From assembly GCA_022750155.1 (NCBI GenBank), contig JAKIWG010000006.1, positions 34,008 through 98,007 on the forward strand: 64,000 nt of DNA, in the 5' to 3' direction. The number at the start of each line of letters is the position of its first letter. Within the stretch, counting starts at the first letter, position 1. Under the pieces are notes generated by a model. The model did not search any database, was not told the DNA's origin, and saw only the letters and a list, made by a program, of their open reading frames with translations. Below, in pieces: positions 1 to 64,000 of the stretch. The stretch is from Thermoplasmata archaeon (lineage in GTDB: Archaea; Thermoplasmatota; Thermoplasmata; Lutacidiplasmatales; UBA184). A program made the translations under genes and the position numbers.

Positions 1-903
1 ATTGGACGTGTAGGCGAACCTCCCTCCCTCGGCGATGGCGACCCAGCACGCGGCCGACTGGTGGTCCGGGACGGTCCCGCTGATCACCGAGACGCCTGCG
101 GTCCCGGAGACGGCGTATGAGGAGAGGGCGCCGGGGCCCGCGTCGCTCACCACGAGGTGGCCGTTCGGGGTGAACGCGAACCCGTACGGAGTGCTGCCGT
201 TCGAGGGGGTCGTCGTCGGTCCCGTGGCGTAGCCCCGCGAACCGACTGCGTACGTGTCGAGGAGGCTCGTCGCTTTCTCGGTCACAACGAGCGCCTGCCC
301 CCCCGGACTGAACGAGACCTGGGCGGCCCCGGTCGCGTTCGGCGAGCTCAGCGGCCGGTGGGAGCCGGGGAGAGCCGCAAGATGGCCCGACGACGACAGC
401 CAGAAGCCTGCGATATCTCCGGCCACCGTGGCGTTCCCGACATTGAGGACATAGACCAACGAACCGTGGATGGCCAGACTGACAGGGCGTACCCCGCCCG
501 ATGCCGCCCGGTCCATGAACGTGAGCAGGGGGCCCGAGCTGGTTGGGGCGTGGACTCGGAACACGGAGATCTGATTGCTGCCGTCGTCGACGACCAAGAG
601 CCAGCGGTCATTGGCGGTGAGGGCCAGGGCGCCCTGATCTGCGAGACTCGAACCCGAACCGGCACCGTGTGTGGCGAACGTCCCGGCCCTGATTAGCGCG
701 CCGGCGTGCCCGATCCGGTATGCAACGACGGAGTTGCCGCTCGCGTTGTTCGTCATCGTGAACACCGCACTGCCCCAGGCGGTCCCGGAGGAGGCGGGGG
801 CCGGACCCACCAAGGGCGGCGAGCGGGCGAGCGCGACGGTGGGCACGATCAGCAGGAACAGCGCGGACAAGGTCAACCAGACATGGACACTCGGGGGTTT
901 CAT
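1..903 (-). CDS. Secreted beta-propeller (lactonase/YVTN-like) protein, 3' end cut by window
   Basis: This ORF is absent from the supplied track because it runs off the left edge without a stop. Reading the minus strand from the ATG at 903 gives a clean signal peptide (MKPPSVHVWLTLSALFLLIVPTVALA) followed by repeated blade-like strands such as ALTANDRWLLVVDDGSNQISVFRV, VSFSPGGQALVVTEKATSLL and FAFTPNGHLVVSDAGPG. Regular 'observed value, then name of variable' blades of this sort are typical of 6-phosphogluconolactonase-like or YVTN seven-bladed propellers. About 301 codons are visible and the C-terminus is missing. An in-frame ATG at 933 is possible, but the 903 start puts a GTATGAC TATA-like element about 28 nt upstream. 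Probably exported. Whether it has lactonase activity cannot be told. Confidence 0.72.
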   Translation of the reverse strand, partial: MKPPSVHVWLTLSALFLLIVPTVALARSPPLVGPAPASSGTAWGSAVFTMTNNASGNSVVAYRIGHAGALIRAGTFATHGAGSGSSLADQGALALTANDRWLLVVDDGSNQISVFRVHAPTSSGPLLTFMDRAASGGVRPVSLAIHGSLVYVLNVGNATVAGDIAGFWLSSSGHLAALPGSHRPLSSPNATGAAQVSFSPGGQALVVTEKATSLLDTYAVGSRGYATGPTTTPSNGSTPYGFAFTPNGHLVVSDAGPGALSSYAVSGTAGVSVISGTVPDHQSAACWVAIAEGGRFAYTSN

Positions 904-933
904 GGCGAGCGAGGCACGCGATGCTCCCGTCAT

Positions 934-1303
934 ACCCCTACGTCAGAACCGCTCCCCAATCGGACCAAACTGCCACCAGTTCCCGGCCAGAGGCCGGCCC
1001 CAACTCTACCCTGGAAATGCGCCCCCGAGGTTCGGGCCGACGATTGGTCGGGCCCGGTAGCAGGGGGCGATTTGAGCGAATCGAATCTTCCGAGGCGGGG
1101 GTCGACCAGAATCCCGCGGCCGAAATGGGCATCACGCTCCGCGCGACGCCAAGGATTCCATGAGGCAAACAAGGGAGAGGACGGACCGCTCACGGTGCGT
1201 CGTATCGGAACGCTTCCCCCGGCCAGCGTTGTGCCTAACTCCCAGAGCCACGGCGCCGGTTACCAAGATCTCATCGCGAGGCGCGTCGAGTACTGGAGCG
1301 GGA
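934..1303. other. Intergenic stretch, no gene seen
   Basis: About 370 bases lie between the start of the secreted propeller and the stop of the DUF2461 gene. All ORFs crossing it are arginine/proline-rich shadows with no start context or recognisable motif. It should hold the promoter of the minus-strand propeller gene near 930-937. I see no tRNA, long inverted repeat or tandem repeat. Confidence 0.5.
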
Positions 1304-1996
1304 TTAGTATGCGGCGCCCACGGCCCGGGCCAGGAACCGGTTCAAGGGGTCGAGGCTCTTGCATTGGGCGACGAACCGGTCCTCGAACCCCGGCGCAATG
1401 ACTTCGGAGTCCTTCATGGGAAGTCCCGAGGTGAAACCCTTGCGCTTGAGGTCGCTCACGAATGGGTGATCGGGGTCGAATCCCGGGGGCGGGCGTTTTA
1501 GCGATTCCCCCTCGACCTCGGGAACCGACGCACGGACTTTACGCCACTCCGGGGTCCGGTCCACGATGGAGTGCCGGATCTGGTCGAGCATCGCCTTCTC
1601 GGGCTGCCACATTCCGGCGTATACCCAGGATTCCGACGGCGCGAGGTGAAGGAAGAAACCGGGGAGGTGTTCGGCCCCCTCGCGAGTCGCTTCGTGCATG
1701 AAATGGATCCCGACCGAAGTCCGATAGGGACTCTTGTCCTTCGAAAACCGAGTGTCCCTGTAGATCCGCATGATCGAGCCCCCCACGGGCCGCGGGTCGG
1801 CGAGGAGGTGCCGGCTCACCTTGCCGAGCTTTGGGCCGACGCTCCGGACGAACGCGAGCGATGGCGCTTGGACCTGCTCCAGGTATCGGCTCTTGTTCGC
1901 GTTGAACCACCCGCGATCATTGTTCTTCGCAAGCTCACGCAGGAACCGGAAGAACTCCGACGAAAAGCCGCTCTTCGCTACGGGTTCAACGTCCAT
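1304..1996 (-). CDS. DUF2461 (TIGR02453) family protein
   Basis: The 230-aa product starts MDVEPVAKSGFSSEFFRFLRELAKNNDRGWFNANKSRY, the typical opening of the DUF2461 family: a phenylalanine-rich start, then 'L..L..NN.R.WF..N+..Y'. It continues with the other family hallmarks, RIYRDTRFSKDKSPYRT and GFFLHLAPSESWVYAGMW. The family is widespread in bacteria and some archaea and has no established biochemical function. I prefer the internal ATG at 1996 over the track start at 2041 because the extra 15 residues (MNVHSHSQVNPGGAP) look non-conserved. The length fits the family (about 220-230 aa). It lies 60 nt downstream of the NTF2-like remnant on the same strand and could be co-transcribed with it. 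Confidence 0.85.
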   Translation of the reverse strand: MDVEPVAKSGFSSEFFRFLRELAKNNDRGWFNANKSRYLEQVQAPSLAFVRSVGPKLGKVSRHLLADPRPVGGSIMRIYRDTRFSKDKSPYRTSVGIHFMHEATREGAEHLPGFFLHLAPSESWVYAGMWQPEKAMLDQIRHSIVDRTPEWRKVRASVPEVEGESLKRPPPGFDPDHPFVSDLKRKGFTSGLPMKDSEVIAPGFEDRFVAQCKSLDPLNRFLARAVGAAY

Positions 1997-2056
1997 GGGA
2001 GCACCCCCGGGGTTCACCTGGGAGTGCGAATGGACGTTCATCGACCGTACTAATCG

Positions 2057-2266
2057 TCAATGTCCGGGGGAGCCGGGCGTGGGAAACATCGGGGCGAACG
2101 GCCGGGCATCGAAGAGGACGGTGATCGACTGGATCTTGTCGTCCTGTACGTGGTGCCACTCCGCGACCAGGGCGGTGCCCGCTGGGGTGCTGGTCACGAG
2201 ATCGTACCACATGCAGACGTCTTTGCCATCCACGAACACGTGGCGGATGTCCACGCGCTCGACCAT
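2057..2266 (-). pseudogene. NTF2/SnoaL-like fragment, N-terminally truncated
   Basis: The open frame gives 69 aa from an ATG (VERVDIRHVFVDGKDVCMWYDL, then EWHHVQDDKIQSITVLFDARPFAP). This matches the C-terminal half of NTF2/SnoaL-like folds, which end in 'GKI..i...fD.RP'. Homology-like sequence continues upstream of that ATG (PEPYLESLKRLHG) until a TGA just before position 2329. The usual first helices are missing and no start codon serves the extended frame. The 200 bases upstream show no matching N-terminal half in the other two frames. A decayed gene or a frameshift is more likely than an intact 69-aa protein, though a short functional protein cannot be excluded. Confidence 0.5.
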
Positions 2267-2493
2267 TCCATGCAGTCGCTTCAGTGACTCGAGGTAGGGC
2301 TCTGGACGGTCGAGAGGTACGATACCATCTCACGCCTCGCGGCGAAGACGCGATCTTCATCCTCCTCGCGTTTCTCCGATACGGAACCCTTCACGGCGCG
2401 GGGACCCAATCATCGGGAGACCTCCCCGAGGCGAGCCGACCCGGCCCTCGGGTCCGACGCGGATAAGTAGCGACCGTTTCCTCCACGCTGAGA

Positions 2494-3102
2494 ATGGCGA
2501 CGAAGTTCTGCACGCAGTGTGGAGGGGGAAACCTCCCGCAGGCGAGCTTCTGTCAGTACTGCGGAAGCGCCCTCATGGCCGGGCCGGGCGCACCGCTTGC
2601 CGGCGCCTTGTCCCCCTCGAACAATCCGCCTCCTCCTCCGCCTCCCGGGCCCTGGGGCGGGTCCTCGTACCCGGTCGGCGGGTCCGCACCCCCGAAGCGC
2701 CGGCGGTGGGGATTGATCGTCGTGGGTGCGGTAGTAGCCCTGCTTGTGATTGGGGGAATCGCGTTCCTGTTCCTACCCTCGTCGCCGGACGTTGTCGTGA
2801 CCGGGATCAACTTCAGCTCGCCGGACAACGCGTGCGGGCTCAATGGGCTCGTCGACAATGGGTTCAACGCGAGCAGCGGCGACTCGATCGAACTCACCTA
2901 CGATATCTCCGGAAACAATACGACCGGCAACGCCACCGCCCCCTGCACGATCCATTCCGTTTCGACCTCCACCCCGGGATTCAGCGTGACGGGGGCAGAC
3001 GTCCCCTTGATGGTACCGGCAAACGCTATGCAACTGCTCTCGTTCTCGGTCAATGTGCCGGACTCGGGCTACACCGGAGTGCTCTCGCTCGTCGTCACCT
3101 GA
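2494..3102 (+). CDS. Zinc-ribbon, proline-rich, single-TM surface protein
   Basis: The 202-aa protein begins with a zinc ribbon (CTQCGGGNLPQASFCQYCG, two CxxC pairs, residues about 6-24). A proline-rich linker follows (NNPPPPPPPGPWGG), then a basic patch KRRRW and one membrane helix (GLIVVGAVVALLVIGGIAFLF, about 73-93). The C-terminal 110-residue domain is rich in Asn/Ser/Thr with candidate N-glycosylation sites (NNTTGNATAP) and two cysteines, so it probably faces outward. Zinc ribbon inside, TM, and Ig-like domain outside is a recurrent archaeal arrangement of unknown role. A GGATAAGTAG element at 2462-2471 sits about 28 nt before the ATG, consistent with a leaderless transcript. Confidence 0.75.
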   Translation: MATKFCTQCGGGNLPQASFCQYCGSALMAGPGAPLAGALSPSNNPPPPPPPGPWGGSSYPVGGSAPPKRRRWGLIVVGAVVALLVIGGIAFLFLPSSPDVVVTGINFSSPDNACGLNGLVDNGFNASSGDSIELTYDISGNNTTGNATAPCTIHSVSTSTPGFSVTGADVPLMVPANAMQLLSFSVNVPDSGYTGVLSLVVT

Positions 3103-3138
3103 TCCCCCGTCGTCGTTCGGCTTCCCCGCGCCCGCGCT

Positions 3139-5952
3139 TCAAGGAACCTCGATTCGCCCCGAGGGGGTTCCATCGTGGGCCGCCTCTGAACGATCCGAAG
3201 CCCCGCCCGGTGCGGATTCGGGACCGGCGTGACCGCCGAGGCTCCCCGTGATTGGACGCGCCCATGGGGTGGTCGGCGGGGGGCTCTTCCCCGACCGCTT
3301 CCGCCCCAGGGGCCCGAAGACGAACCATGCCACCGCCACCCCGACGACCAGGCCGCCGGCCACCAGGAGAATCGACATTGTACTGATCCCTCCAGCCGAG
3401 GAGCCGCTCGTCGGGCTCTGTGCGTACACTATGGTCACCTGGACGGTCTGGCCCTGGACGTAGATCACTCCGGCCGCAACGACCGCCAGGTAGCCAGCCA
3501 CTTTTCCCGCGAGGTAATTGTACGACCCATTCGGGAGGGCGGTGACGACGGAGCTCCCCAACCCTCCGAACACCGTCGAACCGAGGACGATAGACCACTG
3601 GGTCCCCACGGCGAGCCCATACTCGGTGAAGGTGACCGGGAACAGAAACGCCGTGAACAGAACCAGGATTGTGATGTTGGTCCTTTCGTCCAGATACGGG
3701 CCCGCCGCGGGCTCGGCGACGGTGTACCCGGCCACGGTAGGGATCCGGAACTGATAGGTCGCACCCGGGCCGTTCGCTTGGGGAATCACGATGGTCAAAG
3801 CGGGCGAGGTGAAGGTCTGGCCGTTGAGTACTACGGACCACGGGAAGTTGTGGAGGCCGCTCGCAGTGAACGTGAGGGTGTAGCCGAACCACAGGGTGGT
3901 CAGCGGATATCGGTCGATGTTCGAGGCGTTGATCTCAAGGGGGCTGTCCACGAGGCCGTCTGGGTTCGGCCAGACCTGGCCCGGACCCGAGTAGAGGTCG
4001 GGACCCGTGTGATTCCCCCAGTAATTCCCCCCTTCGGGGTAGCCGGCGTCCCAATGGACCACTTGCGCCGAAGGAGGATTCGACCATCCCGCATCCCCTA
4101 CGAAGTTGTTGTGGTACACCCAGACTCCGCTGTTGCCATCGACCATGAAGCCTACCTGGTCGTCGTAAAACCAGTTGCCAGCCGCGGTCGTGTTGACATC
4201 GTCGACGAGCCTCAGTCCCATGGTCGAAAGCGAGCCGTTGTTGTTCAGTAGCTGGAGGTCCGTGCAGTTCGAAATGGCAAGCGCGTCCCCGACATGGGTG
4301 GCATTGTTCTGATCGATGACACTCGCAGACACGAAGGTAGCGAGGATCCCGGTCCCGTTCGCCTGCTGGGTGAATCCCCCGGGATTGTACTGAACGGTGA
4401 GGCCGGAGGAGTGATTGAGCAGCAACCCCACGTTGCCCGCGTGGTCGATGGTGTTGTTCTCGACCACTGCCGAGTTCACCCCAGAGAGGTTGACCGCCGA
4501 GTAGCCTGCGCGGGAGTCGAGGTTGAACTCGAACACCAGGTTCTGCGTTGAATCGGCCTCGATCCCCGCATGGTCCGCACCGGACACGTTGTTGTTTTCG
4601 ACGGTGGCCTGGCTATCGTCAGATAGCCAGACGGCCGCGGGGAGGCCGGCCGAACCAGAGAAATCGTTGTAGGTCACCCTGAGGGTGGAACTGAGGGCGT
4701 CCTGGAACGCAACGGAATCCCCTCGCGCCGCGTTTCCCTCCACGCGGACGTTCCGGTCGCTGCACATCGATAGGGCCGACGAGGAGGTTCGGTTTCCATT
4801 CAACAATAGGTTCGACTGCACGGTGACGTTCGACGAGAACCCAACCCAGGTCGCCACCGAACGGAAAGAAGAGAGGTTGTTCGAGGCCACCACCAGGTTC
4901 GTGGTGTTCCCGACCATGACCGCGTGCTGAGCCCCGGTGAACTGACTGGACGTCAGGCTGACGTTGAGGTCGTGTTCGAGATATGCGCCGGTGGTGAATC
5001 CGGAAAAGGTCTCCGAGGTGAACGTCGCCCCCGTGGTGCCGAGGATGGCTATCCCCTCGATTCCCCCGCTGCCGGTGTTCAGCGATCCGGAGACGGTGTT
5101 CCCATTTTCGACGTGTATGGCCATCTGGCTCAGCGTCAGCGTGTTCGATCGGACGAACGAGAAGGAAACACCCTTCTCAACAATCCCGTGACCAGTCGAG
5201 GACAGTTCGTTGGCTATCAGGTTCACATGGTCTGACCGGAGCACCTCGACCCCCACCGCTGAACCGTTCGCCTGATTCCCCGTGATAGACACCACAGAGG
5301 AATCGACTATCCCTATCGCGTTCCCGCTCGAGTTGGAAAGCACATTGTTGAGGACGCTGACATTGACGTCACCGCCATAGGTGGTCCCGTTCATGCCGGA
5401 GCCTGTATTCCCCACCACGCTGAGGTTGACGGAGTCCTCGGCGTCGACGGACCACCCGGCTCCAGTGAGATGATTTCCGGTTACGACCGCCCCCTGCACC
5501 GCCTCGAGTAGGATTCCTGTGGTGGTGGATTCGACGGAGAGGTTCTCGACGACGAGCCGATCGACGTTGAACCCGATGAAGGCCGCATCCGTGCCATTGA
5601 CTTGGGTCAGTGTCATTCCATTCCCGTTGAGCACGCTACCGTTCCGTTCGTCGAGTATGGACCCTGTGAACGACGCGGTCAGAGTGTAGGTATGACCCGC
5701 TACCTGAATCGGTGCGGAGGCGTTGCTCACATTGCCGTCCGGCAGAATGATCGTCCCGTAGGTCGAAGGATGAATCACGGGCTCGGAGGAAAGCGCACGG
5801 GGCCCCGGGGGGTCGGGACCTTGCGGCGATGTGACGACTCGCAGGGGCTGAAAAGGGGCTGAACCGGACGGGACTTTCGTCCAGGTGTGACCGATCCCTC
5901 CCAACGCCAGGGAGGCAAGGATGAGGGCGACCACAATCGTCGGGGGTCGCAT
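3139..5952 (-). CDS. Large NosD-type right-handed beta-helix surface protein
   Basis: The 937-aa protein opens with a signal peptide (MRPPTIVVALILASLALGGIGHTW). It then carries some 500 residues of parallel beta-helix repeats, each turn built like NLVVASNNLSSFRSV or SAVVENNTIDHAGNVGL, with the N-N ladders typical of NosD/pectate-lyase folds. The NosD-type landmark PEGGNYWGNHTGPDLYSG occurs near residue 650. A beta-sandwich region follows, then a C-terminal TM (SILLVAGGLVVGVAVAWFVFGPLG) and a basic tail. Family knowledge suggests a carbohydrate-binding or structural surface protein, and the ligand is unknown. It is rich in N-glycosylation sequons. On the minus strand an ACCTTATCAC element around 5978 lies about 28 nt before the start. 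Confidence 0.82.
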   Translation of the reverse strand: MRPPTIVVALILASLALGGIGHTWTKVPSGSAPFQPLRVVTSPQGPDPPGPRALSSEPVIHPSTYGTIILPDGNVSNASAPIQVAGHTYTLTASFTGSILDERNGSVLNGNGMTLTQVNGTDAAFIGFNVDRLVVENLSVESTTTGILLEAVQGAVVTGNHLTGAGWSVDAEDSVNLSVVGNTGSGMNGTTYGGDVNVSVLNNVLSNSSGNAIGIVDSSVVSITGNQANGSAVGVEVLRSDHVNLIANELSSTGHGIVEKGVSFSFVRSNTLTLSQMAIHVENGNTVSGSLNTGSGGIEGIAILGTTGATFTSETFSGFTTGAYLEHDLNVSLTSSQFTGAQHAVMVGNTTNLVVASNNLSSFRSVATWVGFSSNVTVQSNLLLNGNRTSSSALSMCSDRNVRVEGNAARGDSVAFQDALSSTLRVTYNDFSGSAGLPAAVWLSDDSQATVENNNVSGADHAGIEADSTQNLVFEFNLDSRAGYSAVNLSGVNSAVVENNTIDHAGNVGLLLNHSSGLTVQYNPGGFTQQANGTGILATFVSASVIDQNNATHVGDALAISNCTDLQLLNNNGSLSTMGLRLVDDVNTTAAGNWFYDDQVGFMVDGNSGVWVYHNNFVGDAGWSNPPSAQVVHWDAGYPEGGNYWGNHTGPDLYSGPGQVWPNPDGLVDSPLEINASNIDRYPLTTLWFGYTLTFTASGLHNFPWSVVLNGQTFTSPALTIVIPQANGPGATYQFRIPTVAGYTVAEPAAGPYLDERTNITILVLFTAFLFPVTFTEYGLAVGTQWSIVLGSTVFGGLGSSVVTALPNGSYNYLAGKVAGYLAVVAAGVIYVQGQTVQVTIVYAQSPTSGSSAGGISTMSILLVAGGLVVGVAVAWFVFGPLGRKRSGKSPPPTTPWARPITGSLGGHAGPESAPGGASDRSEAAHDGTPSGRIEVP

Positions 5953-6201
5953 CGACCTCGTTCTGCCGAGGCCGTGATAAGGTTAACCGGATTGTAGGAG
6001 AGCGACCCACGGAGCGCCAGGTTCCCTGTCCCGAGGAACCCTCGAACCCTTCAGCCTTCCAACGGCGGCCACCGGCGTGAAAAACGTCGGCCAATACGGC
6101 CAAACGAACCTGGGCCTGGGAATACCTGAAAGCTCGATGGAGTATGGGCGTAACTGGAATAGTACATAGTTTCAGTATGCATCGTTAAGTCATCGGAGTG
6201 G

Positions 6202-7242
6202 TTGTTCCGGCTCCCGGGGAGCCTCGTGGAAGGACGGAAACTGCAACTGGCCGGCGGCTCGACCTACGTGGTCTCGCTGCCCAAGAGGTGGGTCACGAAC
6301 GCTGGGCTGAAGGCCGGCGACACGCTCTTCCTGGAGACCCCCGCCGACGGTGCAGTGGTGGTCCGGCATCACGTCGTAGACAAACCCGCGGTCCGCCGGA
6401 AGGTTTTCCACGAGAAGGGGGAGGAGGCACGGGAACACCTGCTCCGCAAGCTGATTGGTGCGTACGTTTCCGGGTTCGGCCTCATCGAGGTCCGCTTCCC
6501 CTCCGAGCGGGGGCCTTTCGTCCGCCGCGTGGCGAGAGAGTTCTGCCGACTCGTGATCGGCCCGGAAGTGATCGAGGAAAGCCGGGGCAGCCTGGTCATC
6601 CAGGACCTCTCCGACGCCACCGAGCTCAGCGCCGAGAAGTGCCTCCGGCGGATGCACCTCACCGTTCGAGCCATGCTGGAGGACGCCATCCTGGCTCTCA
6701 AGACGTCCACCTCGGCCCTCGCCCATGACGTCGCCCAACGCGACCAGGACGTGGACCGACTGTACTGGATGGTCGCCAAGCAGTACCACCTGACCCAGAC
6801 CTCTTCCAACGCCGGGGCGGATCGGTCCGCCTACCTGGCCGGCCACAGCTATCGGTTGGTGGCGAAGCTACTGGAACGGATCGGCGATCATGCCGAGCGA
6901 ATCGCCGGCACCTTCTCCATACTCACGACCGGCAAGGCGATCGATCCGAAGCTGACCAAGGACCTCGATGAAGCCACGGCGTCTGCCGTCGCGATTCTCG
7001 ACAAGGCGTTCACGGCGTTGCTTCAGGGCGACGTCGACGGTGCCAACGATGCCATCGACGATCGGGCTGAACACCAACGGCTGATCGATGCCCTCTCCCA
7101 CCGGGTGGCCACCCGCAAGGGCGAGGAGCTCCTCGCACTCGGCACCGTGGTGGACAGCCTCGGCCGAACCGCCAGCTATGCGGCCGACATCGCCGAGCAG
7201 GCGATCGATCTCGCGGTTCTCATGACCCCGGAAGCGGGCTGA
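6202..7242 (+). CDS. phoU: PhoU-family regulator with N-terminal AbrB/SpoVT domain
   Basis: The 346-aa protein starts with a SpoVT/AbrB-type swapped-hairpin DNA-binding domain (GRKLQLAGGSTYVVSLPKRW, residues about 10-30, then LKAGDTLFLE). Two PhoU helical repeats follow, with the metal-site pattern ERIGDHAERIA near residue 230 and SYAADIAEQAID near the C-terminus. In archaea such AbrB-PhoU fusions are thought to couple phosphate status to transcription. PhoU itself restrains the Pst transporter and the phosphate response. The track start is TTG at 6202. An in-frame GTG at 6226 (VEGRKLQLAGG) is an alternative. I kept 6202 because the paralogue at 36740-37828 has a similar-length leader. No pstCAB genes are adjacent, but a PstS-like gene lies 7 kb downstream. 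Confidence 0.9.
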   Translation: MFRLPGSLVEGRKLQLAGGSTYVVSLPKRWVTNAGLKAGDTLFLETPADGAVVVRHHVVDKPAVRRKVFHEKGEEAREHLLRKLIGAYVSGFGLIEVRFPSERGPFVRRVAREFCRLVIGPEVIEESRGSLVIQDLSDATELSAEKCLRRMHLTVRAMLEDAILALKTSTSALAHDVAQRDQDVDRLYWMVAKQYHLTQTSSNAGADRSAYLAGHSYRLVAKLLERIGDHAERIAGTFSILTTGKAIDPKLTKDLDEATASAVAILDKAFTALLQGDVDGANDAIDDRAEHQRLIDALSHRVATRKGEELLALGTVVDSLGRTASYAADIAEQAIDLAVLMTPEAG

Positions 7243-7284
7243 ACGGAATCCTCCGTCCTGTCGAAAGCGCCAGGGACCGGTGGG

Positions 7285-8370
7285 CTATCCATCGGATTCG
7301 GCCGTGGTACCGGTTGAGCCTCTGGCGGATGTCGGGGACTGGGACGTCCGGCGGAGGAAGGAGCGTCGGGCGGGCGGAGGCGTCGAGGCCGGCCCGGGAG
7401 CGGTCCCCCCAGAGGTCGGCACCATGTTTTCCTCGGTCCCCTCGCCCGAGGGACGCTCGGACTTGCGCGCGGCAAGCGCCGACCTGACGATCTCCCCGTC
7501 GACGCGATAGGCGCGGTGTTCCACCCCGTATTCGATCGACAGGTCCGCGATCTCAAGAATTCGGCGCGGATTCCCTCCCGCGGCCTCGGCGATGATCGCG
7601 ACCGCTTCTTTGTCGAATGGATAGAGCGGGTCGATCTCCTCGACCACTCGCTTGCCGAGCAGCTTCTTAGCGAGGAGCAGGGCCGCCTCATCGGCGGTCA
7701 TTTTCGGCACGAAGAACGTCCGGTTGATCCTCGAGGCCAGCGCAGGCCGGTTCTTGATGATCCAATCGAGGTACCCCTGATAGCAGCCGAACATCACGAG
7801 CACACCGGGCTTGATCGAGTCGAACACCTCTTGGAGAGTTTTCCCGAATGCATCGAGCTCCGGTGTCTTCGACAGGTTATGGAGGTCGTTGAGCAGGAGA
7901 ACCGCCGGTGCGTTCTCATTGAGAGCCAGTCCGATGGTCTTGCCGGCCTGAATCGGGTCGTACTTCTCGTCGGAAACCTTCTGCAGCGCGGTAACCTCTC
8001 GAAACCAAGCCGGATAGCTGAACCCCTTGGGAACCCCCGCGAGCTTGGCAGCCTTCAGTATCTCGCCCGCGAGCCCCCGAAGGATCCAGTTGGTCTGAGA
8101 GGTCACGTCGAAGTAGACTGTGAACGTCTTTCTCTCGCGCGCCTCAGCGGCCGTGAGGAGGAGGCGCTCGGTCTTCCCTGTCCCGTGGGAACCGACGATG
8201 GCGACGACCACCCGATTCTCCCGCTCCCAGATCTCGTCGCGGATTGCCTGCAGGTTCTGGTCGATGTCCAGATTGACATGATACACGCCGATGTCCTGGA
8301 GGCTCTCGCTAGCCAATTCCCGAAACGGGTTGCTGGTGAGGCCGTATCGTTCGAAGGTCGAGATCGGCAT
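7285..8370 (-). CDS. AAA ATPase, ORC/Cdc6- or ExeA-like
   Basis: From the ATG at 8370 the product is 361 aa: MPISTFERYGLTSNPFRELASESL, then Walker A GSHGTGKT at residues 60-67 and Walker B APAVLLLNDLHN. Further on are a sensor-like stretch (VLVMFGCYQGYLDWI), an arginine-finger candidate (LASRINRTF) and the helical lid (EAAGGNPRRILEIADLSIE). 'GNPR.i..i' is typical of ORC/Cdc6, ExeA and related STAND-like AAA proteins. The C-terminal 60 residues are Ser/Thr/Pro/Arg-rich and probably disordered. The track start (8475) would overlap the upstream gene, and 8370 leaves a 14-nt gap. The pair upstream of the pilus genes suggests an accessory ATPase, but a replication-initiator-like role is not excluded. 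Confidence 0.75.
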   Translation of the reverse strand: MPISTFERYGLTSNPFRELASESLQDIGVYHVNLDIDQNLQAIRDEIWERENRVVVAIVGSHGTGKTERLLLTAAEARERKTFTVYFDVTSQTNWILRGLAGEILKAAKLAGVPKGFSYPAWFREVTALQKVSDEKYDPIQAGKTIGLALNENAPAVLLLNDLHNLSKTPELDAFGKTLQEVFDSIKPGVLVMFGCYQGYLDWIIKNRPALASRINRTFFVPKMTADEAALLLAKKLLGKRVVEEIDPLYPFDKEAVAIIAEAAGGNPRRILEIADLSIEYGVEHRAYRVDGEIVRSALAARKSERPSGEGTEENMVPTSGGTAPGPASTPPPARRSFLRRTSQSPTSARGSTGTTAESDG

Positions 8371-8384
8371 GGAACGACCGTGGG

Positions 8385-9014
8385 TCAGAGGACCCGCCTC
8401 CGGAGGTCGATGGCCAGCCGCTTGCCATCGAACTCGTAGTAGATGTTGCGGTCGATGAACTTTCCGTCCATCCACTTCGGGATGCGCAAGTACCTCACAA
8501 TCCCCTCCGGCCCCTCCTTGCTATGGAACTGGATAACGCCGTCGGCGAGGTGCATGGCGACGGCCTCGGATTGGGCCTCGAACATGCCCCGGTCCGTGGC
8601 CAATACGATCGTAGTTCGCTTCTCGTGGCAGAGCGCGCGAAGGCGGCGAACGAGGGCCGCGAAGCTAGGCCCGGGCAGTTCAAGGGTGAGGAAGGAGAAC
8701 GAATCGACGGCCAATAGACCCCCATTCGCCCCGAACTCTCCCAGATTGTCGAGTGCGTCCCGCTCAAAGATCTCGAGCTTGGGTTCTCCCCACGGGTCGA
8801 GCTTCCCCTCCGTCACCAGGAGTTGCTGCAACTCCTCCCGGTCCCTGGAGATCACGAATGTAACGGGATGCTCCTGCCGTAGGGCGGCGAGAGCCAACTT
8901 GCGCACGAAAAAACTCTTTGCTCCGTCGGCCCCGGACTCGATGACCACAAGACGCGCGTCGGCAAGCTCAGGAATGATGGTGTCGAGGCCGGGAACCTCG
9001 ACGGGAATCCCCAT
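8385..9014 (-). CDS. RecA/KaiC-like ATPase with degenerate Walker A (FlaH-like candidate)
   Basis: The 209-aa product begins MGIPVEVPGLDTIIPELADARLVVIESGADGAKSFFVRKLALAAL. The position of a KaiC/RecA P-loop is occupied by ESGADGAKS, where the second glycine before the lysine is alanine. Walker B is recognisable (GGLLAVDSFSFL), as are the downstream RecA-fold strands (TTIVLATDRGM and HLADGVIQF). Size and layout match FlaH/ArlH and other small KaiC-like proteins that accompany FlaI-type ATPases. The start at 9014 is chosen over 9086 because a CCTTATGG element lies about 25 nt upstream. It is followed after 14 nt by the AAA ATPase, implying one transcript. ATP binding without efficient hydrolysis is plausible but inferred. 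Confidence 0.7.
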   Translation of the reverse strand: MGIPVEVPGLDTIIPELADARLVVIESGADGAKSFFVRKLALAALRQEHPVTFVISRDREELQQLLVTEGKLDPWGEPKLEIFERDALDNLGEFGANGGLLAVDSFSFLTLELPGPSFAALVRRLRALCHEKRTTIVLATDRGMFEAQSEAVAMHLADGVIQFHSKEGPEGIVRYLRIPKWMDGKFIDRNIYYEFDGKRLAIDLRRRVL

Positions 9015-9100
9015 GCGGCGCGGAAGGGTGCATGGCCCATAAGGCTGGCATCGGTAATGTATGAGTCTCCCCGGGTATCTACGCAAACTATGGTGGGGAG

Positions 9101-9110
9101 CTACTTTTAC
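9101..9110 (+). promoter_or_regulatory. TATA-like element of the pilin-like gene
   Basis: CTACTTTTAC is the only A/T-rich patch in this GC-rich region. It ends about 23 nt before the ATG at 9133, the spacing expected for a leaderless archaeal transcript. Confidence 0.5.
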
Positions 9111-9132
9111 TCACCGAGCCCGTGGTTCGGCC

Positions 9133-9942
9133 ATGTCCAAGTTTCGTCACGATTCCCGGGCCCTATCAGAAATCGTGGGGTCCCTCATGCTCGTCCTCAT
9201 CGTGGTCGTTGCCGCCACCGCGTTAGCGGTGTTCGTTCAGAGCTACCAGAAGAACCTGCAGGCGGAGCAGGCATTGGCCCAAGCGAAGAGTTTGGAGTCG
9301 TTGAAGGTCCTCCGAGTGGCCCCAACCGAAAACGGGACGAACGGAACGTGGGCGACCCTGAATTTCACCGTCGCGAGCCTGTACGTGAACCCGTCGACGA
9401 TCACCGGAGTGAGCATCAACAACATGCCCGTCAGGAACTTCACCGCGCTCCACCTCAACCTGGCCTCTGGGAACTGGACCGCGGAGGTCGTCGCGGCGGG
9501 GGGGCAGTTGACGCTCTACCCCAGGGAACAGGTCTACCTCCAGGTCGACGGGCAGGGCGGGAACCTCTCGTCGTTCTACTCCCAGTCGTTGAGAGTGCCC
9601 ATCTCGGCGTCGATCAGCGTCCAGATCCTCACGGCTTACCAGAATGTCTTCTCGGGGTTGTTCATCCCCCCGACGGCGATCGCTCTCGTCCAGACGCTCC
9701 AGACCTGGAACTCGAGCGCCATGAGCTACAACCAGACCCCCCTGCTCGATGGAAGCAATTCATTCCAGCCAGGAAATGGGACGATTGTCGCGTGGTCTTG
9801 GAACATCACGCCGGGGAATATTCTTCTGTTCGGTGAGAAACAGGTGGCGCGGATGTTGAATTCGGTGACACACTACACTATCCGGTTGACGGTAACGAAC
9901 GCCGAGGGGCTACAGGGCATCGACTCGATCAGGTATGTCTGA
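9133..9942 (+). CDS. Archaeal type IV pilin-like protein
   Basis: The 269-aa protein starts MSKFRHDSRALSEIVGSLMLVLIVVVAATALAVFVQSYQ. A short basic leader, a 'R-A-L-S-E-I-V-G' junction and one hydrophobic helix are the class III signal peptide and assembly helix of archaeal pilins (DUF1628-type). The remaining about 230 residues form a Thr/Ser/Asn-rich beta domain with several NxS/T sequons. The protein is larger than most pilins and may be a minor or tip pilin. It is transcribed divergently from the RecA-like gene and faces the TadC/TadB/FlaI genes, so it is the likely substrate of that assembly machine. No prepilin peptidase is visible in the window. Confidence 0.82.
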   Translation: MSKFRHDSRALSEIVGSLMLVLIVVVAATALAVFVQSYQKNLQAEQALAQAKSLESLKVLRVAPTENGTNGTWATLNFTVASLYVNPSTITGVSINNMPVRNFTALHLNLASGNWTAEVVAAGGQLTLYPREQVYLQVDGQGGNLSSFYSQSLRVPISASISVQILTAYQNVFSGLFIPPTAIALVQTLQTWNSSAMSYNQTPLLDGSNSFQPGNGTIVAWSWNITPGNILLFGEKQVARMLNSVTHYTIRLTVTNAEGLQGIDSIRYV

Positions 9943-10026
9943 CGGCAACCTTTCCCGAAGCGGGTTCAGCCATCACTGGGACCGCCGACCTGGCCGGACT
10001 GGCGCTTTCACAGGAGCCGCCGGACC

Positions 10027-11463
10027 CTAGCCGGGGAACACGACCGCGAACGAAATCGCAGTGGCGGCCATCAGGGCGAGGGAGTGCAGAAGGCCGTAGC
10101 GCGCCTTACCTTCCGTGAAGGCTCCGATGATTACCCCGGTTCCCATCGAATTGATGAGCATCAGGTCGAAGAACCGCTGCTTCAGGGCCGCCGGACTCAG
10201 TCGGGGGACACTTGCCGCCGAAACCCCGCCGGAGCCGGACGCGCCGGCACTATTGAGCGGGTTTCCGTTGAGGAAGCTGATGTTGATCGACCCGAGCGTG
10301 GGAGCGATGAACAACAAGGAAAAGAGCACTGCCATCAGGACGCCGAAGGCGATGTACAACACGGCCACGGGCAATACGAGTTGGTTGTTGCGCTCGATCT
10401 CGATCTTGATGAAGTCGTCCATGTCCTTGGCCGCGCGGTAGACGACGACGGAGGTTTCGCCTCCCACCGCCGAGGCATCCGAAATCAACCCTGCGTATCG
10501 GTTGATGAGGGCGCTTCGCATCGGAGTCACCATCGTCTGCAGGACCACGTCGAAGGGGCGCCCCATCCGGATCCCATCCGCGGCGATCCGCAGGTCCTTG
10601 CGCATGATGTTCCCGCTGGTCTTCGCGAGCTCTACGATGCACTTCGCCGGGTCGATCCCGCCCCGCATGGCGTCGGCCATCTCGAACAGGAACTGGGCGA
10701 ATGCACGCTCGTACGTACGTCGTCGACGTTTTTCCCGACGGGCGTCCATGGCGAACGCCAGAAGCCCGATGAAGAGCCCGATGATGACCACGTACTCAGG
10801 GGCGAGCAGCGGCTCGCCGGGTGTTCCGGTGACGAAGATCAGACCGATCATGACAAAGACGAACGCCGCCACGGCGGGGATGTAGAGTACGATGTACTCC
10901 TTCTGGATCGGGTGCGTCGCGAAATACTTGTGGAACGTGAACCGGCGGGTTCGCTTCAGGTAGAGCACGTAGCCCCCCGCGGCCGCCGCCACGACGGCCG
11001 CTCCCACCCCGATTTCGAGCAGGAGTGCCCGGCTGTTGAGGACGACGAACGGGTTCGGCGGGGGGACCGTCGTATTGATGGTGAAACCCCAGGAGTACTC
11101 CGCGTGGTTTCCGGCGGAGTCGGTCACGTCGACGGTGACGGTGTGGTTTCCCGGCTGGAGCTTGAGGACCGCCGGGGGGGTGTAGCTGATCTCGCTCGCG
11201 GTGATCACCGTGCCCTCGATGTTCGTCACATCGAGCCCATCTACGATCATGGTCACTCCGACGGGAAAGATGCGGCCGGCGCTGTCGGTGTACGTCGCCG
11301 AGATGTTGGGGGTCTGGGTGTGCGAAATGGCTGCCGGCGCCGGGTTCACCGGAGTGATGATGATCGGGCCTGCCGCTGCGCGCGCACCCTGGGCATTTTG
11401 TCCGGCGAGGAGCAGGATGATGAGAAGGGCGAGGAGCAGCCAGGACCTTGCCATGGGATTCAC
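10027..11463 (-). CDS. TadC/FlaJ-like platform protein with N-terminal Ig-like ectodomain
   Basis: The C-terminal 300 residues are a type II secretion F (T2SSF) domain: basic cytoplasmic helices (RREKRRRRTYERAFAQFLFEMADAMRGG), then RNNQLVLPVAVLYIAFGVLMAVLFSLLFIAP and further TM helices. Unusually, this is preceded by a signal peptide (MNPMARSWLLLALLIILLLAG) and a ~100-residue Ig/cadherin-like domain (VDVTDSAGNHAEYSWGFTIN) that should lie outside the cell, then a TM at about residues 150-170. The protein has 478 aa. Its start overlaps the stop of the next platform gene by 4 nt, so translational coupling is likely. It probably forms the membrane platform of the pilus together with the 11460-12422 protein. 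Confidence 0.85.
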   Translation of the reverse strand: MNPMARSWLLLALLIILLLAGQNAQGARAAAGPIIITPVNPAPAAISHTQTPNISATYTDSAGRIFPVGVTMIVDGLDVTNIEGTVITASEISYTPPAVLKLQPGNHTVTVDVTDSAGNHAEYSWGFTINTTVPPPNPFVVLNSRALLLEIGVGAAVVAAAAGGYVLYLKRTRRFTFHKYFATHPIQKEYIVLYIPAVAAFVFVMIGLIFVTGTPGEPLLAPEYVVIIGLFIGLLAFAMDARREKRRRRTYERAFAQFLFEMADAMRGGIDPAKCIVELAKTSGNIMRKDLRIAADGIRMGRPFDVVLQTMVTPMRSALINRYAGLISDASAVGGETSVVVYRAAKDMDDFIKIEIERNNQLVLPVAVLYIAFGVLMAVLFSLLFIAPTLGSINISFLNGNPLNSAGASGSGGVSAASVPRLSPAALKQRFFDLMLINSMGTGVIIGAFTEGKARYGLLHSLALMAATAISFAVVFPG

Positions 11464-12422
11464 TCCGCGCGGGCGTATGCCATCGAAATCAGGATCGTCG
11501 TCATCCCCACCGAAAGTGGGACCAGTCCGAAGGTCAGCAGCAGAAGGAGGGCATTGGCGTCCAAGCCCCCCACGGTGCTGCCGAAGGCATCGATGAGGAA
11601 CGCCCCGACCGCGATCATGAGCACGCCGATCAGGACGAGACTCGAGTACATGTCGACGTACGTCTGAAGGCGCTCGATGAACTCCTTCTGGACCGAACGC
11701 TTGAGCTTCAGGACGTCGTCCGACTTGTTCCGAAGGTACTCGTCCAGGTTGCCCCCCTGGTGGATCATGTTCCCGAGATCCCAGAACGACTCCCGGAGCG
11801 ATTCGGACGGCGACTCCTTCGCGGTTTCGGCCAAGGCCGTGATGAGATCCTTCCCCTGAATGTCGGTCTTGTAGACGATCTTCTGGAACTCAGCGGTCAT
11901 TGCCGGGTCGTGGTCCCTGCGGGCCATCCTGCGGACCAGCTCGATAGGGGACATGCCCGTGCTGGCCATGACCGAGAGTTCGCTCAACGTGAACGGGAGT
12001 TCGCGCTCTAGCTGACCCTTGCGATTCGATACCCGCGTCCCCACGAGGCTCTGAAAGCCTCCCACGACGGCGACGGCGGTGAGCCCGGTAATCCCGCCCA
12101 CATACTCGTACCAGGCCGGTGACGGCACGAGCAGGAGGAAAAGAGGAACGGTCACCGCCGCCGTGACCGCGACCGCAATGAGCGTGGTGACGAGCAGTAC
12201 GGAACGATGCATCCCCGGAGTGGCGTGGACGCCGGCCTGTCGAAGTCGGTCCGCGAGGATCTCCGCATCCTCACCCCGGTCGAATCGTTCGCCGAGATGG
12301 CGATAGCAGAAGGCGCGGTACCTCCGCAGGAACCGTTCCTGGGCGGTCGAAGGGGCCTCACCACCGAGGCCGACGGCCTTCCCTTCCTTCGCCGATACCG
12401 AAGTGCGCCTGAAGATGTTCAT
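11460..12422 (-). CDS. TadB/FlaJ-like pilus assembly platform protein (T2SSF)
   Basis: The true start is the ATG at 12422 (MNIFRRTSVSAKEGKAVGLG). Residues before it in the track ORF are read-through of the FlaI gene in another frame. The 320-aa protein has two N-terminal TM helices (VLLVTTLIAVAVTAAVTVPLFLLL and YVGGITGLTAVAVVGGF). Then comes a cytoplasmic T2SSF helical bundle (LERELPFTLSELSVMASTGMSPIELVRRMA, with ESFWDLGNMIHQGGNLDEYL) and C-terminal TM helices. Start and stop overlap the neighbours by 4 nt on both sides. Gene order ATPase-TadB-TadC matches archaeal Tad-like/type IV pilus operons. Confidence 0.87.
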   Translation of the reverse strand: MNIFRRTSVSAKEGKAVGLGGEAPSTAQERFLRRYRAFCYRHLGERFDRGEDAEILADRLRQAGVHATPGMHRSVLLVTTLIAVAVTAAVTVPLFLLLVPSPAWYEYVGGITGLTAVAVVGGFQSLVGTRVSNRKGQLERELPFTLSELSVMASTGMSPIELVRRMARRDHDPAMTAEFQKIVYKTDIQGKDLITALAETAKESPSESLRESFWDLGNMIHQGGNLDEYLRNKSDDVLKLKRSVQKEFIERLQTYVDMYSSLVLIGVLMIAVGAFLIDAFGSTVGGLDANALLLLLTFGLVPLSVGMTTILISMAYARAE

Positions 12423-14203
12423 CGACCGAGCGCCTGATTCTCCAGCTGGCGAAGGGCACCACTCGGATCGACGTAGTACTGAGCGATCGCGCGGCTGACG
12501 TCCTTGTAGTAGGTCATGTTGAGGCGGCTCATCAACTCCAGATAGGTCGCTTTGCGGCGAACCTCTGCATCGAGGGAATCGAGGTCCTTTCCTGTCAACT
12601 GGGCGATCTTCTCCAGGACGAAGCTTCGCCCCAGGTAGGTCATCGTGTCTTCGGAGGGGGCCCAACGGAACACCTCGTTCGTGAGCAGCTCGTTGGTCAC
12701 CGCATCCACTTCCAGAACCTCGGTGATGCTCATCAGTCGGCGAACGCGAGCATTCTTGACCGCCACCTGGGCAGGGAACGCCACGGTGTCAAGGGCCTGG
12801 AAGAGGACCCGAGGGATGTTCATCGGCTCGTTCTCGATCCGGTGGAGGAGCTCCGCGATGGAACCGGCGTGGATCGTAGACATCGAGGCGTGACCCACCG
12901 AGATCGCCTGGAAGAGCGTGAACGACTCCGCCCCCCGGACCTCCCCGACGATCACATACTCCGGTCTCTGCCTCAGCGCGGCGACTAGCAAGTCGAAGAG
13001 TGTGACGCTCCCCATCGCCTTGGCCCCGCCGCCGGAGATTCCTGACGCTCCGCCGGAGATTCCCGAGGCCGCACCGCTCGACATCCCGTAACCGGTCCGC
13101 GCAACCGACTGGATCCAGTTCTGATGGTCGATGTGGATTTCCGGTGTGTCTTCGATGGAGACTATCTTGTCCTCGGGCCGGATGAACATGCTGATGGCGT
13201 TGAGCAATGTCGTCTTGCCGCTTGCCGTTCCCCCGGAGATGAGGATCGACCGGTGGTGCTCGACCAAGGTCCAGAAGTAGGCGAGCTCGAGAGCGGAAGC
13301 CGAGCCAAAACGCAGGAGATCGATGGGAGAGACCGGGTCGTAGGAGAACTTACGAATGCTGAACGTCGAGCCTTTTCGCGTCACCTCCGTTCCGAGGGTC
13401 AGGTTGATCCTGCTGCCATCGCGGAGCGTGGCATCGAGGATCGGCTGGTAGATCGAGATGTGCTTCCCCGAAATCTGTGCCAGTCGGAAGATGTACTTGT
13501 TCAGCTCCAGATCGCCGGTGAAGTTCACGTTGGTCTTTACGGAGCCAAAGACGCGGTGGAACACGTAGAGGGGCGTGGCTGGACCGAGGCAGCTGATGTC
13601 CTCCAAGAACGGATCGCGTAACACCGCGTCCGTCCTCCCCAGGCCGACGAACTCCCGCTGGAGGTAGTACAATAGCACGGGCCGGCGCTTTTCCGAAACG
13701 TCGATATCATAGAGATCCAGTGCTGCGAGGAACCGCCCCCTGAGGTAGGCCCGCAACTCCGGGGATTGCTCTAGGCTCTGCCCCTCGGTCACCGGAAGCT
13801 CCTCCTGGGCCATCAGCGCCTCCATCTTGTCGCGGATCCGGCCGATCGTCTCGAACTCTTGCCCCTTCAACGTCGGCTCGAGGACGCTGTATTGGAACTC
13901 GCCGTCCCGCTCATTGAAGACGATATGGACGAACGCGTAGGGGGGGTTCACCGGGTAGGTGATGTCGACCGCCCGGCGGTCGGTGACCAGCTGTTTTCGC
14001 ATGTATCCCAACTCCGCCTGGACGAGCATCTTGTCGGCGACCACGTTTTTCTTGACGAAGAGGGAGTCCAATGCGGCCGATTCCCGGCGGCGGGTCGCCA
14101 AGTCCTTCGGCTTGAACTTCGAGAGGTCTACGCGCGGACGTGGGGGAAGGTTTCGGTCCCGCGTATCCGCGCTGGACGTGGAGGGTGCCCCTACCGAATT
14201 CAT
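12419..14203 (-). CDS. FlaI/TadA-type pilus assembly ATPase
   Basis: The 594-aa type II/IV secretion ATPase (GspE superfamily) has an N-terminal domain and an Asp/His box region. Walker A (SGGTASGKTTL) is at about residues 323-333, followed by VSIEDTPEIHI, Walker B-like YVIVGEVRGAE and the His box SVGHASMSTIHAGS. It powers pilin polymerisation through the TadB/TadC-like platform encoded just downstream. A Gly/Ser/Ala-rich loop (SSGAASGISGGASGISGGG) between Walker A and Walker B is unusual and encoded by a short tandem DNA repeat. The track starts at a TTG (14227). I chose the ATG at 14203 because a GCTTAATC element lies 25-32 nt upstream, as in other leaderless genes here. Confidence 0.92.
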   Translation of the reverse strand: MNSVGAPSTSSADTRDRNLPPRPRVDLSKFKPKDLATRRRESAALDSLFVKKNVVADKMLVQAELGYMRKQLVTDRRAVDITYPVNPPYAFVHIVFNERDGEFQYSVLEPTLKGQEFETIGRIRDKMEALMAQEELPVTEGQSLEQSPELRAYLRGRFLAALDLYDIDVSEKRRPVLLYYLQREFVGLGRTDAVLRDPFLEDISCLGPATPLYVFHRVFGSVKTNVNFTGDLELNKYIFRLAQISGKHISIYQPILDATLRDGSRINLTLGTEVTRKGSTFSIRKFSYDPVSPIDLLRFGSASALELAYFWTLVEHHRSILISGGTASGKTTLLNAISMFIRPEDKIVSIEDTPEIHIDHQNWIQSVARTGYGMSSGAASGISGGASGISGGGAKAMGSVTLFDLLVAALRQRPEYVIVGEVRGAESFTLFQAISVGHASMSTIHAGSIAELLHRIENEPMNIPRVLFQALDTVAFPAQVAVKNARVRRLMSITEVLEVDAVTNELLTNEVFRWAPSEDTMTYLGRSFVLEKIAQLTGKDLDSLDAEVRRKATYLELMSRLNMTYYKDVSRAIAQYYVDPSGALRQLENQALGR

Positions 14204-14227
14204 CGGCAACACCACTCTGCTCCCCAA

Positions 14228-14235
14228 GATTAAGC
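14228..14235 (-). promoter_or_regulatory. TATA-like element of the FlaI operon
   Basis: GCTTAATC on the minus strand lies 25-32 nt before the ATG at 14203, giving a leaderless start for the ATPase-TadB-TadC operon. Confidence 0.5.
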
Positions 14236-14437
14236 GATGGCCACGGGAACTCCATAGTCTACGTAATTCACGATTCTACCGGAACCTCGTACCAGACATA
14301 CGGTAACGTCCCGAATTTACCTCGAGGACCGGGTTCTACTTCGGCGACGGCTATGAGGCAATATTCGGTTCGATCGACCGCAGAGAGGCGCACGACTAGG
14401 TCGCGAGTCCCCCTGCGGAAAAAAAGGGAAGGAACGA

Positions 14438-15655
14438 ATGAAGGCGAGAGAGATTAGCCGACAGACAAAGCGCCGGAACTTCCGGAAGCTTCACCAGAAG
14501 ACGGAAGCTGTTTCCCCGGTGGTCGCAACGTTGATCCTGATCCTCGTTGCGGTCGCCGCGGCAGCGGCCCTGTATCTCTGGTTGAGCGGGTGGCAGGCCG
14601 GCATCACCAAGGGAATCGGTTCGCCGAACGCGCAGTACAGCATTACGATTGGCGGCAGCACGACGGTCTACCCCTTTGACCAGACCATCGTGCCTTGGTT
14701 CGAGCAGAACAACTCGAACGTCGTCGTTTCGGACAACCCCGGGGGCTCGGGCGCGGGCATCCTCGCGGTCTGCGCTGGCCAGGTTGACATCGGAGCGGCG
14801 TCCCGAGCGATCACCGCGACCGACATTGCTGCGTGCCCGGCACTGCAGAACGCAGTCCAGACGCGCATTGGCATCGCTGCCATCGTCTCGATTGTGTCGA
14901 AGACCAACACTGTGGGCTTCACGGCCGCTTCCGCCATGGCGCAGAGGGAACTCGCATCCATCTGGCAGACCAACGGTGGCGGGAACCTCAACCTCGCCGG
15001 AATCCCGGTCGCTGGCGGCAGCTACGGACTGAAGGCGGGGGCCCCCTCGGGAACCGCCACGTGCCCGAACGGCGTCGGACCCTGCTACCTCTGGTCGGAC
15101 GTTGCCACGAACTACGGAGCCGTCAACTGCGAGGGCCTCGTTGTCACGGCCTGCACGTTCTCGGCCTCGGCAAGCCCGATCCACCTGTGGGACCGCGCTG
15201 ACAACAGCGGAACCGAAGCGAACTTCGCGGGCAAGCTGCTCGGCCAGGGCAAGTGCGGATCGGATCAGCAGGTCCAGAGCTGCGGTATCATCACCAGCAA
15301 CTCCGGCGGCGGATCTGCCACCGGCAACCCGGCGGTCACGGCGGCGGTCGCGGCGGACCCCGTCGGACTCGGGTTCACCGACATCGGTCAGATCGGAACC
15401 AGCACCTTCGCGCTCGGCTTCGAGAACAACAGCCAGGCGGCTCCGGTCTTCGCGACCACCACGACTATCAAGCTGGCAGCGAACGGCCCGATCGCCGCGC
15501 CCTATGCGGGCGCGTACGGCGGCTGGACCCCCCTGGAGTACATCACGATTGGACCAGCGACCGGAGAAATCCAGCGCTTCATCCAGTTCGCGATGGACCC
15601 CAATGTGAACCAGCTCGCGACCGCCTCTAACGGGTACATCAGCGTCTACGCGTAG
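14438..15655 (+). CDS. PstS-like phosphate-binding protein with pilin-type N-terminus
   Basis: Residues 1-55 read as a pilin leader and helix: many basic residues, then KTEAVSPVVATLILILVAVAAAAALYLWL, the 'avSpvvatlili' archaellin/pilin pattern, with no lipobox or Sec-type cleavage. From residue about 68 the protein is a PstS-type periplasmic binding protein. It has GGSTTVYPFDQTIVPWFE, the phosphate-loop-like GGSGAGILAV, and VDIGAASRAITATD; the C-terminal lobe includes EIQRFIQFAMDPNV. The length (405 aa) suits PstS plus leader. A purine-rich GGGAAGGA (14426-14433) precedes the ATG, so this gene, unlike many here, has a Shine-Dalgarno. It is divergent from the FlaI operon, and no pstCAB is present. 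Phosphate is the likely ligand; anchoring through a pilin helix is inferred. Confidence 0.87.
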   Translation: MKAREISRQTKRRNFRKLHQKTEAVSPVVATLILILVAVAAAAALYLWLSGWQAGITKGIGSPNAQYSITIGGSTTVYPFDQTIVPWFEQNNSNVVVSDNPGGSGAGILAVCAGQVDIGAASRAITATDIAACPALQNAVQTRIGIAAIVSIVSKTNTVGFTAASAMAQRELASIWQTNGGGNLNLAGIPVAGGSYGLKAGAPSGTATCPNGVGPCYLWSDVATNYGAVNCEGLVVTACTFSASASPIHLWDRADNSGTEANFAGKLLGQGKCGSDQQVQSCGIITSNSGGGSATGNPAVTAAVAADPVGLGFTDIGQIGTSTFALGFENNSQAAPVFATTTTIKLAANGPIAAPYAGAYGGWTPLEYITIGPATGEIQRFIQFAMDPNVNQLATASNGYISVYA

Positions 15656-15680
15656 GGTCGAAACGGAGCGCGGACGACCG

Positions 15681-15730
15681 GACCCCCGAGCCCCACCTCG
15701 GGGGTCAACCCATTCCAGCCTCCTTTTTCT
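15681..15730 (+). terminator. Hairpin and T-run after the PstS-like gene
   Basis: GACCCCCGAG (15681-15690) and CTCGGGGGTC (15697-15706) form a perfect 10-bp stem with a 6-base loop. It begins 26 nt after the stop codon and is followed by TCCTTTTTCT at 15721-15730. Archaeal termination mainly uses the T-run, and the hairpin may protect the 3' end. Confidence 0.7.
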
Positions 15731-15760
15731 CCATTCAGATGCAAGCCGTCGTTGGCCCGG

Positions 15761-15770
15761 ATTCAAAAGC
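15761..15770 (+). promoter_or_regulatory. TATA-like element before the 97-aa gene
   Basis: ATTCAAAAGC is centred about 26 nt before the ATG at 15792, the spacing seen before other leaderless genes in this window. It supports the small ORF being real. Confidence 0.45.
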
Positions 15771-15791
15771 CCCTGAGGTCTTAGGCCCGGG

Positions 15792-16085
15792 ATGGCTTCC
15801 GGCCCGTTCCAGACCACCTGGATCACCCCATCCGGCCCGATGCACTGTGGTGGTTGTGACATGGCGGAGATTCAGCCCGGGCGCAGGGCGTTGCGTTTCT
15901 TGGGGGGCCCGGGACGGCTCAAGCGTCTCGCCGGGACGTGGTATCACGGGTGGGGATGCTTGGCTCAACACGCGGAGCGACTGATGGTCGACGAGGAGCG
16001 GTACGGCCCGGCGGTCGCGGAAACGTACAGGGAGCTTGAGATCTGGGCTCGCCAGCAGGATCGGGCCGCTCACCGCATGGTGTAG
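15792..16085 (+). CDS. Small cysteine-containing hypothetical protein
   Basis: I do not recognise this 97-aa protein. It has CGGC near residue 19 and a later WGCLAQHAERL, so a small metal site (C-C-C-H) is possible. The rest is helical and charged (RYGPAVAETYRELEIWARQQDRAAHR), with a tryptophan-rich middle. The composition is far more protein-like than the overlapping antisense ORF (15735-16100). A TATA-like element 26 nt upstream favours expression. It lies between the PstS terminator and a secreted-protein gene. No function can be assigned. Confidence 0.55.
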   Translation: MASGPFQTTWITPSGPMHCGGCDMAEIQPGRRALRFLGGPGRLKRLAGTWYHGWGCLAQHAERLMVDEERYGPAVAETYRELEIWARQQDRAAHRMV

Positions 16086-16192
16086 GCGCTCTCGGTCCAC
16101 CTCAGTCTTCTTTATACCGGGAACCGGTCCGGCTCTGCGCAGACCCCGGCCCGGATTCTCCGGCCGTCGTCGTCGGCGAGCAGGAACAAGAT

Positions 16193-17044
16193 ATGCAGCG
16201 AACTTACCCCAGAGAACCGCGAGCGGGTCGAGACGCCGTCAAGCCCGGGCGTTGGGTCTCGGCCACGAGCACCACCGCCTTCGCCGTGACGCTCCTTCTG
16301 CTGGTCGCGCCCGCGACGCTGGGCGCCCACGCCGTGGTCCTGACCGCCCCGTATTCCGGGGCGAAGACCACCTCCTCCGAATCCTTGTCGGTTTCCGGCT
16401 GCGCGCACGCCGGGGTCCCCACGAGGGGCTACTTCCACGGGAGCACCGGGATCGGGGGTCTGCGGGTCTGGAGCACGTCGCAGAGTTGCTCGGCGGGCTA
16501 CGGGTACGGGTCGACCTCCTCGACCTCGTTCATCTCCACGGTCCCCGTCACGCTGGCCCACTCGAAGGCCACCGTGGTCGCCGTCGTCCTGCTGCGGGCA
16601 TGGGTGGCCGCCCACCTGACGCCCGGGACGTGCACGACGGGAAGCGGGAACTATTCGTCCTGCTCCGAGAGCGCGTATGCGAGCCTCTACGGGTACGTCT
16701 ACCTGGCTGACATGACGAGCGGGGCGACGTGGTACCCCGCCAACTACCTCCTCGGCACCGCGCAGAGCATTTACCAGGGCTACTACTGCTACCTCGGAAA
16801 CTGTTCGAGCTACACGAGCAACTACACCGTGCCGTTCCAGACGAGCTCCTCGACCTCCCTGACGATCAACGTCACGGGAGCCACGACGACCGACAGTTTC
16901 GCCCTCGTCGTCGACTTCAGCAGCTACGCGGACTCGTACGTGAGCGCGTACGGCGCCACGCTCTCCGGTGCCAAGGCGTCGGCCACCGTCAACGCGGCAT
17001 CCTCCGGAGAGCACATCGACCTCGCGTCGATCACAATATCCTGA
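16193..17044 (+). CDS. Secreted Ser/Thr/Tyr-rich protein of unknown function
   Basis: The 283-aa product has a basic leader and signal peptide (TTAFAVTLLLLVAPATLGAHA) and then an all-beta, Ser/Thr/Tyr/Gly-rich domain with paired cysteines (CAHAGVP, QSCSAGYGYG, GYYCYLGNC) and N-glycosylation sequons. There is no C-terminal TM, so it may be released or held by disulfide or lattice contacts. It resembles the convergent neighbour 17122-17874 in layout and in local strings such as ASLYGYVYLAD versus IALYGYVTDV, suggesting an ancient duplication. A TTTATACC element at 16110-16117 implies a transcript with a ~50-nt leader. Confidence 0.65.
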   Translation: MQRTYPREPRAGRDAVKPGRWVSATSTTAFAVTLLLLVAPATLGAHAVVLTAPYSGAKTTSSESLSVSGCAHAGVPTRGYFHGSTGIGGLRVWSTSQSCSAGYGYGSTSSTSFISTVPVTLAHSKATVVAVVLLRAWVAAHLTPGTCTTGSGNYSSCSESAYASLYGYVYLADMTSGATWYPANYLLGTAQSIYQGYYCYLGNCSSYTSNYTVPFQTSSSTSLTINVTGATTTDSFALVVDFSSYADSYVSAYGATLSGAKASATVNAASSGEHIDLASITIS

Positions 17045-17121
17045 GCCCGCGCGGATCGCGCTCCCAGGGTCCACCGCGGGCCGGACTTCGGGGGGGACTC
17101 CGGGCGACCCCGCGATCCTGC

Positions 17122-17874
17122 TCAGACGACCTTGATGTAGACCAGGGTCGTCGGACCGGCCGCTGAGCCGACGGGCGAACCGATCAACGCGCTGGCGGAC
17201 GAAGCGCAGCCGGACTTTGACGCGGCGAGCGTGGTGGCCTGAACGAACGTCGTCACGGCGTAGGAGTGACCCGCCGTGAGCCCCGCGATGAAGACCACGA
17301 GGTAGAGCCCTGTCGTCCCGGCGACGACGAGGCCCTTGTTCTGGAGGACGTGTTGGTAGATCTGGTGCGTTCCGTGGCCCACCGTGACCTGAGGTGAGAC
17401 CGAGACATCGGTGACGTACCCGTAGAGGGCGATCCGCGCCCCCGCGAACGTGCTCAGGTGGGTCGGGCTGGCGACGCAGGTGGTGTTGAGCACGACCGCC
17501 CATGTGACGTTCCAAAGGATGATGACCGAATGGTTCCCGCTCGTGCACGTCGCCGGACACGAGAACGAGACGTTCTGGACGCCAGACCAAGCCTGGATCT
17601 TGTGGGCTCCGCCGCCGGAGGAGGTCGACTGCTGGCTCTGGTGGGCGACCCCGGTCGTGGGGTTGAAGCTCGGAGAGATCGCGAGGACGTTCGAACCGCT
17701 GCCGGACGCGGCCAGGACCAGCGAACCGGTGAAGGCGAAGCCGCCGTACGTGGTGTACGGTGCGACCGCTTTGAACAGCGGGGGTCCCGCCGAGGCGACG
17801 GGGGCGATGAGTACGAGGGCGAGGACCAGGCCGAAAGCGGGGAATGCCCAGGTGGATCGGCGTATTCGCGTCAT
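17122..17874 (-). CDS. Secreted protein, paralogue-like to 16193-17044
   Basis: The start is the ATG at 17874 (MTRIRRSTWAFPAFGLVLALVLIAPVASAG, a signal peptide). The 2.2-kb track ORF upstream of it is read-through in a shadow frame. The mature domain (about 220 aa) is all-beta with cysteine pairs (SFSCPATCTSG and a final SGCASSAS) and the string ARIALYGYVTDVSV. Like its neighbour it lacks a membrane anchor. The two genes are convergent with 77 nt between stops. No family is recognised. Confidence 0.65.
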   Translation of the reverse strand: MTRIRRSTWAFPAFGLVLALVLIAPVASAGPPLFKAVAPYTTYGGFAFTGSLVLAASGSGSNVLAISPSFNPTTGVAHQSQQSTSSGGGAHKIQAWSGVQNVSFSCPATCTSGNHSVIILWNVTWAVVLNTTCVASPTHLSTFAGARIALYGYVTDVSVSPQVTVGHGTHQIYQHVLQNKGLVVAGTTGLYLVVFIAGLTAGHSYAVTTFVQATTLAASKSGCASSASALIGSPVGSAAGPTTLVYIKVV

Positions 17875-17969
17875 CGGACCCCGGAACCCGCGGCCGCTAG
17901 TTGAACGTTCGCACGGGAGCGGACGGTACCCGATCCCCGCCCAGCGTCCGACGAGCTGAGCCGTGCCCG

Positions 17970-19286
17970 CTACGGGGATCTCATCGAGCGGGTCGGGCGA
18001 AGGGCCGCGGCTCGGGCCCGTCTCCGAAGGTCTTGTCCGAGCCTTTCCCCGAGCGGTGTCAACCGGTAGACCTTCATCCTTCTCGGCTTTCCGCTCACAT
18101 GGCGGACGTCTTCCGTGATCGCCCCCGCGTCCCGCAAACGTCGGAGGACGTTGCTGAGGCGATTCTGGGGGACCCCGAGCGCGTCCGCCATCCCTCCCTG
18201 CGTGAAGGCGTCGGTAGCCACCGCGTCGTTCGCGAGGGCCCCTTGCATCGAGAGGTGGACGACCACCCGTTGGGAGAGACGCAGGGTCTCGACCGGGAGA
18301 TCGGGTTCGCGGGCCAGTGGGACGGGGTCGGGCACGCCGCCGGGGAACGGGCGTGGGCTCGCGGGCTCGGGCGCGACCGGAGCTACCCTCGCGAGCGGGG
18401 TCGGATCGGATGGAGTGGGGCGGTCGAACGCGGCACCCGCAGGAGCGCCCTGCGGAGAGCCCCGCGCGCTGCCCCGAAGTGGACCCGAGCGGTTTCTCGA
18501 GGTCATGAAGAGGGCGGCGACCACGACCCCGAGCGCTGAACCTCCCAATGCGAACACCCACCCGGGCTCGCCGAGGATCGTGAACGGGGGCGCGGCCGTC
18601 GGTCGGCCGGGCCCGGGGGAATCCGCGGATACGTTCACCCAGACCGAGACCGTCGACCGGGTGCCTGCGCTGTCGGTCACGTTCAAGAGTATGCGATAGT
18701 GCCCCGGGGTCTGGAACGTATAGGTCACCTGCAGACCGCTCCCTTCGTCCCCGTCGTCGAACCACCACACGGCACTGAGGTAGGTCCCGGTTCCGCCCTG
18801 CACGGTGGCGGTGAACGTGACGTTCAGGGGGGCTTGGCCGACCGGCGGCGAAGCCATCGCGGTGGCCGTCAGCGTCGGGCGGAGCACCGTCACGGAGGTG
18901 GTGCAGACGGACCGGCCCTGGCTCGAATCGACGACGACGGAAACGTTGTACACGCCGGGGGAGGCGAATCGATGCAGGGGAGAGGCATACAGCGGGCCGC
19001 TCCCGTTGTAGTAAGCCCCGTCCCCGAAACTCCAGGAGAACATCGGAGGGGTCTGCGAGGAGATCTGGACCGAGAAATTGGTCAGGAGCGGGGCGAATCC
19101 GCGGGACGGGCTCGCGGTCAGCGTCGCGGGGGCGCAGGTCGCCCCCGCATGCTCGGCCGGCCCGGTCGCCCCGAGGGGTGGAACGCCAAGCAGGAGCAAC
19201 CCGGCGCCGAGACAGACCCACGCGGCGGCGCGGCGCGCGACACCGGCGGGATTCCGATCTCGGGGTGGACGATCCGTAGTGCTCAC
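17970..19286 (-). CDS. PKD-domain membrane protein with cytoplasmic winged helix
   Basis: The 438-aa protein starts at the GTG at 19286, whose bases overlap the stop of the upstream gene. A signal/anchor helix (AAAWVCLGAGLLLLGVPPLGA) is followed by two PKD domains (FSWSFGDGAYYNGSGPLY and AVWWFDDGDEGSG, with YTFQTPGHYRILLNVTD). One TM follows (GWVFALGGSALGVVVAALFM), then a ~90-residue Pro/Arg-rich linker. The C-terminal winged helix-turn-helix reads FTQGGMADALGVPQNRLSNVLRRLRDAGAI with wing RMKVYRLTPLGERL. The layout is that of a one-component membrane receptor: outside binding, inside MarR/ArsR-like DNA binding. Direct DNA binding is inferred. The operon with 19283-20635 suggests a receptor pair. 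Confidence 0.8.
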   Translation of the reverse strand: MSTTDRPPRDRNPAGVARRAAAWVCLGAGLLLLGVPPLGATGPAEHAGATCAPATLTASPSRGFAPLLTNFSVQISSQTPPMFSWSFGDGAYYNGSGPLYASPLHRFASPGVYNVSVVVDSSQGRSVCTTSVTVLRPTLTATAMASPPVGQAPLNVTFTATVQGGTGTYLSAVWWFDDGDEGSGLQVTYTFQTPGHYRILLNVTDSAGTRSTVSVWVNVSADSPGPGRPTAAPPFTILGEPGWVFALGGSALGVVVAALFMTSRNRSGPLRGSARGSPQGAPAGAAFDRPTPSDPTPLARVAPVAPEPASPRPFPGGVPDPVPLAREPDLPVETLRLSQRVVVHLSMQGALANDAVATDAFTQGGMADALGVPQNRLSNVLRRLRDAGAITEDVRHVSGKPRRMKVYRLTPLGERLGQDLRRRARAAALRPTRSMRSP

Positions 19287-20635
19287 CGCGCCCGGGCAAT
19301 CAGCTCCGGGTCGATGTCGTCCTGAGTCAAGTGGTACACGAGTCGGTACCCCGCCTCGGTCCGGGCGCGAGACCACCGGCGCTCGGCGACTAGAGCCGTC
19401 CCCGCGAGGGCGACCAGCCCGAGCACGAGAAGGACCGGAGAGGCCCAGCCGCCGGTCCCCACGGCGGGAAGCAAGCCCCCGCCGGGCGTGCCGCCGGACG
19501 CGGACGCCCCGACCGAGACCGGAGGCAACGTCTCGGACCAAACGTGGCCGACGCCGTCCCGCACGGTCAGCCGCGGGGTGAAACTCCCCGCGCTCGCATA
19601 GGTGTGGGTGGAGAGGCCGCCATTCACCCCGGAGCCGGAGGTGCCGTCCCCGAAGAACCACTCGAGGGAGTACGGCGGAGATCCGCCGGAGATCTGGGTC
19701 TGGAAGGCGACGGTGAGCGGACCGCCTCCGGGGGGCGACGCTTGGTGAGTATGGACCATCAGCGGAGGCGAGGCCGTTACGTCGACCGCCGCGGTGGCAC
19801 CGGCCAGGGCCCCGTCCGCATCGGTCATCAACGCCGAGGCAGAGTAGTTCCCCGTGCGATTGTACACCCATGAAAGGGTCCAGATGCCGGTCCAGTTGAC
19901 CGAGGCGTTGGTCACACACTTTCCGGGCTCGGGGCAGATCGTCATCCGATATGGCGAGGCCCCGCCGAGGACTTCCCCGGTGAGATTGTAGGTCGAGGGA
20001 GCGCCCCCCGGGCTGACCACGAGCTCGAAGATGGGGGCGACCACCTGGACGAGGAGCCAGTAGGTGGAGAACGCACCGGACGCATTCGATAGTGTTCCGG
20101 TGAGGTTGTAGGTGCCTCCCGCCGTGTACGTGTAGTAGAAGGAGTAGGCGCCGAGACCGGACCAGTTGCGGGTCACCGTGCACGACCCGGAGACCGGACA
20201 GACCGTGAGCGTGAACGGTCCCGAGCCGTTCGGCACCGGTCCGAGACACCCTGAGGTGTAGAACCCGCCGCTCCAGTTCCCGCCGCAGGCCGTTGCCTGC
20301 AGATACGTCTTCAGCGGAGCGAAGCCGTAGGTGGGCGTCGCGAGGATTTCCAAGGCGAACGGGTTCGTTGAACTGCTGGGGGATCCCCCCGAGGTCGGGC
20401 CCCCCGAAGAGGAGTTCCCCGAGCCGTTGGCGATGCTGTTGGCGGACCCGCCGGAGGAGTGGTTGAACGGGCCGTCGAACGCCCCCCGGACGTCCACGGC
20501 CGGGGGGGCGAGGGGGCGAGTCGGAAAGGCCGTGCCCGCGAGCACCAGGGAAAGGAGGGGGAGGATGGCAAGGGCGACCCATGGTGCCGGGTGCGGAGCC
20601 CACCTAGGGCGACGGGGCCGGCACATCGCGGTCAT
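19283..20635 (-). CDS. PKD-domain surface protein, partner of the winged-helix receptor
   Basis: The 450-aa protein has an N-terminal hydrophobic signal (WVALAILPLLSLVLAGTAF) and then three or four Ig/PKD-type repeats (for example LEWFFGDGTSGSGVNGGLSTHTYASAGSFTPRLTV). Paired cysteines (TACGGNWSGGFYTSGC, TVCPVSGSC, TICPEPGKC) are visible. A C-terminal TM (ASPVLLVLGLVALAGTALVAE) leads to a short cytoplasmic tail ending in YRLVYHLTQDDIDPELIARAR. That tail is too short for a winged helix but could be an interaction peptide. Both a TCTTAACC TATA-like element and an AAGGAG precede the ATG at 20635. It overlaps the downstream receptor start by 4 nt. Confidence 0.75.
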   Translation of the reverse strand: MTAMCRPRRPRWAPHPAPWVALAILPLLSLVLAGTAFPTRPLAPPAVDVRGAFDGPFNHSSGGSANSIANGSGNSSSGGPTSGGSPSSSTNPFALEILATPTYGFAPLKTYLQATACGGNWSGGFYTSGCLGPVPNGSGPFTLTVCPVSGSCTVTRNWSGLGAYSFYYTYTAGGTYNLTGTLSNASGAFSTYWLLVQVVAPIFELVVSPGGAPSTYNLTGEVLGGASPYRMTICPEPGKCVTNASVNWTGIWTLSWVYNRTGNYSASALMTDADGALAGATAAVDVTASPPLMVHTHQASPPGGGPLTVAFQTQISGGSPPYSLEWFFGDGTSGSGVNGGLSTHTYASAGSFTPRLTVRDGVGHVWSETLPPVSVGASASGGTPGGGLLPAVGTGGWASPVLLVLGLVALAGTALVAERRWSRARTEAGYRLVYHLTQDDIDPELIARAR

Positions 20636-20716
20636 CGGACTCCTTGGGGGCGGCCGCGGTTAAGAACCCCCGCCCGAGATACGACGTGGGTACACCGCGA
20701 GGCGGCCGGGCGAGGT

Positions 20717-21571
20717 CTACTTCGACCCCGTTCGGGGGGCACCGTGGGACGCGGTCGCCGCATCGGCCAGCCCTGCCAGGATCGGCCCCCGTGCCCGCCA
20801 GGCGCGCCGCTCGGCCGTCCAGTACCGGGTCTGGTGGCGGGTGAAACGGGCGCACCGGTGGGTCCATGGGAACGGATACTGGACGTCCCAGAGGACGAGG
20901 GGCTCCGGTTCGGCCAGCGGGAGGGCGAGGCGCCGGTGCCCCTCCAGTGCCCGGGAGAGCTCCGCCGCGGTCAGCCGTCCCGCCTCCAGCGCCCGCAGTG
21001 CCGAGACCATCTTTCGCACCATCCCCCAGACGAAGGAGGGTGCGCGGATCTCGATCTCGATCACCTCCGGGTCCCGCCCGATCGTCACTCCGGTGACCTC
21101 CCGCCACAGGGGGACCGACCCGGGTACCTTTCGGCCGAAGGAGCGGACGTCGATCCGCCCCACCAGGCGCTGCGCCCACTCCCGGTACCGATCGCCGACC
21201 GTCGGCGGGCCGACCTCGAAGAATCGGTACACCCGCGATTCGGCCGCGCGGACGTTCCAGTTGGAGGGGGCCGGGGCGGCGTGGGTGAAGAACATCTCCG
21301 GCGCGACCCCGTTGAGCGCTCTCAGCAAATCCCCCGGCGGGAGCGGGGAGGTGAGGAGCAGGGCGTTGCCGACGGCGCTGACCCCGCGGTCGGTCCGGCT
21401 CGCCACGGGGACCCCGCGGGGATCCTGGGGCGTCGCGATCCCCAATCGGCCGAGGCCCTCCTGGAGCACCCCCTCGACGGTCCGGTGACCGGGCTGTCGG
21501 GCCCAGCCGGCGAATGGGCGGCCGTCGTACCCGAAGCGGACCAGCCACCTCGTAGGGGCCGTCGTGGTGAT
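20717..21571 (-). CDS. truA: tRNA pseudouridine synthase A (TruA), start codon unclear
   Basis: TruA isomerises uridines 38-40 in tRNA anticodon arms. The catalytic-aspartate motif is clear (VASRTDRGVSAVGN), as are FVWGMVRKMVSALRALEAG and the C-terminal EPLVLWDVQYPFPW. The track begins at a GTG (21469). However, the canonical N-terminal strand and loop (VRFGYDGRPFAGWARQPGHRTVEG) lie upstream in the same frame, where no ATG, GTG or TTG exists before the upstream gene ends. Candidates are an ATC at 21571 or a CTG at 21544; a sequence error or unusual initiation is possible. I give the extended frame. Function is firm, the 5' end is not. Confidence 0.82.
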   Translation of the reverse strand: MTTTAPTRWLVRFGYDGRPFAGWARQPGHRTVEGVLQEGLGRLGIATPQDPRGVPVASRTDRGVSAVGNALLLTSPLPPGDLLRALNGVAPEMFFTHAAPAPSNWNVRAAESRVYRFFEVGPPTVGDRYREWAQRLVGRIDVRSFGRKVPGSVPLWREVTGVTIGRDPEVIEIEIRAPSFVWGMVRKMVSALRALEAGRLTAAELSRALEGHRRLALPLAEPEPLVLWDVQYPFPWTHRCARFTRHQTRYWTAERRAWRARGPILAGLADAATASHGAPRTGSK

Positions 21572-21578
21572 CCCCCGA

Positions 21579-22208
21579 TCAGGACCGAGGGCGCTTCGCC
21601 TTGACCGGGAGGGCCGCGGCCGGCGGGGCGTCGGGGACGACCACCGGGGCCACGGCTTCGCTCGGCCCCGTCGGGCGCTCCAGAAGCCGTCGGAACGTGT
21701 CGAAGTGCCGGATGAACGGGTCGGCGCGACGGCGCTCCTCGAGCTCGCCCAACGCGATCTCGTAGAGCGCCTTGGACTTCGCGTCCCCTTCGCGAGCGCG
21801 GACCGCGTACACGCAGAGCAACTGGTACTGGGCGAGGACGATCGCGTCGGTGCGCGGCGTGCTCATGTCCCCCTTCCGGGGTCGGTAGACCTTGTCGATC
21901 GGGATCTTCGCCGCGATCGCCTTGCGGTGGGAGAACCCGAGGTACCTCCCCTGCCCAACCACGCGCGTCACCTCCCCGACCTTGCCCTGGAAGCTGTTTG
22001 TGAGCCGGTCGACCTCGCGCCAGCACCACAGTCCGAACCCGTAGTCCCCTTCGAGGTACGCCTCCCACGCCTGGCCGTACAGGTTCGCCTCCTGCTCCTC
22101 GGCGGAGAGCTCCGGGAGCAGGGCGGCCCTCCAATCGGCGATGAGCACGTCCACGCGCATCGTCGGGGAGAGCTCCCGGAACGTCGGCACCGGCGCGGGT
22201 TCCGTCAC
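21579..22208 (-). CDS. Conserved-looking hypothetical protein upstream of truA
   Basis: The 209-aa soluble protein is mostly alpha-helical (ADWRAALLPELSAEEQEANLYGQAWEAYLEGDYGFGLWCWREVDRL). A central region (VGQGRYLGFSHRKAIAAKIPIDKVYRPRKGD) and an alanine/proline-rich tail ending KAKRPRS follow. I do not recognise the family. Tryptophan- and aromatic-rich helices suggest a protein- or RNA-binding scaffold, but this is only impression. Its stop lies 8 nt from the first possible truA codon, so the two are probably co-transcribed. An internal ATG (MRVDVLIADW, near 22160) is an alternative start. Confidence 0.65.
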   Translation of the reverse strand: MTEPAPVPTFRELSPTMRVDVLIADWRAALLPELSAEEQEANLYGQAWEAYLEGDYGFGLWCWREVDRLTNSFQGKVGEVTRVVGQGRYLGFSHRKAIAAKIPIDKVYRPRKGDMSTPRTDAIVLAQYQLLCVYAVRAREGDAKSKALYEIALGELEERRRADPFIRHFDTFRRLLERPTGPSEAVAPVVVPDAPPAAALPVKAKRPRS

Positions 22209-22259
22209 GGCCCCCGCGACCGCACCCGGAAGATAGCGTCTTCCGGGTCGGAGACCGGT

Positions 22260-23816
22260 TCACGCGGGCTCGGCGTTCTGTTGGACCCGGACCCCGCCAC
22301 GCCACGTCTCGGCGACGGCTCCGCGTCCGGCTTCGACGGCCCGCTCCAGGGAATCGGTCCGAAGGAGGAGGAGGTCGCCGGGAGCCCCGACCTCCAGCGA
22401 CCCCAAGCCAGGCTCCTCCAGCGCGGCCCCCCCGCCGACGGTGTACAGTTGGATCGCGGCCTCGGCGGTCAACTGCTCGGAGGCCGCCGGCACCCATCGG
22501 CCGATGCTCCGGTCCCCCCGGTGGACCGCAGCGGCGATCCCGGTCCACGGGTCGAGCGGCTCCACGGGCGCGTCGCTCGACCCGGCGAGCCGGTACCCCC
22601 GCTCCGAGAGCGATCGGAACGCGTAGGCGAATCGGGCCCTCACGGCGCCGAGCCGCTCCGGGAGCCACGAGTCGCTCACGACGAACCGGGGCTGGACGAC
22701 TAGGTGTGGTCGCACGCGGTCGAGAAGGGGGTAGAGGTTCGGGGGGAGCAGGGAGGCGTGCTCGATGCGGGGGGTGGGGCCCCCGTAGCCGAGTTGCAGG
22801 AGCCGAAGCGCCCGGTAGACCGCCCGGTCGCCGATGGCGTGGATGGCGACCTGCAGACCGAGCTCTCCGGCGATCGCGATCTCGTCGGCGAGCTCGTCGG
22901 AGGATCCGACCGGGAACCCGACCTCGTCCGGCCGGTCGGTGTACGGCTCCGAGAGCCACGCCGTATGGGCGCCGAACGACCCGTCGCTGATCGCCTTCAC
23001 CCCGCTCAACCGGACCAGGCCCCCGGCCCATTCCCTCGGCCCGCTCGAGACCTCTCTTCGTGCAGACACGTCGACGTAGAATCGGACCCGCACCGGGGGA
23101 GGGGCGGAGGTCGCCCTCTCGGCGAAGGAGCGGAGCTCGACCGCCCCCACGGACATCGAGGCGACCGTCGTCAGGCCGAACGACGAGGCCTCGAGGAGGA
23201 TCCGGTCCGCCTCCTCCGGGCGCGCCGAAAGGGCCCGCTGGCGGATCGGGCCGAGGCCGGTCATCGCCTCGTCGAGGAGGACGCCGGTCGTGCCACCCTG
23301 GGGATCGTGGACGATGCGTCCCCCGGCCGGATCGTCGGTGGAAGGAGCGACCCGAAGGGCAGAGAGCACTGGAGCGTTCACGAGAGCGGCGTGGCCGCAT
23401 ACCCGGTAGAGCACGACTTCGCGTTCCGGGAAGGCCCGGTCGAGTGCTTCGCGGGTCGGGTACGTTCCCCCCTCCATCCGCTCCTGGTCCCAGCCCCGCC
23501 CGATCACGGGACCGGCGGGATGGTCGACCGCCCAGGCCGTACATCGCTCGACGATCTCCCGTTCGCTTCGGACCCCGGCGAGTCGGACGCCGACCCGCTC
23601 GAGGGCGATCCCGCTCAGGTGCAGATGGGCGTCGATGAGGCCGGGGATCACGAAGTGGCCGTGGAGGTCGACCCGGTCGGCGGCGTTCGGAGCGGCCCGG
23701 CGGACCTCCGCGTCCGTCCCGGCCGCCACCACGCGGCTCCCGTCGAGGACGACCGCTTCCACGAAGCGGTGGCCCGTGAAGACCCGGCCCCCGTGAAACA
23801 GCGTGCCGCCCCCCAT
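22260..23816 (-). CDS. Amidohydrolase 3 family metal-dependent hydrolase (YtcJ-like)
   Basis: From ATG 23816 the product is 518 aa. N-terminal beta-sandwich (TLFHGGRVFTGHRFVEAVVLDG) leads to PGLIDAHLHLSG, the HxH metal motif. Family signatures follow in order: GRGWDQERMEGG, KAISDGSFGAHTAWLSEPY, QVAIHAIGDRAVYRALRLL, RIEHASLLPP and GSSDAPVEPLDPW. It ends in the second half of the sandwich (GSLEVGAPGDLLLL). Members act on imides, formamides or other exocyclic amide bonds, and the substrate is unknown here. The track start (25295) is read-through of the glutamine synthetase region in another frame. A GGGTAAAGGCC element lies about 33 nt upstream. Confidence 0.88.
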   Translation of the reverse strand: MGGGTLFHGGRVFTGHRFVEAVVLDGSRVVAAGTDAEVRRAAPNAADRVDLHGHFVIPGLIDAHLHLSGIALERVGVRLAGVRSEREIVERCTAWAVDHPAGPVIGRGWDQERMEGGTYPTREALDRAFPEREVVLYRVCGHAALVNAPVLSALRVAPSTDDPAGGRIVHDPQGGTTGVLLDEAMTGLGPIRQRALSARPEEADRILLEASSFGLTTVASMSVGAVELRSFAERATSAPPPVRVRFYVDVSARREVSSGPREWAGGLVRLSGVKAISDGSFGAHTAWLSEPYTDRPDEVGFPVGSSDELADEIAIAGELGLQVAIHAIGDRAVYRALRLLQLGYGGPTPRIEHASLLPPNLYPLLDRVRPHLVVQPRFVVSDSWLPERLGAVRARFAYAFRSLSERGYRLAGSSDAPVEPLDPWTGIAAAVHRGDRSIGRWVPAASEQLTAEAAIQLYTVGGGAALEEPGLGSLEVGAPGDLLLLRTDSLERAVEAGRGAVAETWRGGVRVQQNAEPA

Positions 23817-23908
23817 CGGTCGTTCCCCACCCAACCGACTGGCCTTTACCCTGTGGGGGGAGCGGGGGCTCCCTCGTGGGCTGCGGGCCGGCCGCGGGCG
23901 CCCTCGGC

Positions 23909-25393
23909 CTACACGTCGAGGTAGCGGTAGAACTCGTACGGGTGCGGCCGCAGGTTGAGCTGGAGCTGCTCCTCCCGCTTCATCTCGTGCCAGATGTCGA
24001 GGACCGAGCTCCCGAAGACGGGTCGCAGGAACGCGTCGTCCGACGAGAGGCACTCGAGCGCCTCCCCGAGCGACCCGGGGAGCTCCCGGATCCCCAACTC
24101 CTTGCGGCGCGCCGGGGCGAGCTTGTAGATGTCCATGTCGACTGGCGCCGGTGGCTCGAGCTTCCGCCGGATCCCGTCGAGACCGGCGAGGGCCAGGGCG
24201 GCCTCGGTCAGGTAGATGTTCGCCGCGGAGTCCGGCGTCCGATACTCGACCCGCTTGGCGGCCGGTCTCCCGCGGTGGTAGAACGGGATGCGGACGTTCG
24301 CCGACCGGTTCGACCGGCTCCAGGCAATGAACACGGGGGCCTCGTAGCCCGGGACCAGACGTCGGTAGGAGTTCGTCGTCGGGTTGGTGATCGCGCAGAG
24401 CGCCCGCGAGTGCTCGAGCAGCCCGCCGACGTAGTATCGGCACGTCTGGCTGACCTCGGCGTACGGGTCCTGCGCGTCGAAGAACGTGTTCTGGCCGGCG
24501 CTCCAGAGCGACTGGTTCATGTGCATGCCGATCCCGTTGTCGCCGAAGATCGGCTTCGGCATGAACGAGGCGACCTTGCCGTGCTGGTGGGCCACGTTCT
24601 TGATCACGTAATGGACGTCTTGGACGTGGTCGGCGGCCGGCAGCATGTCGTCGAACCGGATGTTGATCTCGCCCTGCCCCGCCGTCGCCACCTCGTGGTG
24701 GTGGGCATCCATCGTGATGTGGAAGCTGTCGGCGAGGATGTTGCAGATCTCGCTCCGCATCCCCTCGAGCGCGTCGTGGGGCGCGGCCCGATGGTATCCC
24801 TCTTTGAAACGGATCGACCCGTGGCCGTCGGCCGTCTGCCACGGCGCTTCCGAGCTGTCGATGGCGTAGCCGGCGCCCCCCCAGGCGTCGCGGACCGCGT
24901 GGGCTGAGGGGAGCAGCCGGACCGAATCGAATACGAAGAACTCGACCTCCGGCCCCCAGTACGACCGGTCGTAGCCGTGCTGGGCCAGCACTTCTCCCGC
25001 GCGGCGGGCGATCCCCCGCGGGTCGTGGGAGTATGCCTCCTTGCTCGCGCCCACCAGGATGTCGCAAATGAAGCGGGCCGTACCCCCGTGCTCCGACTGC
25101 CACGGTACCACTCCGAACGTCGAGGAGTCCGGCACGAGGATCATGTCGGACTCGAAGATCTCCCGGAATCCGCGGACCGAGGAGCCATCCAGCTTGGGGA
25201 CTCCGGAGACGAACGACTCGGGCTCGAGGGTATCGGACGGGATGTGGATGTGGTTGAACCCGCCCAGGAGGTCGGTGTAGAACAGCTCGGTCCATCGGAG
25301 CTTTTGGGCCCGGACCTGATCGAGCACCTCCGCACCGCGTGCGAGCCGGTCGTCCTGCTCCATGGTCCCACTGCGTCCGGTTGCCTGTGCCAT
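23909..25393 (-). CDS. glnA: Glutamine synthetase, type I
   Basis: The 494-aa enzyme catalyses ATP-dependent glutamine formation from glutamate and ammonia. Signatures in order: PKLDGSSVRGF, metal-ligand strand GPEVEFFVFD, HHHEVATAGQGEINIRF (metal and glutamate site), NPTTNSYRRLVPGYEAP, and SRSNRSANVRIP for ATP/phosphate. The adenylylation-site tyrosine region of bacterial GSI-beta is not evident, fitting the archaeal/GSI-alpha type. It is transcribed divergently from an Lrp-type regulator with a palindrome in the 115-nt gap, so nitrogen or amino-acid dependent control is likely. The first ATG (25393) is used; ATG at 25363 (MEQDDRLARG) is possible. Confidence 0.95.
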   Translation of the reverse strand: MAQATGRSGTMEQDDRLARGAEVLDQVRAQKLRWTELFYTDLLGGFNHIHIPSDTLEPESFVSGVPKLDGSSVRGFREIFESDMILVPDSSTFGVVPWQSEHGGTARFICDILVGASKEAYSHDPRGIARRAGEVLAQHGYDRSYWGPEVEFFVFDSVRLLPSAHAVRDAWGGAGYAIDSSEAPWQTADGHGSIRFKEGYHRAAPHDALEGMRSEICNILADSFHITMDAHHHEVATAGQGEINIRFDDMLPAADHVQDVHYVIKNVAHQHGKVASFMPKPIFGDNGIGMHMNQSLWSAGQNTFFDAQDPYAEVSQTCRYYVGGLLEHSRALCAITNPTTNSYRRLVPGYEAPVFIAWSRSNRSANVRIPFYHRGRPAAKRVEYRTPDSAANIYLTEAALALAGLDGIRRKLEPPAPVDMDIYKLAPARRKELGIRELPGSLGEALECLSSDDAFLRPVFGSSVLDIWHEMKREEQLQLNLRPHPYEFYRYLDV

Positions 25394-25448
25394 GACGTCC
25401 CCGGCCTCCCGACGAGGTCCCTCTACTTCAATGCGACCCCGGCGAGAT

Positions 25449-25462
25449 TGGACACACGTCCA
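25449..25462. promoter_or_regulatory. Palindrome between glnA and lrp, candidate operator
   Basis: TGGACACACGTCCA is a perfect 5-bp inverted repeat with a 4-base centre. It lies between the divergent starts of glnA (25393) and the Lrp gene (25509). Lrp/AsnC proteins commonly bind such short dyads near their own gene. An A/T-rich stretch (AACGTTAATTTCAT, 25478-25491) follows and probably contains the lrp TATA box. Confidence 0.5.
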
Positions 25463-25508
25463 TCTATTGGGTAGAAAACGTTAATTTCATCCGACATGTT
25501 ATTCCGCT

Positions 25509-26003
25509 GTGAGACGAACGTCCATCCTCGACGGGCTCGACCGGGCGATCCTGACGGAACTGAACATCGATGCCCGGCGCAGCCACCGTGAGATCGCCCA
25601 TCGTCTGAAGGTCTCCCCCACGACCATCAGCAATCGCGTCGGGCGGCTCGAGCACGACGGGGTGATCAAGGGCTACATTCCGGTCCTCGACGACGAGCTC
25701 GTCGGATGGGACCTTTCCGCCACGATCGGGATCCGCATCTCCAAGGGCAAGCTGCGGGAAGTGGAGGAGCGATTGGCGAAGGACCCGAGGGCCTACGCGA
25801 TCTACGACGTCACCGGCGACTTCGACGCGCTCCTCATCGGCCGATTCCGGGACCGACGCGACCTCGACCGGTTCGTCAAGCACGCCCTGCAGGACCCCCA
25901 GGTCGAACGCACGAACACCCAGGTCGTGCTCAATCGGGTGAAGGAGGACCGGCGCGTTCCGGTCTCGACCCGCCCGGACGAGCGTCCCCCCGGAAACGCC
26001 TAA
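25509..26003 (+). CDS. Lrp/AsnC family transcription regulator
   Basis: The 164-aa protein (GTG start) has an N-terminal winged HTH (LDGLDRAILTELNIDARRSHREIAHRLKVSPTTISNRVGRLEHDGVIKGY, residues about 6-56). An RAM/Lrp ligand-binding domain follows (IYDVTGDFDALLIGRFRDRRDLDRFVKHAL). Size and motifs fit the family. Divergent placement from glnA points to control of nitrogen assimilation and autoregulation. The downstream aldolase gene follows 37 nt later with its own GGGGGAGGG ribosome site and may share the transcript. Confidence 0.93.
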   Translation: MRRTSILDGLDRAILTELNIDARRSHREIAHRLKVSPTTISNRVGRLEHDGVIKGYIPVLDDELVGWDLSATIGIRISKGKLREVEERLAKDPRAYAIYDVTGDFDALLIGRFRDRRDLDRFVKHALQDPQVERTNTQVVLNRVKEDRRVPVSTRPDERPPGNA

Positions 26004-26040
26004 GAGCTCCGGGCCTCGTGTCCGGAGTGGGGGGAGGGCG

Positions 26041-26856
26041 ATGAGCTGGGGATTGCAGAACCGCCTGTCCCGGATGTTTCCGACCCGTTCGGGTCACACC
26101 GTGATGCTGGCGGTCGACCACGGCTATTTCATGGGACCGACCCGCCGGCTCGAGAATGCGCGCGCCACGATCACCCCCCTCGCGCCGTACGCCGACGCCC
26201 TCGCGCTCACGCGCGGGATCCTCCGGACGAGCGTGCCGAGCGATTGCCCCACTCCGATCGTCCTTCGGGTGAGCGGCGGGGCGACGATCCTCCAGGAGGA
26301 CCTCTCCGATGAGACGATCACGACGCCGATCGCTGAGGCCGTCCGCCTGAACTCGAGCGCCGTCGCGCTCTCGGTGTTCGTCGGGTCCCCTCACGAGCAC
26401 CAGACCCTCGCCTCCCTCGCGGACCTCGTCTCCGACGGGGAGGAGGCGGGCATGCCGGTGATGGCCATCACGGCCGTAGGCAAGGAGCTCGACAAGCGGG
26501 ACGCCCGCTACCTCTCCCTCGCCTGCCGAGTGTCGGCCGAGCTCGGTGCCCATCTGGTCAAGACGTACTACTGCGACGGGTTCGAGAAGGTGGTCGAATC
26601 CTGTCCTGTGCCGCTGGTCGTCGCGGGGGGCCCGAAGATGGAGAACGACCGGCAGGCGCTGGAGCTCGCGCACAGCGCGATTTCGCTCGGCGCGAAGGGG
26701 ATCGACATGGGCCGAAACATCTGGCAATCGGACCATCCCGTCGCGATGCTCAAGGCGCTCCGCGCCGTCGTCCACGACCAGGCCACCGTGGACGAGGCGC
26801 TCGACGTCCTGAACGGCGAGAAAGACCGCCACGTGCCCCATCCGCTGGCGACCTGA
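26041..26856 (+). CDS. LsrF/DeoC-LacD-type aldolase or thiolase
   Basis: The 271-aa TIM barrel matches the LsrF pattern closely: WGLQNRLSRMF at the N-terminus, then VMLAVDHGYFMGP, TRGILRTSVP and RLNSSAVALSVFVGS. The Schiff-base lysine strand is AHLVKTYYCDGFEKVVESCPVP, and the end is GIDMGRNIWQSDHPVAMLKALRAVVH. LsrF cleaves phosphorylated 3,4,5-dihydroxy-pentanedione (autoinducer-2 breakdown). Archaeal relatives include 2-amino-3,7-dideoxy-heptulosonate synthase-like and fructose-bisphosphate aldolases, so the physiological substrate is uncertain; no other lsr gene is nearby. It carries a strong Shine-Dalgarno and follows the Lrp gene. Confidence 0.85.
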   Translation: MSWGLQNRLSRMFPTRSGHTVMLAVDHGYFMGPTRRLENARATITPLAPYADALALTRGILRTSVPSDCPTPIVLRVSGGATILQEDLSDETITTPIAEAVRLNSSAVALSVFVGSPHEHQTLASLADLVSDGEEAGMPVMAITAVGKELDKRDARYLSLACRVSAELGAHLVKTYYCDGFEKVVESCPVPLVVAGGPKMENDRQALELAHSAISLGAKGIDMGRNIWQSDHPVAMLKALRAVVHDQATVDEALDVLNGEKDRHVPHPLAT

Positions 26857-26919
26857 GCCGTCGAGGGGATCGGCCGATTCGCAGACCTTATCCCCGCCGT
26901 CCGATACGAAGGCGGGCCT

Positions 26920-27004
26920 GCGGGGATTGCCAAGCTTGGTCAAAGGCGCCAGATTCAGGGTCTGGTCTCGTAGGAGTTCGTGGGTTCGAATCCCTCTCCC
27001 CGCA
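26920..27004 (+). tRNA. tRNA-Leu (anticodon CAG)
   Basis: The acceptor GCGGGGA pairs with TCCCCGC. The anticodon arm is CCAGA-TTCAGGG-TCTGG, giving CAG, and a long type II variable arm (TCTCGTAGGAG) is present. The T-arm GTGGGTTCGAATCCC is canonical. The D-loop contains TTGGTCAAA. The discriminator is A and CCA is not encoded. No intron is visible. Confidence 0.95.
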
Positions 27005-27335
27005 CCCGAACTTCTTGGGATTGCGCCCTCGACACCTACGGCCGAGAGTCCCAATCCCGTCCTAGACGAACCCGGGGGGCGCCTCCGAATTCTCCGTACC
27101 CGACCCTGGTGGGAATGGTGGACGCATCGAATCGCAACGGGTTTCGACCCCGTGGAAACGCCGGGTCGGAGGGGCGGAGGATCCCGGCCCCCCTTCGGGC
27201 TCGTCCTCCGCTCCGCCCCCTGGAAGAGGAGTCCCGGGCGCGCGCTGACTTCAAGGATTCTCACCGCGATGCGCACTCGCGCATCGGCGTGCGCACTCGG
27301 CCCTCGGACGACTCCTCGCTCCGGGGGGGACCGAG
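27005..27335. other. Intergenic stretch between tRNA-Leu and phosphoesterase
   Basis: About 330 bases. The track ORF 26980-28443 reads in frame through part of the tRNA and this stretch, but the N-terminal residues are Arg/Pro-rich filler and a strong TATA box sits at its end. I see an imperfect inverted repeat (TTGGGATTG with CCCAATCCC, 27013-27055) just after the tRNA that could be a terminator or processing signal, and nothing else. Confidence 0.45.
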
Positions 27336-27347
27336 CGATATATATCG
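27336..27347 (+). promoter_or_regulatory. TATA box of the phosphoesterase gene
   Basis: CGATATATATCG is the strongest TATA element in the window and is itself palindromic. Its centre lies about 28 nt before the ATG at 27370, as expected for a leaderless transcript. Confidence 0.75.
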
Positions 27348-27369
27348 GGAATCCGACGATTTCCCTACC

Positions 27370-28443
27370 ATGCCCGCGCGAGGCCGCTCGGCCCCCCGAC
27401 CGGCCGCCGCCGTCCCCGGCGCATGGCCGATCTCAAGCATCGTGATCGTCTTCCAGGAGAATCACACCTACGACAACTACTTCGGGACCTACCCGAGGGG
27501 CGACGGGACCTCCGGAAAGCCGATCGCCCTTCCCGCGGTCCCCGGGGGTCCTCCCAGCGTCACGCCGTTCCACGCGTCCAACCCTCCGTCGAGCGACCTC
27601 AACCACAGCTGGCCGACGGCCCACGCCGACTACGACGGCGGCAAGATGGACGGGTTCGTCTACGCGGAGCGGACCTCGGAGACGATGGGAGTCTACTACG
27701 GGAGCGACATCCCGCGGTACTTCGCCGCCGCCGACGAGTACGTGCTCTGCGACCGGTACTTCTCCTCCGTCATGAGCCAGAGCGCGCCCAACCACCTCCA
27801 CCTCCTGGCCGGGACCGCGGGTGGACTCCTCGACAACCACGTTCCGGCGACGTTGCCGTTTCCGCCCATCTTCGAGCAGCTGGACGCGAAGAATGTCTCC
27901 TGGGGACTCTACAGCGACTACACGAACTGGTACACGAGCTTCGACTACGTCCAGCGGAACGCCCCGGCGCGGGCGCGAATTCGGTCGGCCGCGCAGTTCG
28001 AGAAGGACCTGGCGGGGGGAAGCCTCCCCCAGGTATCTTGGATCATGGGGGCCGGCCACAATGCCACGGAGCACCCCACCGAGGACATCACGGTCGGCGA
28101 AACGTTGGTCGCCGACCAGATCGTCAACCCGATCGGACGGAGCGGTTACTGGAAGGGCGTGGCGATCTTCATCACATGGGACGACTACGGCGGACGCTAC
28201 GACCACGTCGCCCCACCCGTCGTCGACCAGTGGGGCTACGGGTTCCGGGTCCCCTGCCTGGTCGTTTCCCCTTACGCCCGGCCCGCCTTCATCGACTCGA
28301 CGGTCCACGACCACACGTCGATCCTCCGGTTCGTGGAGAACCAGTACGGATTGACCCCACTGAGCACGCGGGACCGGAACGCGGACGACATGACCTCGGC
28401 GTTCGATTTCACCGTCCCGGGACGGCCGTTCGTGCCGATCTGA
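27370..28443 (+). CDS. Phosphoesterase family protein (phospholipase C/acid phosphatase type)
   Basis: The 357-aa protein carries the full family set. [15 protein letters not shown] holds metal ligands and the nucleophile region, [20 protein letters not shown] and [14 protein letters not shown] follow, and [26 protein letters not shown] and [11 protein letters not shown] complete it. Relatives include bacterial phospholipase C and AcpA acid phosphatases acting on phosphomonoesters or phospholipids. I start at ATG 27370 (28 nt after a strong TATA box), which shortens the track ORF by 130 residues. With that start there is no cleavable signal peptide, which is odd because most relatives are exported; location is unresolved. 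Confidence 0.88.
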
Positions 28444-28580
28444 CCGTTAGGCAGGGCCCCCAGCGCCTGACCCGCGCCGTCCGTGCCCTCGCGACCCTTG
28501 TGCGGGGCTCGAGGTTTCCACGTGGGAGCATGCCCTCGAGTGAGGGGTCGAGCAATCCACCGATCCGCGGCCCGTACTCC

Positions 28581-29411
28581 CTAGGCCGGCGGCGCGTAGA
28601 CACACGCCGCGGCCGATGCCGGATGTGCCAGCGCCTCGGCCGGCTGGACGATCCCGTTCATGAAGTAGGCATATTGCACGGTGGTCGGGAACTGCGCGTC
28701 GCCGCCGATCCACGCATCGTTCGCGTCGAAGTAGTCCCGGTAGACCACGCCGAAGTTGGAGCACGGGTCGCCGACCTCCGGGTTCGAAGAATCCGCACGG
28801 GGGTCGACCACGAGTTCGGCGATCTCATGGGAGAGCGCGAGGGCGTAGACGTCCGCGGCGTCGTCCAACGTGAACCCGGACCCGCCCGCATTCACGGTGA
28901 GGTACGGTAGACTGGCGAGGCTGTGGTACCCGAGTATCCCGAGCGTCCCTCGGGCGTCGGTGTTCAGCACACCGGTCGGGGGATTGAAGACGGCGAGCGC
29001 GTCGGTCGAAGGGACGGCGTTCCCCCTCGCGTACTGGTTCAGCCACCCTTGGAGGTCGGCGTCCCCATAGGTGTAGAATCCACTGGCGGCGTCCTTCGAT
29101 CCCCCAAGCGGGGCCGAGAGGATCCCGAGATTCGGGTCGACGGCGACCTGGTTCGGACCGTACAGTCGGGCGTACGCGGAGGTGTGCGGCACGATTCGGC
29201 GGGCGTACTCGACCGCCCGCGTGTAGTCTCCCGCGTTGACCGCGAAGGTCGACCCGTTTGGCGCCTGAAAGGTCAGCTGGACGAAATGGATCGTGCCCAT
29301 GAACAGGGAGCCCACGGGGCTGGAGCGGACGCCGGCCATCGGCGCGCCGGCCCCGAGGCGTGCCCTGGCGGTCGACGTCTTGAGCGCGCGGGTGCCGCAT
29401 CTTCGCTCCAT
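28581..29411 (-). CDS. Putative HExxE-type metalloprotein of unknown function
   Basis: The 276-aa product (from ATG 29411) contains YALALSHEIAELVVDPRADS near residue 190. The string 'sHEiaE.v.DP' resembles zinc-protease-like proteins with HExxE plus downstream ligands, and GDPCSNFGVVYRD follows. The N-terminal half has FVQLTFQAPNGSTFAVNAGD and a beta-rich region. No signal peptide or TM is visible. Alternative in-frame starts are ATG 29339 and ATG 29300. An ATTCAAAT element is 25-30 nt before 29411. The proteolytic function is unproven. Confidence 0.6.
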   Translation of the reverse strand: MERRCGTRALKTSTARARLGAGAPMAGVRSSPVGSLFMGTIHFVQLTFQAPNGSTFAVNAGDYTRAVEYARRIVPHTSAYARLYGPNQVAVDPNLGILSAPLGGSKDAASGFYTYGDADLQGWLNQYARGNAVPSTDALAVFNPPTGVLNTDARGTLGILGYHSLASLPYLTVNAGGSGFTLDDAADVYALALSHEIAELVVDPRADSSNPEVGDPCSNFGVVYRDYFDANDAWIGGDAQFPTTVQYAYFMNGIVQPAEALAHPASAAACVYAPPA

Positions 29412-29838
29412 ACTCCCCGAATCCGAACGCGGGATTTGAATCCTCTCCGTGGAGATCCCGGATCCGTGGGCCCGGGGTCGGGACGTGCGATGCTCCGACG
29501 CCCCGCCACGACGTTTTCGGCTCGAGGAGGCCGGCCCCACGGTCGGCCGCGTCTCGGCTCCCAAACCCCATCCACTTCCCAGCGTGGCCATTGACCGGGG
29601 GCACAGCTCGGATCAGGGCGCCGCACGCCCGCCCATGTCGAGTGGGTCCGGGGCTGGTCGGACCGGGGCGGCGCGGCGCGCCCTCCTCCTCACCACGACG
29701 TGTCCCGAGCCCCATCGACCCACAGATCGAGCGGGGCGAAGTCGCCGAACGACGCGGCCACCAGACGGCGCCCGCGAGGGTCCCCGGTGACGGCGCGGTC
29801 TGCGTCAACCCCAAGAGGTCGGCCACGGTGCCCCACCG
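29412..29838. other. Divergent intergenic region, no gene seen
   Basis: About 430 bases separate the divergent HExxE and crotonase genes. The ORFs within (for example 29591-29905) are Arg/Pro/Ser-rich and overlap the crotonase start in another frame. The minus-strand promoter of the HExxE gene appears to be the ATTCAAAT patch near 29435-29445. I see nothing that clearly serves as the crotonase promoter. Confidence 0.4.
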
Positions 29839-30630
29839 ATGCCCGTCGGGTTCGAGATCGAGGGGCACGTGGCGTGGATCACCCTTAACCGGCCCGAAGC
29901 GCTGAACGCGATCGACCCGGAGTCCCACGCCGACCTTGTGGCCGCGTGGAAGCGATTCCGTCACGATGAGGCGCTCCGGGTCGCGGTCTTGACGGGAGCC
30001 GGGGACAAGGCGTTCTGTGCCGGCGTCGACCTCAAGCGGATGGGCGAGTTCTACGCGGGGGCCGCTGGCGGCCAACGCCTCGAGGTATGGAACCGCGAAC
30101 CGGGGATCGGAGGGATCACCCGGAACCTGGAGGTCGGCAAGCCGGTCATCGCCGCCGTCAATGGGATCTGCCTGGGGGGCGGGCTCGAGCTCGCGCTGGC
30201 CTGCGACATCCGAGTCGCGAGCGAGAACGCCACGTTCGGCCTCCCCGAGGTCCGCTGGGCCATCATTCCCGGGCAGGGCGGGACCCAGCGGCTTCCGCGG
30301 GCGATTCCCGAGTCCGTCGCCCTCGAGATGATCCTTTCGGGGCAGCCGATCGACGCCAAGCGTGCCGCATCGGTCGGCCTCGTCAGCCAGGTGTACCCTC
30401 TCGCCCGCCTGCGGGCCGAGGCCGGGGCGATCGCGAGCACCATTGCCGGACATCCGCCCCGGGTGGTCCGAGCCGCCCTCGACGCCGTCCGACGGGGAAA
30501 GGCGCTCCCCCTCGCCGAAGGGCTGCGGCTCGAGCAGGAGCTGGCCGATCCACTAAGGGACAGCCCGGACAACCGCGAGGCGCGGGCCGCGTTCCGCGAG
30601 AAACGACCCCCCCGATGGGCCGACGGTTGA
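29839..30630 (+). CDS. Enoyl-CoA hydratase/isomerase (crotonase) family protein
   Basis: The 263-aa protein has the crotonase fold signatures: AWITLNRPEALNAIDPE at the N-terminus, GDKAFCAGVDLKRMGE for the oxyanion hole, then GKPVIAAVNGICLGGGLELALACDIRVAS. ATFGLPEVRWAIIPGQGGTQRLPR carries the glutamate expected of hydratases (LPEV), and EMILSGQPIDAKRAASVGLVSQV closes the core. It probably acts on 2-enoyl-CoA esters in fatty or amino acid breakdown. No other beta-oxidation gene is adjacent. The start ATG at 29839 gives the usual family N-terminus. Confidence 0.9.
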   Translation: MPVGFEIEGHVAWITLNRPEALNAIDPESHADLVAAWKRFRHDEALRVAVLTGAGDKAFCAGVDLKRMGEFYAGAAGGQRLEVWNREPGIGGITRNLEVGKPVIAAVNGICLGGGLELALACDIRVASENATFGLPEVRWAIIPGQGGTQRLPRAIPESVALEMILSGQPIDAKRAASVGLVSQVYPLARLRAEAGAIASTIAGHPPRVVRAALDAVRRGKALPLAEGLRLEQELADPLRDSPDNREARAAFREKRPPRWADG

Positions 30631-30650
30631 GGCCGTCGGCCTGAACGGAG

Positions 30651-31157
30651 TCAGTCGCCGGACTCGAGCTCGGCGCACGTGGCGCGGGTGAATCGTTCGA
30701 GCAGCTGCGCCCCGACCTCGGAGCGGGCGTGGGCCAGGAGGGTGGCGGGGGGGGACGTTCCGCACTCCATCCGGAACTCAGTGCCTCCCTGGGTCACGCT
30801 CGCCACCGACGCGGAGGCGTCCGCGTGGGAGAGGCGAGGCAGTATCAACAGATGCAACCAGGCATCGGGCTCGCCGACCGGCGCTCCGCCGACCGGTTTC
30901 GGGGACCAGTCGATCCGTCGACGCCAGCCGATCGTGCCCGGTGACGCGAACCCGGAGGGAATGTCCAACACCGGACCGATCCGGAAGCCCGTGAACTCCC
31001 GGCGCTCGGCCACGTGGAGCCCGGCCTCGTCGAAATCCTCCCTCAGCCCTTCGATGCGCTCCCGCTCGACGGCGACCGGGGGCGGGGACCCGGTGGGAGG
31101 GCTCGGGGTACCTTTCGAATTCGGGCCGCGGTGGGCTCGGTATGGGGGTACCGCCAT
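30651..31157 (-). CDS. Hypothetical protein
   Basis: This 168-aa protein (ATG 31157) is not recognised. It looks soluble and alpha/beta. VAVERERIEGLREDFDEAGLHVAERREFTGFRIGPVLDIP is followed by tryptophan-containing strands (GTIGWRRRIDWSPKP), AWLHLLILPRLSHADASASVASVTQGGTEFRME and a helical end (HARSEVGAQLLERFTRATCAELES). Two cysteines are present. It is convergent with the crotonase gene (20 nt between stops). The composition is protein-like, so it is probably real. Confidence 0.55.
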   Translation of the reverse strand: MAVPPYRAHRGPNSKGTPSPPTGSPPPVAVERERIEGLREDFDEAGLHVAERREFTGFRIGPVLDIPSGFASPGTIGWRRRIDWSPKPVGGAPVGEPDAWLHLLILPRLSHADASASVASVTQGGTEFRMECGTSPPATLLAHARSEVGAQLLERFTRATCAELESGD

Positions 31158-31267
31158 GGAACGAACCCGGACCGGGCACCGACTACAAGAATCCCGCGCT
31201 CCGCCCACGGGAGCTTCGCGCGGGGCCCGGACGATTTCCCGCTACGCGGCGGGGCCGCCCGAGGAAC

Positions 31268-33808
31268 CTAGCGGGCGCGTGGGGAGGCGAGCCGTTGGGG
31301 CCAGGCCCTGCGGGCCAGGAGGCCGAAGATGGCCGCACTGAGCAGCGCTCCTGGGGAGAGCACGAGGAGCTCCAGCGGCCAGCCCGAGCCGGGCAACAGA
31401 TGGAACGCCAACGGGGGCGTCCCGTTCGCCCTCAGCGCGCACACCCCCGGGATGGAGCACGGCGGAGTGCGGTTGAGCAGGAGAAACACCGGGGGCAGGG
31501 TTCCGGAGGAAGTGAGTATCACGAGCGTCGTGGCGCTCTCGTAGCCGGGGGCCGAACCGACCACCACCGCGGGACCAGGCGGTCGGAGGTCGGTGAACAC
31601 GGCCGCTCCGGTGGGGCCGGTGGTCGCCGACGCGTTCGGCGCGACGGTGACCGTCCCGCCCGCGATCGGATTACGGCTCTGTCGGTCGTCAAGCCACACC
31701 GTGAGGTTGGCGCCTCCCGGGGGTCCCAGGGAGAGTTTCCAGGTCGTGGTCTGGATCCACGGGTGGTAGGCGGGGCCGTAGGTGAGGTTTGCGAATCCGG
31801 GGGCCGATACGGTGACGCTGAAGTTCTCGGCGCCGACGGTCAGGTTGAACCACCCTCCGCGGCCGGTCTCGAACGACAGGGGAGCGAACGAGCCCGGGTC
31901 GAGGGGGCTCAGGAGTCCGCGAGCGCCGACCACCGGGGTTCCGTCTGAGTTCCGTACGACCTCAATCCGGAGCGGGCCGCTCGCCCGCAGGGTGAGGTTC
32001 ACCGACACATTCGCGTTCGGAGGAGTGAGTACCGAACTGTTGGCGCCCGAGAACCCCGGGAGGGAGCCACCGAAGGTCAACCACCCGCCCGCGAACGGCA
32101 GCTGGAGGGGGCCCAGCTGGCCGGCGGCGTCGCAGGTCCCGAGGATCACGCTGGCGTCGAGCGTGACCGTCACGTCGGCAAGGGGGAACCGGTTCGACGC
32201 CGCGTCCGAACCCCAGCAGTGCACGGTGGCCGTGGGGAGATCCGTGAGGAGGACGGTCAAGCGCGCGGAGGGGAGATGAGGCGCAGTGAACGGGACCGTC
32301 CGGGAGTAGTAGCCCGCGTGGGACACCGTCACGTTCCACCCGATGCCCGGGGAGACGTCCAGGGAAAGACTCCCCGTCGGGCCGGTCGACTGGGGGGCCG
32401 GGCTGCACGGGCCGTTGAACAGGACCGAGGCGCCGTCGATGGCCGCCGAGGTGGCGCGGTCCAGGACCGTGACGTTGAGCGCCGTCGATGGGCTCGGACA
32501 GGTGGGCGGCGGCGGGTTGGTGCCGTTGCCGAGCTTCGGGATGTAGCAGTTGGGCCATGGGGAGCCGGGGGATTGGAGCAGCCAGGTGAACGCCGGCAAC
32601 CCCGCGAGGGAGGGGCTCGCCGACCAAATCCACATCCCCGCACAGTTGCTCTCCTCCGGCTCGGCGACCGTCGGGTCGTAGAGGGGTGGGGGTGCGCCGT
32701 CCACGCCCAGCCGCGTCCACCGACCGGCGGCGGGGTCGAAGGTATACGTATCTCCGAACGCGATCGGTCCGAGGGGTCCCGGATGGAATCCCCCGAACAG
32801 CGTCGCGTCGTTCACCGTCGGGTCCCACATGAACGCCGGCGACGCCCGCGGGGCGATGACCGCACCGGTCGTGTTCACGACGCGCCACGCGCTCGCCCCC
32901 AGCTGGTAGGACCATACCGAGGACGAACAGACCTCGCCACACCCCCCGAACAAGTAGAAGGTGTCGTCGACCGGGTCGAAGACCATCTCGGAACCGAACA
33001 TCGGGGCCGGGGCGCCCGCGAGCGCCAGCCGGCTCCAGGCCAACGTCGACAGGTTGAGGAGCCACGTGTCGTTCCAGAGGGCCGCCCCCGTGGAACCTCC
33101 GAATCGGAATGACGGGTCGACCCCTCCTTCCAGGAGGGCGACCCCTCGGGCCGGGTCGATGGCCATCGCGGCGTTCTCGCGCGCCGACGGGGCCGGTCCT
33201 CCGGTCACGTTCCTCCAGCTCTGGGTAGGGAAGTCGAACACCCAGGTGTCGTTGGCCACCGCCTGGGTCGCGATGTCCGTGATCCCGCCGAAGATCGTCC
33301 CGATCCCGAGCGCGGCGTCCGAGACGTAGGACATGTTCGCCCGCGCCGATGGGGAGACGCTCGGAGGCAGTTCCCACTCCGACCAGTTGAATTCGGTGGC
33401 GTTGTACTCGATCGTGACGTTGCCGAGCGTCCCGCTTCCGAACCCCCCGAAGATCGTCAGGTTGTTGGTGCGATCGTCCGTCAGGAACGCGCCGCCCTCC
33501 CCCTGGGTGTTGTTGTTGTTCCCTGCGCCGTAGATCCACCACCCCGTCAGCCAGTTGTACGCTCCGGAGGCCGACGCGGGGGCGAGCGCGCGGGCCGCCA
33601 CTCGGTGCACTCCGGGGGGTTCGGGGCCGTGGGAGGATGCGATATGGAGGTGGACCCCGGGGGGAGTGAACGAGGGGCTGGCCCGAACTCCGGCGGCCCG
33701 CGGCAGCGGGAACGCGGAGGAGATCGCGAAGCAGACGACGAGGACGACCAGCCCCCATCGTGCCGGGAGGCCCCGGTGGCCCGGCCGCCGAAGAGGCGTC
33801 GCGCTCAT
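31268..33808 (-). CDS. Kelch-type beta-propeller surface protein with CarboxypepD_reg-like repeats
   Basis: The 846-aa protein starts at ATG 33808 (signal peptide LVVLVVCFAISSAFPLPRAAGV). Residues about 80-410 hold Kelch repeats (LTIFGGFGSGTLGN, LYLFGGCGEV-like, ATLFGGFHPGPLGP, then DTYTFDPAAGRWTRL). Three or four carboxypeptidase-regulatory-like/Ig modules follow (TALNVTVLDRATSAAIDGASVLFNG and DRQSRNPIAGGTVTVAPNASATTG). A C-terminal TM (WPLELLVLSPGALLSAAIFGLLA) has a short basic tail. It is an extracellular protein anchored at its C-terminus. Kelch propellers usually bind proteins or sugars, and the ligand is unknown. Its ATG overlaps the stop of the thioredoxin-like gene. Confidence 0.82.
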   Translation of the reverse strand: MSATPLRRPGHRGLPARWGLVVLVVCFAISSAFPLPRAAGVRASPSFTPPGVHLHIASSHGPEPPGVHRVAARALAPASASGAYNWLTGWWIYGAGNNNNTQGEGGAFLTDDRTNNLTIFGGFGSGTLGNVTIEYNATEFNWSEWELPPSVSPSARANMSYVSDAALGIGTIFGGITDIATQAVANDTWVFDFPTQSWRNVTGGPAPSARENAAMAIDPARGVALLEGGVDPSFRFGGSTGAALWNDTWLLNLSTLAWSRLALAGAPAPMFGSEMVFDPVDDTFYLFGGCGEVCSSSVWSYQLGASAWRVVNTTGAVIAPRASPAFMWDPTVNDATLFGGFHPGPLGPIAFGDTYTFDPAAGRWTRLGVDGAPPPLYDPTVAEPEESNCAGMWIWSASPSLAGLPAFTWLLQSPGSPWPNCYIPKLGNGTNPPPPTCPSPSTALNVTVLDRATSAAIDGASVLFNGPCSPAPQSTGPTGSLSLDVSPGIGWNVTVSHAGYYSRTVPFTAPHLPSARLTVLLTDLPTATVHCWGSDAASNRFPLADVTVTLDASVILGTCDAAGQLGPLQLPFAGGWLTFGGSLPGFSGANSSVLTPPNANVSVNLTLRASGPLRIEVVRNSDGTPVVGARGLLSPLDPGSFAPLSFETGRGGWFNLTVGAENFSVTVSAPGFANLTYGPAYHPWIQTTTWKLSLGPPGGANLTVWLDDRQSRNPIAGGTVTVAPNASATTGPTGAAVFTDLRPPGPAVVVGSAPGYESATTLVILTSSGTLPPVFLLLNRTPPCSIPGVCALRANGTPPLAFHLLPGSGWPLELLVLSPGALLSAAIFGLLARRAWPQRLASPRAR

Positions 33809-34158
33809 CGGTGGACGCCCTCCTGGGCGATCCGCCGGGGATCCCCCGTCAGCAGCTTCGTCCACGAGGCGCGGGTGGAAGCGAGGGACCCCGGGGTACC
33901 GGTCAGGAGATGCTGGATGCGTCCGTTGCTCCACTCGAGGAACACTTGGGGGATCAGGTAGTCCTCGGTCCAGTCGCCGTGCGCCTCCACGAGATGGTCG
34001 GCGAGCCGCTCCTGCTCCCGGACGTCGATGTCGAGCAGTCGTAGCGGGACCTCGAGCTTCTTCGCGAGGAGCGGAGCCCGCTCGGTCGACATCGGGGTGG
34101 AGTGCGGACACCAGTCCGCGTAGACGAGGTCGAGCCGTACCGGCTTCGGTTCGGTCAT
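33805..34158 (-). CDS. Thioredoxin-like protein with CxxS active site
   Basis: The 117-aa protein has a thioredoxin fold. VRLDLVYADWCPHSTPMSTERAPLLAKKLEV gives CPHS in place of the usual CxxC; LRLLDIDVREQERLADHL and the cis-proline strand LIPQVFLEWSNGRIQHLLTG follow. With a single cysteine it could act as a monothiol isomerase or deglutathionylase-like protein, or bind partners, rather than a classical reductase. A strong GTAGGAGGTC ribosome site precedes the ATG. It overlaps the Kelch protein gene by 4 nt, suggesting co-expression. Confidence 0.78.
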   Translation of the reverse strand: MTEPKPVRLDLVYADWCPHSTPMSTERAPLLAKKLEVPLRLLDIDVREQERLADHLVEAHGDWTEDYLIPQVFLEWSNGRIQHLLTGTPGSLASTRASWTKLLTGDPRRIAQEGVHR

Positions 34159-34230
34159 CCCCGACCTCCTACCCCCCTAGGCTCCCGAGAAGCCTTGAGG
34201 ATGCCTTCTCAGGTCGCAGCGCGGCCGCCC

Positions 34231-34240
34231 GCTCAAATAC
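34231..34240 (+). promoter_or_regulatory. TATA-like element of the Fur-like gene
   Basis: GCTCAAATAC is centred 27 nt before the ATG at 34263, matching the CTCAAATAC / CTCTAATACC type seen before other leaderless genes here. Confidence 0.5.
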
Positions 34241-34262
34241 CGGCGCCGCGGTCGGCCGCCCG

Positions 34263-34586
34263 ATGGTCCGTCGGGGAGCGGCCCGCACACGCAAGCCCAC
34301 GCGGACCTCGCCCGCTCGACGGAGCGCGAGCCCGCCCAGACCTTCGCCCTCGGTGCCCGGTAGCATCCCCCCCGCGGTCCACGCGCCGGACGTCCTTCGC
34401 GAAGAGCCTCACGCCCACATGGTGTGCCGCAACTGTGGGCGGATCGCGAGCGTGACGCTGACCCAGCTCGACCTCTTTGAACTCGAACGGCTCGCCGGGC
34501 GCCGACCGCCGCGGTGGTCCGTCGATGGGGTCACCTTCTCCCTGACTGGCCTCTGCCCGAATTGCCGCACCCTCCGCCTCCGCTGA
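34263..34586 (+). CDS. Fur-family C-terminal domain without the DNA-binding domain
   Basis: The last 60 residues are unmistakably the Fur dimerisation and metal domain: EEPHAHMVCRNCGRIASVTLTQLDLFELERL, then FSLTGLCPNCRTL. The HxHMxC..C and CxxC zinc sites are both present. Fur proteins are normally about 130-150 aa with a winged helix first. Here only about 45 basic, proline-rich residues precede the metal domain and no HTH is visible in any frame upstream. The start (ATG 34263) rests on a TATA-like element 27 nt upstream; GTG 34353 is an alternative giving 77 aa. It may be a metal-binding or regulator-modulating protein, or a decayed Fur. Confidence 0.65.
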   Translation: MVRRGAARTRKPTRTSPARRSASPPRPSPSVPGSIPPAVHAPDVLREEPHAHMVCRNCGRIASVTLTQLDLFELERLAGRRPPRWSVDGVTFSLTGLCPNCRTLRLR

Positions 34587-34624
34587 ACCGGAGCGGAATC
34601 GTTCCCCGGGGCGGAGCCGACGCG

Positions 34625-35779
34625 ATGATGGGCTTCCTGACGGTTCCGCGACTGGCGTTCGGGGCGGGAGCGCTCGAGCAGTTGAGCGCGCTGGGGGCAC
34701 GCCGAGCCCTCGTCATCGTCGACCCGAACGTGGCCCGGCTCGGAAAGGAGCGGCGGGCGATCGAGGAACTCCAGAAGACCGATACGACGCTCGAGCTCTG
34801 GGCCGGCCCCCCTGTCGACCCCTCGACGGAGGACCTGGCGCCGGGCGTCGCCCTGGCGACGAGCCTGCAACCGGACTGGATCTTGGCGGTCGGCGGCGGG
34901 AGCACGATCGACGCCGCGAAGGGCGTCTGGGTGCGCTACGAGCGGCTCGAGCTCTCCCTCGACGGTCTGACCCCTCTGATAGAACTGGGGCTCCGTCGAA
35001 AGGCGCGCTTCGTGGCGGTCCCGACGACGAGCGGGAGCGGTGCCGAGGCCTCGTGGACCGCGACGTTCCGAAGGGAGGGCGGCCTCCCCGTCGAGGTCGC
35101 TTCCCGGGAACTCGTGCCCGATTGGGCGCTCCTCGACCCGTCGCTCGCGTGGACGATGCCCCCGGAAGTCACGGCGGATTCCGGCGCCCAGGTACTCGCC
35201 CACGCCTTCGAGGCGATCGCTTCGGAGTGGTCCCATCCGTTCTCCGACGCCCTCGCCCGCGAGGCCCTCGTCGCCGCGCTCACCCACCTCCCCCGGGTGG
35301 CGAAACATCCCGACGACGAGGAAGCTCGGAGCGCGGTCCATTACGCCGCGACCATGGCGGGGGTGGCGATCTCCAACTCCCAGGTGGGCGTGGCGCATGC
35401 GCTCGCCACGGCGCTGGCCTCCGAGTTCCGGATCCCCCGCGGGCGCCTGCTCGGTGTACTCCTTCCATTTGTCCTCGAGTACAATTTTCCCGCCGCCCGA
35501 GACCGATACGGGACCCTCGCCCCGCTCCTGGGGTCGGGCGCCGTCCAGCATCGCGCCGCCCTCCCGGACCGCATCCGCCCGGTGCTCCAGCAGCTCGGAA
35601 TCCCTCCCACCCTCGAAGCGGCGGGGATCTCCGCCTCCCACCTCGTTCCTCTCCTGCCGCTCCTGGCCGAGCGGGCCTCCAAGAGCCCCGGGGCGGTGTC
35701 GAACCCTCGGGTCCCGTCGCTCGAGGAGTTGACCGGTCTCCTCGAGCTCGCCCTCCGGGGTGGGCACGTCCACTTCTGA
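34625..35779 (+). CDS. Iron-containing alcohol dehydrogenase family protein
   Basis: The 384-aa enzyme (ATG 34625, 38 nt after the Fur-like gene) belongs to group III dehydrogenases. FLTVPRLAFGAGALEQLSALGARRALVIVDPNV is the N-terminal strand and SLQPDWILAVGGGSTIDAAKGVW the nucleotide loop. VAVPTTSGSGAEASWTATF and the metal ligands in QVLAHAFEAIASEWSHPFSD and NSQVGVAHALATAL follow. It probably oxidises or reduces a small alcohol/aldehyde with NAD(P), and the substrate is unknown. Closeness to the Fur-like gene could mean metal-linked control, which is inference. The track start (34514) overlaps the Fur-like gene and lacks family homology. Confidence 0.88.
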   Translation: MMGFLTVPRLAFGAGALEQLSALGARRALVIVDPNVARLGKERRAIEELQKTDTTLELWAGPPVDPSTEDLAPGVALATSLQPDWILAVGGGSTIDAAKGVWVRYERLELSLDGLTPLIELGLRRKARFVAVPTTSGSGAEASWTATFRREGGLPVEVASRELVPDWALLDPSLAWTMPPEVTADSGAQVLAHAFEAIASEWSHPFSDALAREALVAALTHLPRVAKHPDDEEARSAVHYAATMAGVAISNSQVGVAHALATALASEFRIPRGRLLGVLLPFVLEYNFPAARDRYGTLAPLLGSGAVQHRAALPDRIRPVLQQLGIPPTLEAAGISASHLVPLLPLLAERASKSPGAVSNPRVPSLEELTGLLELALRGGHVHF

Positions 35780-35826
35780 ACGTGGAGCGCGGGAGGGGAG
35801 GCGAGCTCGGGGCCCCCCCCACTCGG

Positions 35827-36696
35827 CTATCGGGGCGGCATGCGATTCCGACGACCTCGGGCCATGCGAGCCCTAACCATCGTATTGGCGAACGAAGGGA
35901 GTCCGGCGAGCGGACCGGACGGCGTGCGCGCGGGGGGTGCGCGACGCCCGCGCGCGCTCCAGGCACCGAGCGCCCCCGTCGTCGCGCCGGCCCCGATCCC
36001 GGCCAGCAGGATCGGCCAGGGCGTCGCGGGGGCGGTGGCGACCGCGGCCGGAGGCGGAGAGAGGAACAGGTAGAGGGTGACGGGAGCGCCGTCCACCACG
36101 ACCGACGTCGTCGAGCTCTGGTAGCCCGGCCCGGATACGGTCACGGAATAAGTCCCGTTCTCGAGATTCAACCGGTAGGTGCCCGTCGTGCTGGAGGTCG
36201 TGACCACGTCTCCCGGGTTCGCCACCACCACGAACCCGGCGAGCCCGACCGAGTCGCCGCGGTCCACCACCGCGCCGTGGAGCGCGAAGACGAACGGTTG
36301 GAGCGTGACGTTCACCGGGGGTGCTCCCGCGTGGTAGACGATGGTCAGGGTCGCGGAGTGGTACCCCGGGGCGCTCACGGCGAGCGTCACCGACCCGTTC
36401 GGCACGGCGAGGGAGAATCCCCCGTTGGCCGTCGTGAGGGTCGAGGGGCCGGTGCTCGCCGCCACCGTCGCACCCGCGACGGGCCTCGCGGTGAGGCCGT
36501 CGACCACGGAACCGAGGAGCGGAGAGCCGGCGGAGGCCGCCGAGGGGGAGCCGAGGCTCTCAGGGGTCAGGACGGCCGCCGCCGTCGTCGCGGCCGCGCC
36601 ACCCAATGCCCCGAGGCAGACCATGAACAGGAGAAATCGGCGCACACACTCCAAGACGCCCCGGGGGGGGTTTTGGACCTTTGGGTGAGTTCTCAA
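35827..36696 (-). CDS. Membrane-anchored surface protein with two CarboxypepD_reg/PEGA-like domains
   Basis: The 289-aa protein has an N-terminal hydrophobic signal (RRFLLFMVCLGALGGAAATTAAAV). Two related about 75-residue modules follow (LLGSVVDGLTARPVAGATVAAS with GYHSATLTIVYHAG, then ALHGAVVDRGDSVGLAGFVVVA with GYQSSTTSVVVDG). One TM (PWPILLAGIGAGATTGALGAW) precedes a basic cytoplasmic tail (RGRRAPPARTPSGPLAG and RARMARGRRNRMPPR). Each module has the conserved 'G.V.d......aGa.V' start of carboxypeptidase-regulatory-like domains. The role is unknown. Confidence 0.72.
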   Translation of the reverse strand: MRTHPKVQNPPRGVLECVRRFLLFMVCLGALGGAAATTAAAVLTPESLGSPSAASAGSPLLGSVVDGLTARPVAGATVAASTGPSTLTTANGGFSLAVPNGSVTLAVSAPGYHSATLTIVYHAGAPPVNVTLQPFVFALHGAVVDRGDSVGLAGFVVVANPGDVVTTSSTTGTYRLNLENGTYSVTVSGPGYQSSTTSVVVDGAPVTLYLFLSPPPAAVATAPATPWPILLAGIGAGATTGALGAWSARGRRAPPARTPSGPLAGLPSFANTMVRARMARGRRNRMPPR

Positions 36697-36739
36697 TCGG
36701 ACGGAACGGTCCCGGTCGACGGATCAGCGGGACGGACGT

Positions 36740-37828
36740 CTATGCGACGGAAGCAGGCGCCGCGAGCGCCCTGCCCTCCCCCTTGCGGGGGGCCGTCGCC
36801 GGGACCTCCCGGTTCTCGACGGCGTGGTTGATGGCGATCTCGGCGAGGTCGCTCGCGTACGACGCGCTCCGCTCCAGGCTCTCGAGGACGTAGGCGAGGC
36901 TGACCGCGAGCCGCCCCCGCTTCGTGGAGAGCTCGCGAAGGATCTTCTCCCGCTCGCGGGTCACGCGGTGGGCGTGGTCGACGACCGCATTGGCGCGGGC
37001 GATGTCCTTCGTTTCGAGGGCATCGAGCGCTTCCGAGAGCGTCGACGAGGCCTCCGCGGAAAGGGCGTCGAGCTCCCCGACGAGCGAGGGAGGCGGCTTT
37101 TCCTTCCCGAGCATGGCGACGGTATCCGCGATCCGCACCGCGTGGTCGGCGATGCGTTCCAACACGCGGGAAGCGAGCAGGTAGGTCGAGCACTCCGGAA
37201 GGGTGAGGCCGAGGCTCGTGAGCATCCGTGCGTCGCGGAGGGCCGTCGTGACCTGCTTCTGTACGAACCAGTGCAGTCGGTCGACCTCCCAGTCCCTCTC
37301 GACGACGTCGCGGGCGATCGATTCATCCTGGGCACGGAACGCGGCCATCGCGTCGGACTGCATGGCGCGGACCATCTGGTGCATCCGCCGGATCACCGAG
37401 GGGATCGGGAGCGGGTTGGTGCCGATCACGTCCTGGAGCACCACCGCGTCCGCCGTCTCCTCGAGGATCTCCGGACCGATCATCCGCTGGGCGAAGGACC
37501 GCACGACGTCGCGCGTGTGCGGGCTCATCCGGGCCGGGGTCCGCACCTCGAGGAGGGGCGCGCCCGCGATGTACTCGGCGATGAGGATCCGGAATAGGTG
37601 GTCCTCGTTCATGTCGTTGGTCACGTGGACGACCCGCCGGGTCGATTCGGCCCTCGGACCCTCCTCGGCGTAGACCGCGAGCGACCCGTCCGAGCGAGGG
37701 GTGAACAGCAGCACGTCGCCTGCGTGCAGGCCGCGGCTCACGACCCAGGTCTTCGGGAGGGAGACGATGAACGTGGAGCCTCCCGTCTTCTGGATCCGGC
37801 GCCCGTGGAATCCCCCCGTCGTTCGCAT
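36740..37828 (-). CDS. phoU: Second PhoU-family regulator with AbrB domain
   Basis: The 362-aa paralogue of the 6202-7242 protein has an AbrB/SpoVT hairpin (GRRIQKTGGSTFIVSLPKTWVVSRGLHAGDVLLF, residues about 9-43). PhoU repeats follow with the metal motif ERIADHAVRIADTV and the matching SYASDLAEIAINHAV. Two such proteins in 30 kb suggest division of labour in phosphate sensing. A CTATATAG box about 32 nt upstream gives a leaderless start at ATG 37828. It is divergent from the flavoprotein operon. No Pst transporter is adjacent. Confidence 0.9.
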   Translation of the reverse strand: MRTTGGFHGRRIQKTGGSTFIVSLPKTWVVSRGLHAGDVLLFTPRSDGSLAVYAEEGPRAESTRRVVHVTNDMNEDHLFRILIAEYIAGAPLLEVRTPARMSPHTRDVVRSFAQRMIGPEILEETADAVVLQDVIGTNPLPIPSVIRRMHQMVRAMQSDAMAAFRAQDESIARDVVERDWEVDRLHWFVQKQVTTALRDARMLTSLGLTLPECSTYLLASRVLERIADHAVRIADTVAMLGKEKPPPSLVGELDALSAEASSTLSEALDALETKDIARANAVVDHAHRVTREREKILRELSTKRGRLAVSLAYVLESLERSASYASDLAEIAINHAVENREVPATAPRKGEGRALAAPASVA

Positions 37829-37855
37829 GCGGCTCGGATTGCACTTCTCCCTATA

Positions 37856-37863
37856 CTATATAG
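37856..37863 (-). promoter_or_regulatory. TATA box of the second phoU
   Basis: CTATATAG (self-complementary) lies in the A/T island CTATACTATATAGATT, about 28-35 nt before the phoU ATG on the minus strand. Confidence 0.7.
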
Positions 37864-37933
37864 ATTGTCCAAGTCGCCCCCACACGGCTCGCCCGGGCTC
37901 TCGCGGAACCACCCCGTAGCTCCGGCGCGCCGC

Positions 37934-37942
37934 TCTAATACC
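37934..37942 (+). promoter_or_regulatory. TATA-like element of the flavoprotein operon
   Basis: TCTAATACC is centred about 31 nt before the ATG at 37969 and is of the same type as the elements before tyrS and the Fur-like gene. Confidence 0.55.
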
Positions 37943-37968
37943 GGTGCGCCCGGTCCGCTCTGTTCTCC

Positions 37969-39636
37969 ATGGCCTCCCCGCGGGGTACGACGTTCCGGTT
38001 CGGTTCGCGGCGGGTGTCGGTTCCCCCCTCACGCTCCCTGCTCTCGGCGCTGATGGGCTCGCACCTGCCGATCCTGCAGCGGTCGATCCGCTACCATCGC
38101 CCGAGGGCCCCGTTCTGCGGGGTGGGGCAGTGCACGAACTGCCTGATCCGGGTCAACGGGATCCCCAACGTCCGGGCCTGCCGGTACGTTCCGAGCGACG
38201 GGGATTTCGTCGAGACCGAGAACTCGTGGCCGTCTCCCGCGGTCGACCTGCTCTCAGCGCTCGACGTCCTGCTCCCCGGGGGGATCGACACCCTTCGGGG
38301 ATTCCGAAGGCCCGCGTGGGCCACCCCGCTCTACCACCGGGTCGTCCGGAGGCTCTCCGGGTACGGGCGCCTGGCCGATCCGGGCCAGGGGTCCCCGCCA
38401 CCCGTGGGCTCACGCCACGACACCGACGTGGCGGTGATCGGTCTCGGGGTCGCCGGAGCCGCCGCGCTCCGGACCCTTCAGGAGCATGGGGCGAACGCCC
38501 TCGGGATCGAGCGGGGGTCGGTCGAGCCACTGCCTGGGACCCCCGTGCTGCCGGGGACGGCCGCGGCATTCCTTCCGCCGCCGGTGCCGGGACCGGCCCA
38601 CCCCTGGCGAATCGTCTGCGTGGAGCGAGGGTCCCGAGGCGTGCAGGTTCGGGCCCGTGCGGTGGTCGTCGCGACCGGTGGCTACGATGCCGGGCTCTGG
38701 TTCTCCGGAAGCGACCGACCCGGGGTGATGACCGCGGAGGGGGCCTTGTCGATGACCGGGAACGGGGGTCGGGGGGCGTTCCGCAAGGCGGTCGTGTTCG
38801 GCGGCGGCCCGCGCGCCGCCGACCTCCTCGACCGGTGGGGCGCCCTCATCGAAGCCGTCGTCGCACCGGGGGCGGTCTCCCCCGAGGTGAGCGAGAAGGC
38901 CTCGGCGCTCGAGGTCCCGCTCTATCCTCGCACCCTGTTGCTCGCCGCCCGAGGGCGCCGCCGCGTTCGCGCGGCCCTGCTGCGGTCCCGGGCCGAGGGG
39001 ACCGAGTTCGCCGTCGAGGCCGACGCGATCATCCTCGCCCACCGACGACTTCCGCACCCGCAGCTCTACTTCCAGGCCGGGGCGAAGATGGAGTGGCGCC
39101 ACTCCGCGGCGGCGTATTTTCCGACCCTTCGCGAAGGTACCGAGACCAGCCTGCCGGGATTGTTCGCCTCGGGGGAGGGCGCGGGGTTCCTCGGGCCGAC
39201 GGCGGTCGAGGCGAGCGGCGTGGCGGCGGCCCGGCAGGCGATGGGCATGCCGGCTCCCGCGATGGACGAAGGCTCCCGCGTGGACGCGACGGCGCCGAAT
39301 GAGATCGAAGGGTACTATCGCGAGCTCCTCACCGGACGTCGCGTCGGCGGCAAATGGGTCATCTGCCCGTGCGAGGACGTCCTCCTTTCGGAAGTGGAGG
39401 AGGCGCACGCGTTGGGGTACCGCGGGATCGAGGTCCTGAAGCGGTACACCGGGGTGGGGAGCGGCCTCTGCCAGGGTCGCTACTGCCTACCCGACACCCT
39501 CCTCCTGCTCGCCCGTCTGGAGCAGCGCCCGGCCCCGGAGGTCGGCTACATCACCCAGCGCCCGCCGGTCACGCCGTGGTCATTGTCGGCGTTCGCGACG
39601 CTCCCCGAGGACGGGGAACCCGAGGGTCCCGGATGA
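37969..39636 (+). CDS. HcnAB/proline-dehydrogenase-alpha-like flavoprotein with two [2Fe-2S] sites
   Basis: The 555-aa fusion has a plant-type ferredoxin-like HcnA domain (CGVGQCTNCLIRVNGIPNVRAC, four cysteines, residues about 50-71). A Rossmann dinucleotide domain (VAVIGLGVAGAAALRTL, GxGxxG) and a central oxidoreductase domain (VVVATGGYDAGLWFSGSDRPG, then SLPGLFASGEGAGFLGPTAVEASG) follow. The C-terminal BFD-type [2Fe-2S] domain reads VICPCEDVLLSEVEEA and GLCQGRYC. It matches alpha subunits of hydrogen-cyanide synthase, sarcosine/opine oxidase or archaeal dye-linked L-proline dehydrogenases. With the next gene it should form an amino-acid-oxidising complex. Stop and start overlap that gene. 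Confidence 0.87.
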   Translation: MASPRGTTFRFGSRRVSVPPSRSLLSALMGSHLPILQRSIRYHRPRAPFCGVGQCTNCLIRVNGIPNVRACRYVPSDGDFVETENSWPSPAVDLLSALDVLLPGGIDTLRGFRRPAWATPLYHRVVRRLSGYGRLADPGQGSPPPVGSRHDTDVAVIGLGVAGAAALRTLQEHGANALGIERGSVEPLPGTPVLPGTAAAFLPPPVPGPAHPWRIVCVERGSRGVQVRARAVVVATGGYDAGLWFSGSDRPGVMTAEGALSMTGNGGRGAFRKAVVFGGGPRAADLLDRWGALIEAVVAPGAVSPEVSEKASALEVPLYPRTLLLAARGRRRVRAALLRSRAEGTEFAVEADAIILAHRRLPHPQLYFQAGAKMEWRHSAAAYFPTLREGTETSLPGLFASGEGAGFLGPTAVEASGVAAARQAMGMPAPAMDEGSRVDATAPNEIEGYYRELLTGRRVGGKWVICPCEDVLLSEVEEAHALGYRGIEVLKRYTGVGSGLCQGRYCLPDTLLLLARLEQRPAPEVGYITQRPPVTPWSLSAFATLPEDGEPEGPG

Positions 39637-40799
39637 TGCCGCCCTCCCGGGAGCGGTACCACACCGTCGTCGTCGGGGCCGGCATCGTCGGCCTGTTCAC
39701 CGCATACCATCTCGCCCGTGCGGGCGTTGGGCCTGTGCTCGTCGTCGACCGGGGATTCCTTTCCGGCGGCGCCTCGGGTCGAAACGGGGGGGGCGTCCGA
39801 CAGCAGTGGGAGACCGCCGCCACGGTCCGCCTGGCCCGGGAATCCGTCGACGCGTACCGTCGCTTCGGCGGTGAGTTCGGCTACAACATCTGGTTCCGCC
39901 AGGGCGGATACCTGTTCCTCGCCGAGAGTCCGAACGAGCTCGAGCGGTTGCGCAGGGTGCGGACGGTGGTCGAGCGGGAGGGCCTCCGATCCCGGGAGCT
40001 GACCCGGTCGGAGATCCCTCGGTACGCGAACGGGCTCGAGCTGGACGGGGTCGTCGGGGGGACCTTTCTCCAGAGCGACGGGACCCTCTACCCGTTCCCC
40101 GCGATCTGGGGGCTCTACGAGACGGTCCGGTCGCTCGGAGTCGAGGTCCTGCTCGGGGCCGAGGCCACCGGGGTCTCCGCGTCGCAGGGCAAGGTGCGGG
40201 GGCTCCACCTCGCCACGGGCCCGGTGGCGACCGATGCGGTCGTCAACGCGGCCGGAGGCTGGTCCTCGGAGTTCTCCCGCCGCTGCGGCCTCGCCCCATC
40301 GAACACGCCGACCCGGCACGAGATCCTGGCCACGGAGCCGCTCAAACCGTTCCTCGACCCGATGGTCGTGCGGCTTTCCGACGGGCTCTACTTCTCCCAG
40401 ACGATGCGCGGGGAGATCGTGGGTGGGCTCACTCTGTCCCACCCCCCCGGTACCGCCCCGGGAATGCCGAGCTCGGCGAGGTTCCTTCGGGCGATGTCCC
40501 GCGCGCTCACCCAGCTCGTCCCCCGCCTCGCCACCCTGGGGATCCTTCGGGCCTGGTCCGGCTTCTACGACGATACGCCGGACGGGTTGCCCCTGATCGG
40601 CGAAGACCCTCGGCTCATCGGGTTCTTCCAGGCGAACGGCTTCGGCGGACACGGGTTCATGCTCGCCCCCGCCTCGACCCGGCGCGTCGCCCAGGCGGTC
40701 CTCGGCCAACCGAGCGACCTGGACCCCGCGCTCTTCGGCCCCGGGAGATTCCTCGGCCCGCCCCGGGAGCGTCCCGTAGAGGGCGCGCAGCTCGGCTGA
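39633..40799 (+). CDS. FAD-dependent amino-acid oxidoreductase (DAO/HcnC/SoxB-like)
   Basis: The 388-aa enzyme starts YHTVVVGAGIVGLFTAYHLARAGVGPVLVVDRG (GxGxxG FAD site). SGRNGGGVRQQWETAATVRLARESVDAYR is typical of D-amino-acid oxidase/sarcosine oxidase beta chains. AVVNAAGGWSSEF and DDTPDGLPLIGEDPRLIGFFQANGFGGHGFMLAPAS follow. It is the substrate-oxidising partner of the HcnAB-like subunit, as in proline, sarcosine or glycine dehydrogenase complexes. The substrate cannot be fixed from sequence. ATG 39633 or 39636 is the start, overlapping the upstream TGA. Confidence 0.9.
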   Translation: MMPPSRERYHTVVVGAGIVGLFTAYHLARAGVGPVLVVDRGFLSGGASGRNGGGVRQQWETAATVRLARESVDAYRRFGGEFGYNIWFRQGGYLFLAESPNELERLRRVRTVVEREGLRSRELTRSEIPRYANGLELDGVVGGTFLQSDGTLYPFPAIWGLYETVRSLGVEVLLGAEATGVSASQGKVRGLHLATGPVATDAVVNAAGGWSSEFSRRCGLAPSNTPTRHEILATEPLKPFLDPMVVRLSDGLYFSQTMRGEIVGGLTLSHPPGTAPGMPSSARFLRAMSRALTQLVPRLATLGILRAWSGFYDDTPDGLPLIGEDPRLIGFFQANGFGGHGFMLAPASTRRVAQAVLGQPSDLDPALFGPGRFLGPPRERPVEGAQLG

Positions 40800-40848
40800 C
40801 CCACGCGCCCCCCAAGGGGTTTTCCGATGCCCCCGGCTCCCCGACCCG

Positions 40849-42183
40849 ATGGACCGTTCCCCGACCGAGCCGTTCTACGAGCCATTCCCCCGCTCGAGCG
40901 GTCCGCCGGCGAAGGGCCCCGACCCGGTCCACCTGCTGGCGTACCGGGGTGCGGTCACGGGAGCTGACGCCTATCGCGCCGTCCGCTCCGCCGTCCGCGT
41001 CGAGGAGGGCGTCCTGCGGACCGGGAACCGGTTCGTCCCGGCGGACCGGTACCGGGAGATCGCGTTCGTCGCCGTGGGCCATGCGGCGCTCTCCTTCGCC
41101 CTCGGACTGTGCGACGCGTTGGGAGAGCGGTTGACCCAGGGGCTGGTGATCGGCCCCGACCCAATCCCGCCGGAGGTCCCCTTCCGTTCGATCCGCGTGG
41201 GGGACGGTTGGCCCGGATCGGTCGACGCCCAGGCGACATCGGAGTCGGTCCTTGAACTCGCGAGCGGTCTCGGGGAACGGGACCTCCTCCTCGTCGCCCT
41301 GTCCCCGGGCGCACTATGCCACCTCGCCCAGCCCCCGAACGGATGGACCGGGACGGCCTGGGCCGAGTGGCTGCGTCGTGCGAGCGAGAGCGGCGCGACC
41401 GGCGCCGAGGTGGCGAGCCTGGCCCGGCTCAGCGGCCGAGGGGCCGTCGCGGGCCGGGTCGCCCTCGCGGCCCGTGACGCGAGCGTGGTGACCCTCCTCC
41501 TCGAACGGGGCGACGGGGCCGCCGACGTCGGGGGGGGGCCGACCCTCCTTCCGACCTCTGTCGAGCGGGCGAGCGTCCGCGCGATGCTCGAACGGACCGG
41601 CCTATGGGCGAGGATGACCGCGGCGGAAACCGCCCCCTTTCTCGGCCCGGCCGCCCTGTCGCCGAAGCTCGGCGGTCAGGTCCGGCGCCCGGTCGTCGTC
41701 GCCACTCCGGCGGACGCGCTGCGCGGCGCGGCGGACTCGGTCGGCGAGAGGAAGTACATGCCGAGGCTCGCCGCGCTCAGCATCGCCGACCCCCCCGAGG
41801 CCGCGGCCGAACGGTTCCTGGCCCGCGTCGAATCCGTGGTGGAGGAGAACCGTCCGGAGATGATCGACGCCGGTCGCAAGGGGATCGTGGCGTTCGCCGC
41901 GCTGACCCTCGGGCTCCCCGAAGGGGTCGACGAGCAGCCGGCGTTCGAACGGTTCCTCGCCGCTGTCACCTCGAACCTCCGGCGCCGTGAGATGACCGTC
42001 TCGTTGCTTCGGACCGCGGGGTCGCCGTCAGGCCACCCGTCGCCCCCCGGCGCCGTCGTGGGGGGCACGGGCCCACGATCGGGGGAGCGCGCCGGCTCCG
42101 CCCGGCCGCTCCGTATGCGCTCGGGGATCACCGACGTGGGACTGATCGCGGTGGCGCTCTCGCCCGCCTCGCCCGGCGGTTAG
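40849..42183 (+). CDS. Divergent glycerate 2-kinase (DUF4147/MOFRL)-like protein, active site degenerate
   Basis: The 444-aa protein follows the layout of type II glycerate kinases: REIAFVAVGHAALSFALGLCDALGERLTQGLVIG matches their 'vGKAa..Ma....g' strand, and LASGLGERDLLLVALSPGALCHLAQPPNGWT sits where 'LlSGGgSALl..P' is expected. The next landmark, 'RkhLSriKGG', is ASLARLSGRGAVAGRVA here. The phosphate-binding glycines and lysines are largely lost. The C-terminal half differs further, with a helical VGERKYMPRLAALSIAD region. It may be a pseudo-kinase or bind another ligand. It is encoded between the flavoprotein pair and an MFS gene, so it may serve the same pathway. Confidence 0.6.
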   Translation: MDRSPTEPFYEPFPRSSGPPAKGPDPVHLLAYRGAVTGADAYRAVRSAVRVEEGVLRTGNRFVPADRYREIAFVAVGHAALSFALGLCDALGERLTQGLVIGPDPIPPEVPFRSIRVGDGWPGSVDAQATSESVLELASGLGERDLLLVALSPGALCHLAQPPNGWTGTAWAEWLRRASESGATGAEVASLARLSGRGAVAGRVALAARDASVVTLLLERGDGAADVGGGPTLLPTSVERASVRAMLERTGLWARMTAAETAPFLGPAALSPKLGGQVRRPVVVATPADALRGAADSVGERKYMPRLAALSIADPPEAAAERFLARVESVVEENRPEMIDAGRKGIVAFAALTLGLPEGVDEQPAFERFLAAVTSNLRRREMTVSLLRTAGSPSGHPSPPGAVVGGTGPRSGERAGSARPLRMRSGITDVGLIAVALSPASPGG

Positions 42184-42193
42184 GGAGGGTGGC

Positions 42194-43438
42194 GTGGCCC
42201 CGACCCCGGCCTCTCCGTCCCCGGGCGATGGATACTGGTCGCTCCTACGCAACCGCAACTTCCGCTTCGTGTTCCTCTCGGGATCGGCCGGGGACACCGG
42301 CTACGCGGCCTACTCGATCGCGATCCTGTGGATCGCCTACCGGGTCTCCGGAAGCCTCGCCGTCGCCGGACTCGTGCTCTTCGTGGAGTTCGGGGTCTAC
42401 TCCATGTCCTTCCTGGTCGGGCCCGTGGTCGACCGGGTGCGCGACCTCCGCAGCGTGCTTCTCGTCGGCTACCCGACCCAGGCGCTGCTCGCGTTCGTCG
42501 TCGGCCTCCTCCAGAGCGAGGGCCGGCTGACGACGCCGACCCTGCTGCTGCTCGTGATCGCCCTCTCCGTCGTGTGGGATTTCACCTGGACCGCGACCCA
42601 GGCGATCCTCCCGAGGGTCGTTTCGGGAGACGCCCTCTTTCGGGCCAACGGACTCTCCGGGGCGGTCAGCGGTGGAAACCAGATCGCCGGATTCGCGGCG
42701 GGCGCCGGGCTTCTCCTGATCGTCGGCCCGGCGGGCGCCACGTTCCTCTACGCCGCGCTCAACGTGGTCGCCGCGCTCCTGGCGATACCCATCCGCGCGG
42801 TCTCCGACTCGACCCCTTCGGCGGGCTACCTCGAGGAGATGGCCCAGGGGTGGCGATACCTCGCCGCGGGGGAAGGACGCCCGAGGTTGCAGCTCGTCAC
42901 CTACGCTACCGCCCAGGGTTTCTTCAGCGCCGCCCCGGCGCTCCTCATCGCGCTGCTCGCCTCCCGGGAGTTCGCCGACCCGGTGTCGAGCTACGGGATC
43001 CTGTTCACCGCCTTCGGGATCGGTGGCGTCGTCGGGAGCCTCGGGCTCGGGCAGGTCAATCCTCGCCGACACCTCACCGCGCTACTGGTCGGGGTGGGAG
43101 TGGGAGAGGGTGTGCTCGTGCTCGCGGCGGTCGAGGTGGCGCCCGCGCTCCTGGCGAGCATTGCGGCGTGGTTTTGGGTCGGGGTGTTCGACGTCGGCTT
43201 CTACACCGCGTACGTGGTCTACTTCCAGGCGACGGCCCCCGCGCCGATGGTGGCGCGCGCGCTGACGAACGCCTACTTCCCGAGGGGCGGCGCGCGGGCG
43301 GTGGGCGGACTGGTCGTCGGCGTGCTGGCCGTGACCCTCTCCCCGGTGGCCCTGGGCTCGCTCGTCGGCGGCGTGTTCGTCGCCATCGCGGTCCTCGGTC
43401 CGGCGCTGCTACCGGCCGTCCGTCGGCTCGGGTTCTGA
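42194..43438 (+). CDS. MFS transporter
   Basis: The 414-aa protein has 10-12 hydrophobic helices. NFRFVFLSGSAGDTGYAAYSIAILWIAYRVSGSLAVAGLVLF begins it, and FLVGPVVDRVRDLRSVLLVGYP is the MFS motif A-like loop between TM2 and TM3. Helix 5 ('GLSGAVSGGNQIAGFAAGAGLLLI') and the EnrY/MFS_3-like second half (FTAFGIGGVVGSLGLGQV) follow. It is likely a proton-driven exporter of a small molecule, and the substrate is unknown. The start is GTG 42194, preceded by GGGAGGGTGGC. Its 3' end overlaps the convergent gene by 30 nt. Confidence 0.85.
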   Translation: MAPTPASPSPGDGYWSLLRNRNFRFVFLSGSAGDTGYAAYSIAILWIAYRVSGSLAVAGLVLFVEFGVYSMSFLVGPVVDRVRDLRSVLLVGYPTQALLAFVVGLLQSEGRLTTPTLLLLVIALSVVWDFTWTATQAILPRVVSGDALFRANGLSGAVSGGNQIAGFAAGAGLLLIVGPAGATFLYAALNVVAALLAIPIRAVSDSTPSAGYLEEMAQGWRYLAAGEGRPRLQLVTYATAQGFFSAAPALLIALLASREFADPVSSYGILFTAFGIGGVVGSLGLGQVNPRRHLTALLVGVGVGEGVLVLAAVEVAPALLASIAAWFWVGVFDVGFYTAYVVYFQATAPAPMVARALTNAYFPRGGARAVGGLVVGVLAVTLSPVALGSLVGGVFVAIAVLGPALLPAVRRLGF

Positions 43439-44059
43439 ACCGGCCGGCGGGATGGGCGGGTCGCTGACCTGGAAGTGTCGCTTGAGGGACATGTACTCCT
43501 CGTAGGAGATCTGGCGACGGGCCCGGACGGCCCCGGCCTGCTTCACCGACTCGATCCGGTACAGGTGGACGAGCTCGGAGACCGGGCGAGGGGTCGTCGG
43601 GGTCCGGTCCTGGGCGAGCGGGGCGGCGGCCAGGGGCCGCTCGGTCACCGGCACCTCGCCCGCTCCGGAGGAGAACGCGCTTGAGCCCGGGGGGGAAGAG
43701 AGGGCCGGCCGTTCCAGGTAGTGCCGGAGGGTTTCGAACTCGGCGGGCGAAATCTCCCCCTCGTCCCTCAGCAGTTCGATGAGCTCGGGCTGACGAGGGC
43801 GATAGGTCTCCACCAGTTCGGAGAGGGGCCGGTCGCCGCCCCCCGACGTGGCGGGAGCGTTCCCGAGGGAACCCTCGAGCGCGTCGAGCTCCTCCTGGAG
43901 CCGACGGAGCAGGGCGGCCGATTCCTCCGCGGAATCGCCCCCCGAGGGAGTCGGGGTGGAACGCTTCGCCGATACTCGGAGGCGACGGGGTCCGCGACCC
44001 CTCGACCCCGCGATGTCGACCTCGAGCGAGACCTCGATCTCGACGGGGTCGGGCGCCAT
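43409..44059 (-). CDS. Hypothetical protein with internal duplication
   Basis: This 216-aa soluble protein is not recognised but contains the same module twice. RPLSELVETYRPRQPELIELLRDEGEISPAEFETLRHYLE (about residues 75-114) aligns with RPVSELVHLYRIESVKQAGAVRARRQISYEEYMSLKRHFQ (about 155-194). The N-terminus is beta-like (EIEVSLEVDIAGSRGRGPRRLRV), followed by a short coiled coil (AALLRRLQEELDALEGSLG). The linkers are Ser/Pro-rich. Each module looks like two short helices plus an acidic turn and could be a small protein-binding unit. It is convergent with, and overlaps, the MFS gene by 30 nt. Confidence 0.65.
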   Translation of the reverse strand: MAPDPVEIEVSLEVDIAGSRGRGPRRLRVSAKRSTPTPSGGDSAEESAALLRRLQEELDALEGSLGNAPATSGGGDRPLSELVETYRPRQPELIELLRDEGEISPAEFETLRHYLERPALSSPPGSSAFSSGAGEVPVTERPLAAAPLAQDRTPTTPRPVSELVHLYRIESVKQAGAVRARRQISYEEYMSLKRHFQVSDPPIPPAGSEPEPTDGR

Positions 44060-44193
44060 GCCCCCCTCAGCCCCTTTTCGGGAAAACGTACGAGGGCCAA
44101 GGGGGGCCGTGTGGACGATGCCGGCCCCCGGACCTCGGTGCTTGCTTACCTTGGGGAACCAACTCCACTAGGGGGAGTAAGTGTAGCCGAGTA

Positions 44194-44202
44194 ACTATAT
44201 AT
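44194..44202 (+). promoter_or_regulatory. TATA box of the HxlR regulator
   Basis: ACTATATAT lies 34-42 nt before the ATG at 44236, so the transcript probably has a ~10-nt leader containing GAGGA, a short Shine-Dalgarno. Confidence 0.6.
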
Positions 44203-44235
44203 GGCCCGGGCGACTTGCACCCCCCGAGGAAGCCG

Positions 44236-44706
44236 ATGCAGCATCCTGTTGCCCGTCACGTCCCGGCCGCCGGGCCGAACGATACCTGCGAAACCCAACT
44301 CTCGGGCCCGTGCCCCGTCCTCGCGGCCGTGGGAGTCGTAGGGACCGAGTGGCGCCTCGCGATCATCCACCGCCTTCTGCAGGGCCCCCAACGCTTCAGT
44401 GAACTTCTGAAGTCGAACTCCCGCCTCAACGCGAAGACGCTGAGTGCGACCCTCAAGTACCTCGAGGGGACGGGCGTGGTCCAGCGGACCGTCGTCAGCA
44501 CCCGGCCGTTCAGCGTCGTCTATTCCTTGACCGAGATGGGGATGGGCCTCGCCCCCGCGACGCGGGAGCTTCGAGTGTGGGCCGAGCGATGGCTCGCCCC
44601 TCGGTTGCGCTCCGCCCACGCTCCGAGCCCCTCGAACCGGACCCCGGCGATCGAGGGAGAGTTGCCGCGCGTCGTGGTCGACTCCTCCGTCGGGCGCGGC
44701 CGGTAG
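44236..44706 (+). CDS. HxlR-type winged-helix transcription regulator
   Basis: The 156-aa protein matches the HxlR/MarR-like family: CPVLAAVGVVGTEWRLAIIHRLLQGPQRFSELLKSNSRLNAKTLSATLKYLEGTGVVQRTVVSTRPFSVVYSLTEMGMGL. The 'W...Il..L..G..rF.eL......is.k.Ls..Lk.Le..Glv.R' pattern is complete. A conserved cysteine (GPCP) precedes the helix, as in redox- or aldehyde-sensing HxlR proteins. The start is ATG 44236 with GAGGA 5 nt upstream; the track TTG at 44215 would begin too close to the TATA box. The target is unknown, though MFS or oxidoreductase genes nearby are candidates. Confidence 0.88.
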   Translation: MQHPVARHVPAAGPNDTCETQLSGPCPVLAAVGVVGTEWRLAIIHRLLQGPQRFSELLKSNSRLNAKTLSATLKYLEGTGVVQRTVVSTRPFSVVYSLTEMGMGLAPATRELRVWAERWLAPRLRSAHAPSPSNRTPAIEGELPRVVVDSSVGRGR

Positions 44707-45397
44707 GACGAAACCGTTCCCGGGGAGGTGTTCCAACCTCCCCTCTCCCGGGGTTCATATACCGCGGGGGCGAACTATTCGATACAACCAACCCCGGGAG
44801 ACCCCCCTCACATCGCCACAAGGAGACGGCACCGCGTCTCGGGCGTGCGGGGGGGTCTTCCATCCCCCTCCTTCTCCGGCACCTTCCATCGTTCACGGGC
44901 GCCGCAGCCAGCATCCCGCGCGACCCGGTGGCTCGACCCAGCAATGTCGGGTTGTTCGTCGAACCCCTCGGGCCGAGCTCCGTGGTGTGCCTCACCGCCC
45001 CGCTCCCACCGAACCTTCGACGACCGACCCCGGAACCTGAGCTCCGCTCCGGCGCGACGTCGGGGGCCTTTCGAGGGCCTCTCCCCGTTCGCGTCGGTGC
45101 CCGCTCGAACGCCTTCGGCGTGAACGTCCGGCTGGGAAGAGGGGTCTTTCCGGCCGCCGACGTCTGATCAGCGGACGCGCTCCCCGGTGCTGGGACGCGT
45201 TCCACTCGACTCGGGGACTCACGCCCGGGCCCATTCCCGGCCTCGCCGCCGGACCTCTCCTCCCCGCAGGGCGACGGCTCACCGGCCGTCCGCCGCAGAC
45301 CCTCGGGGGGAGAGACCGCCCACGTCCCCCGGATCCGGTCTCCAGGACCGGCACCGCCGTCGTCGCGCGGTCACCGACGGACGGCGCGGAGTTTTCA
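44707..45397. other. 690-base stretch without a convincing gene
   Basis: A clear TATA-like element (TTCATATACC, 44754-44763) suggests transcription rightward from about 44790, followed by a perfect 6-bp hairpin (GAGACG-GCACCG-CGTCTC). The frame ending at 45167 contains a possible 79-aa product from a GTG at 44929 (SNVGLFVEPLGPSSVVCLTAP), but it has no recognisable family. The other frames are Arg/Pro-rich shadows. I looked for RNase P and 5S RNA landmarks and saw none. A small non-coding RNA starting near 44790 is possible. Confidence 0.35.
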
Positions 45398-45727
45398 ATG
45401 GGTCGTACGACCACGGACGCTTTCGCGTCCCCAGAACCCGTTCCCGCCGAATTCGCCGAACACCCGATCGTCCATGGGGCGTTCCGCCGGGTGGGACGCC
45501 TGCGACTCCCGCTCGGCCTTCACCACTCACCCTGGGCGACCCTCTACCGAATGCCCGACCACCGGCTCTTCTGGATCGTCCGGCTCTGGGAGGTGGACCG
45601 GCCGGTACGTCGATGCGTCGGCACGTCGACGATCCGGAGATTCTGTGACGTGAACCACCTGCCGGAGCTGCGGGCCCGTGTCGAAGAGCTCGTCGCGACG
45701 GCGGCGGATGGGGATGCGTCGGGCTGA
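45398..45727 (+). CDS. Small hypothetical protein preceding the HerA-like ATPase
   Basis: This 109-aa protein is not recognised. HPIVHGAFRRVGRLRLPLGLHHSPWATLYRMPDHRLFWIVRLWEVDRPVRRCVGTSTIRRFCDVNHLPELRARVEELVATA reads as a mixed alpha/beta, basic, tryptophan-containing globular domain. Its last 20 bases overlap the start of the large ATPase gene, implying coupled translation and a shared role. A short A/T patch (GTTTTCAA) lies directly before the ATG, too close for a TATA box, so the promoter is uncertain. Confidence 0.55.
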   Translation: MGRTTTDAFASPEPVPAEFAEHPIVHGAFRRVGRLRLPLGLHHSPWATLYRMPDHRLFWIVRLWEVDRPVRRCVGTSTIRRFCDVNHLPELRARVEELVATAADGDASG

Positions 45728-48374
45728 GGCACGCCGCAAGAACGCCGGAGCGATGTTGCGGACGTCCTCCCCCGGGTGGTCCGGTGCGTACCTGCGGGAG
45801 TTGGCGAGGTCGATCGCCGCCTCGCCGAGGGGCGTCCGGCTCCTGGTGCGCCAGCTCCCGAAGGCGGCCGGCCCGATCCTCCGGTCCGATCGCGAAGGCA
45901 TGGATTCGTTGCTCGGTGCCGCCGCCGCCCGAATCCCCGGCCGTGTGGAGTTCCTGGAGGCGGTCGATCCCCTGAAGGTCGAGCGCCGGGGTGAGGACCT
46001 CTGCCTCGCCGTCGTGCCCGATCCCGTACCGACGGCGGAGACCCCGCTCCCGGAGCGGTCGGCAGGGTTCGCCCGACATCGGTCCCGCGAGGAGGTGGTG
46101 CCCGCGGCCCGGACCGCTCCGATCGCGCCGGTCCCGGCCCTCGAATCCCCGCCGGGGCTCTCCGGGGAATCCCACGCCGTGTGGGAGTCCGAGGGGAATG
46201 GTCGACTTGCGGTGCGACTTAGGTCTCGGTGGAGCGGGCCCTCCCCGGAGCTCGCCCGTGAGCTCGCCGGTGTGACCGCGGGGATTCTGCGCCGGACCGA
46301 CGAGGCCGGGTTCCCGAGGGCGAAGGTGCTCGTTTCCCGGAGCCGGCGGGTCGTCGAGCGTGCCTGGTCGGATCCGTGGAGCCGGTGGCGGTTCCCGGGC
46401 CCTTCGTTCTCCGTCCTGCCCGAGGTGGCGGCCCGCGAGGTGAGCCTCCCCTCGCCGCGCGCGTTTCCGTCGCCGTCGGACCTGTTGCACCATGCGGTGG
46501 CGGTGGGGGCCTCCGGTTCAGGGAAGACCTCCTGGCTCGTCGGCGTAGCCCGTCAGGCCATCGAGCGCGGGACCGCGACCGTGATCCTCGACGTGCACGG
46601 GGACGTCGGTCCACGGCTCGTCGCCGGCCTCTCTCGGGAGGCGCGGGCGAGGGTCGTCGTCCTCGACCCGACCGACGATCGGAGCAGCCGCAGCGGGATC
46701 CGAGTCCTGGGAGGGAGCGGCGTCGCCCCCGAGGTGGAGGCGGCGCATCTCGTGGCCGCGCTGAAACGGCTCACCGGGGACGGCGGAGAGACGTTCTGGG
46801 GATTCCGGATGGAGCGGATCTTCGACACGTTCGTGCGCCGGGTCCAGGAGGAGGGGGGAACCCTGGTCGACCTGTTCGACCTGCTCACCGACCCCTCCCG
46901 GCGGGATGCGGCGCGGCTCGCGACGGCGATCCCCGCCGTCGCCCGGTTCCTGGAGGAGCTCCCGGCGATCCAGCAGCGGAATCCGGAGTACCTGGCGCCC
47001 GCGGCCGCGCGGATCGCCAAGGTGCTGCTCCGCGACGAGCTGACGCGGCTACTGGCCCCCGCCGACGCCGGCCTGCCCATCGACCTCCTGCTGGAACAGG
47101 GTCGATCCGTGCTGATCCGTGTGCCGATCGGCGCGCTGGGTCCTGAAGCGAGCAGCTTCGCCTCGACCCTCCTCGTGAGCCGACTCTACCTCGGCCGCAC
47201 CGCGTCCCCCATCGAGGCCGTCCCCCGGCTCCGGTCGCTGTTCGTCATCGACGAGGCGTCGAGCGTCTCGCCGAAGATCCTCTCGGAGATCCTCTCCGAG
47301 GGGCGGAAGTTCGGCGTCGGGCTCCTCCTCGCGACCCAGTACCCGGAACGCCTATCGATGGAGCTGAGGGCGGCCGCAGCCGGGGCCGCCGGGAGCCACC
47401 TCGCCTTCCGCATCCCCCGGGCCTCGGCATCCCAGTCGGGGAGCTGGGTTGGGCTGTCGCCTGGCGAGGCCGTCGAGCTGCTACCGAACCTGCCGGCCGG
47501 CTCCGCCGTCCTGTCGGCGCGGGACGACGGGAGTGCCCGGCGCGTCCTTGAGGTCGGGCCTTCGCCTGCACCGGATCCGGAGGGTTGGGCCGATGCGCTC
47601 CGGGCGACGGCCACGGAGTTCCCGGGGTCGGCCGAATCGACGGGGGGATCCGAAGCGGGCTTCGATTCCGAGATGCTGTTCGCCATCCTCGGGCTCGAGG
47701 CACGAAGGGAACTCGCCGACGCGGCGAACGTGGGCCGATGGCTTCACGACGCTCCGACGGGGGGGGTGGACCCGGCGGCCGTCCCGGCCCGATTGCCGAT
47801 CCTCGAGCGGCGTGGTTGGATCGACGGCGGTACGACCGGAGGCTGGCGGGTCACGGGTGCCGGGCGTCGCTACCTCGCCTGTGACGGGCGCACGGGGGCC
47901 TCCCGGGAGACGTCGGAGCACCGCGCGTTGCTGCTGGGCGCGTTCCAACGCATGGCGGCGAAAGGATACCGAGTGGAGATCCTCCGACAGGGACGGTTCG
48001 ACACGCGCCTTCCGGACGCCCGGCTCTGCCAGCTTCCCCGGGGTTCGGGCCTGGCGGTGACCCCCGTCGCCTGGGCGGGTCGCGTCGACCGCGCCCGCGT
48101 CGGGTGGGCCTGGCGGTTCTTCAGAGGGCGCGATGTCTTCTTCGAGGCCGAGGTCTCCGGGGCGACCCGGCGCGAACGGATCCGCCACGACGTAACGAAG
48201 GCGGAGCGGGCCGAAGCGTTTCTCGTGGTGCTGGTCTCCGACGCGGCGCGCGCCCGTTCCGTCCGACGCGCGCTGCGAGAGCTCACCGAGGTGCCCCACT
48301 CGGCCCAGGTCTGGATGATCCCCGAAGCGGCGGCGCTCCGCCCGGGCGGATCGTTGCCTCCCGAGGCGAGGTAA
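45708..48374 (+). CDS. HerA/VirD4-like ATPase with winged-helix and nuclease-like C-terminal regions
   Basis: The 888-aa protein (ATG 45708, overlapping the previous gene) has an N-terminal helical domain and then a FtsK/HerA-superfamily ATPase. Walker A is AVGASGSGKTSWLVG (near residue 265), followed by TVILDVHGDVGPRLV, Walker B RSLFVIDEASSVSP and GVGLLLATQYPERLS. The arrangement resembles TraG/VirD4 and archaeal HerA-like pumps that move DNA. After about residue 640 come a winged-helix-like segment (PARLPILERRGWIDGGTTGGWRVTGAGRRYL) and a domain with LPDARLCQLP, FFEAEVSG and DVTKAERAEAFLVV. That last order (PD, ExE, K) recalls the PD-(D/E)XK-like C-terminus of plasmid replication-relaxation proteins. 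It may have come from a mobile element. Confidence 0.75.
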   Translation: MGMRRAEARRKNAGAMLRTSSPGWSGAYLRELARSIAASPRGVRLLVRQLPKAAGPILRSDREGMDSLLGAAAARIPGRVEFLEAVDPLKVERRGEDLCLAVVPDPVPTAETPLPERSAGFARHRSREEVVPAARTAPIAPVPALESPPGLSGESHAVWESEGNGRLAVRLRSRWSGPSPELARELAGVTAGILRRTDEAGFPRAKVLVSRSRRVVERAWSDPWSRWRFPGPSFSVLPEVAAREVSLPSPRAFPSPSDLLHHAVAVGASGSGKTSWLVGVARQAIERGTATVILDVHGDVGPRLVAGLSREARARVVVLDPTDDRSSRSGIRVLGGSGVAPEVEAAHLVAALKRLTGDGGETFWGFRMERIFDTFVRRVQEEGGTLVDLFDLLTDPSRRDAARLATAIPAVARFLEELPAIQQRNPEYLAPAAARIAKVLLRDELTRLLAPADAGLPIDLLLEQGRSVLIRVPIGALGPEASSFASTLLVSRLYLGRTASPIEAVPRLRSLFVIDEASSVSPKILSEILSEGRKFGVGLLLATQYPERLSMELRAAAAGAAGSHLAFRIPRASASQSGSWVGLSPGEAVELLPNLPAGSAVLSARDDGSARRVLEVGPSPAPDPEGWADALRATATEFPGSAESTGGSEAGFDSEMLFAILGLEARRELADAANVGRWLHDAPTGGVDPAAVPARLPILERRGWIDGGTTGGWRVTGAGRRYLACDGRTGASRETSEHRALLLGAFQRMAAKGYRVEILRQGRFDTRLPDARLCQLPRGSGLAVTPVAWAGRVDRARVGWAWRFFRGRDVFFEAEVSGATRRERIRHDVTKAERAEAFLVVLVSDAARARSVRRALRELTEVPHSAQVWMIPEAAALRPGGSLPPEAR

Positions 48375-48415
48375 GTTGAAGCCCCGACGCGTTCGTCGGC
48401 CAGTCGGGACCGGAC

Positions 48416-48955
48416 GTGCGTGCGTTCATCGCGATCGAGGTCCCGCCCCTCCCGCACGACCCCGGGGAGGAGACGAGGAAGGGCGGCAACTCCGCCCACC
48501 TCACCCTGCGATTCTTTGAGGACCTCGACGAACGGCGGCTGCCTCAGGTCGTCGCCGCGCTCGATCGGGCGGCGCGATCGACCTCGTCGTTCCGGTTGGC
48601 CCTGGAAGGACTCGGGGCGTTCCCGAACGCCCGATCGCCCCGGGTGCTCTGGGTCGGCCTAGGGCTCGGGCGGGAGCACGCGATCGCCCTGGCCGGCCGA
48701 GTCTCCGCGGAACTGGAGGCGATCGGATTCGCCCCGGAACCGCGGGGATTCACGCCCCACGTCACGCTGTTCCGCGTCCGCAACGCTCGCGACCGCGACC
48801 GGGCCCTCCGCTTGCTCTCCTCGGGCGTGGGGGTCCGGTATGGGGAGACGACAATCCGCGAACTCGTCCTGAAGGAGAGTCTACTGAGCCGCACCGGAGC
48901 GGTCCACCAGGTCCTCCACCGAGGCGCCCTCCCCGATGCGCCCGGATCGCCCTAG
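48416..48955 (+). CDS. thpR: RNA 2',3'-cyclic phosphodiesterase (ThpR/LigT family)
   Basis: The 179-aa protein has the 2H phosphoesterase layout: MRAFIAIEVP start, first HxT motif SAHLTLRFFEDL and second motif FTPHVTLFRVRN. It ends with the usual LVLKESLLSRTGAVHQVL. ThpR hydrolyses 2',3'-cyclic phosphate ends of RNA and is common in archaea. The GTG start (48416) gives the canonical N-terminus. The gene is convergent with the AlkA-type glycosylase and the stops overlap by 4 bp. The gap to the HerA-like gene is 41 nt. Confidence 0.93.
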   Translation: MRAFIAIEVPPLPHDPGEETRKGGNSAHLTLRFFEDLDERRLPQVVAALDRAARSTSSFRLALEGLGAFPNARSPRVLWVGLGLGREHAIALAGRVSAELEAIGFAPEPRGFTPHVTLFRVRNARDRDRALRLLSSGVGVRYGETTIRELVLKESLLSRTGAVHQVLHRGALPDAPGSP

Positions 48956-49911
48956 GTCGCGGCAGGGGGCCGGCGCCCCAGGGAGAGTTCGGTGACGAGT
49001 CGGCGCCAGAGGTAGAGGGTTGCGTAACTTCCCCAGCCCGGATAGTGCCGCTCCCCCCAGGCTCTCGCCTCGGATTCGGGAGCGGAACGTTCGACGGCCC
49101 CGAACCGGTCGAGGGCGACCCGCAATCCCAGGTCACCGGCCACGAACAGGTCGCGCCGGCCGACGCCCCGGAGCAGCGCGTTCTCCGCCGTCCACCGGCC
49201 GACGCCGGGCTCCCGGTCGAGCTGCGCGACGGCGGATTCGACGCTCGCCCGGCGGAACCTTTTGCCGTCGAAGGCGCCGGCCTGCTCCCGGGCGGAGAGC
49301 GCCCGCAGCGAGCGGGCCTTCGCCCCGCTCGCCCCGACGCCCCGCAGCCCCGGTTCCCCGAGCGCGAGGATCTCGCTGGGGGCGGGAAGCCGGGGGACCT
49401 CGACCCCCTCGACCTCGAGGATGGCTCCCGTCGCCCCGATCAGCCGACGTTTGATGGTGTTCGCCGCTGCGACCGACAGCTGCTGACCGAGGACGGCGTG
49501 GACGAGCGCCTCGTACAACGACGGGTCGCGCGGGAGCCGCAGACCACGGAAGGCGCGGACCGCCCCGCCGAGCAGCGGTTCGTTCCGCGCCTGACGATAG
49601 AACGACTCGATCGGGTGGTCGAGCGAGAACATCGAGCGGACCGCCGCCCAGGCCTCGGAGGGCCCGAGCCCCCAAGCGGTCACCCGCCACCGACCCGGCC
49701 CCCCGTCGACCCCGATGACCACCGGTCGCTCCGGCGGACCCCACGCTCGGAGGAGCCTGGGCCCGTCGGCCGGGAAGACCATCGACCTCGAGGAGAACTC
49801 CAGCTGCTCCCGCTCGGCGGGCAGTGAACTCAATCTGGGGGGGACCAGGCTGGTCGACGTTCGCTCCGACCGCCCAAAGCTTCGGCGGGGGGCCCCTTTG
49901 GGCTCGGGCAT
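48952..49911 (-). CDS. DNA-3-methyladenine glycosylase II/AlkA-like HhH-GPD protein
   Basis: The 319-aa protein (ATG 49911) has an N-terminal beta domain. The HhH-GPD core follows: YEALVHAVLGQQLSVAAANTIKRRLIGATG, EILALGEPGLRGVGASGAKARSLRALS, the hairpin LDREPGVGRWTAENALLRGVGRRD and the catalytic aspartate in FVAGDLGLRVALDRFG. It ends with the usual YLWRRL. Such enzymes excise alkylated or oxidised bases to start base-excision repair. No Fe-S cysteines are seen, so it is AlkA/Ogg-like rather than EndoIII-like. GGAGGGAAG and a CTCATAGA patch precede the start. Confidence 0.88.
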   Translation of the reverse strand: MPEPKGAPRRSFGRSERTSTSLVPPRLSSLPAEREQLEFSSRSMVFPADGPRLLRAWGPPERPVVIGVDGGPGRWRVTAWGLGPSEAWAAVRSMFSLDHPIESFYRQARNEPLLGGAVRAFRGLRLPRDPSLYEALVHAVLGQQLSVAAANTIKRRLIGATGAILEVEGVEVPRLPAPSEILALGEPGLRGVGASGAKARSLRALSAREQAGAFDGKRFRRASVESAVAQLDREPGVGRWTAENALLRGVGRRDLFVAGDLGLRVALDRFGAVERSAPESEARAWGERHYPGWGSYATLYLWRRLVTELSLGRRPPAAT

Positions 49912-50079
49912 TCTCGGCTCCAACTTCCCTCCCTCTATGAGATTCTCCACCCGCGCCTCTTCACCGTTCACGCGAACGGGCTCGTGCGACGCGCCGACGA
50001 CACCCTTAATCCGCTGTGGACCCGATGCCCGCGTTCCGAGCCGGAGGCCCCGGGGCGGCGGCCAGTCGGCGGGACGGTC

Positions 50080-52929
50080 ATGCGAGGGAGCGCCAGGAGT
50101 CGGGCAGCCGTCCACGCGCTTCGGAGGTACCGTAAGGGGCCGCTGTTGGTCCTCGCGCTCCTGCTCGTGCTCTCCACCCTCCCCACACCATCCTACGCAG
50201 AGGGCAGCGGGTTGGCCGGCACTCCCCTCCCCGCGTCCCGCCCGTCCGCCATCACGACCGGCCCCTGCCCAGGGAGCTCAATCCCATCGCGGTTCTCTGC
50301 GCAGCTCGGGGTGGAAGGGTCGGCGTCCTCGCCCCCGAGCGTGGCGGGAGTCTCCCTGTCGATCTCGTACTACTACACGTGGAACGATACTCCGAAAGGC
50401 GGCCCTTCGAGCCTGCGCTGCGTCGCATCGACCACGACCAACATCACGGACCTCTCCGGCGCCACCGTCCTGTCCGCGCCCGTCCCGCTGACCTCGTGTG
50501 GCGGGGGCGGCTGCTCGACGTATGTCGGGCCGTACGGCGACCTGAGCTTCGGAACGACCGGGGCGACCCCACCCGGCTATTTCCTGACGAGCGAGCGGAG
50601 CGGGACGTCGGTCGCCCTGGAGTTCGTCCTCGCGCTCTCCACCCTCTCCCTCGCGCCGTTCGGGCGCACGGTCGTGAGCGTCCTCGCTCCCACCCTGATC
50701 CGCGCGCTGGCCGAATCCGGCAACGGGGGACCGAGCCCCGCGAACCTGTCGTACGATTGGCACCTCACCGGTTCCGGCTGGTCGGTCGACTCAGGGTACG
50801 GGTGGTCGTCGCTCACGGTCACCGCGGCGGTCGGAGCGGGCCCTGCGACGGTCGGGCTCTGGACGAACGGCTCGTACAACGGGACCGCGGTCTCCGAGGG
50901 ACCGGTGACCCTCGACCTGAGCGCCGTGTCGACCGCCCTGTCCAGCGAGAGCGTCGTTCCGACCTCGCTGGATGCGGGAGAGCTCACGACCGTGTCGGTT
51001 ACGGGAACGGGCTCGGGGGGGTACCCCTACACCGCGCAGTTCCTTCCGGGCCTCGGGGCATCTCCCACCAACGCCACGTGCTCCGCGTCGGTGGTCGTGG
51101 GGGGCCTCGTCGACGTGAGCTGTTCGGCGAGCCTCACCTACTCGCGATCGGGGGACGCGCAACCGTCGGTGAACCTGACGAACGGATTCTCCACCGCGAG
51201 CGCATCCCTACCGAAGGTGACCGTCGCCCCGGCCCTCGGGGTCGTCGTAAGCCCATCCTCGGTGCAGACGTACCTTGAGACCCCCACCCGGATCATGGTC
51301 TCCAGCGCTCCCGGGAGCGGGACCCCTCCGTACGGACCGGCGTGCCTCTCCACCGGAGACTCACGCCTGTTCTGCGACAACTCCACCGGGGGCCCTTGGC
51401 CGTTCGACGTCAGCTGGGGCAGGACCGGGACCCTCGGGGCCATCGCCACCGTCCTCGACACGGCCGGCGTGAACCGCTCGGTAGGGTTCGCCGTCGAGGT
51501 CGTGGCACGGCCCGCCCTGACTCCGATCGTGCCGAGTACCCAGTCGGTGAACGTGGGGCAGCCGGTCAACCTATCCTCCTACGTCTCCGGAGGGGCGTAT
51601 CCGGTCGAGTACTGGTGGAACGACTCCAACCCCGCGGGAACCGTCTACGGCGGCGCGGTCGAGCGCCCGGCGCCGCTACAGGTCGAATTCACCCCGTCGA
51701 TCGGGGGGCTCCACAACCTCACGCTCACGGCCCTCGATTCGCTCGGGACCGAGAAGAGCGAGCGGATCTCGATCATCGTCCACCTGGGTCCGGCGTACGC
51801 GATCGCCCCGGTCCTGGGGCTGCCGAACGCCAGCGACCCGGCCGGTTCCCCCTGGCGTTTGGCTCTCGAGAGCGTCGACCTGCTCGGCGAGCGGGTCCCC
51901 TTCAATGATTCGAACGAGAGCCTTCAATTCTATTTCGGAACCGTCGCGTCGGTCGGCCCGACGTGGGTGAACGACTCGGAAGGCGCGCACCTGTTCGACG
52001 CCGGAAGCAATCTGACGCGCTTCTCGCTCCCGGTCCCCCGCTCGGCGTGGAGCGAGGGGCTGCTGAACGTCTCCGTCACGCCGACCCGGCTCGGCATTCT
52101 CGACGTGTTCCTCTCCGGGCCGCTCCCGAGCACGCCGGCCTCCTCCGGCCGGCTCGGGTTCGCCGTCACGGCCGACACCGCCCATCTACACCTGAGCGGG
52201 CCGAGGTATGTCGTGCCCGGGGACCGGTCGAACTCCACCCTCTACCGGATTGCCGACCGTTTCGGAAACTCGGCCCCGATGATCTCCCTCACCCTGCACG
52301 AGAAGTTCGGCTCCGACGACCTCGTCTCGAACCCGACCTCGGTGGGGAACGCCTCGGCGAGCTCGGTCTGGGTCAACTTCACCGCCCCCTCCCGGGCCGC
52401 GGGTACGGTGGAGGTCGACGGCCCGTCCGGGGCCGTACTCCTCTCCATTCGGGTCCCGGGCGCTCCCGCCCCCGCGATCACCTCGTGGATCGTGGGGGGG
52501 CTCGTCGTCGCCGTGCTCGGGGTGGGCCTCACCGGGTACGGTTACCGGCGGCACCGGAGATCGGCCGCCCTCGCGCGCTCCTCGCCGGACGTCACCGAGG
52601 ACGACCTGCGTCGACTCGCCGAAGGCCGGGCCCACGTCCTCTCGCGGTCGCGGACGGACCGTCCGGTCCCGATCTCCGATCTCGGGCGCGAGTTCCCGGG
52701 GGCTCCGCCTTCCGGGGCCGAGCTCGCCGAGTGGGTCGGCTCGCTCGTGGCCGAAGGGGCGCTACGCGCCGTGCTCGGGGCCGACGGGAGACCGGGTTTT
52801 GTGCGGGTCCCGGAACCGGCATCGCCGACGATCCCCCGCGTCGACCTCGACCCGAGGGCGCTCGACCATGCGCTCGCCGCCCGCGACCACGACGAGCGCC
52901 CGGAGCCGCCGTCGACCGGCGGGGGCTGA
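50080..52929 (+). CDS. Giant Ig-like surface protein with TM and cytoplasmic winged-helix-like tail
   Basis: The 949-aa protein (ATG 50080) has a signal peptide (GPLLVLALLLVLSTLPTPSYA) and then about 760 residues of Ig/PKD-like repeats with NxT sequons (for example LTTVSVTGTGSGGYPYTAQFLPG and PVNLSSYVSGGAYPVEYWWND). One TM (SWIVGGLVVAVLGVGLTGYGY) is followed by KRRH-type basic residues. The about 110-residue tail holds RPVPISDLGREFPGAPPSGAELAEWVGSLVAEGALRAVLGADGRPGFVRV, which reads as a winged helix. The design parallels 17970-19286: long ectodomain, one TM, regulatory tail. It may be a membrane-bound transcription factor, but the tail's HTH is weaker than in the other protein. Confidence 0.75.
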   Translation: MRGSARSRAAVHALRRYRKGPLLVLALLLVLSTLPTPSYAEGSGLAGTPLPASRPSAITTGPCPGSSIPSRFSAQLGVEGSASSPPSVAGVSLSISYYYTWNDTPKGGPSSLRCVASTTTNITDLSGATVLSAPVPLTSCGGGGCSTYVGPYGDLSFGTTGATPPGYFLTSERSGTSVALEFVLALSTLSLAPFGRTVVSVLAPTLIRALAESGNGGPSPANLSYDWHLTGSGWSVDSGYGWSSLTVTAAVGAGPATVGLWTNGSYNGTAVSEGPVTLDLSAVSTALSSESVVPTSLDAGELTTVSVTGTGSGGYPYTAQFLPGLGASPTNATCSASVVVGGLVDVSCSASLTYSRSGDAQPSVNLTNGFSTASASLPKVTVAPALGVVVSPSSVQTYLETPTRIMVSSAPGSGTPPYGPACLSTGDSRLFCDNSTGGPWPFDVSWGRTGTLGAIATVLDTAGVNRSVGFAVEVVARPALTPIVPSTQSVNVGQPVNLSSYVSGGAYPVEYWWNDSNPAGTVYGGAVERPAPLQVEFTPSIGGLHNLTLTALDSLGTEKSERISIIVHLGPAYAIAPVLGLPNASDPAGSPWRLALESVDLLGERVPFNDSNESLQFYFGTVASVGPTWVNDSEGAHLFDAGSNLTRFSLPVPRSAWSEGLLNVSVTPTRLGILDVFLSGPLPSTPASSGRLGFAVTADTAHLHLSGPRYVVPGDRSNSTLYRIADRFGNSAPMISLTLHEKFGSDDLVSNPTSVGNASASSVWVNFTAPSRAAGTVEVDGPSGAVLLSIRVPGAPAPAITSWIVGGLVVAVLGVGLTGYGYRRHRRSAALARSSPDVTEDDLRRLAEGRAHVLSRSRTDRPVPISDLGREFPGAPPSGAELAEWVGSLVAEGALRAVLGADGRPGFVRVPEPASPTIPRVDLDPRALDHALAARDHDERPEPPSTGGG

Positions 52930-52933
52930 ACCG

Positions 52934-54265
52934 CTACGGGGCGTGCCCGACCAGGTCGTAGTACCGGTAGGCTGCTTCGCCGGCGCCGAAGCAGTACTTC
53001 AGGCCCGTGAACCCGGACTTGAGCTCGGCGGCCGCCTCGGCGACCTCCGCCGCCGGCCGGTGCCGGTGGAGCAGGTCGTCAAAGAGCCCGGCGATCCGGG
53101 CCATCTCCGGTTCGCGCATGCCGACGCGCGTCACCTCCGGTGTTCCGAGCCGCACCCCCTGCGGGTGCTTCGGGCTCGTGTCGCCGGGCAACAGGTTCTT
53201 GTTCGTGATGATCCCGGCCTCGGAGAGCAGGCGGGCGGCGGCCTCGCCCCCCCCTTCCGACGCCATGCGGACGGCGACGGTGTGCGAGCGGGTGAACCCG
53301 AGCTCCGGGGCGAGCACGTCGAACCCTCGTTCGTGGAGCGCCTGGCCGAGGGCCCGCGCGTTGAGGACGGTCTGGCGGGCGTACGCGCGGCCGAAGGCGA
53401 GATGTTCGGCGAAGCTGACGGCGAGCGCCGCCATGGTGTGCAGGTGGTGGTTGCTCGTGACCCCGGGGAAGGCGGCGGACTGGAGGCGCTTTTCGAGTTC
53501 GGGGTCCGAGGCGTTCCCCAGGATGAGCCCGTGCTGCGGGCCGGGGAGCGTCTTGTGGGTCGAGGCCGAGACCACGACGCACCCTTCATGGAGCGGGTCC
53601 TGGAATTCTCCGCCGGCGATCAGGCCGAGGACGTGCGCCGCGTCGTACCAGCCCCTCGCGCCGATCTCCTTCATCGTAGGGGCGAGCTCGGCGACCGGCA
53701 TCGGGAACAGGAACAGGGAGAGCCCGAACAGGCAGAGCTTGGGACGCACCGCGAGGAGGATCTCGCGGGTCCTCGGCACATCGATCGTCATGCGAGCGTC
53801 GTCCCAGGCGTAGTAGACCGGCTTGACCCCCCGGAGCCCGAACGCCCCGAACGAGGCGCTCGAGATGTGCGCCCCGTTCGCGAGGCGGGAGGTCCCGACG
53901 AGATCGCCCGGCTCGGCGAGGGCCTTCAGGACCGCCAGGTTGGCCACGGTGCCTGAGATGGGCCGCACGTCGGCGAACGAACACCGGAACAGGCGCTTCG
54001 CGAGGTCGATGCACGTCCGCTCGACCTCGTCGACCTGCTCGTTCCCCTCGTAGTAGCGCTCCCCGGGCAGGCCCTCGGCGTACCGGGAGTGAAAGTCGCT
54101 GATCAGCAGTTCCTTCGCGTAGGGTGACAGGAGGTTCTCGCTGGCGATGAGCGGTATCGCGCGTTCGAATCGGGTGGAGTGGCGCTGGACGGTGGTGCGG
54201 ATGGATTGGACGACGTCGGCCATCTCCCGTTCGGGTGCGACGCCGGTCTCATGGGGTGCCGTCAT
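52934..54265 (-). CDS. glyA: Serine hydroxymethyltransferase
   Basis: The 443-aa PLP enzyme (ATG 54265) interconverts serine and glycine with a tetrahydropterin one-carbon carrier. RAIPLIASENLLSPYAKELLISDFHSRYAEGLPGERYYEGNEQVDEVE is the family start. VRPISGTVANLAVLKAL, GWYDAAHVLGLIAGGEFQDPL and the PLP-lysine segment VSASTHKTLPGPQHG follow. It ends in the folate/pterin-side domain (GVRLGTPEVTRVGMREPEM). The sequence is of the archaeal type, which may use tetrahydromethanopterin or folate. It is divergent from the thioesterase gene and convergent with the giant surface-protein gene (4 nt between stops). Confidence 0.95.
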   Translation of the reverse strand: MTAPHETGVAPEREMADVVQSIRTTVQRHSTRFERAIPLIASENLLSPYAKELLISDFHSRYAEGLPGERYYEGNEQVDEVERTCIDLAKRLFRCSFADVRPISGTVANLAVLKALAEPGDLVGTSRLANGAHISSASFGAFGLRGVKPVYYAWDDARMTIDVPRTREILLAVRPKLCLFGLSLFLFPMPVAELAPTMKEIGARGWYDAAHVLGLIAGGEFQDPLHEGCVVVSASTHKTLPGPQHGLILGNASDPELEKRLQSAAFPGVTSNHHLHTMAALAVSFAEHLAFGRAYARQTVLNARALGQALHERGFDVLAPELGFTRSHTVAVRMASEGGGEAAARLLSEAGIITNKNLLPGDTSPKHPQGVRLGTPEVTRVGMREPEMARIAGLFDDLLHRHRPAAEVAEAAAELKSGFTGLKYCFGAGEAAYRYYDLVGHAP

Positions 54266-54387
54266 AGGCCCCCACCCCCCCGTTTCCAGTGGAACCCGGG
54301 GGACCCGGAGCGCCCGCCCCACACACCATGGGACCTGCCCGAGGGGTGGTCGGGGGCGCGCATGAGGGGGGTCCACGACATCAACCC

Positions 54388-54395
54388 CATATAGG
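54388..54395 (+). promoter_or_regulatory. TATA box of the thioesterase gene
   Basis: CCATATAG is centred 27 nt before the ATG at 54418, giving a leaderless start. Confidence 0.65.
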
Positions 54396-54417
54396 CCACC
54401 GCTCCCATCTCGGCCGG

Positions 54418-54876
54418 ATGTCGATCGCGGCCGACACCGCTCCTCCTTCCTGGCCTTGTCGCCGTCTCTTCACCATCTACTACCACGATATCGACGTACT
54501 CAATCATCTCAATCACGCCGCATACTTTCCCATGATGGAGACGCTGCGCTGCGATTACTACCTCCCGATGGTCGGGTCGAACGACCCTCGAGCCATCGAT
54601 ATCATTCTCGCCGAGGCGTCGTGCCGCTACCTCGCACCGGTCGAGTACGGTCAGGTCCTGCTCGGGGAGGTCGCCCCGGCGAGGCCGCTCGGGCGGACGA
54701 GCTTCTCCCTCCTCTACCGGTTCCGGGATCCGGAGGGTCTGAAGGTCTACGCCCGGGGGCGGACGGTGATCGTATGCTTCGACTACGAGCGGAACGAGAA
54801 GAAGGAGATTCCGCCCGACCGGCGGCAACGGCTCGCCCAAGACGCGATCGACCCGGCTTCGGAAGGCTGGGCCTGA
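54418..54876 (+). CDS. 4HBT/YbgC-type hotdog thioesterase
   Basis: The 152-aa hotdog-fold protein has the 4HBT signature CRRLFTIYYHDIDVLNHLNHAAYFPMMETLRCDYY, where the aspartate and following 'N..H..Y' match acyl-CoA thioesterases of the YbgC/4-hydroxybenzoyl-CoA type. ASCRYLAPVEYGQVLLGEVAPARPLGRTSFSLLYRFRD gives the long central strands. It probably hydrolyses acyl-CoA thioesters. The start ATG 54418 is chosen over the track start because a TATA box lies 27 nt upstream. Confidence 0.88.
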   Translation: MSIAADTAPPSWPCRRLFTIYYHDIDVLNHLNHAAYFPMMETLRCDYYLPMVGSNDPRAIDIILAEASCRYLAPVEYGQVLLGEVAPARPLGRTSFSLLYRFRDPEGLKVYARGRTVIVCFDYERNEKKEIPPDRRQRLAQDAIDPASEGWA

Positions 54877-55033
54877 GCCCAGGCCTTTGATTTCTCCAGT
54901 GGAAATGGGGGGGTGGGGGTGTGGTGCCCTCCGGTAGCCCGAGTGGGACCGGCGCTGGCTGGATGGCGAGGGGTGCGAGACCAGGGGTTCGTCAGAGCCC
55001 GGCCCCGAAATTCGGGGGGACCCGCCCATCGGC

Positions 55034-55294
55034 CTACGGGGTGGTGTTCGCGCCGATCAACGCCCAGCGCACTCGCACCGGGAGGTTCGGGACCGGCGTC
55101 GGAGTAACGCAGTCACACGATCCCCGACGACACCCGAGGGTCAGGATATGACCGGTGGGCCAATGCGGGAGATGGTACAACCGACTCCGAGTGATGTGGT
55201 GGACCCAGTGCGGTCCCGGAGTGGTGGAGCGGGTGGCGACCTCATGACCACAGTGGCCGCAGGTGCTGTAGCTCAGGGTGTCGACGAGCTTCAT
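55034..55294 (-). CDS. Possible small Cys/His-rich protein
   Basis: This is an 86-aa candidate (ATG 55294) 180 nt downstream of the SRP RNA. STCGHCGHEVATRS offers a CxxC, and a histidine-rich middle (PHWVHHITRSRLYHLPHWPTGH) leads to CRRGSCDC. These could bind zinc, but no family is recognised. It lies in a 980-base region that otherwise holds only the SRP RNA. The composition is unusual for random GC-rich sequence (many His and Cys), which is the main argument for it. Confidence 0.35.
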   Translation of the reverse strand: MKLVDTLSYSTCGHCGHEVATRSTTPGPHWVHHITRSRLYHLPHWPTGHILTLGCRRGSCDCVTPTPVPNLPVRVRWALIGANTTP

Positions 55295-55472
55295 GAAACG
55301 CCCTTGGCGCGAACAAGAACTAGGAAGTTTTTCTCCCTTTCGGGCCGCCCGTGGGCGGGTCGACCCGTTCGCCGCGGTAGATGGCACCACCGTCCCGCTC
55401 GACTTCGTCGATTCGCAGGCTCGCCCAGCTCAACCCAGGGCGATCCATGGGGGAGTCTGCCCGGGAGGGAAT

Positions 55473-55783
55473 GCTAGGCCGGTCAGGTGGCCGCCCGGAA
55501 GAAGGGTCCGTGGTTCCCGGCCGCTCCTCGGCCCCGTCGCCCCACCAGCGTCGACGGGTCACGGTAAGGCTGCTCCCGTCAGGACCTAACCCGGTGCCCG
55601 TGATGGATAACCGCTAGGGCACTCCTCCGAGTGCTCGTCGCGATGCCCGCGGCCCGATGGAACAGAGCGTCTGCGGAGACAACCGAGACGAACTCCTCCT
55701 CCGAACGTCGCCCTGACCTGTCACCCCCGCTAAGGACGGTTTCGGTGTATAAGGGGACGCCCAACCCCCCGGTCTAGCCTAGC
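55473..55783 (-). ncRNA. ffs: Archaeal 7S signal recognition particle RNA
   Basis: The minus strand shows an Alu domain (CTAGACCGGGGGGTTGGGCG then TCCCCTTATACACCGAAACCG, + coordinates 55734-55776), which is close to what I recall of archaeal SRP RNA 5' ends. About 150 nt on comes the helix 8 signature GGTTAGGTCC-TGAC-GGGAGCAGCC (55568-55592), with the SRP54-binding AGCAG. Ends pair: GCTAGGC at 55777-55783 with GCCTAGC at 55473-55479, and helix 5 GGTCAGG (55712-55718) with CCTGACC (55481-55487). The length of about 311 nt is typical. The helix 8 tetraloop is TGAC (URRC type) rather than the common GGAA. A GTATAAATAC box lies about 25 nt upstream of the 5' end. The RNA scaffolds SRP19/SRP54 for membrane targeting. 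Confidence 0.88.
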
Positions 55784-55803
55784 GGCGCGAGCACCGTCTG
55801 TCC

Positions 55804-55813
55804 GTATTTATAC
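55804..55813 (-). promoter_or_regulatory. TATA box of the SRP RNA, possibly shared
   Basis: GTATAAATAC on the minus strand is about 25 nt before the inferred SRP RNA 5' end. It is nearly palindromic, and reading rightward (GTATTTATAC) it could also start the propeller-permease mRNA with a ~25-nt leader carrying GGAGGGG. Confidence 0.75.
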
Positions 55814-55859
55814 CTGCCCGAGCCCGTCGGGGTCTCCGATCGAGGAGGGGTCCACGTCG

Positions 55860-58853
55860 GTGAGGAATCGGGGCGCGGGGTCGCGCGGGCGGCGCCCCCG
55901 ACCTTGGGTTCCCGCGGCGGTGGGGCTCGGGCTCTGCCTGGTGCTCCTGGCGACCCCGGCCGTGTGGATCGGTGGGGCCGCGAAGGCGGCGGCGGCCCAC
56001 GTCGGGGTGGGCACCATACCCCGGTCCGGAAGCCCGGTCGGCAACTGGACGACCTTTCACGGTTCGGAGAACCGCAGCGGGGAGTCCTCCGGGGTCGGCC
56101 CGATCAACGCCCACACCCAGTGGTTCCGGATGCTGTCGAACGGCCAGATCCGGGTGGGCCCGGTGGAGAACGGGACCCAGATCTACGTGGCGGACACGTT
56201 CGGGACGGTGTTCGACCTCAACCGGTCCGACGGGTCGGTCCTGTGGCGCCACGCGGTCGGTCTCAACCCCACGACACCGGACCTCTCCGGCGGACAGCTC
56301 GTCATCGCGAGCAGCAGTGGCCTGACCGACCTCAACGCGACCTCCGGGGCACAGAACTGGTCGATCGGGTTGGGGAGCCGGGTCACCGGTCCGGTGAGCG
56401 TGGTCGGCGGAACGGTGGTGGTCGGCACCGCCGACGGCCGAATCATCGCCGTGTCCCTGAGCGACGGTCGATTCCTGTGGAGCGCGACGCTGGGGGCCGG
56501 GATCGCCGGGGCGCCGGCCTACGAATCCGGGGTATGGTACGCGGCCACCGACGTCGGGGGCCTCGTGGCGCTCACCAGTGTGGGGAAGACGATCTGGGGC
56601 GCGAACGTGAGCGCTCCGGTCGACTCCGGACCGGCGGTCTCGTTCGGCCGGGTGGTCCTCGGCGACCTCCGGGCCAAGGTGACCGAGTTCAACGCCACGC
56701 GCGGGGACCTGCTCTGGCAGTACCTCGGCAACGTGTCGCACCCCGGGGACGGCATCGAGGCCACTCCCGCGATCGGCGCGACGGGGGTCTACGTCTCCAC
56801 CGACCTCGGCGCGGTGGACGCCCTCGACCTCACCACGGGGGTCCTCCGATGGACGCGGAACGTCAGCTTCACCGGCTACGCCGTCTCCGCGGCGCCGGTG
56901 CTCACCGTCAACGCGGTCTACGTCTGGGACGCCTCCGAAAGCATCGATGATTTCTCGCTCGCCAGCGGCCGGCTCGAATGGTCGGCGGCGCTCTCGGCAG
57001 AACCGAGCTACTCCTCCCCGGCGGTGGAGAACGGCGACCTGACCATCGGCAACGAAAAGGGCTACTTGTGGGAGTTCGGGGGGGGTACCGGCGGGACCGC
57101 GTGGAACGTCTCGGGCACCGTCACGGACCGGGCGGGCCGGCCCATTGCGGGTTCGACCATCGCGTACTCCGATTCGCCGGTCGCGGTCCGCCCGGATGGG
57201 TCGTTCCTGTTCCAGCTGACGAACGGGAGCTACACGCTCACCGCGTCGGCGCCCGGGTTCGCGTCGGTGAGCCTCGGGGTCGCGGTGACCGGCCCGGTCG
57301 TCGGCCTGCGGTTCGTCCTTCCCATCCTGACGCTCTACCGGCTGAGCGGGTCCGTCACGGACGGCCTCTCCGGCCACGGGCTTTCCGGGGTCCTGGTCCA
57401 GGTCGAGGTGGGAACGTGGGTCAACCGAAGCTTCAGCTCGGCCGGGGGAGGGTTCGTCCTCTGGACCCCGAACGGGACGGCGTACGTCACCGCCCAACCC
57501 CCTTCCGGATACGACCCGGTCGCGATCCACGTCGTGGTCAACGGGGCCCCCGTCGCGGGGGTCGAGCTACCTCTGCCGCCCACGGGCCTCAGCCTCTCGG
57601 CCGCAGGGTGGGAGCGCCTCGATGTGCTGGCTCCCCTCGCCGCCGCGACCTCCGCATTGCTCGCCGCGGCGTTCATCGCCGAGAGCCGGCGGCGCACCGC
57701 CATGGGTCTCTCCTCGACGGTCCTATCCCCGTTCGCCCGATTCGTCGCGATGCGTCTCATCCTGATCCCGGTCCAGGCGTTCGTGGTCCTCACGGTCCTC
57801 TACATCTTCGGGACGTACCTACCGCTCCTCGCCCACCCGGGGTCGAACCCGTGCCAGCTCGCCGTCGGGGCGTGCTCGAACTGCGACTGGTCGAACCTGG
57901 CGTGCTCGGCGAACGCCTTCGTCTCCGGCCTCGCCGCGCTCGTCGTGAACCTGTTCACCGGCCAATGGGGCCTCACCTCCTTCGGCAACCTGCAGGAACC
58001 GGCGGTGTTGTTCCTGCAATGGTGGGGCCCGTACTCGCTCGAGCTCGCGGGGATCGCGCTCTTGCTCTCCGCCGCGATCGCTTACCCCCTCGGGCTGCTC
58101 TCCGGGTGGCGCCGGGACACGTCGGTCGACGTGGGGGCCCGCGGGCTCACGACGGTCGGATTGCTGGTCCCGACGTTCCTGGTGTTGCTGTTCTACCTGG
58201 GCTCCGCGTACATTCCGTTCTCCAACACGTTCGGGGACTGGCCGTATGACGTCATTCCGTCGCCGGAGTGGCTCAACGTGCACGGGCAGCCGTCGTGGAT
58301 CGGGATCGGGTTCAACACCTCCCCGACGGGCTTTCCGCTCGTGGACGCCGCGATCCACGGGTACTGGCCGTTCGAGCTCATCGTGCTCGTCAAGACCCTG
58401 CTCCAGGCCCTGATCATCGCGGTGATCTACGTCGGGATCTTCCTACGATACGCACGCAACGCCGTCGTCGAGGCCGTCCAGGAGCCCTACGTCGTCGCGG
58501 CCCGCGCGCGCGGCGTCCCCGAGGGCGCCCTCCTGTGGCGCCACACCGCGCGCCGCGTCTGGCCGATCTACCTGTTGGTGTTCGGCCTCACCCTCCCGGC
58601 GTACATCGGCACCCAGGCGGTCGTGGAGGCGCTCGCCAACGACCACGGCCTCGGCACCCTCCTGATCGCGCAGATGACCCACGTCCAGTCGACGGCGTTC
58701 GGGTTCTCGTCGGTGGCGGCGGGGCCGCACGTCGGGAACCTGTACCAGGTACTGGTGTTCCTCCTCGTGCTGCTCGTCCTGTTGGGCAACCTCGCCGTCG
58801 ATATCGCGGCCCGCTACCTGGACCCGCGCATCGTGCGACGCGGAGGCACGTGA
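55860..58853 (+). CDS. Fusion: PQQ-type beta-propeller, CarboxypepD_reg-like repeats and DppB-type ABC permease
   Basis: One uninterrupted 997-aa frame (GTG start, GAGGAGGGG 10 nt upstream) encodes several modules. A signal/anchor helix (GLGLCLVLLATPAVWIGGAA) leads to a PQQ-like propeller at about residues 55-405 (blades such as GTVFDLNRSDGSVLWRHAVG and GGTVVVGTADGRIIAVSLSDG). Two carboxypeptidase-regulatory-like modules sit at about 413 and 495, then a TM near 585-605. A dipeptide/oligopeptide permease of the DppB/OppB type runs from about 625 to the end, with the EAA loop EPYVVAARARGVPEGALLWRH. A four-cysteine loop (NPCQLAVGACSNCDWSNLAC) interrupts the permease. It should be the membrane half of an ABC importer with a built-in outside domain. 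DppC overlaps its stop. Confidence 0.85.
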   Translation: MRNRGAGSRGRRPRPWVPAAVGLGLCLVLLATPAVWIGGAAKAAAAHVGVGTIPRSGSPVGNWTTFHGSENRSGESSGVGPINAHTQWFRMLSNGQIRVGPVENGTQIYVADTFGTVFDLNRSDGSVLWRHAVGLNPTTPDLSGGQLVIASSSGLTDLNATSGAQNWSIGLGSRVTGPVSVVGGTVVVGTADGRIIAVSLSDGRFLWSATLGAGIAGAPAYESGVWYAATDVGGLVALTSVGKTIWGANVSAPVDSGPAVSFGRVVLGDLRAKVTEFNATRGDLLWQYLGNVSHPGDGIEATPAIGATGVYVSTDLGAVDALDLTTGVLRWTRNVSFTGYAVSAAPVLTVNAVYVWDASESIDDFSLASGRLEWSAALSAEPSYSSPAVENGDLTIGNEKGYLWEFGGGTGGTAWNVSGTVTDRAGRPIAGSTIAYSDSPVAVRPDGSFLFQLTNGSYTLTASAPGFASVSLGVAVTGPVVGLRFVLPILTLYRLSGSVTDGLSGHGLSGVLVQVEVGTWVNRSFSSAGGGFVLWTPNGTAYVTAQPPSGYDPVAIHVVVNGAPVAGVELPLPPTGLSLSAAGWERLDVLAPLAAATSALLAAAFIAESRRRTAMGLSSTVLSPFARFVAMRLILIPVQAFVVLTVLYIFGTYLPLLAHPGSNPCQLAVGACSNCDWSNLACSANAFVSGLAALVVNLFTGQWGLTSFGNLQEPAVLFLQWWGPYSLELAGIALLLSAAIAYPLGLLSGWRRDTSVDVGARGLTTVGLLVPTFLVLLFYLGSAYIPFSNTFGDWPYDVIPSPEWLNVHGQPSWIGIGFNTSPTGFPLVDAAIHGYWPFELIVLVKTLLQALIIAVIYVGIFLRYARNAVVEAVQEPYVVAARARGVPEGALLWRHTARRVWPIYLLVFGLTLPAYIGTQAVVEALANDHGLGTLLIAQMTHVQSTAFGFSSVAAGPHVGNLYQVLVFLLVLLVLLGNLAVDIAARYLDPRIVRRGGT

Positions 58854-59875
58854 GCGCGGTCCCGACGGCCGGGTGGGTCGTCCCGGAGAGCGAGCTCACC
58901 GACGCCGAGGTCGAGGCGCTCTGGGAGGGGGGCGGCCACTCGACGAGCGTGCTGTCCCAGCGCCTCCGGGCGACCCCGTCGATCTGGGTGGGCGGTGGAT
59001 TGCTCTCGGCGTACATCCTGGTCGGCGTCGCGGCGGTGCTCGCCTACGGGGACTCGCTCACCCAGATGACCCTCAACCCGTTCCTCGGCGAGATGCTCCC
59101 GCCCCCGGGCCCCTCCCACGGCCATCCGTTCGGCGTGATGGGGGGGACGGGCATCGACCTCCTCGACGCGATCCTGCGGGCGACCCCGGTCGACCTCGCC
59201 CTCCTCGGCGGGATCCTGGGCTCGGCCGTCGGGATCGGCGTCGTCCTCGGCGCCTACGCCGGCTACGACGCCGGCATCGCGGACGACCTGGTCACGTTCG
59301 TCGGCGACATCGTCGGGAGCGTGCCGCCGTTCTTCCTCGTGCTGGTCCTCTTCCTCGGAGTGCAGCAGCTCGTCCCCCCGGACCAGGGGGTGACGGTGTT
59401 CGGGTGCCTGTTCGCGATCGTGCTCTGGCCCTACTACGCGCGTCCGGTGCGGGCCCGCGCCCAGCAGGTCTCCCACGAGGCGTACATTGAGGCCGCCCAG
59501 GCCTCCGGCGCGAGCCGCCCGTGGATGCTCGCCCGGCACGTGATCCCCAACTCGTTCTACCCGGTCCTCGCGCAGATCCCGGTGGACGTCTACAACGTCT
59601 TCTTCGTGCTCACTGTCTTCCCGTTCCTCGGATGTTTCGGGGGCGGCGCAGGGCATTTCTACGCGACGCTGACGCCGCTCCCGTCGACGAGCGTGTACCC
59701 GGAGTGGGGGAACCTGCTCGCGACGGGGGCCTGCGAAGGCTGGAGCTTTCTCGCCCAGCTCGACTGGTGGTGGATGTACACCTTCCCCGCGCTCGCCATC
59801 CTCGGGTTCGGCATCGCCGTCGCGCTCTCGTGCGATGGGGTCGAGAAGGTCCTGCGGGCGGGACGGATCTCCTGA
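58850..59875 (+). CDS. DppC/OppC-type ABC transporter permease
   Basis: The 341-aa permease (GTG 58850, overlapping the upstream stop) has an N-terminal cytoplasmic segment. TM1 is WVGGGLLSAYILVGVAAVLAY, and a binding-protein-dependent transport core follows with the EAA loop EAYIEAAQASGASRPWMLARHVIPNSFYPVLAQI. Additional helices include FFLVLVLFLGVQQLV and FPALAILGFGIAVAL. It pairs with the DppB half encoded upstream to form the translocation pore for peptides or related solutes. No substrate-binding protein or ATPase gene (DppA, DppD, DppF) is in the window, so those must be elsewhere. Confidence 0.88.
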   Translation: MSAVPTAGWVVPESELTDAEVEALWEGGGHSTSVLSQRLRATPSIWVGGGLLSAYILVGVAAVLAYGDSLTQMTLNPFLGEMLPPPGPSHGHPFGVMGGTGIDLLDAILRATPVDLALLGGILGSAVGIGVVLGAYAGYDAGIADDLVTFVGDIVGSVPPFFLVLVLFLGVQQLVPPDQGVTVFGCLFAIVLWPYYARPVRARAQQVSHEAYIEAAQASGASRPWMLARHVIPNSFYPVLAQIPVDVYNVFFVLTVFPFLGCFGGGAGHFYATLTPLPSTSVYPEWGNLLATGACEGWSFLAQLDWWWMYTFPALAILGFGIAVALSCDGVEKVLRAGRIS

Positions 59876-59920
59876 TCCGCCGCGGCGTTCGGGCTCCCGC
59901 GTGCGCCGTCGAGGGCGGGC

Positions 59921-62245
59921 CTACCGGATGTGGTCCAGCGAGAACGAGCCCAGGCTGAACGCCTTCTTCGTGAACGTGTAGCCGATCCACGCCCTCGACT
60001 GGGTCTCCCCGATCCCTCGGACGGAGAGGAACGTCTTCAGCTGGTCGACCTTGAGGTTGATCGACCCGTCCATCATGTGCTCGAGCGTCTGCAGGTCGGA
60101 CTCGGTGTGCATGCCGGTCTCGAGCAGGTAGTAGCTCGCCGCGCCCTCCATCTTGCGGCGTCCGGAGAACGGCTGGAGGAACCGGAACGTGGAGGTCGTG
60201 TCGAGGTACGCCGTCACCGTGGAGACCGACTCGAAGGCGAGCCGGTAGCCGGCCCCGTGCTCCTTGAGCTCCCCGCTGAAGCCGTTGACGGCCTGGGTCA
60301 CCTGCTCGAGGACGCCCTTGTCCGTCGAGGTGAGCAGCCGGACGCCGGATTCGGCCTGGGTCACGCCGAGGCTGCGGGAGTACAGGTCGACGTATCGGAC
60401 CATCCCCTTGCGCTCGAAGTCGGGGTACGCCGGGAGGATCTGGGTCATCTCGTCGCGGATCTGGGTGTAGGTCTTGTCCGTGACCACCCAGATCAGCGGG
60501 ATGCCGGTCTTCAACCCCTCGGCCATGAACAGCCTCGCCAGGACCTCCTTGCCGGAGTGGGACGGGCCATTGACCAGCAGCTGGGCGCCGAGGGGGAATC
60601 CGCCGAACATGAGGTCGTCCAGACGCCGCACCCCGCTCCTCGCCTTGCGTTCGGCGACGTCGGCGGCGGCGGCACTGTGGAGCATCTCGGCCTCGCTCTG
60701 GGCGGCGGCCTTTCGCTGCGCGACCTCGAACTCCTGGGTCTTCTGGCTCAGGAACGACTCGCGCGCCTTGAGCTGGTCCTCCTTCTGGGCGAGCTCGGTG
60801 CGGAGTTCCTCGAGCCTTCGTTCGACCTCGGGGGAGACGCCGGACAGCGGCTGTCCTTCGGACTTCGCCGATTCGATGCGCCGCGCCTCGATCTCGAGCG
60901 CCTGCTTCGTCGTGAGCAGCTGCTGCTCCCACTGCGAGAGCTCCTTCTCCTTGTAGGCGACCGGGGCCCGCTTGCGCTCGAGCTCCTCGGTGGAGATGCG
61001 GATCTCCTCGAACCGGGAGCGGAGCTCGTTCTCCCGCAGGGTCAACTCCTTCTCGCGCATCTCGGCGAGCTGCAATCGCCCCTCGAGCTCCTTGGAGAGG
61101 CCGCCGCGGTCCTGCGCGTGCGACTCCTCGCGCTGCTGGAGCGCCTGGGCCTCGCTCTTCGTGTTCCTCAGGTCGGATTCGAGGCCCACGACGCGTCGCC
61201 TCAGCTCGGTCTCGCGCTCGATGTAGCCGCGCTCGCGCGCGGAGAAATCCTCACGGAGCTTCCGTTCGATCTCGCGGACCGCCGACTCCGGCAGGCTCGC
61301 CGCGGAGCCGGACGCCGGGGTCCCGCCGGTCTCGCCCTCGGAGGGTCCGGCCGAGGGGTCCCCCAATCGGATCCCCGCGGCGAGGAGCTTGAGCTTGAGC
61401 TCGGCGATCTCGGCCTCCTTCTCCTGGACGGCCTGCTCGCGGACCTTCGCCTCGCGGCTCCGGACGTACTTGATGACGGCGATCGAGCCCCGCTTCACGT
61501 GCTCGAGCTCGTCGTCGAGCTGCTTGCGGCGCGCGCGCTCGTCGAACAATTGCCGGTTCACCTCCTGGACCTCCTGGAGCAGGGTCTGGGGGTCGAACTG
61601 GTCGCTCTTGACCCGGTCGAGCAGGTCGGTGAGCCATCGTACCACCGTCTCTTCCCGGTCCCGCACGCTCGAGGGGAGCGCCGATCCGGGGGAGGCCGAT
61701 TCGGGGGAGGGTGCGGGCGTGACGGGGACCGGGATCGCCTCCGGTTCCGGGGGCGCGCCCAGGCTCGGGGTCGAGGGGGGGATCGGGTGCGCCGTCTCCG
61801 AAGCCTGGATCCAGGTCTCGAGCGCCTTGTCGTCCCCCCCGACCCACTTTCGGAGGACCTCGGCGGACTCCTTGCCCGGCGCGACCACGCGCCGGCGTCG
61901 GGGCCGCTCAGTGCGACGCGCCGAGACCATCCAGCGCTCGACGATCTTCTCCCCCTCGGCCGACGTCGGGTGGGTCGCGGACGGATGGTCGCCGGGCATC
62001 TCCGGTGGCACCGCATTGCGGGCCTCCGAATTCGTCCGGATCCGCTCGATCTCCGGTGCTTCGAGCCCGAGGTCCCGCAGCGCCGCCTCCGATAGCATGC
62101 GGATCGACTCCGGGGTGGAGTAGCCCCCGTGGATCAGGATCTGGGCCGACGGAGCGCCGATCCCGAATTGGCGGGCGATCTCATCGACCGCCTCGTCGCG
62201 GGGGCCGCGCGCCGCATCTAGGGCCGCATCGGCCGGCTCGCTCAT
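59921..62245 (-). CDS. HhH, coiled-coil and KaiC/RecA-like domain protein
   Basis: The 774-aa protein has an N-terminal helix-hairpin-helix/SAM-like segment (IARQFGIGAPSAQILIHGGYSTPESIRMLSE, residues about 24-70) and a proline-rich linker. A coiled coil of about 330 residues (for example QLAEMREKELTLRENELRSR) follows. The C-terminal RecA/KaiC-like domain starts LDDLMFGGFPLGAQLLVNGPSHSGKEVLARLFMAEGL. The P-loop GPSHSGKE keeps the lysine but has Glu where Ser/Thr is usual. Later strands (GVRLLTSTDKGVLEQVTQAVN and LAFESVSTVTAYLD) are KaiC-like. Such proteins occur in Thermoplasmatota near chromosome or cell-surface genes, and the role is unknown. It overlaps the HExxH gene by 4 nt. Confidence 0.75.
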   Translation of the reverse strand: MSEPADAALDAARGPRDEAVDEIARQFGIGAPSAQILIHGGYSTPESIRMLSEAALRDLGLEAPEIERIRTNSEARNAVPPEMPGDHPSATHPTSAEGEKIVERWMVSARRTERPRRRRVVAPGKESAEVLRKWVGGDDKALETWIQASETAHPIPPSTPSLGAPPEPEAIPVPVTPAPSPESASPGSALPSSVRDREETVVRWLTDLLDRVKSDQFDPQTLLQEVQEVNRQLFDERARRKQLDDELEHVKRGSIAVIKYVRSREAKVREQAVQEKEAEIAELKLKLLAAGIRLGDPSAGPSEGETGGTPASGSAASLPESAVREIERKLREDFSARERGYIERETELRRRVVGLESDLRNTKSEAQALQQREESHAQDRGGLSKELEGRLQLAEMREKELTLRENELRSRFEEIRISTEELERKRAPVAYKEKELSQWEQQLLTTKQALEIEARRIESAKSEGQPLSGVSPEVERRLEELRTELAQKEDQLKARESFLSQKTQEFEVAQRKAAAQSEAEMLHSAAAADVAERKARSGVRRLDDLMFGGFPLGAQLLVNGPSHSGKEVLARLFMAEGLKTGIPLIWVVTDKTYTQIRDEMTQILPAYPDFERKGMVRYVDLYSRSLGVTQAESGVRLLTSTDKGVLEQVTQAVNGFSGELKEHGAGYRLAFESVSTVTAYLDTTSTFRFLQPFSGRRKMEGAASYYLLETGMHTESDLQTLEHMMDGSINLKVDQLKTFLSVRGIGETQSRAWIGYTFTKKAFSLGSFSLDHIR

Positions 62246-62841
62246 CGATGGTAACGACCCGGATTAGCGTCCAGAGGGGACTTAAATGGTGTGGACCGAG
62301 GGGGCGAGACCTCCGGGGAGCCCCGGCGGGGCGCGGACGCCACCTCCGCCCCGAACCGTTCCTCCCACTGCTTGAGGTAGGTGCGGGTCCCCCGCGAGCG
62401 GGCGACCGTGGCCTCGACGGCGAGGCGCTCGGCGACCGGCGCCCACCGGGGCCAATCCGAGCGCGCCGACGCGGGGACGGAAAGGTACGATGGGGGCCCT
62501 ACGAACCGGGTGCCGAACCGCGCGAGCACGAACAGGTCGACGGCCCGCTCCCCCTGCGGCAGGATCCGGTCCGGCCACTGCAGAAGGTGCGTCAGCTCGT
62601 GGGCGACCGTCGCCTCGAAGGAGGGGGTGCCGAGCCCCCGGGGGCTCAGCAGGATGCTCGGCGTGGCCCGGGCCGGATAGGCGAGCCCGGCGAGCCGTCG
62701 GCGCGGGTCGAGGAGGTCGACGCGGATCTCGCGCCCGTCCAGCTCGGGGAACGCGGCGCCGACCCGCTCGACCGAATCGAGGAGCGTGCGAGCCCGCGGG
62801 TATCGGAGGAGGCGCCGGGAAGGCCGGAAGTGCGGGGTCAA
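62242..62841 (-). CDS. Putative HExxH zinc metalloprotease
   Basis: The 199-aa soluble protein has the zincin motif in SFEATVAHELTHLLQWPDRILPQGERAVDLFVLARF (HELTH, with a downstream acidic residue as possible third ligand). The N-terminal part includes GREIRVDLLDPRRRLAGLAYPARATPSILLSPRGLG, which looks like the strand preceding the helix in small metalloproteases. No signal peptide is seen. The C-terminal 40 residues are Ser/Pro/Arg-rich. Stop and start overlap the coiled-coil protein gene, so the two are probably translated together. Confidence 0.68.
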   Translation of the reverse strand: MTPHFRPSRRLLRYPRARTLLDSVERVGAAFPELDGREIRVDLLDPRRRLAGLAYPARATPSILLSPRGLGTPSFEATVAHELTHLLQWPDRILPQGERAVDLFVLARFGTRFVGPPSYLSVPASARSDWPRWAPVAERLAVEATVARSRGTRTYLKQWEERFGAEVASAPRRGSPEVSPPRSTPFKSPLDANPGRYHR

Positions 62842-62860
62842 CGCCGTTCGACCGCGCCCG

Positions 62861-62870
62861 TCTAAATAGC
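62861..62870 (+). promoter_or_regulatory. TATA-like element of tyrS
   Basis: TCTAAATAGC is centred 26 nt before the ATG at 62892, indicating a leaderless tyrS mRNA. Confidence 0.65.
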
Positions 62871-62891
62871 GGGGCGGTTCCTTCGGCGGTC

Positions 62892-63926
62892 ATGGACCTC
62901 GAGGAACGCGTCGCCCGGGTGAGCCGGCACGCGGTCGAGACGGTCACCGTCGAGGAGCTCCGGGCCCTCTTCGAGCGGGAGTCCCGTCCGAAGGCGTACA
63001 TCGGGTTCGAACCCTCCGGCCGCCTCACGATCGGCCATCTGGTCACCGCGCGCAAGATGCGCGACCTGCAGGAGGCCGGGTGCGACCTGACGGTGTTCCT
63101 CGCCGACTGGCACGCCTGGATCAACGACAAGCTCGGCGGCTCCCTCGAGCGGATCGAGGCCGCCGGCCGGTACATGGAATCGGTCTTCGGGGCGCTCGGC
63201 GTCGACCCGGCCAAGGCAAGCTACCGATGGGCGCACGAGCTCACGGGATCGCGGGAGTACTGGTCGAGGGTGGTGCGCGTCGCGAAGGCGACCAGCCTCG
63301 CCCGCACCAAGCGGGCGATGACGATCCTGGGCCGGACGGAGGAGGAGGGTCAGCTCGACACGGCGAAACTGTTCTACCCGGCGATGCAGGCCTCCGACAT
63401 CTTCGAGCTCCCCGTCTCGCTGGCCTACGCCGGGATCGACCAGCGGCGCGCCCACATCCTTGCCCGCGAGGTCGCGCACCAGTACGGCTGGCCCGTTCCG
63501 GTCGCAGTGCACACCCCGCTCATCTCCTCGCTGAAGGGCGGGGGCCGGATGGACCCCGCCTCCATGGGCGTCGAGCGAAAGATGTCGAAATCCGACCCGA
63601 CCGGCGCGATCACGATCCCGTCCACTCCCGAGGAGATCCGAGAACGGGTGGCCGGCGCGTTCTGTCCGGCGAAGGAGGTCGACGGGAACCCGATCGTGGA
63701 GATCGCGCGCTCCATCGTATTCCCCTGGGAAGGTCGGCTCGAGATCTCGCGCGCCGAGAAGCACGGGGGCCCGCTCGCCTTCGAGGCCGAGCCCGAGTTC
63801 ACGGCGGCGTGGACCGAGGGGAAGCTCCACCCCCAGGACCTGAAAGGGGCGGTCGCCGCGTCCCTCGCCCGGATCCTCGCGCCGGCGCACGAGCACCTGG
63901 CCCAGCACCCGACCTCGCTCCCGTGA
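62892..63926 (+). CDS. tyrS: Tyrosyl-tRNA synthetase, archaeal type
   Basis: The 344-aa class I synthetase attaches tyrosine to tRNA-Tyr. PKAYIGFEPSGRLTIGHLVTARKMRDL carries the HIGH-equivalent (TIGHL), and FLADWHAWINDKLGG, YPAMQASDIFELPVSLAYAGIDQRRAHILAREVA and VERKMSKSDPTGAITI (KMSKS) follow. Length and motifs match archaeal/eukaryotic TyrRS, which lack the bacterial S4 domain. The start ATG 62892 has a TATA-like element 26 nt upstream. The track start (62490) is read-through in antisense of the metalloprotease gene. Confidence 0.96.
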   Translation: MDLEERVARVSRHAVETVTVEELRALFERESRPKAYIGFEPSGRLTIGHLVTARKMRDLQEAGCDLTVFLADWHAWINDKLGGSLERIEAAGRYMESVFGALGVDPAKASYRWAHELTGSREYWSRVVRVAKATSLARTKRAMTILGRTEEEGQLDTAKLFYPAMQASDIFELPVSLAYAGIDQRRAHILAREVAHQYGWPVPVAVHTPLISSLKGGGRMDPASMGVERKMSKSDPTGAITIPSTPEEIRERVAGAFCPAKEVDGNPIVEIARSIVFPWEGRLEISRAEKHGGPLAFEAEPEFTAAWTEGKLHPQDLKGAVAASLARILAPAHEHLAQHPTSLP

Positions 63927-63937
63927 GGGATCGACGT

Positions 63938-63968
63938 TGCGGGCGGGCTTTGCCCGAGAAGCCCAAAT
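63938..63968 (+). terminator. Possible terminator/hairpin after tyrS
   Basis: CGGGCGGGCTTTGCCCG with a second GGGC pairing (AGAAGCCC) forms a GC-rich hairpin just after the tyrS stop at 63926. The T-runs further right (63976-63993) could be the actual termination signal. The window ends here, so the next gene is not visible. Confidence 0.4.
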
Positions 63969-64000
63969 GAGGTAGTTTTCAGGCAGGAGTTTTCGGGCAC

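Follow-up and report, generated by a model that had tools for sequence, protein, structure and literature searches.

The window, the whole 64,000-nucleotide stretch of Thermoplasmata DNA that was analyzed, encodes on its + strand a soluble DNA pump in which a TrwB/VirD4-type motor is joined to a winged helix and a predicted C-terminal PD-(D/E)XK-like domain. We give about even chances to the reading that this protein is a domesticated, single-chain version of a plasmid pair, a coupling-protein pump plus a replication-relaxation protein, which would serve in chromosomal DNA processing. The source genome is a Thermoplasmata MAG of 2.1 Mb and the window has ~60-73% GC; the type genus of the Lutacidiplasmatales has ~69% GC and a genome of ~2.1 Mb (PMC9287336). 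Relatives of the pump were found in UBA184-type MAGs and in acidic-soil 'Thermoplasmata archaeon' MAGs, which would fit this order, and orthologues are 34-59% identical over their full length. Conservation is highest in the C-terminal domain, with a mean column identity of 70% as compared to 44% for the full-length pump.

The gene pair and the motor

Two overlapping ORFs on the + strand, 45398-45727 and 45678-48374, were both found to be real. The longest frame of the pump in the ORF list (45678-48374) has a GTG start and 898 codons, and all residue numbers given here, such as H748 and K841, refer to this frame. Among related loci, 36 have a pump start that overlaps the stop of the small upstream gene, mostly by 4 or ~14 nt, and the ATG at 45714 in the window gives an overlap of exactly 14 nt. 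This conserved overlap suggests that the gene most likely extends over 45714..48374 (+) and that the pump product is probably 886 aa long, starting at this ATG and not at GTG 45678.

The small gene (45398..45727, +) encodes 109 aa. Its product has a beta-rich stretch, 'GrvRlPlagpYRPwArLyrlPDGRllWxvRLWevDRaV', followed by predicted helices, and had no match in Pfam, NCBIfam, PADLOC or PHROGs. A homologue lies directly upstream of the pump in 36 of the 50 informative loci (36/54 overall, four loci being cut off by contig ends), which supports the earlier note's proposal that this gene is a partner of the pump. At the other loci the small gene is missing or replaced by another ORF, indicating that the pump can do without it. 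As judged from these loci, the small gene is a partner whose translation is coupled to that of the pump and which is dispensable. Four loci (L117, L118, L125 and L127) carry a different conserved ORF (TEPEL..AIERTLVAHGRIP..) in its place, which ends at or near the pump start.

The N-terminal part of the pump is a poorly conserved alpha/beta domain without a transmembrane helix (45747..46370, +; residues ~24-231 of the 898-aa frame, from AF2 secondary structure). It is followed by a RecA-fold motor (46470..47552, +), delimited by a PF10412 match, a Foldseek match to TrwB and invariant residues, with the Walker A motif GASGSGKT (277-284), the Walker B motif FVIDEAS (522-528) and the sensor ATQYP (552-556). 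Within the motor, a helical insert at residues ~340-475 (46695..47102, +; AF2 helices 351-473) stands where coupling proteins have their all-alpha domain. The motor matched TrwB_AAD_bind (PF10412) above the Pfam cut-off (35.3 bits, cut-off 20.5), as did 15 of 16 orthologues. The best Foldseek match of the full AF2 model (pLDDT 83.7) was TrwB (1e9s, E 3.4e-11), ahead of HerA and VirB4, aligned over ~420 columns with a TM-score of 0.6 by target. These results bear out the assignment to the DNA-pump class. The description as HerA/VirD4-like held for its VirD4 half, whereas HerA/DUF87 (PF01935) stayed below cut-off (19.2 vs 23.2 bits) and the HerA equivalog models gave 12-19 bits against cut-offs of 800-970. 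The protein shares the motor fold and the PF10412 match with TrwB/VirD4 coupling proteins; unlike them it has no N-terminal membrane anchor and no T4SS partners that we found, and it carries a C-terminal nuclease-like fusion. No transmembrane segment was detected in 18 orthologues (no hydrophobic 19-mer above 1.8), and the hydropathy maximum of the whole pump protein is 1.15.

The C-terminal domain and replication-relaxation proteins

The winged helix that the earlier note had seen was confirmed at residues ~655-735 (47640..47882, +), where Foldseek of the C-terminal model returned DtxR/IdeR winged helices with a probability of 0.98-1.00. Behind it, residues ~740-882 (47895..48323, +) form a domain that is predicted from conservation, AF2 and profile comparison to be PD-(D/E)XK-like and related to Replic_Relax. 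Residues H748, P779-D780, E823, E825, R834 and K841 are invariant across 50 pump sequences, one per genome, so that nuclease-type residues are indeed conserved. The motifs named in the earlier note, LPDARL (778-783), FFEAEVSG (821-828) and a lysine after them (K841), are all present, and the residues are conserved far beyond chance; only the claim that the lysine has the spacing of replication-relaxation proteins did not hold literally. In the pump 43 residues separate PD from E and 18 separate E from K, as compared to about 23 and 14 in Replic_Relax. The AF2 model of residues 640-898 (pLDDT 87) shows the winged helix and then alpha-beta-beta-(two helices)-beta-alpha-beta, an order of secondary structure equal to that of the PD-(D/E)XK core.

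Foldseek with the winged helix plus nuclease model placed only winged-helix and methyltransferase-type matches on top, with no significant nuclease match, and against viral structures the C-terminal model gave weak matches. The C-terminal domain alone had no direct match in Pfam, PDB or PHROGs, and PF13814 did not match the pump over the Pfam cut-off. A single-sequence scan of genome contigs gave nothing. Since Foldseek recognized only the winged helix, we base the fold assignment on motif, topology and profile evidence. In the model K841 lies on the helix after strand 3 and not in a canonical E-x-K, and this position makes the activity of the domain uncertain. The domain could be a catalytically dead, DNA-binding remnant and the pump only a translocase, for example in chromosome segregation, as the missing canonical (D/E)-x-K and the lack of a significant nuclease fold match would suggest. 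We consider this improbable because residues of catalytic type are invariant in the lineage and the same pattern recurs in distant families, which is unexpected for a dead domain.

Among plasmid proteins, the pump's best relatives are coupling-protein-like ATPases. On plasmids of Embleya, Bacillus subtilis, B. methanolicus, Priestia and Staphylococcus, the gene after the related pump is annotated as a 'replication-relaxation family protein', and the Embleya downstream protein is a clear member of PF13814 (E 2.7e-36). Six further plasmid genes so annotated directly adjoin an ATPase gene on their upstream side, while no replication-relaxation gene follows the related pump in Rhodococcus, Sulfitobacter or Streptomyces fungicidicus. 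On Gram-positive plasmids (L272-L277) the ATPase gene upstream touches or overlaps the replication-relaxation gene, and the two form a tight conserved pair. When plasmid replication-relaxation proteins were aligned, H, PD, E and K were found to be invariant.

We compared the domains by hhalign. A class-level profile of the archaeal C-terminal core, built from sequences chosen by a motif expression, matched the Replic_Relax core with a probability of 88-93% (P 2e-7 to 3e-6), and pump ends from outside the Lutacidiplasmatales matched the PF13814 core with P 2e-7 to 8e-7. None of 199 column shuffles reached the score, all staying at or below 21 as compared to the observed 38-42, and the NurA profile scored 15 against the C-terminal domain, which is no match. 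The domain of f1, the family of the window's genome, had no significant match of its own to Replic_Relax, either when aligned directly by hhalign to six Replic_Relax proteins or when the f1 subset was used in the core comparison; a match came only with the more diverse class-level profile. The f1 domain did match that of f19, another family of the class (P 1.7e-5), and the link from f1 to Replic_Relax runs via f19 and via the position that the domains have in common, at the end of homologous motors. The suspected relation of the nuclease-like end to replication-relaxation proteins is thereby supported at the level of the class. We conclude from these profile comparisons that the domain class is probably homologous to Replic_Relax and that the f1 member is linked to it through its relatives.

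Because a PF13814 gene lies directly downstream of the related plasmid pump, the archaeal protein would correspond to a fusion of that pair with its gene order kept. The two share the motor class, the order of pump, winged helix and PD..E-x-[DE]..K domain, and the aligned motifs. They differ in that the plasmids have two genes amid transfer genes, whereas the archaeal pump is one chromosomal polypeptide with no transfer genes and no transmembrane helix, and in that PD and ExE lie ~20 residues further apart in the f1 domain. Our literature search found no paper on this pump-nuclease protein and none explaining the role of replication-relaxation proteins.

Chromosomal setting and distribution

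Genomes of the genus and the family repeatedly show the gene order HxlR, small gene, pump, ThpR, (AlkA), Ig-like, SHMT. Within 6 kb of the pump we found HxlR in 36/40 loci, SHMT in 34/39 and the Ig-like gene in 33/39, while AlkA was present in only 20/39 and no repair gene was a constant neighbor. The gene for a ThpR/LigT-type 2H phosphoesterase (48416..48955, +; PF02834, E 7.7e-20) lies directly downstream of the pump in 44 of 56 loci and is probably in the same transcription unit. At 49984-52929 the window encodes a probable surface protein of 981 aa, which is syntenic with the pump in 33/39 loci. Its Ig-like similarity is weak, and it has a hydrophobic stretch toward its C-terminus as well as a short tail. 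The neighbors are metabolic or housekeeping genes. No integrase or transposase was found among the neighbors scanned, no tRNA near 44-49 kb, and no defence or transfer genes in the neighborhood. Mobile-element borders around the pump were considered and rejected, the synteny being fixed.

The earlier note had called a pump with such an end typical of mobile elements or DNA-defence systems. A single-copy gene in conserved chromosomal synteny, without mobile or defence neighbors, is what the note itself had named as a refutation, and this reading is not supported. HerA-nuclease defence complexes do exist (PDB matches 8zit, 8sub and 8xav), and a HerA-like pump with its own nuclease might degrade foreign DNA. 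PADLOC gave partial matches over the motor (mad8 and HerA models) and no full-length match to a defence model. Defence genes are usually patchy and clustered, whereas the pump is near-core, single-copy and syntenic without defence neighbors, and we regard an anti-invader role as quite improbable.

The pump might instead act as coupling protein and as DNA-processing enzyme in a DNA-exchange system that is live or domesticated (Ced/Ted-like or conjugative) and has its membrane channel and pilus encoded elsewhere in the genome. The motor is closest to coupling proteins and its plasmid relatives sit among conjugation genes; the top NCBIfam matches are the CedD and CedB models, although far below cut-off (32.8 and 25.1 bits against cut-offs of 600 and 700). 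We nevertheless judge this unlikely, since none of the 18 orthologues has a transmembrane segment, no transfer gene is near the pump, and VirB6 (PF04610) and the VirB4 N-domain (PF03135) had no match in 31 same-genus genomes, although channel proteins of archaea could have diverged beyond the reach of these models. CedB and CedD of crenarchaeal DNA import resemble the pump in being chromosomal archaeal motors of the FtsK-HerA superfamily, and in the parts of the two sources drawn on here they are not described with a nuclease end (PMC11868833, PMC9905601). Of the domesticated archaeal transfer motors described so far, those of Ced and Ted come closest; these systems have VirB4-like ATPases and, as far as those parts go, no nuclease fusion (PMC11868833, PMC9905601). 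No CedA-type neighbor of the pump was identified.

With essentially one copy per genome, the C-terminal domain was detected in 54 of the 70 listed same-genus MAGs and, by our own count, in about 23 of the 26 that are at least 90% complete; it was found in none of the viral contigs searched. Homologous pumps of the families f11, f19 and f27 mostly end in the same H..PD..E-x-E..K domain, some pumps of the class lacking the motif by pattern search and the domain not being proven for each one. In family f3 a frame break divides this domain. In a genome of the same order (G038, L051:8610-11149) a frame change after LDQEDLKNPPL splits the nuclease end of the pump, which is either a mistake of assembly or a genuine frameshift. 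Widespread in the genus is a second pump, a paralogue of ~812-880 aa that lacks the nuclease (L170:8123-10561; in the source genome, G000 C50:27815-29152) and adjoins KaiC-like, PAC2, fibrillarin and ribosomal L15e/L10 genes. Bacillus phage G gp156 (L261:6864-9341) is distantly related to the pump and has an HNH gene next to it; the top viral Foldseek match of the C-terminal model, which was not significant, was gp146, at a distance of ten genes.

A possible chromosomal role and its meaning

NurA was not found in f1 with two profiles (PF09376 and a class-level profile), whereas it is present in other families of the class. Family f1 keeps a separate, orphan HerA. In the source genome this canonical-type HerA (L171:8499-9953, G000 C20) stands alone beside MCM, NMD3 and DUF7121 without NurA, which went undetected in the whole family; a NurA hidden beside it was considered and rejected, as the frames there look like antisense artefacts. 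The pump resembles HerA-NurA of archaeal end resection in combining a DNA pump with a nuclease. It differs as follows: NurA, whose profile does not match the pump's C-terminal domain, acts in trans; the pump motor has the TrwB-type helical insert; and the pump genomes also keep the separate HerA.

If the pump is the domesticated plasmid pair, it would have descended from a mobile element and would assemble in the cytosol into an ATP-driven ring that translocates DNA. At the exit of the ring, the winged helix and the PD-(D/E)XK-like domain would bind the strand and nick or trim it, so that pumping would be coupled to cutting. The chromosomal role would be DNA processing, for example end resection or recombination, and this is plausible because f1 keeps HerA but shows no NurA, while other families have NurA. 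A tentative variant is that a class-wide archaeal fused motor-nuclease, which pumps and cuts DNA and has a small coupled regulator, took over the HerA-NurA task after NurA was lost. Replacement of NurA as the ancestral role was rejected, since f19 has both NurA and such a pump.

Many conjugative plasmids have a replication-relaxation protein next to the pump. That the two are fused in nature suggests that both act together on the same DNA. The fusion offers a testable single-chain enzyme and a possible replacement for NurA. The pump looks like a plasmid-transfer machine tamed for a chromosomal job in soil Thermoplasmata archaea, a conjugation-type motor that would have been retained as near-core chromosomal machinery in the Thermoplasmata.
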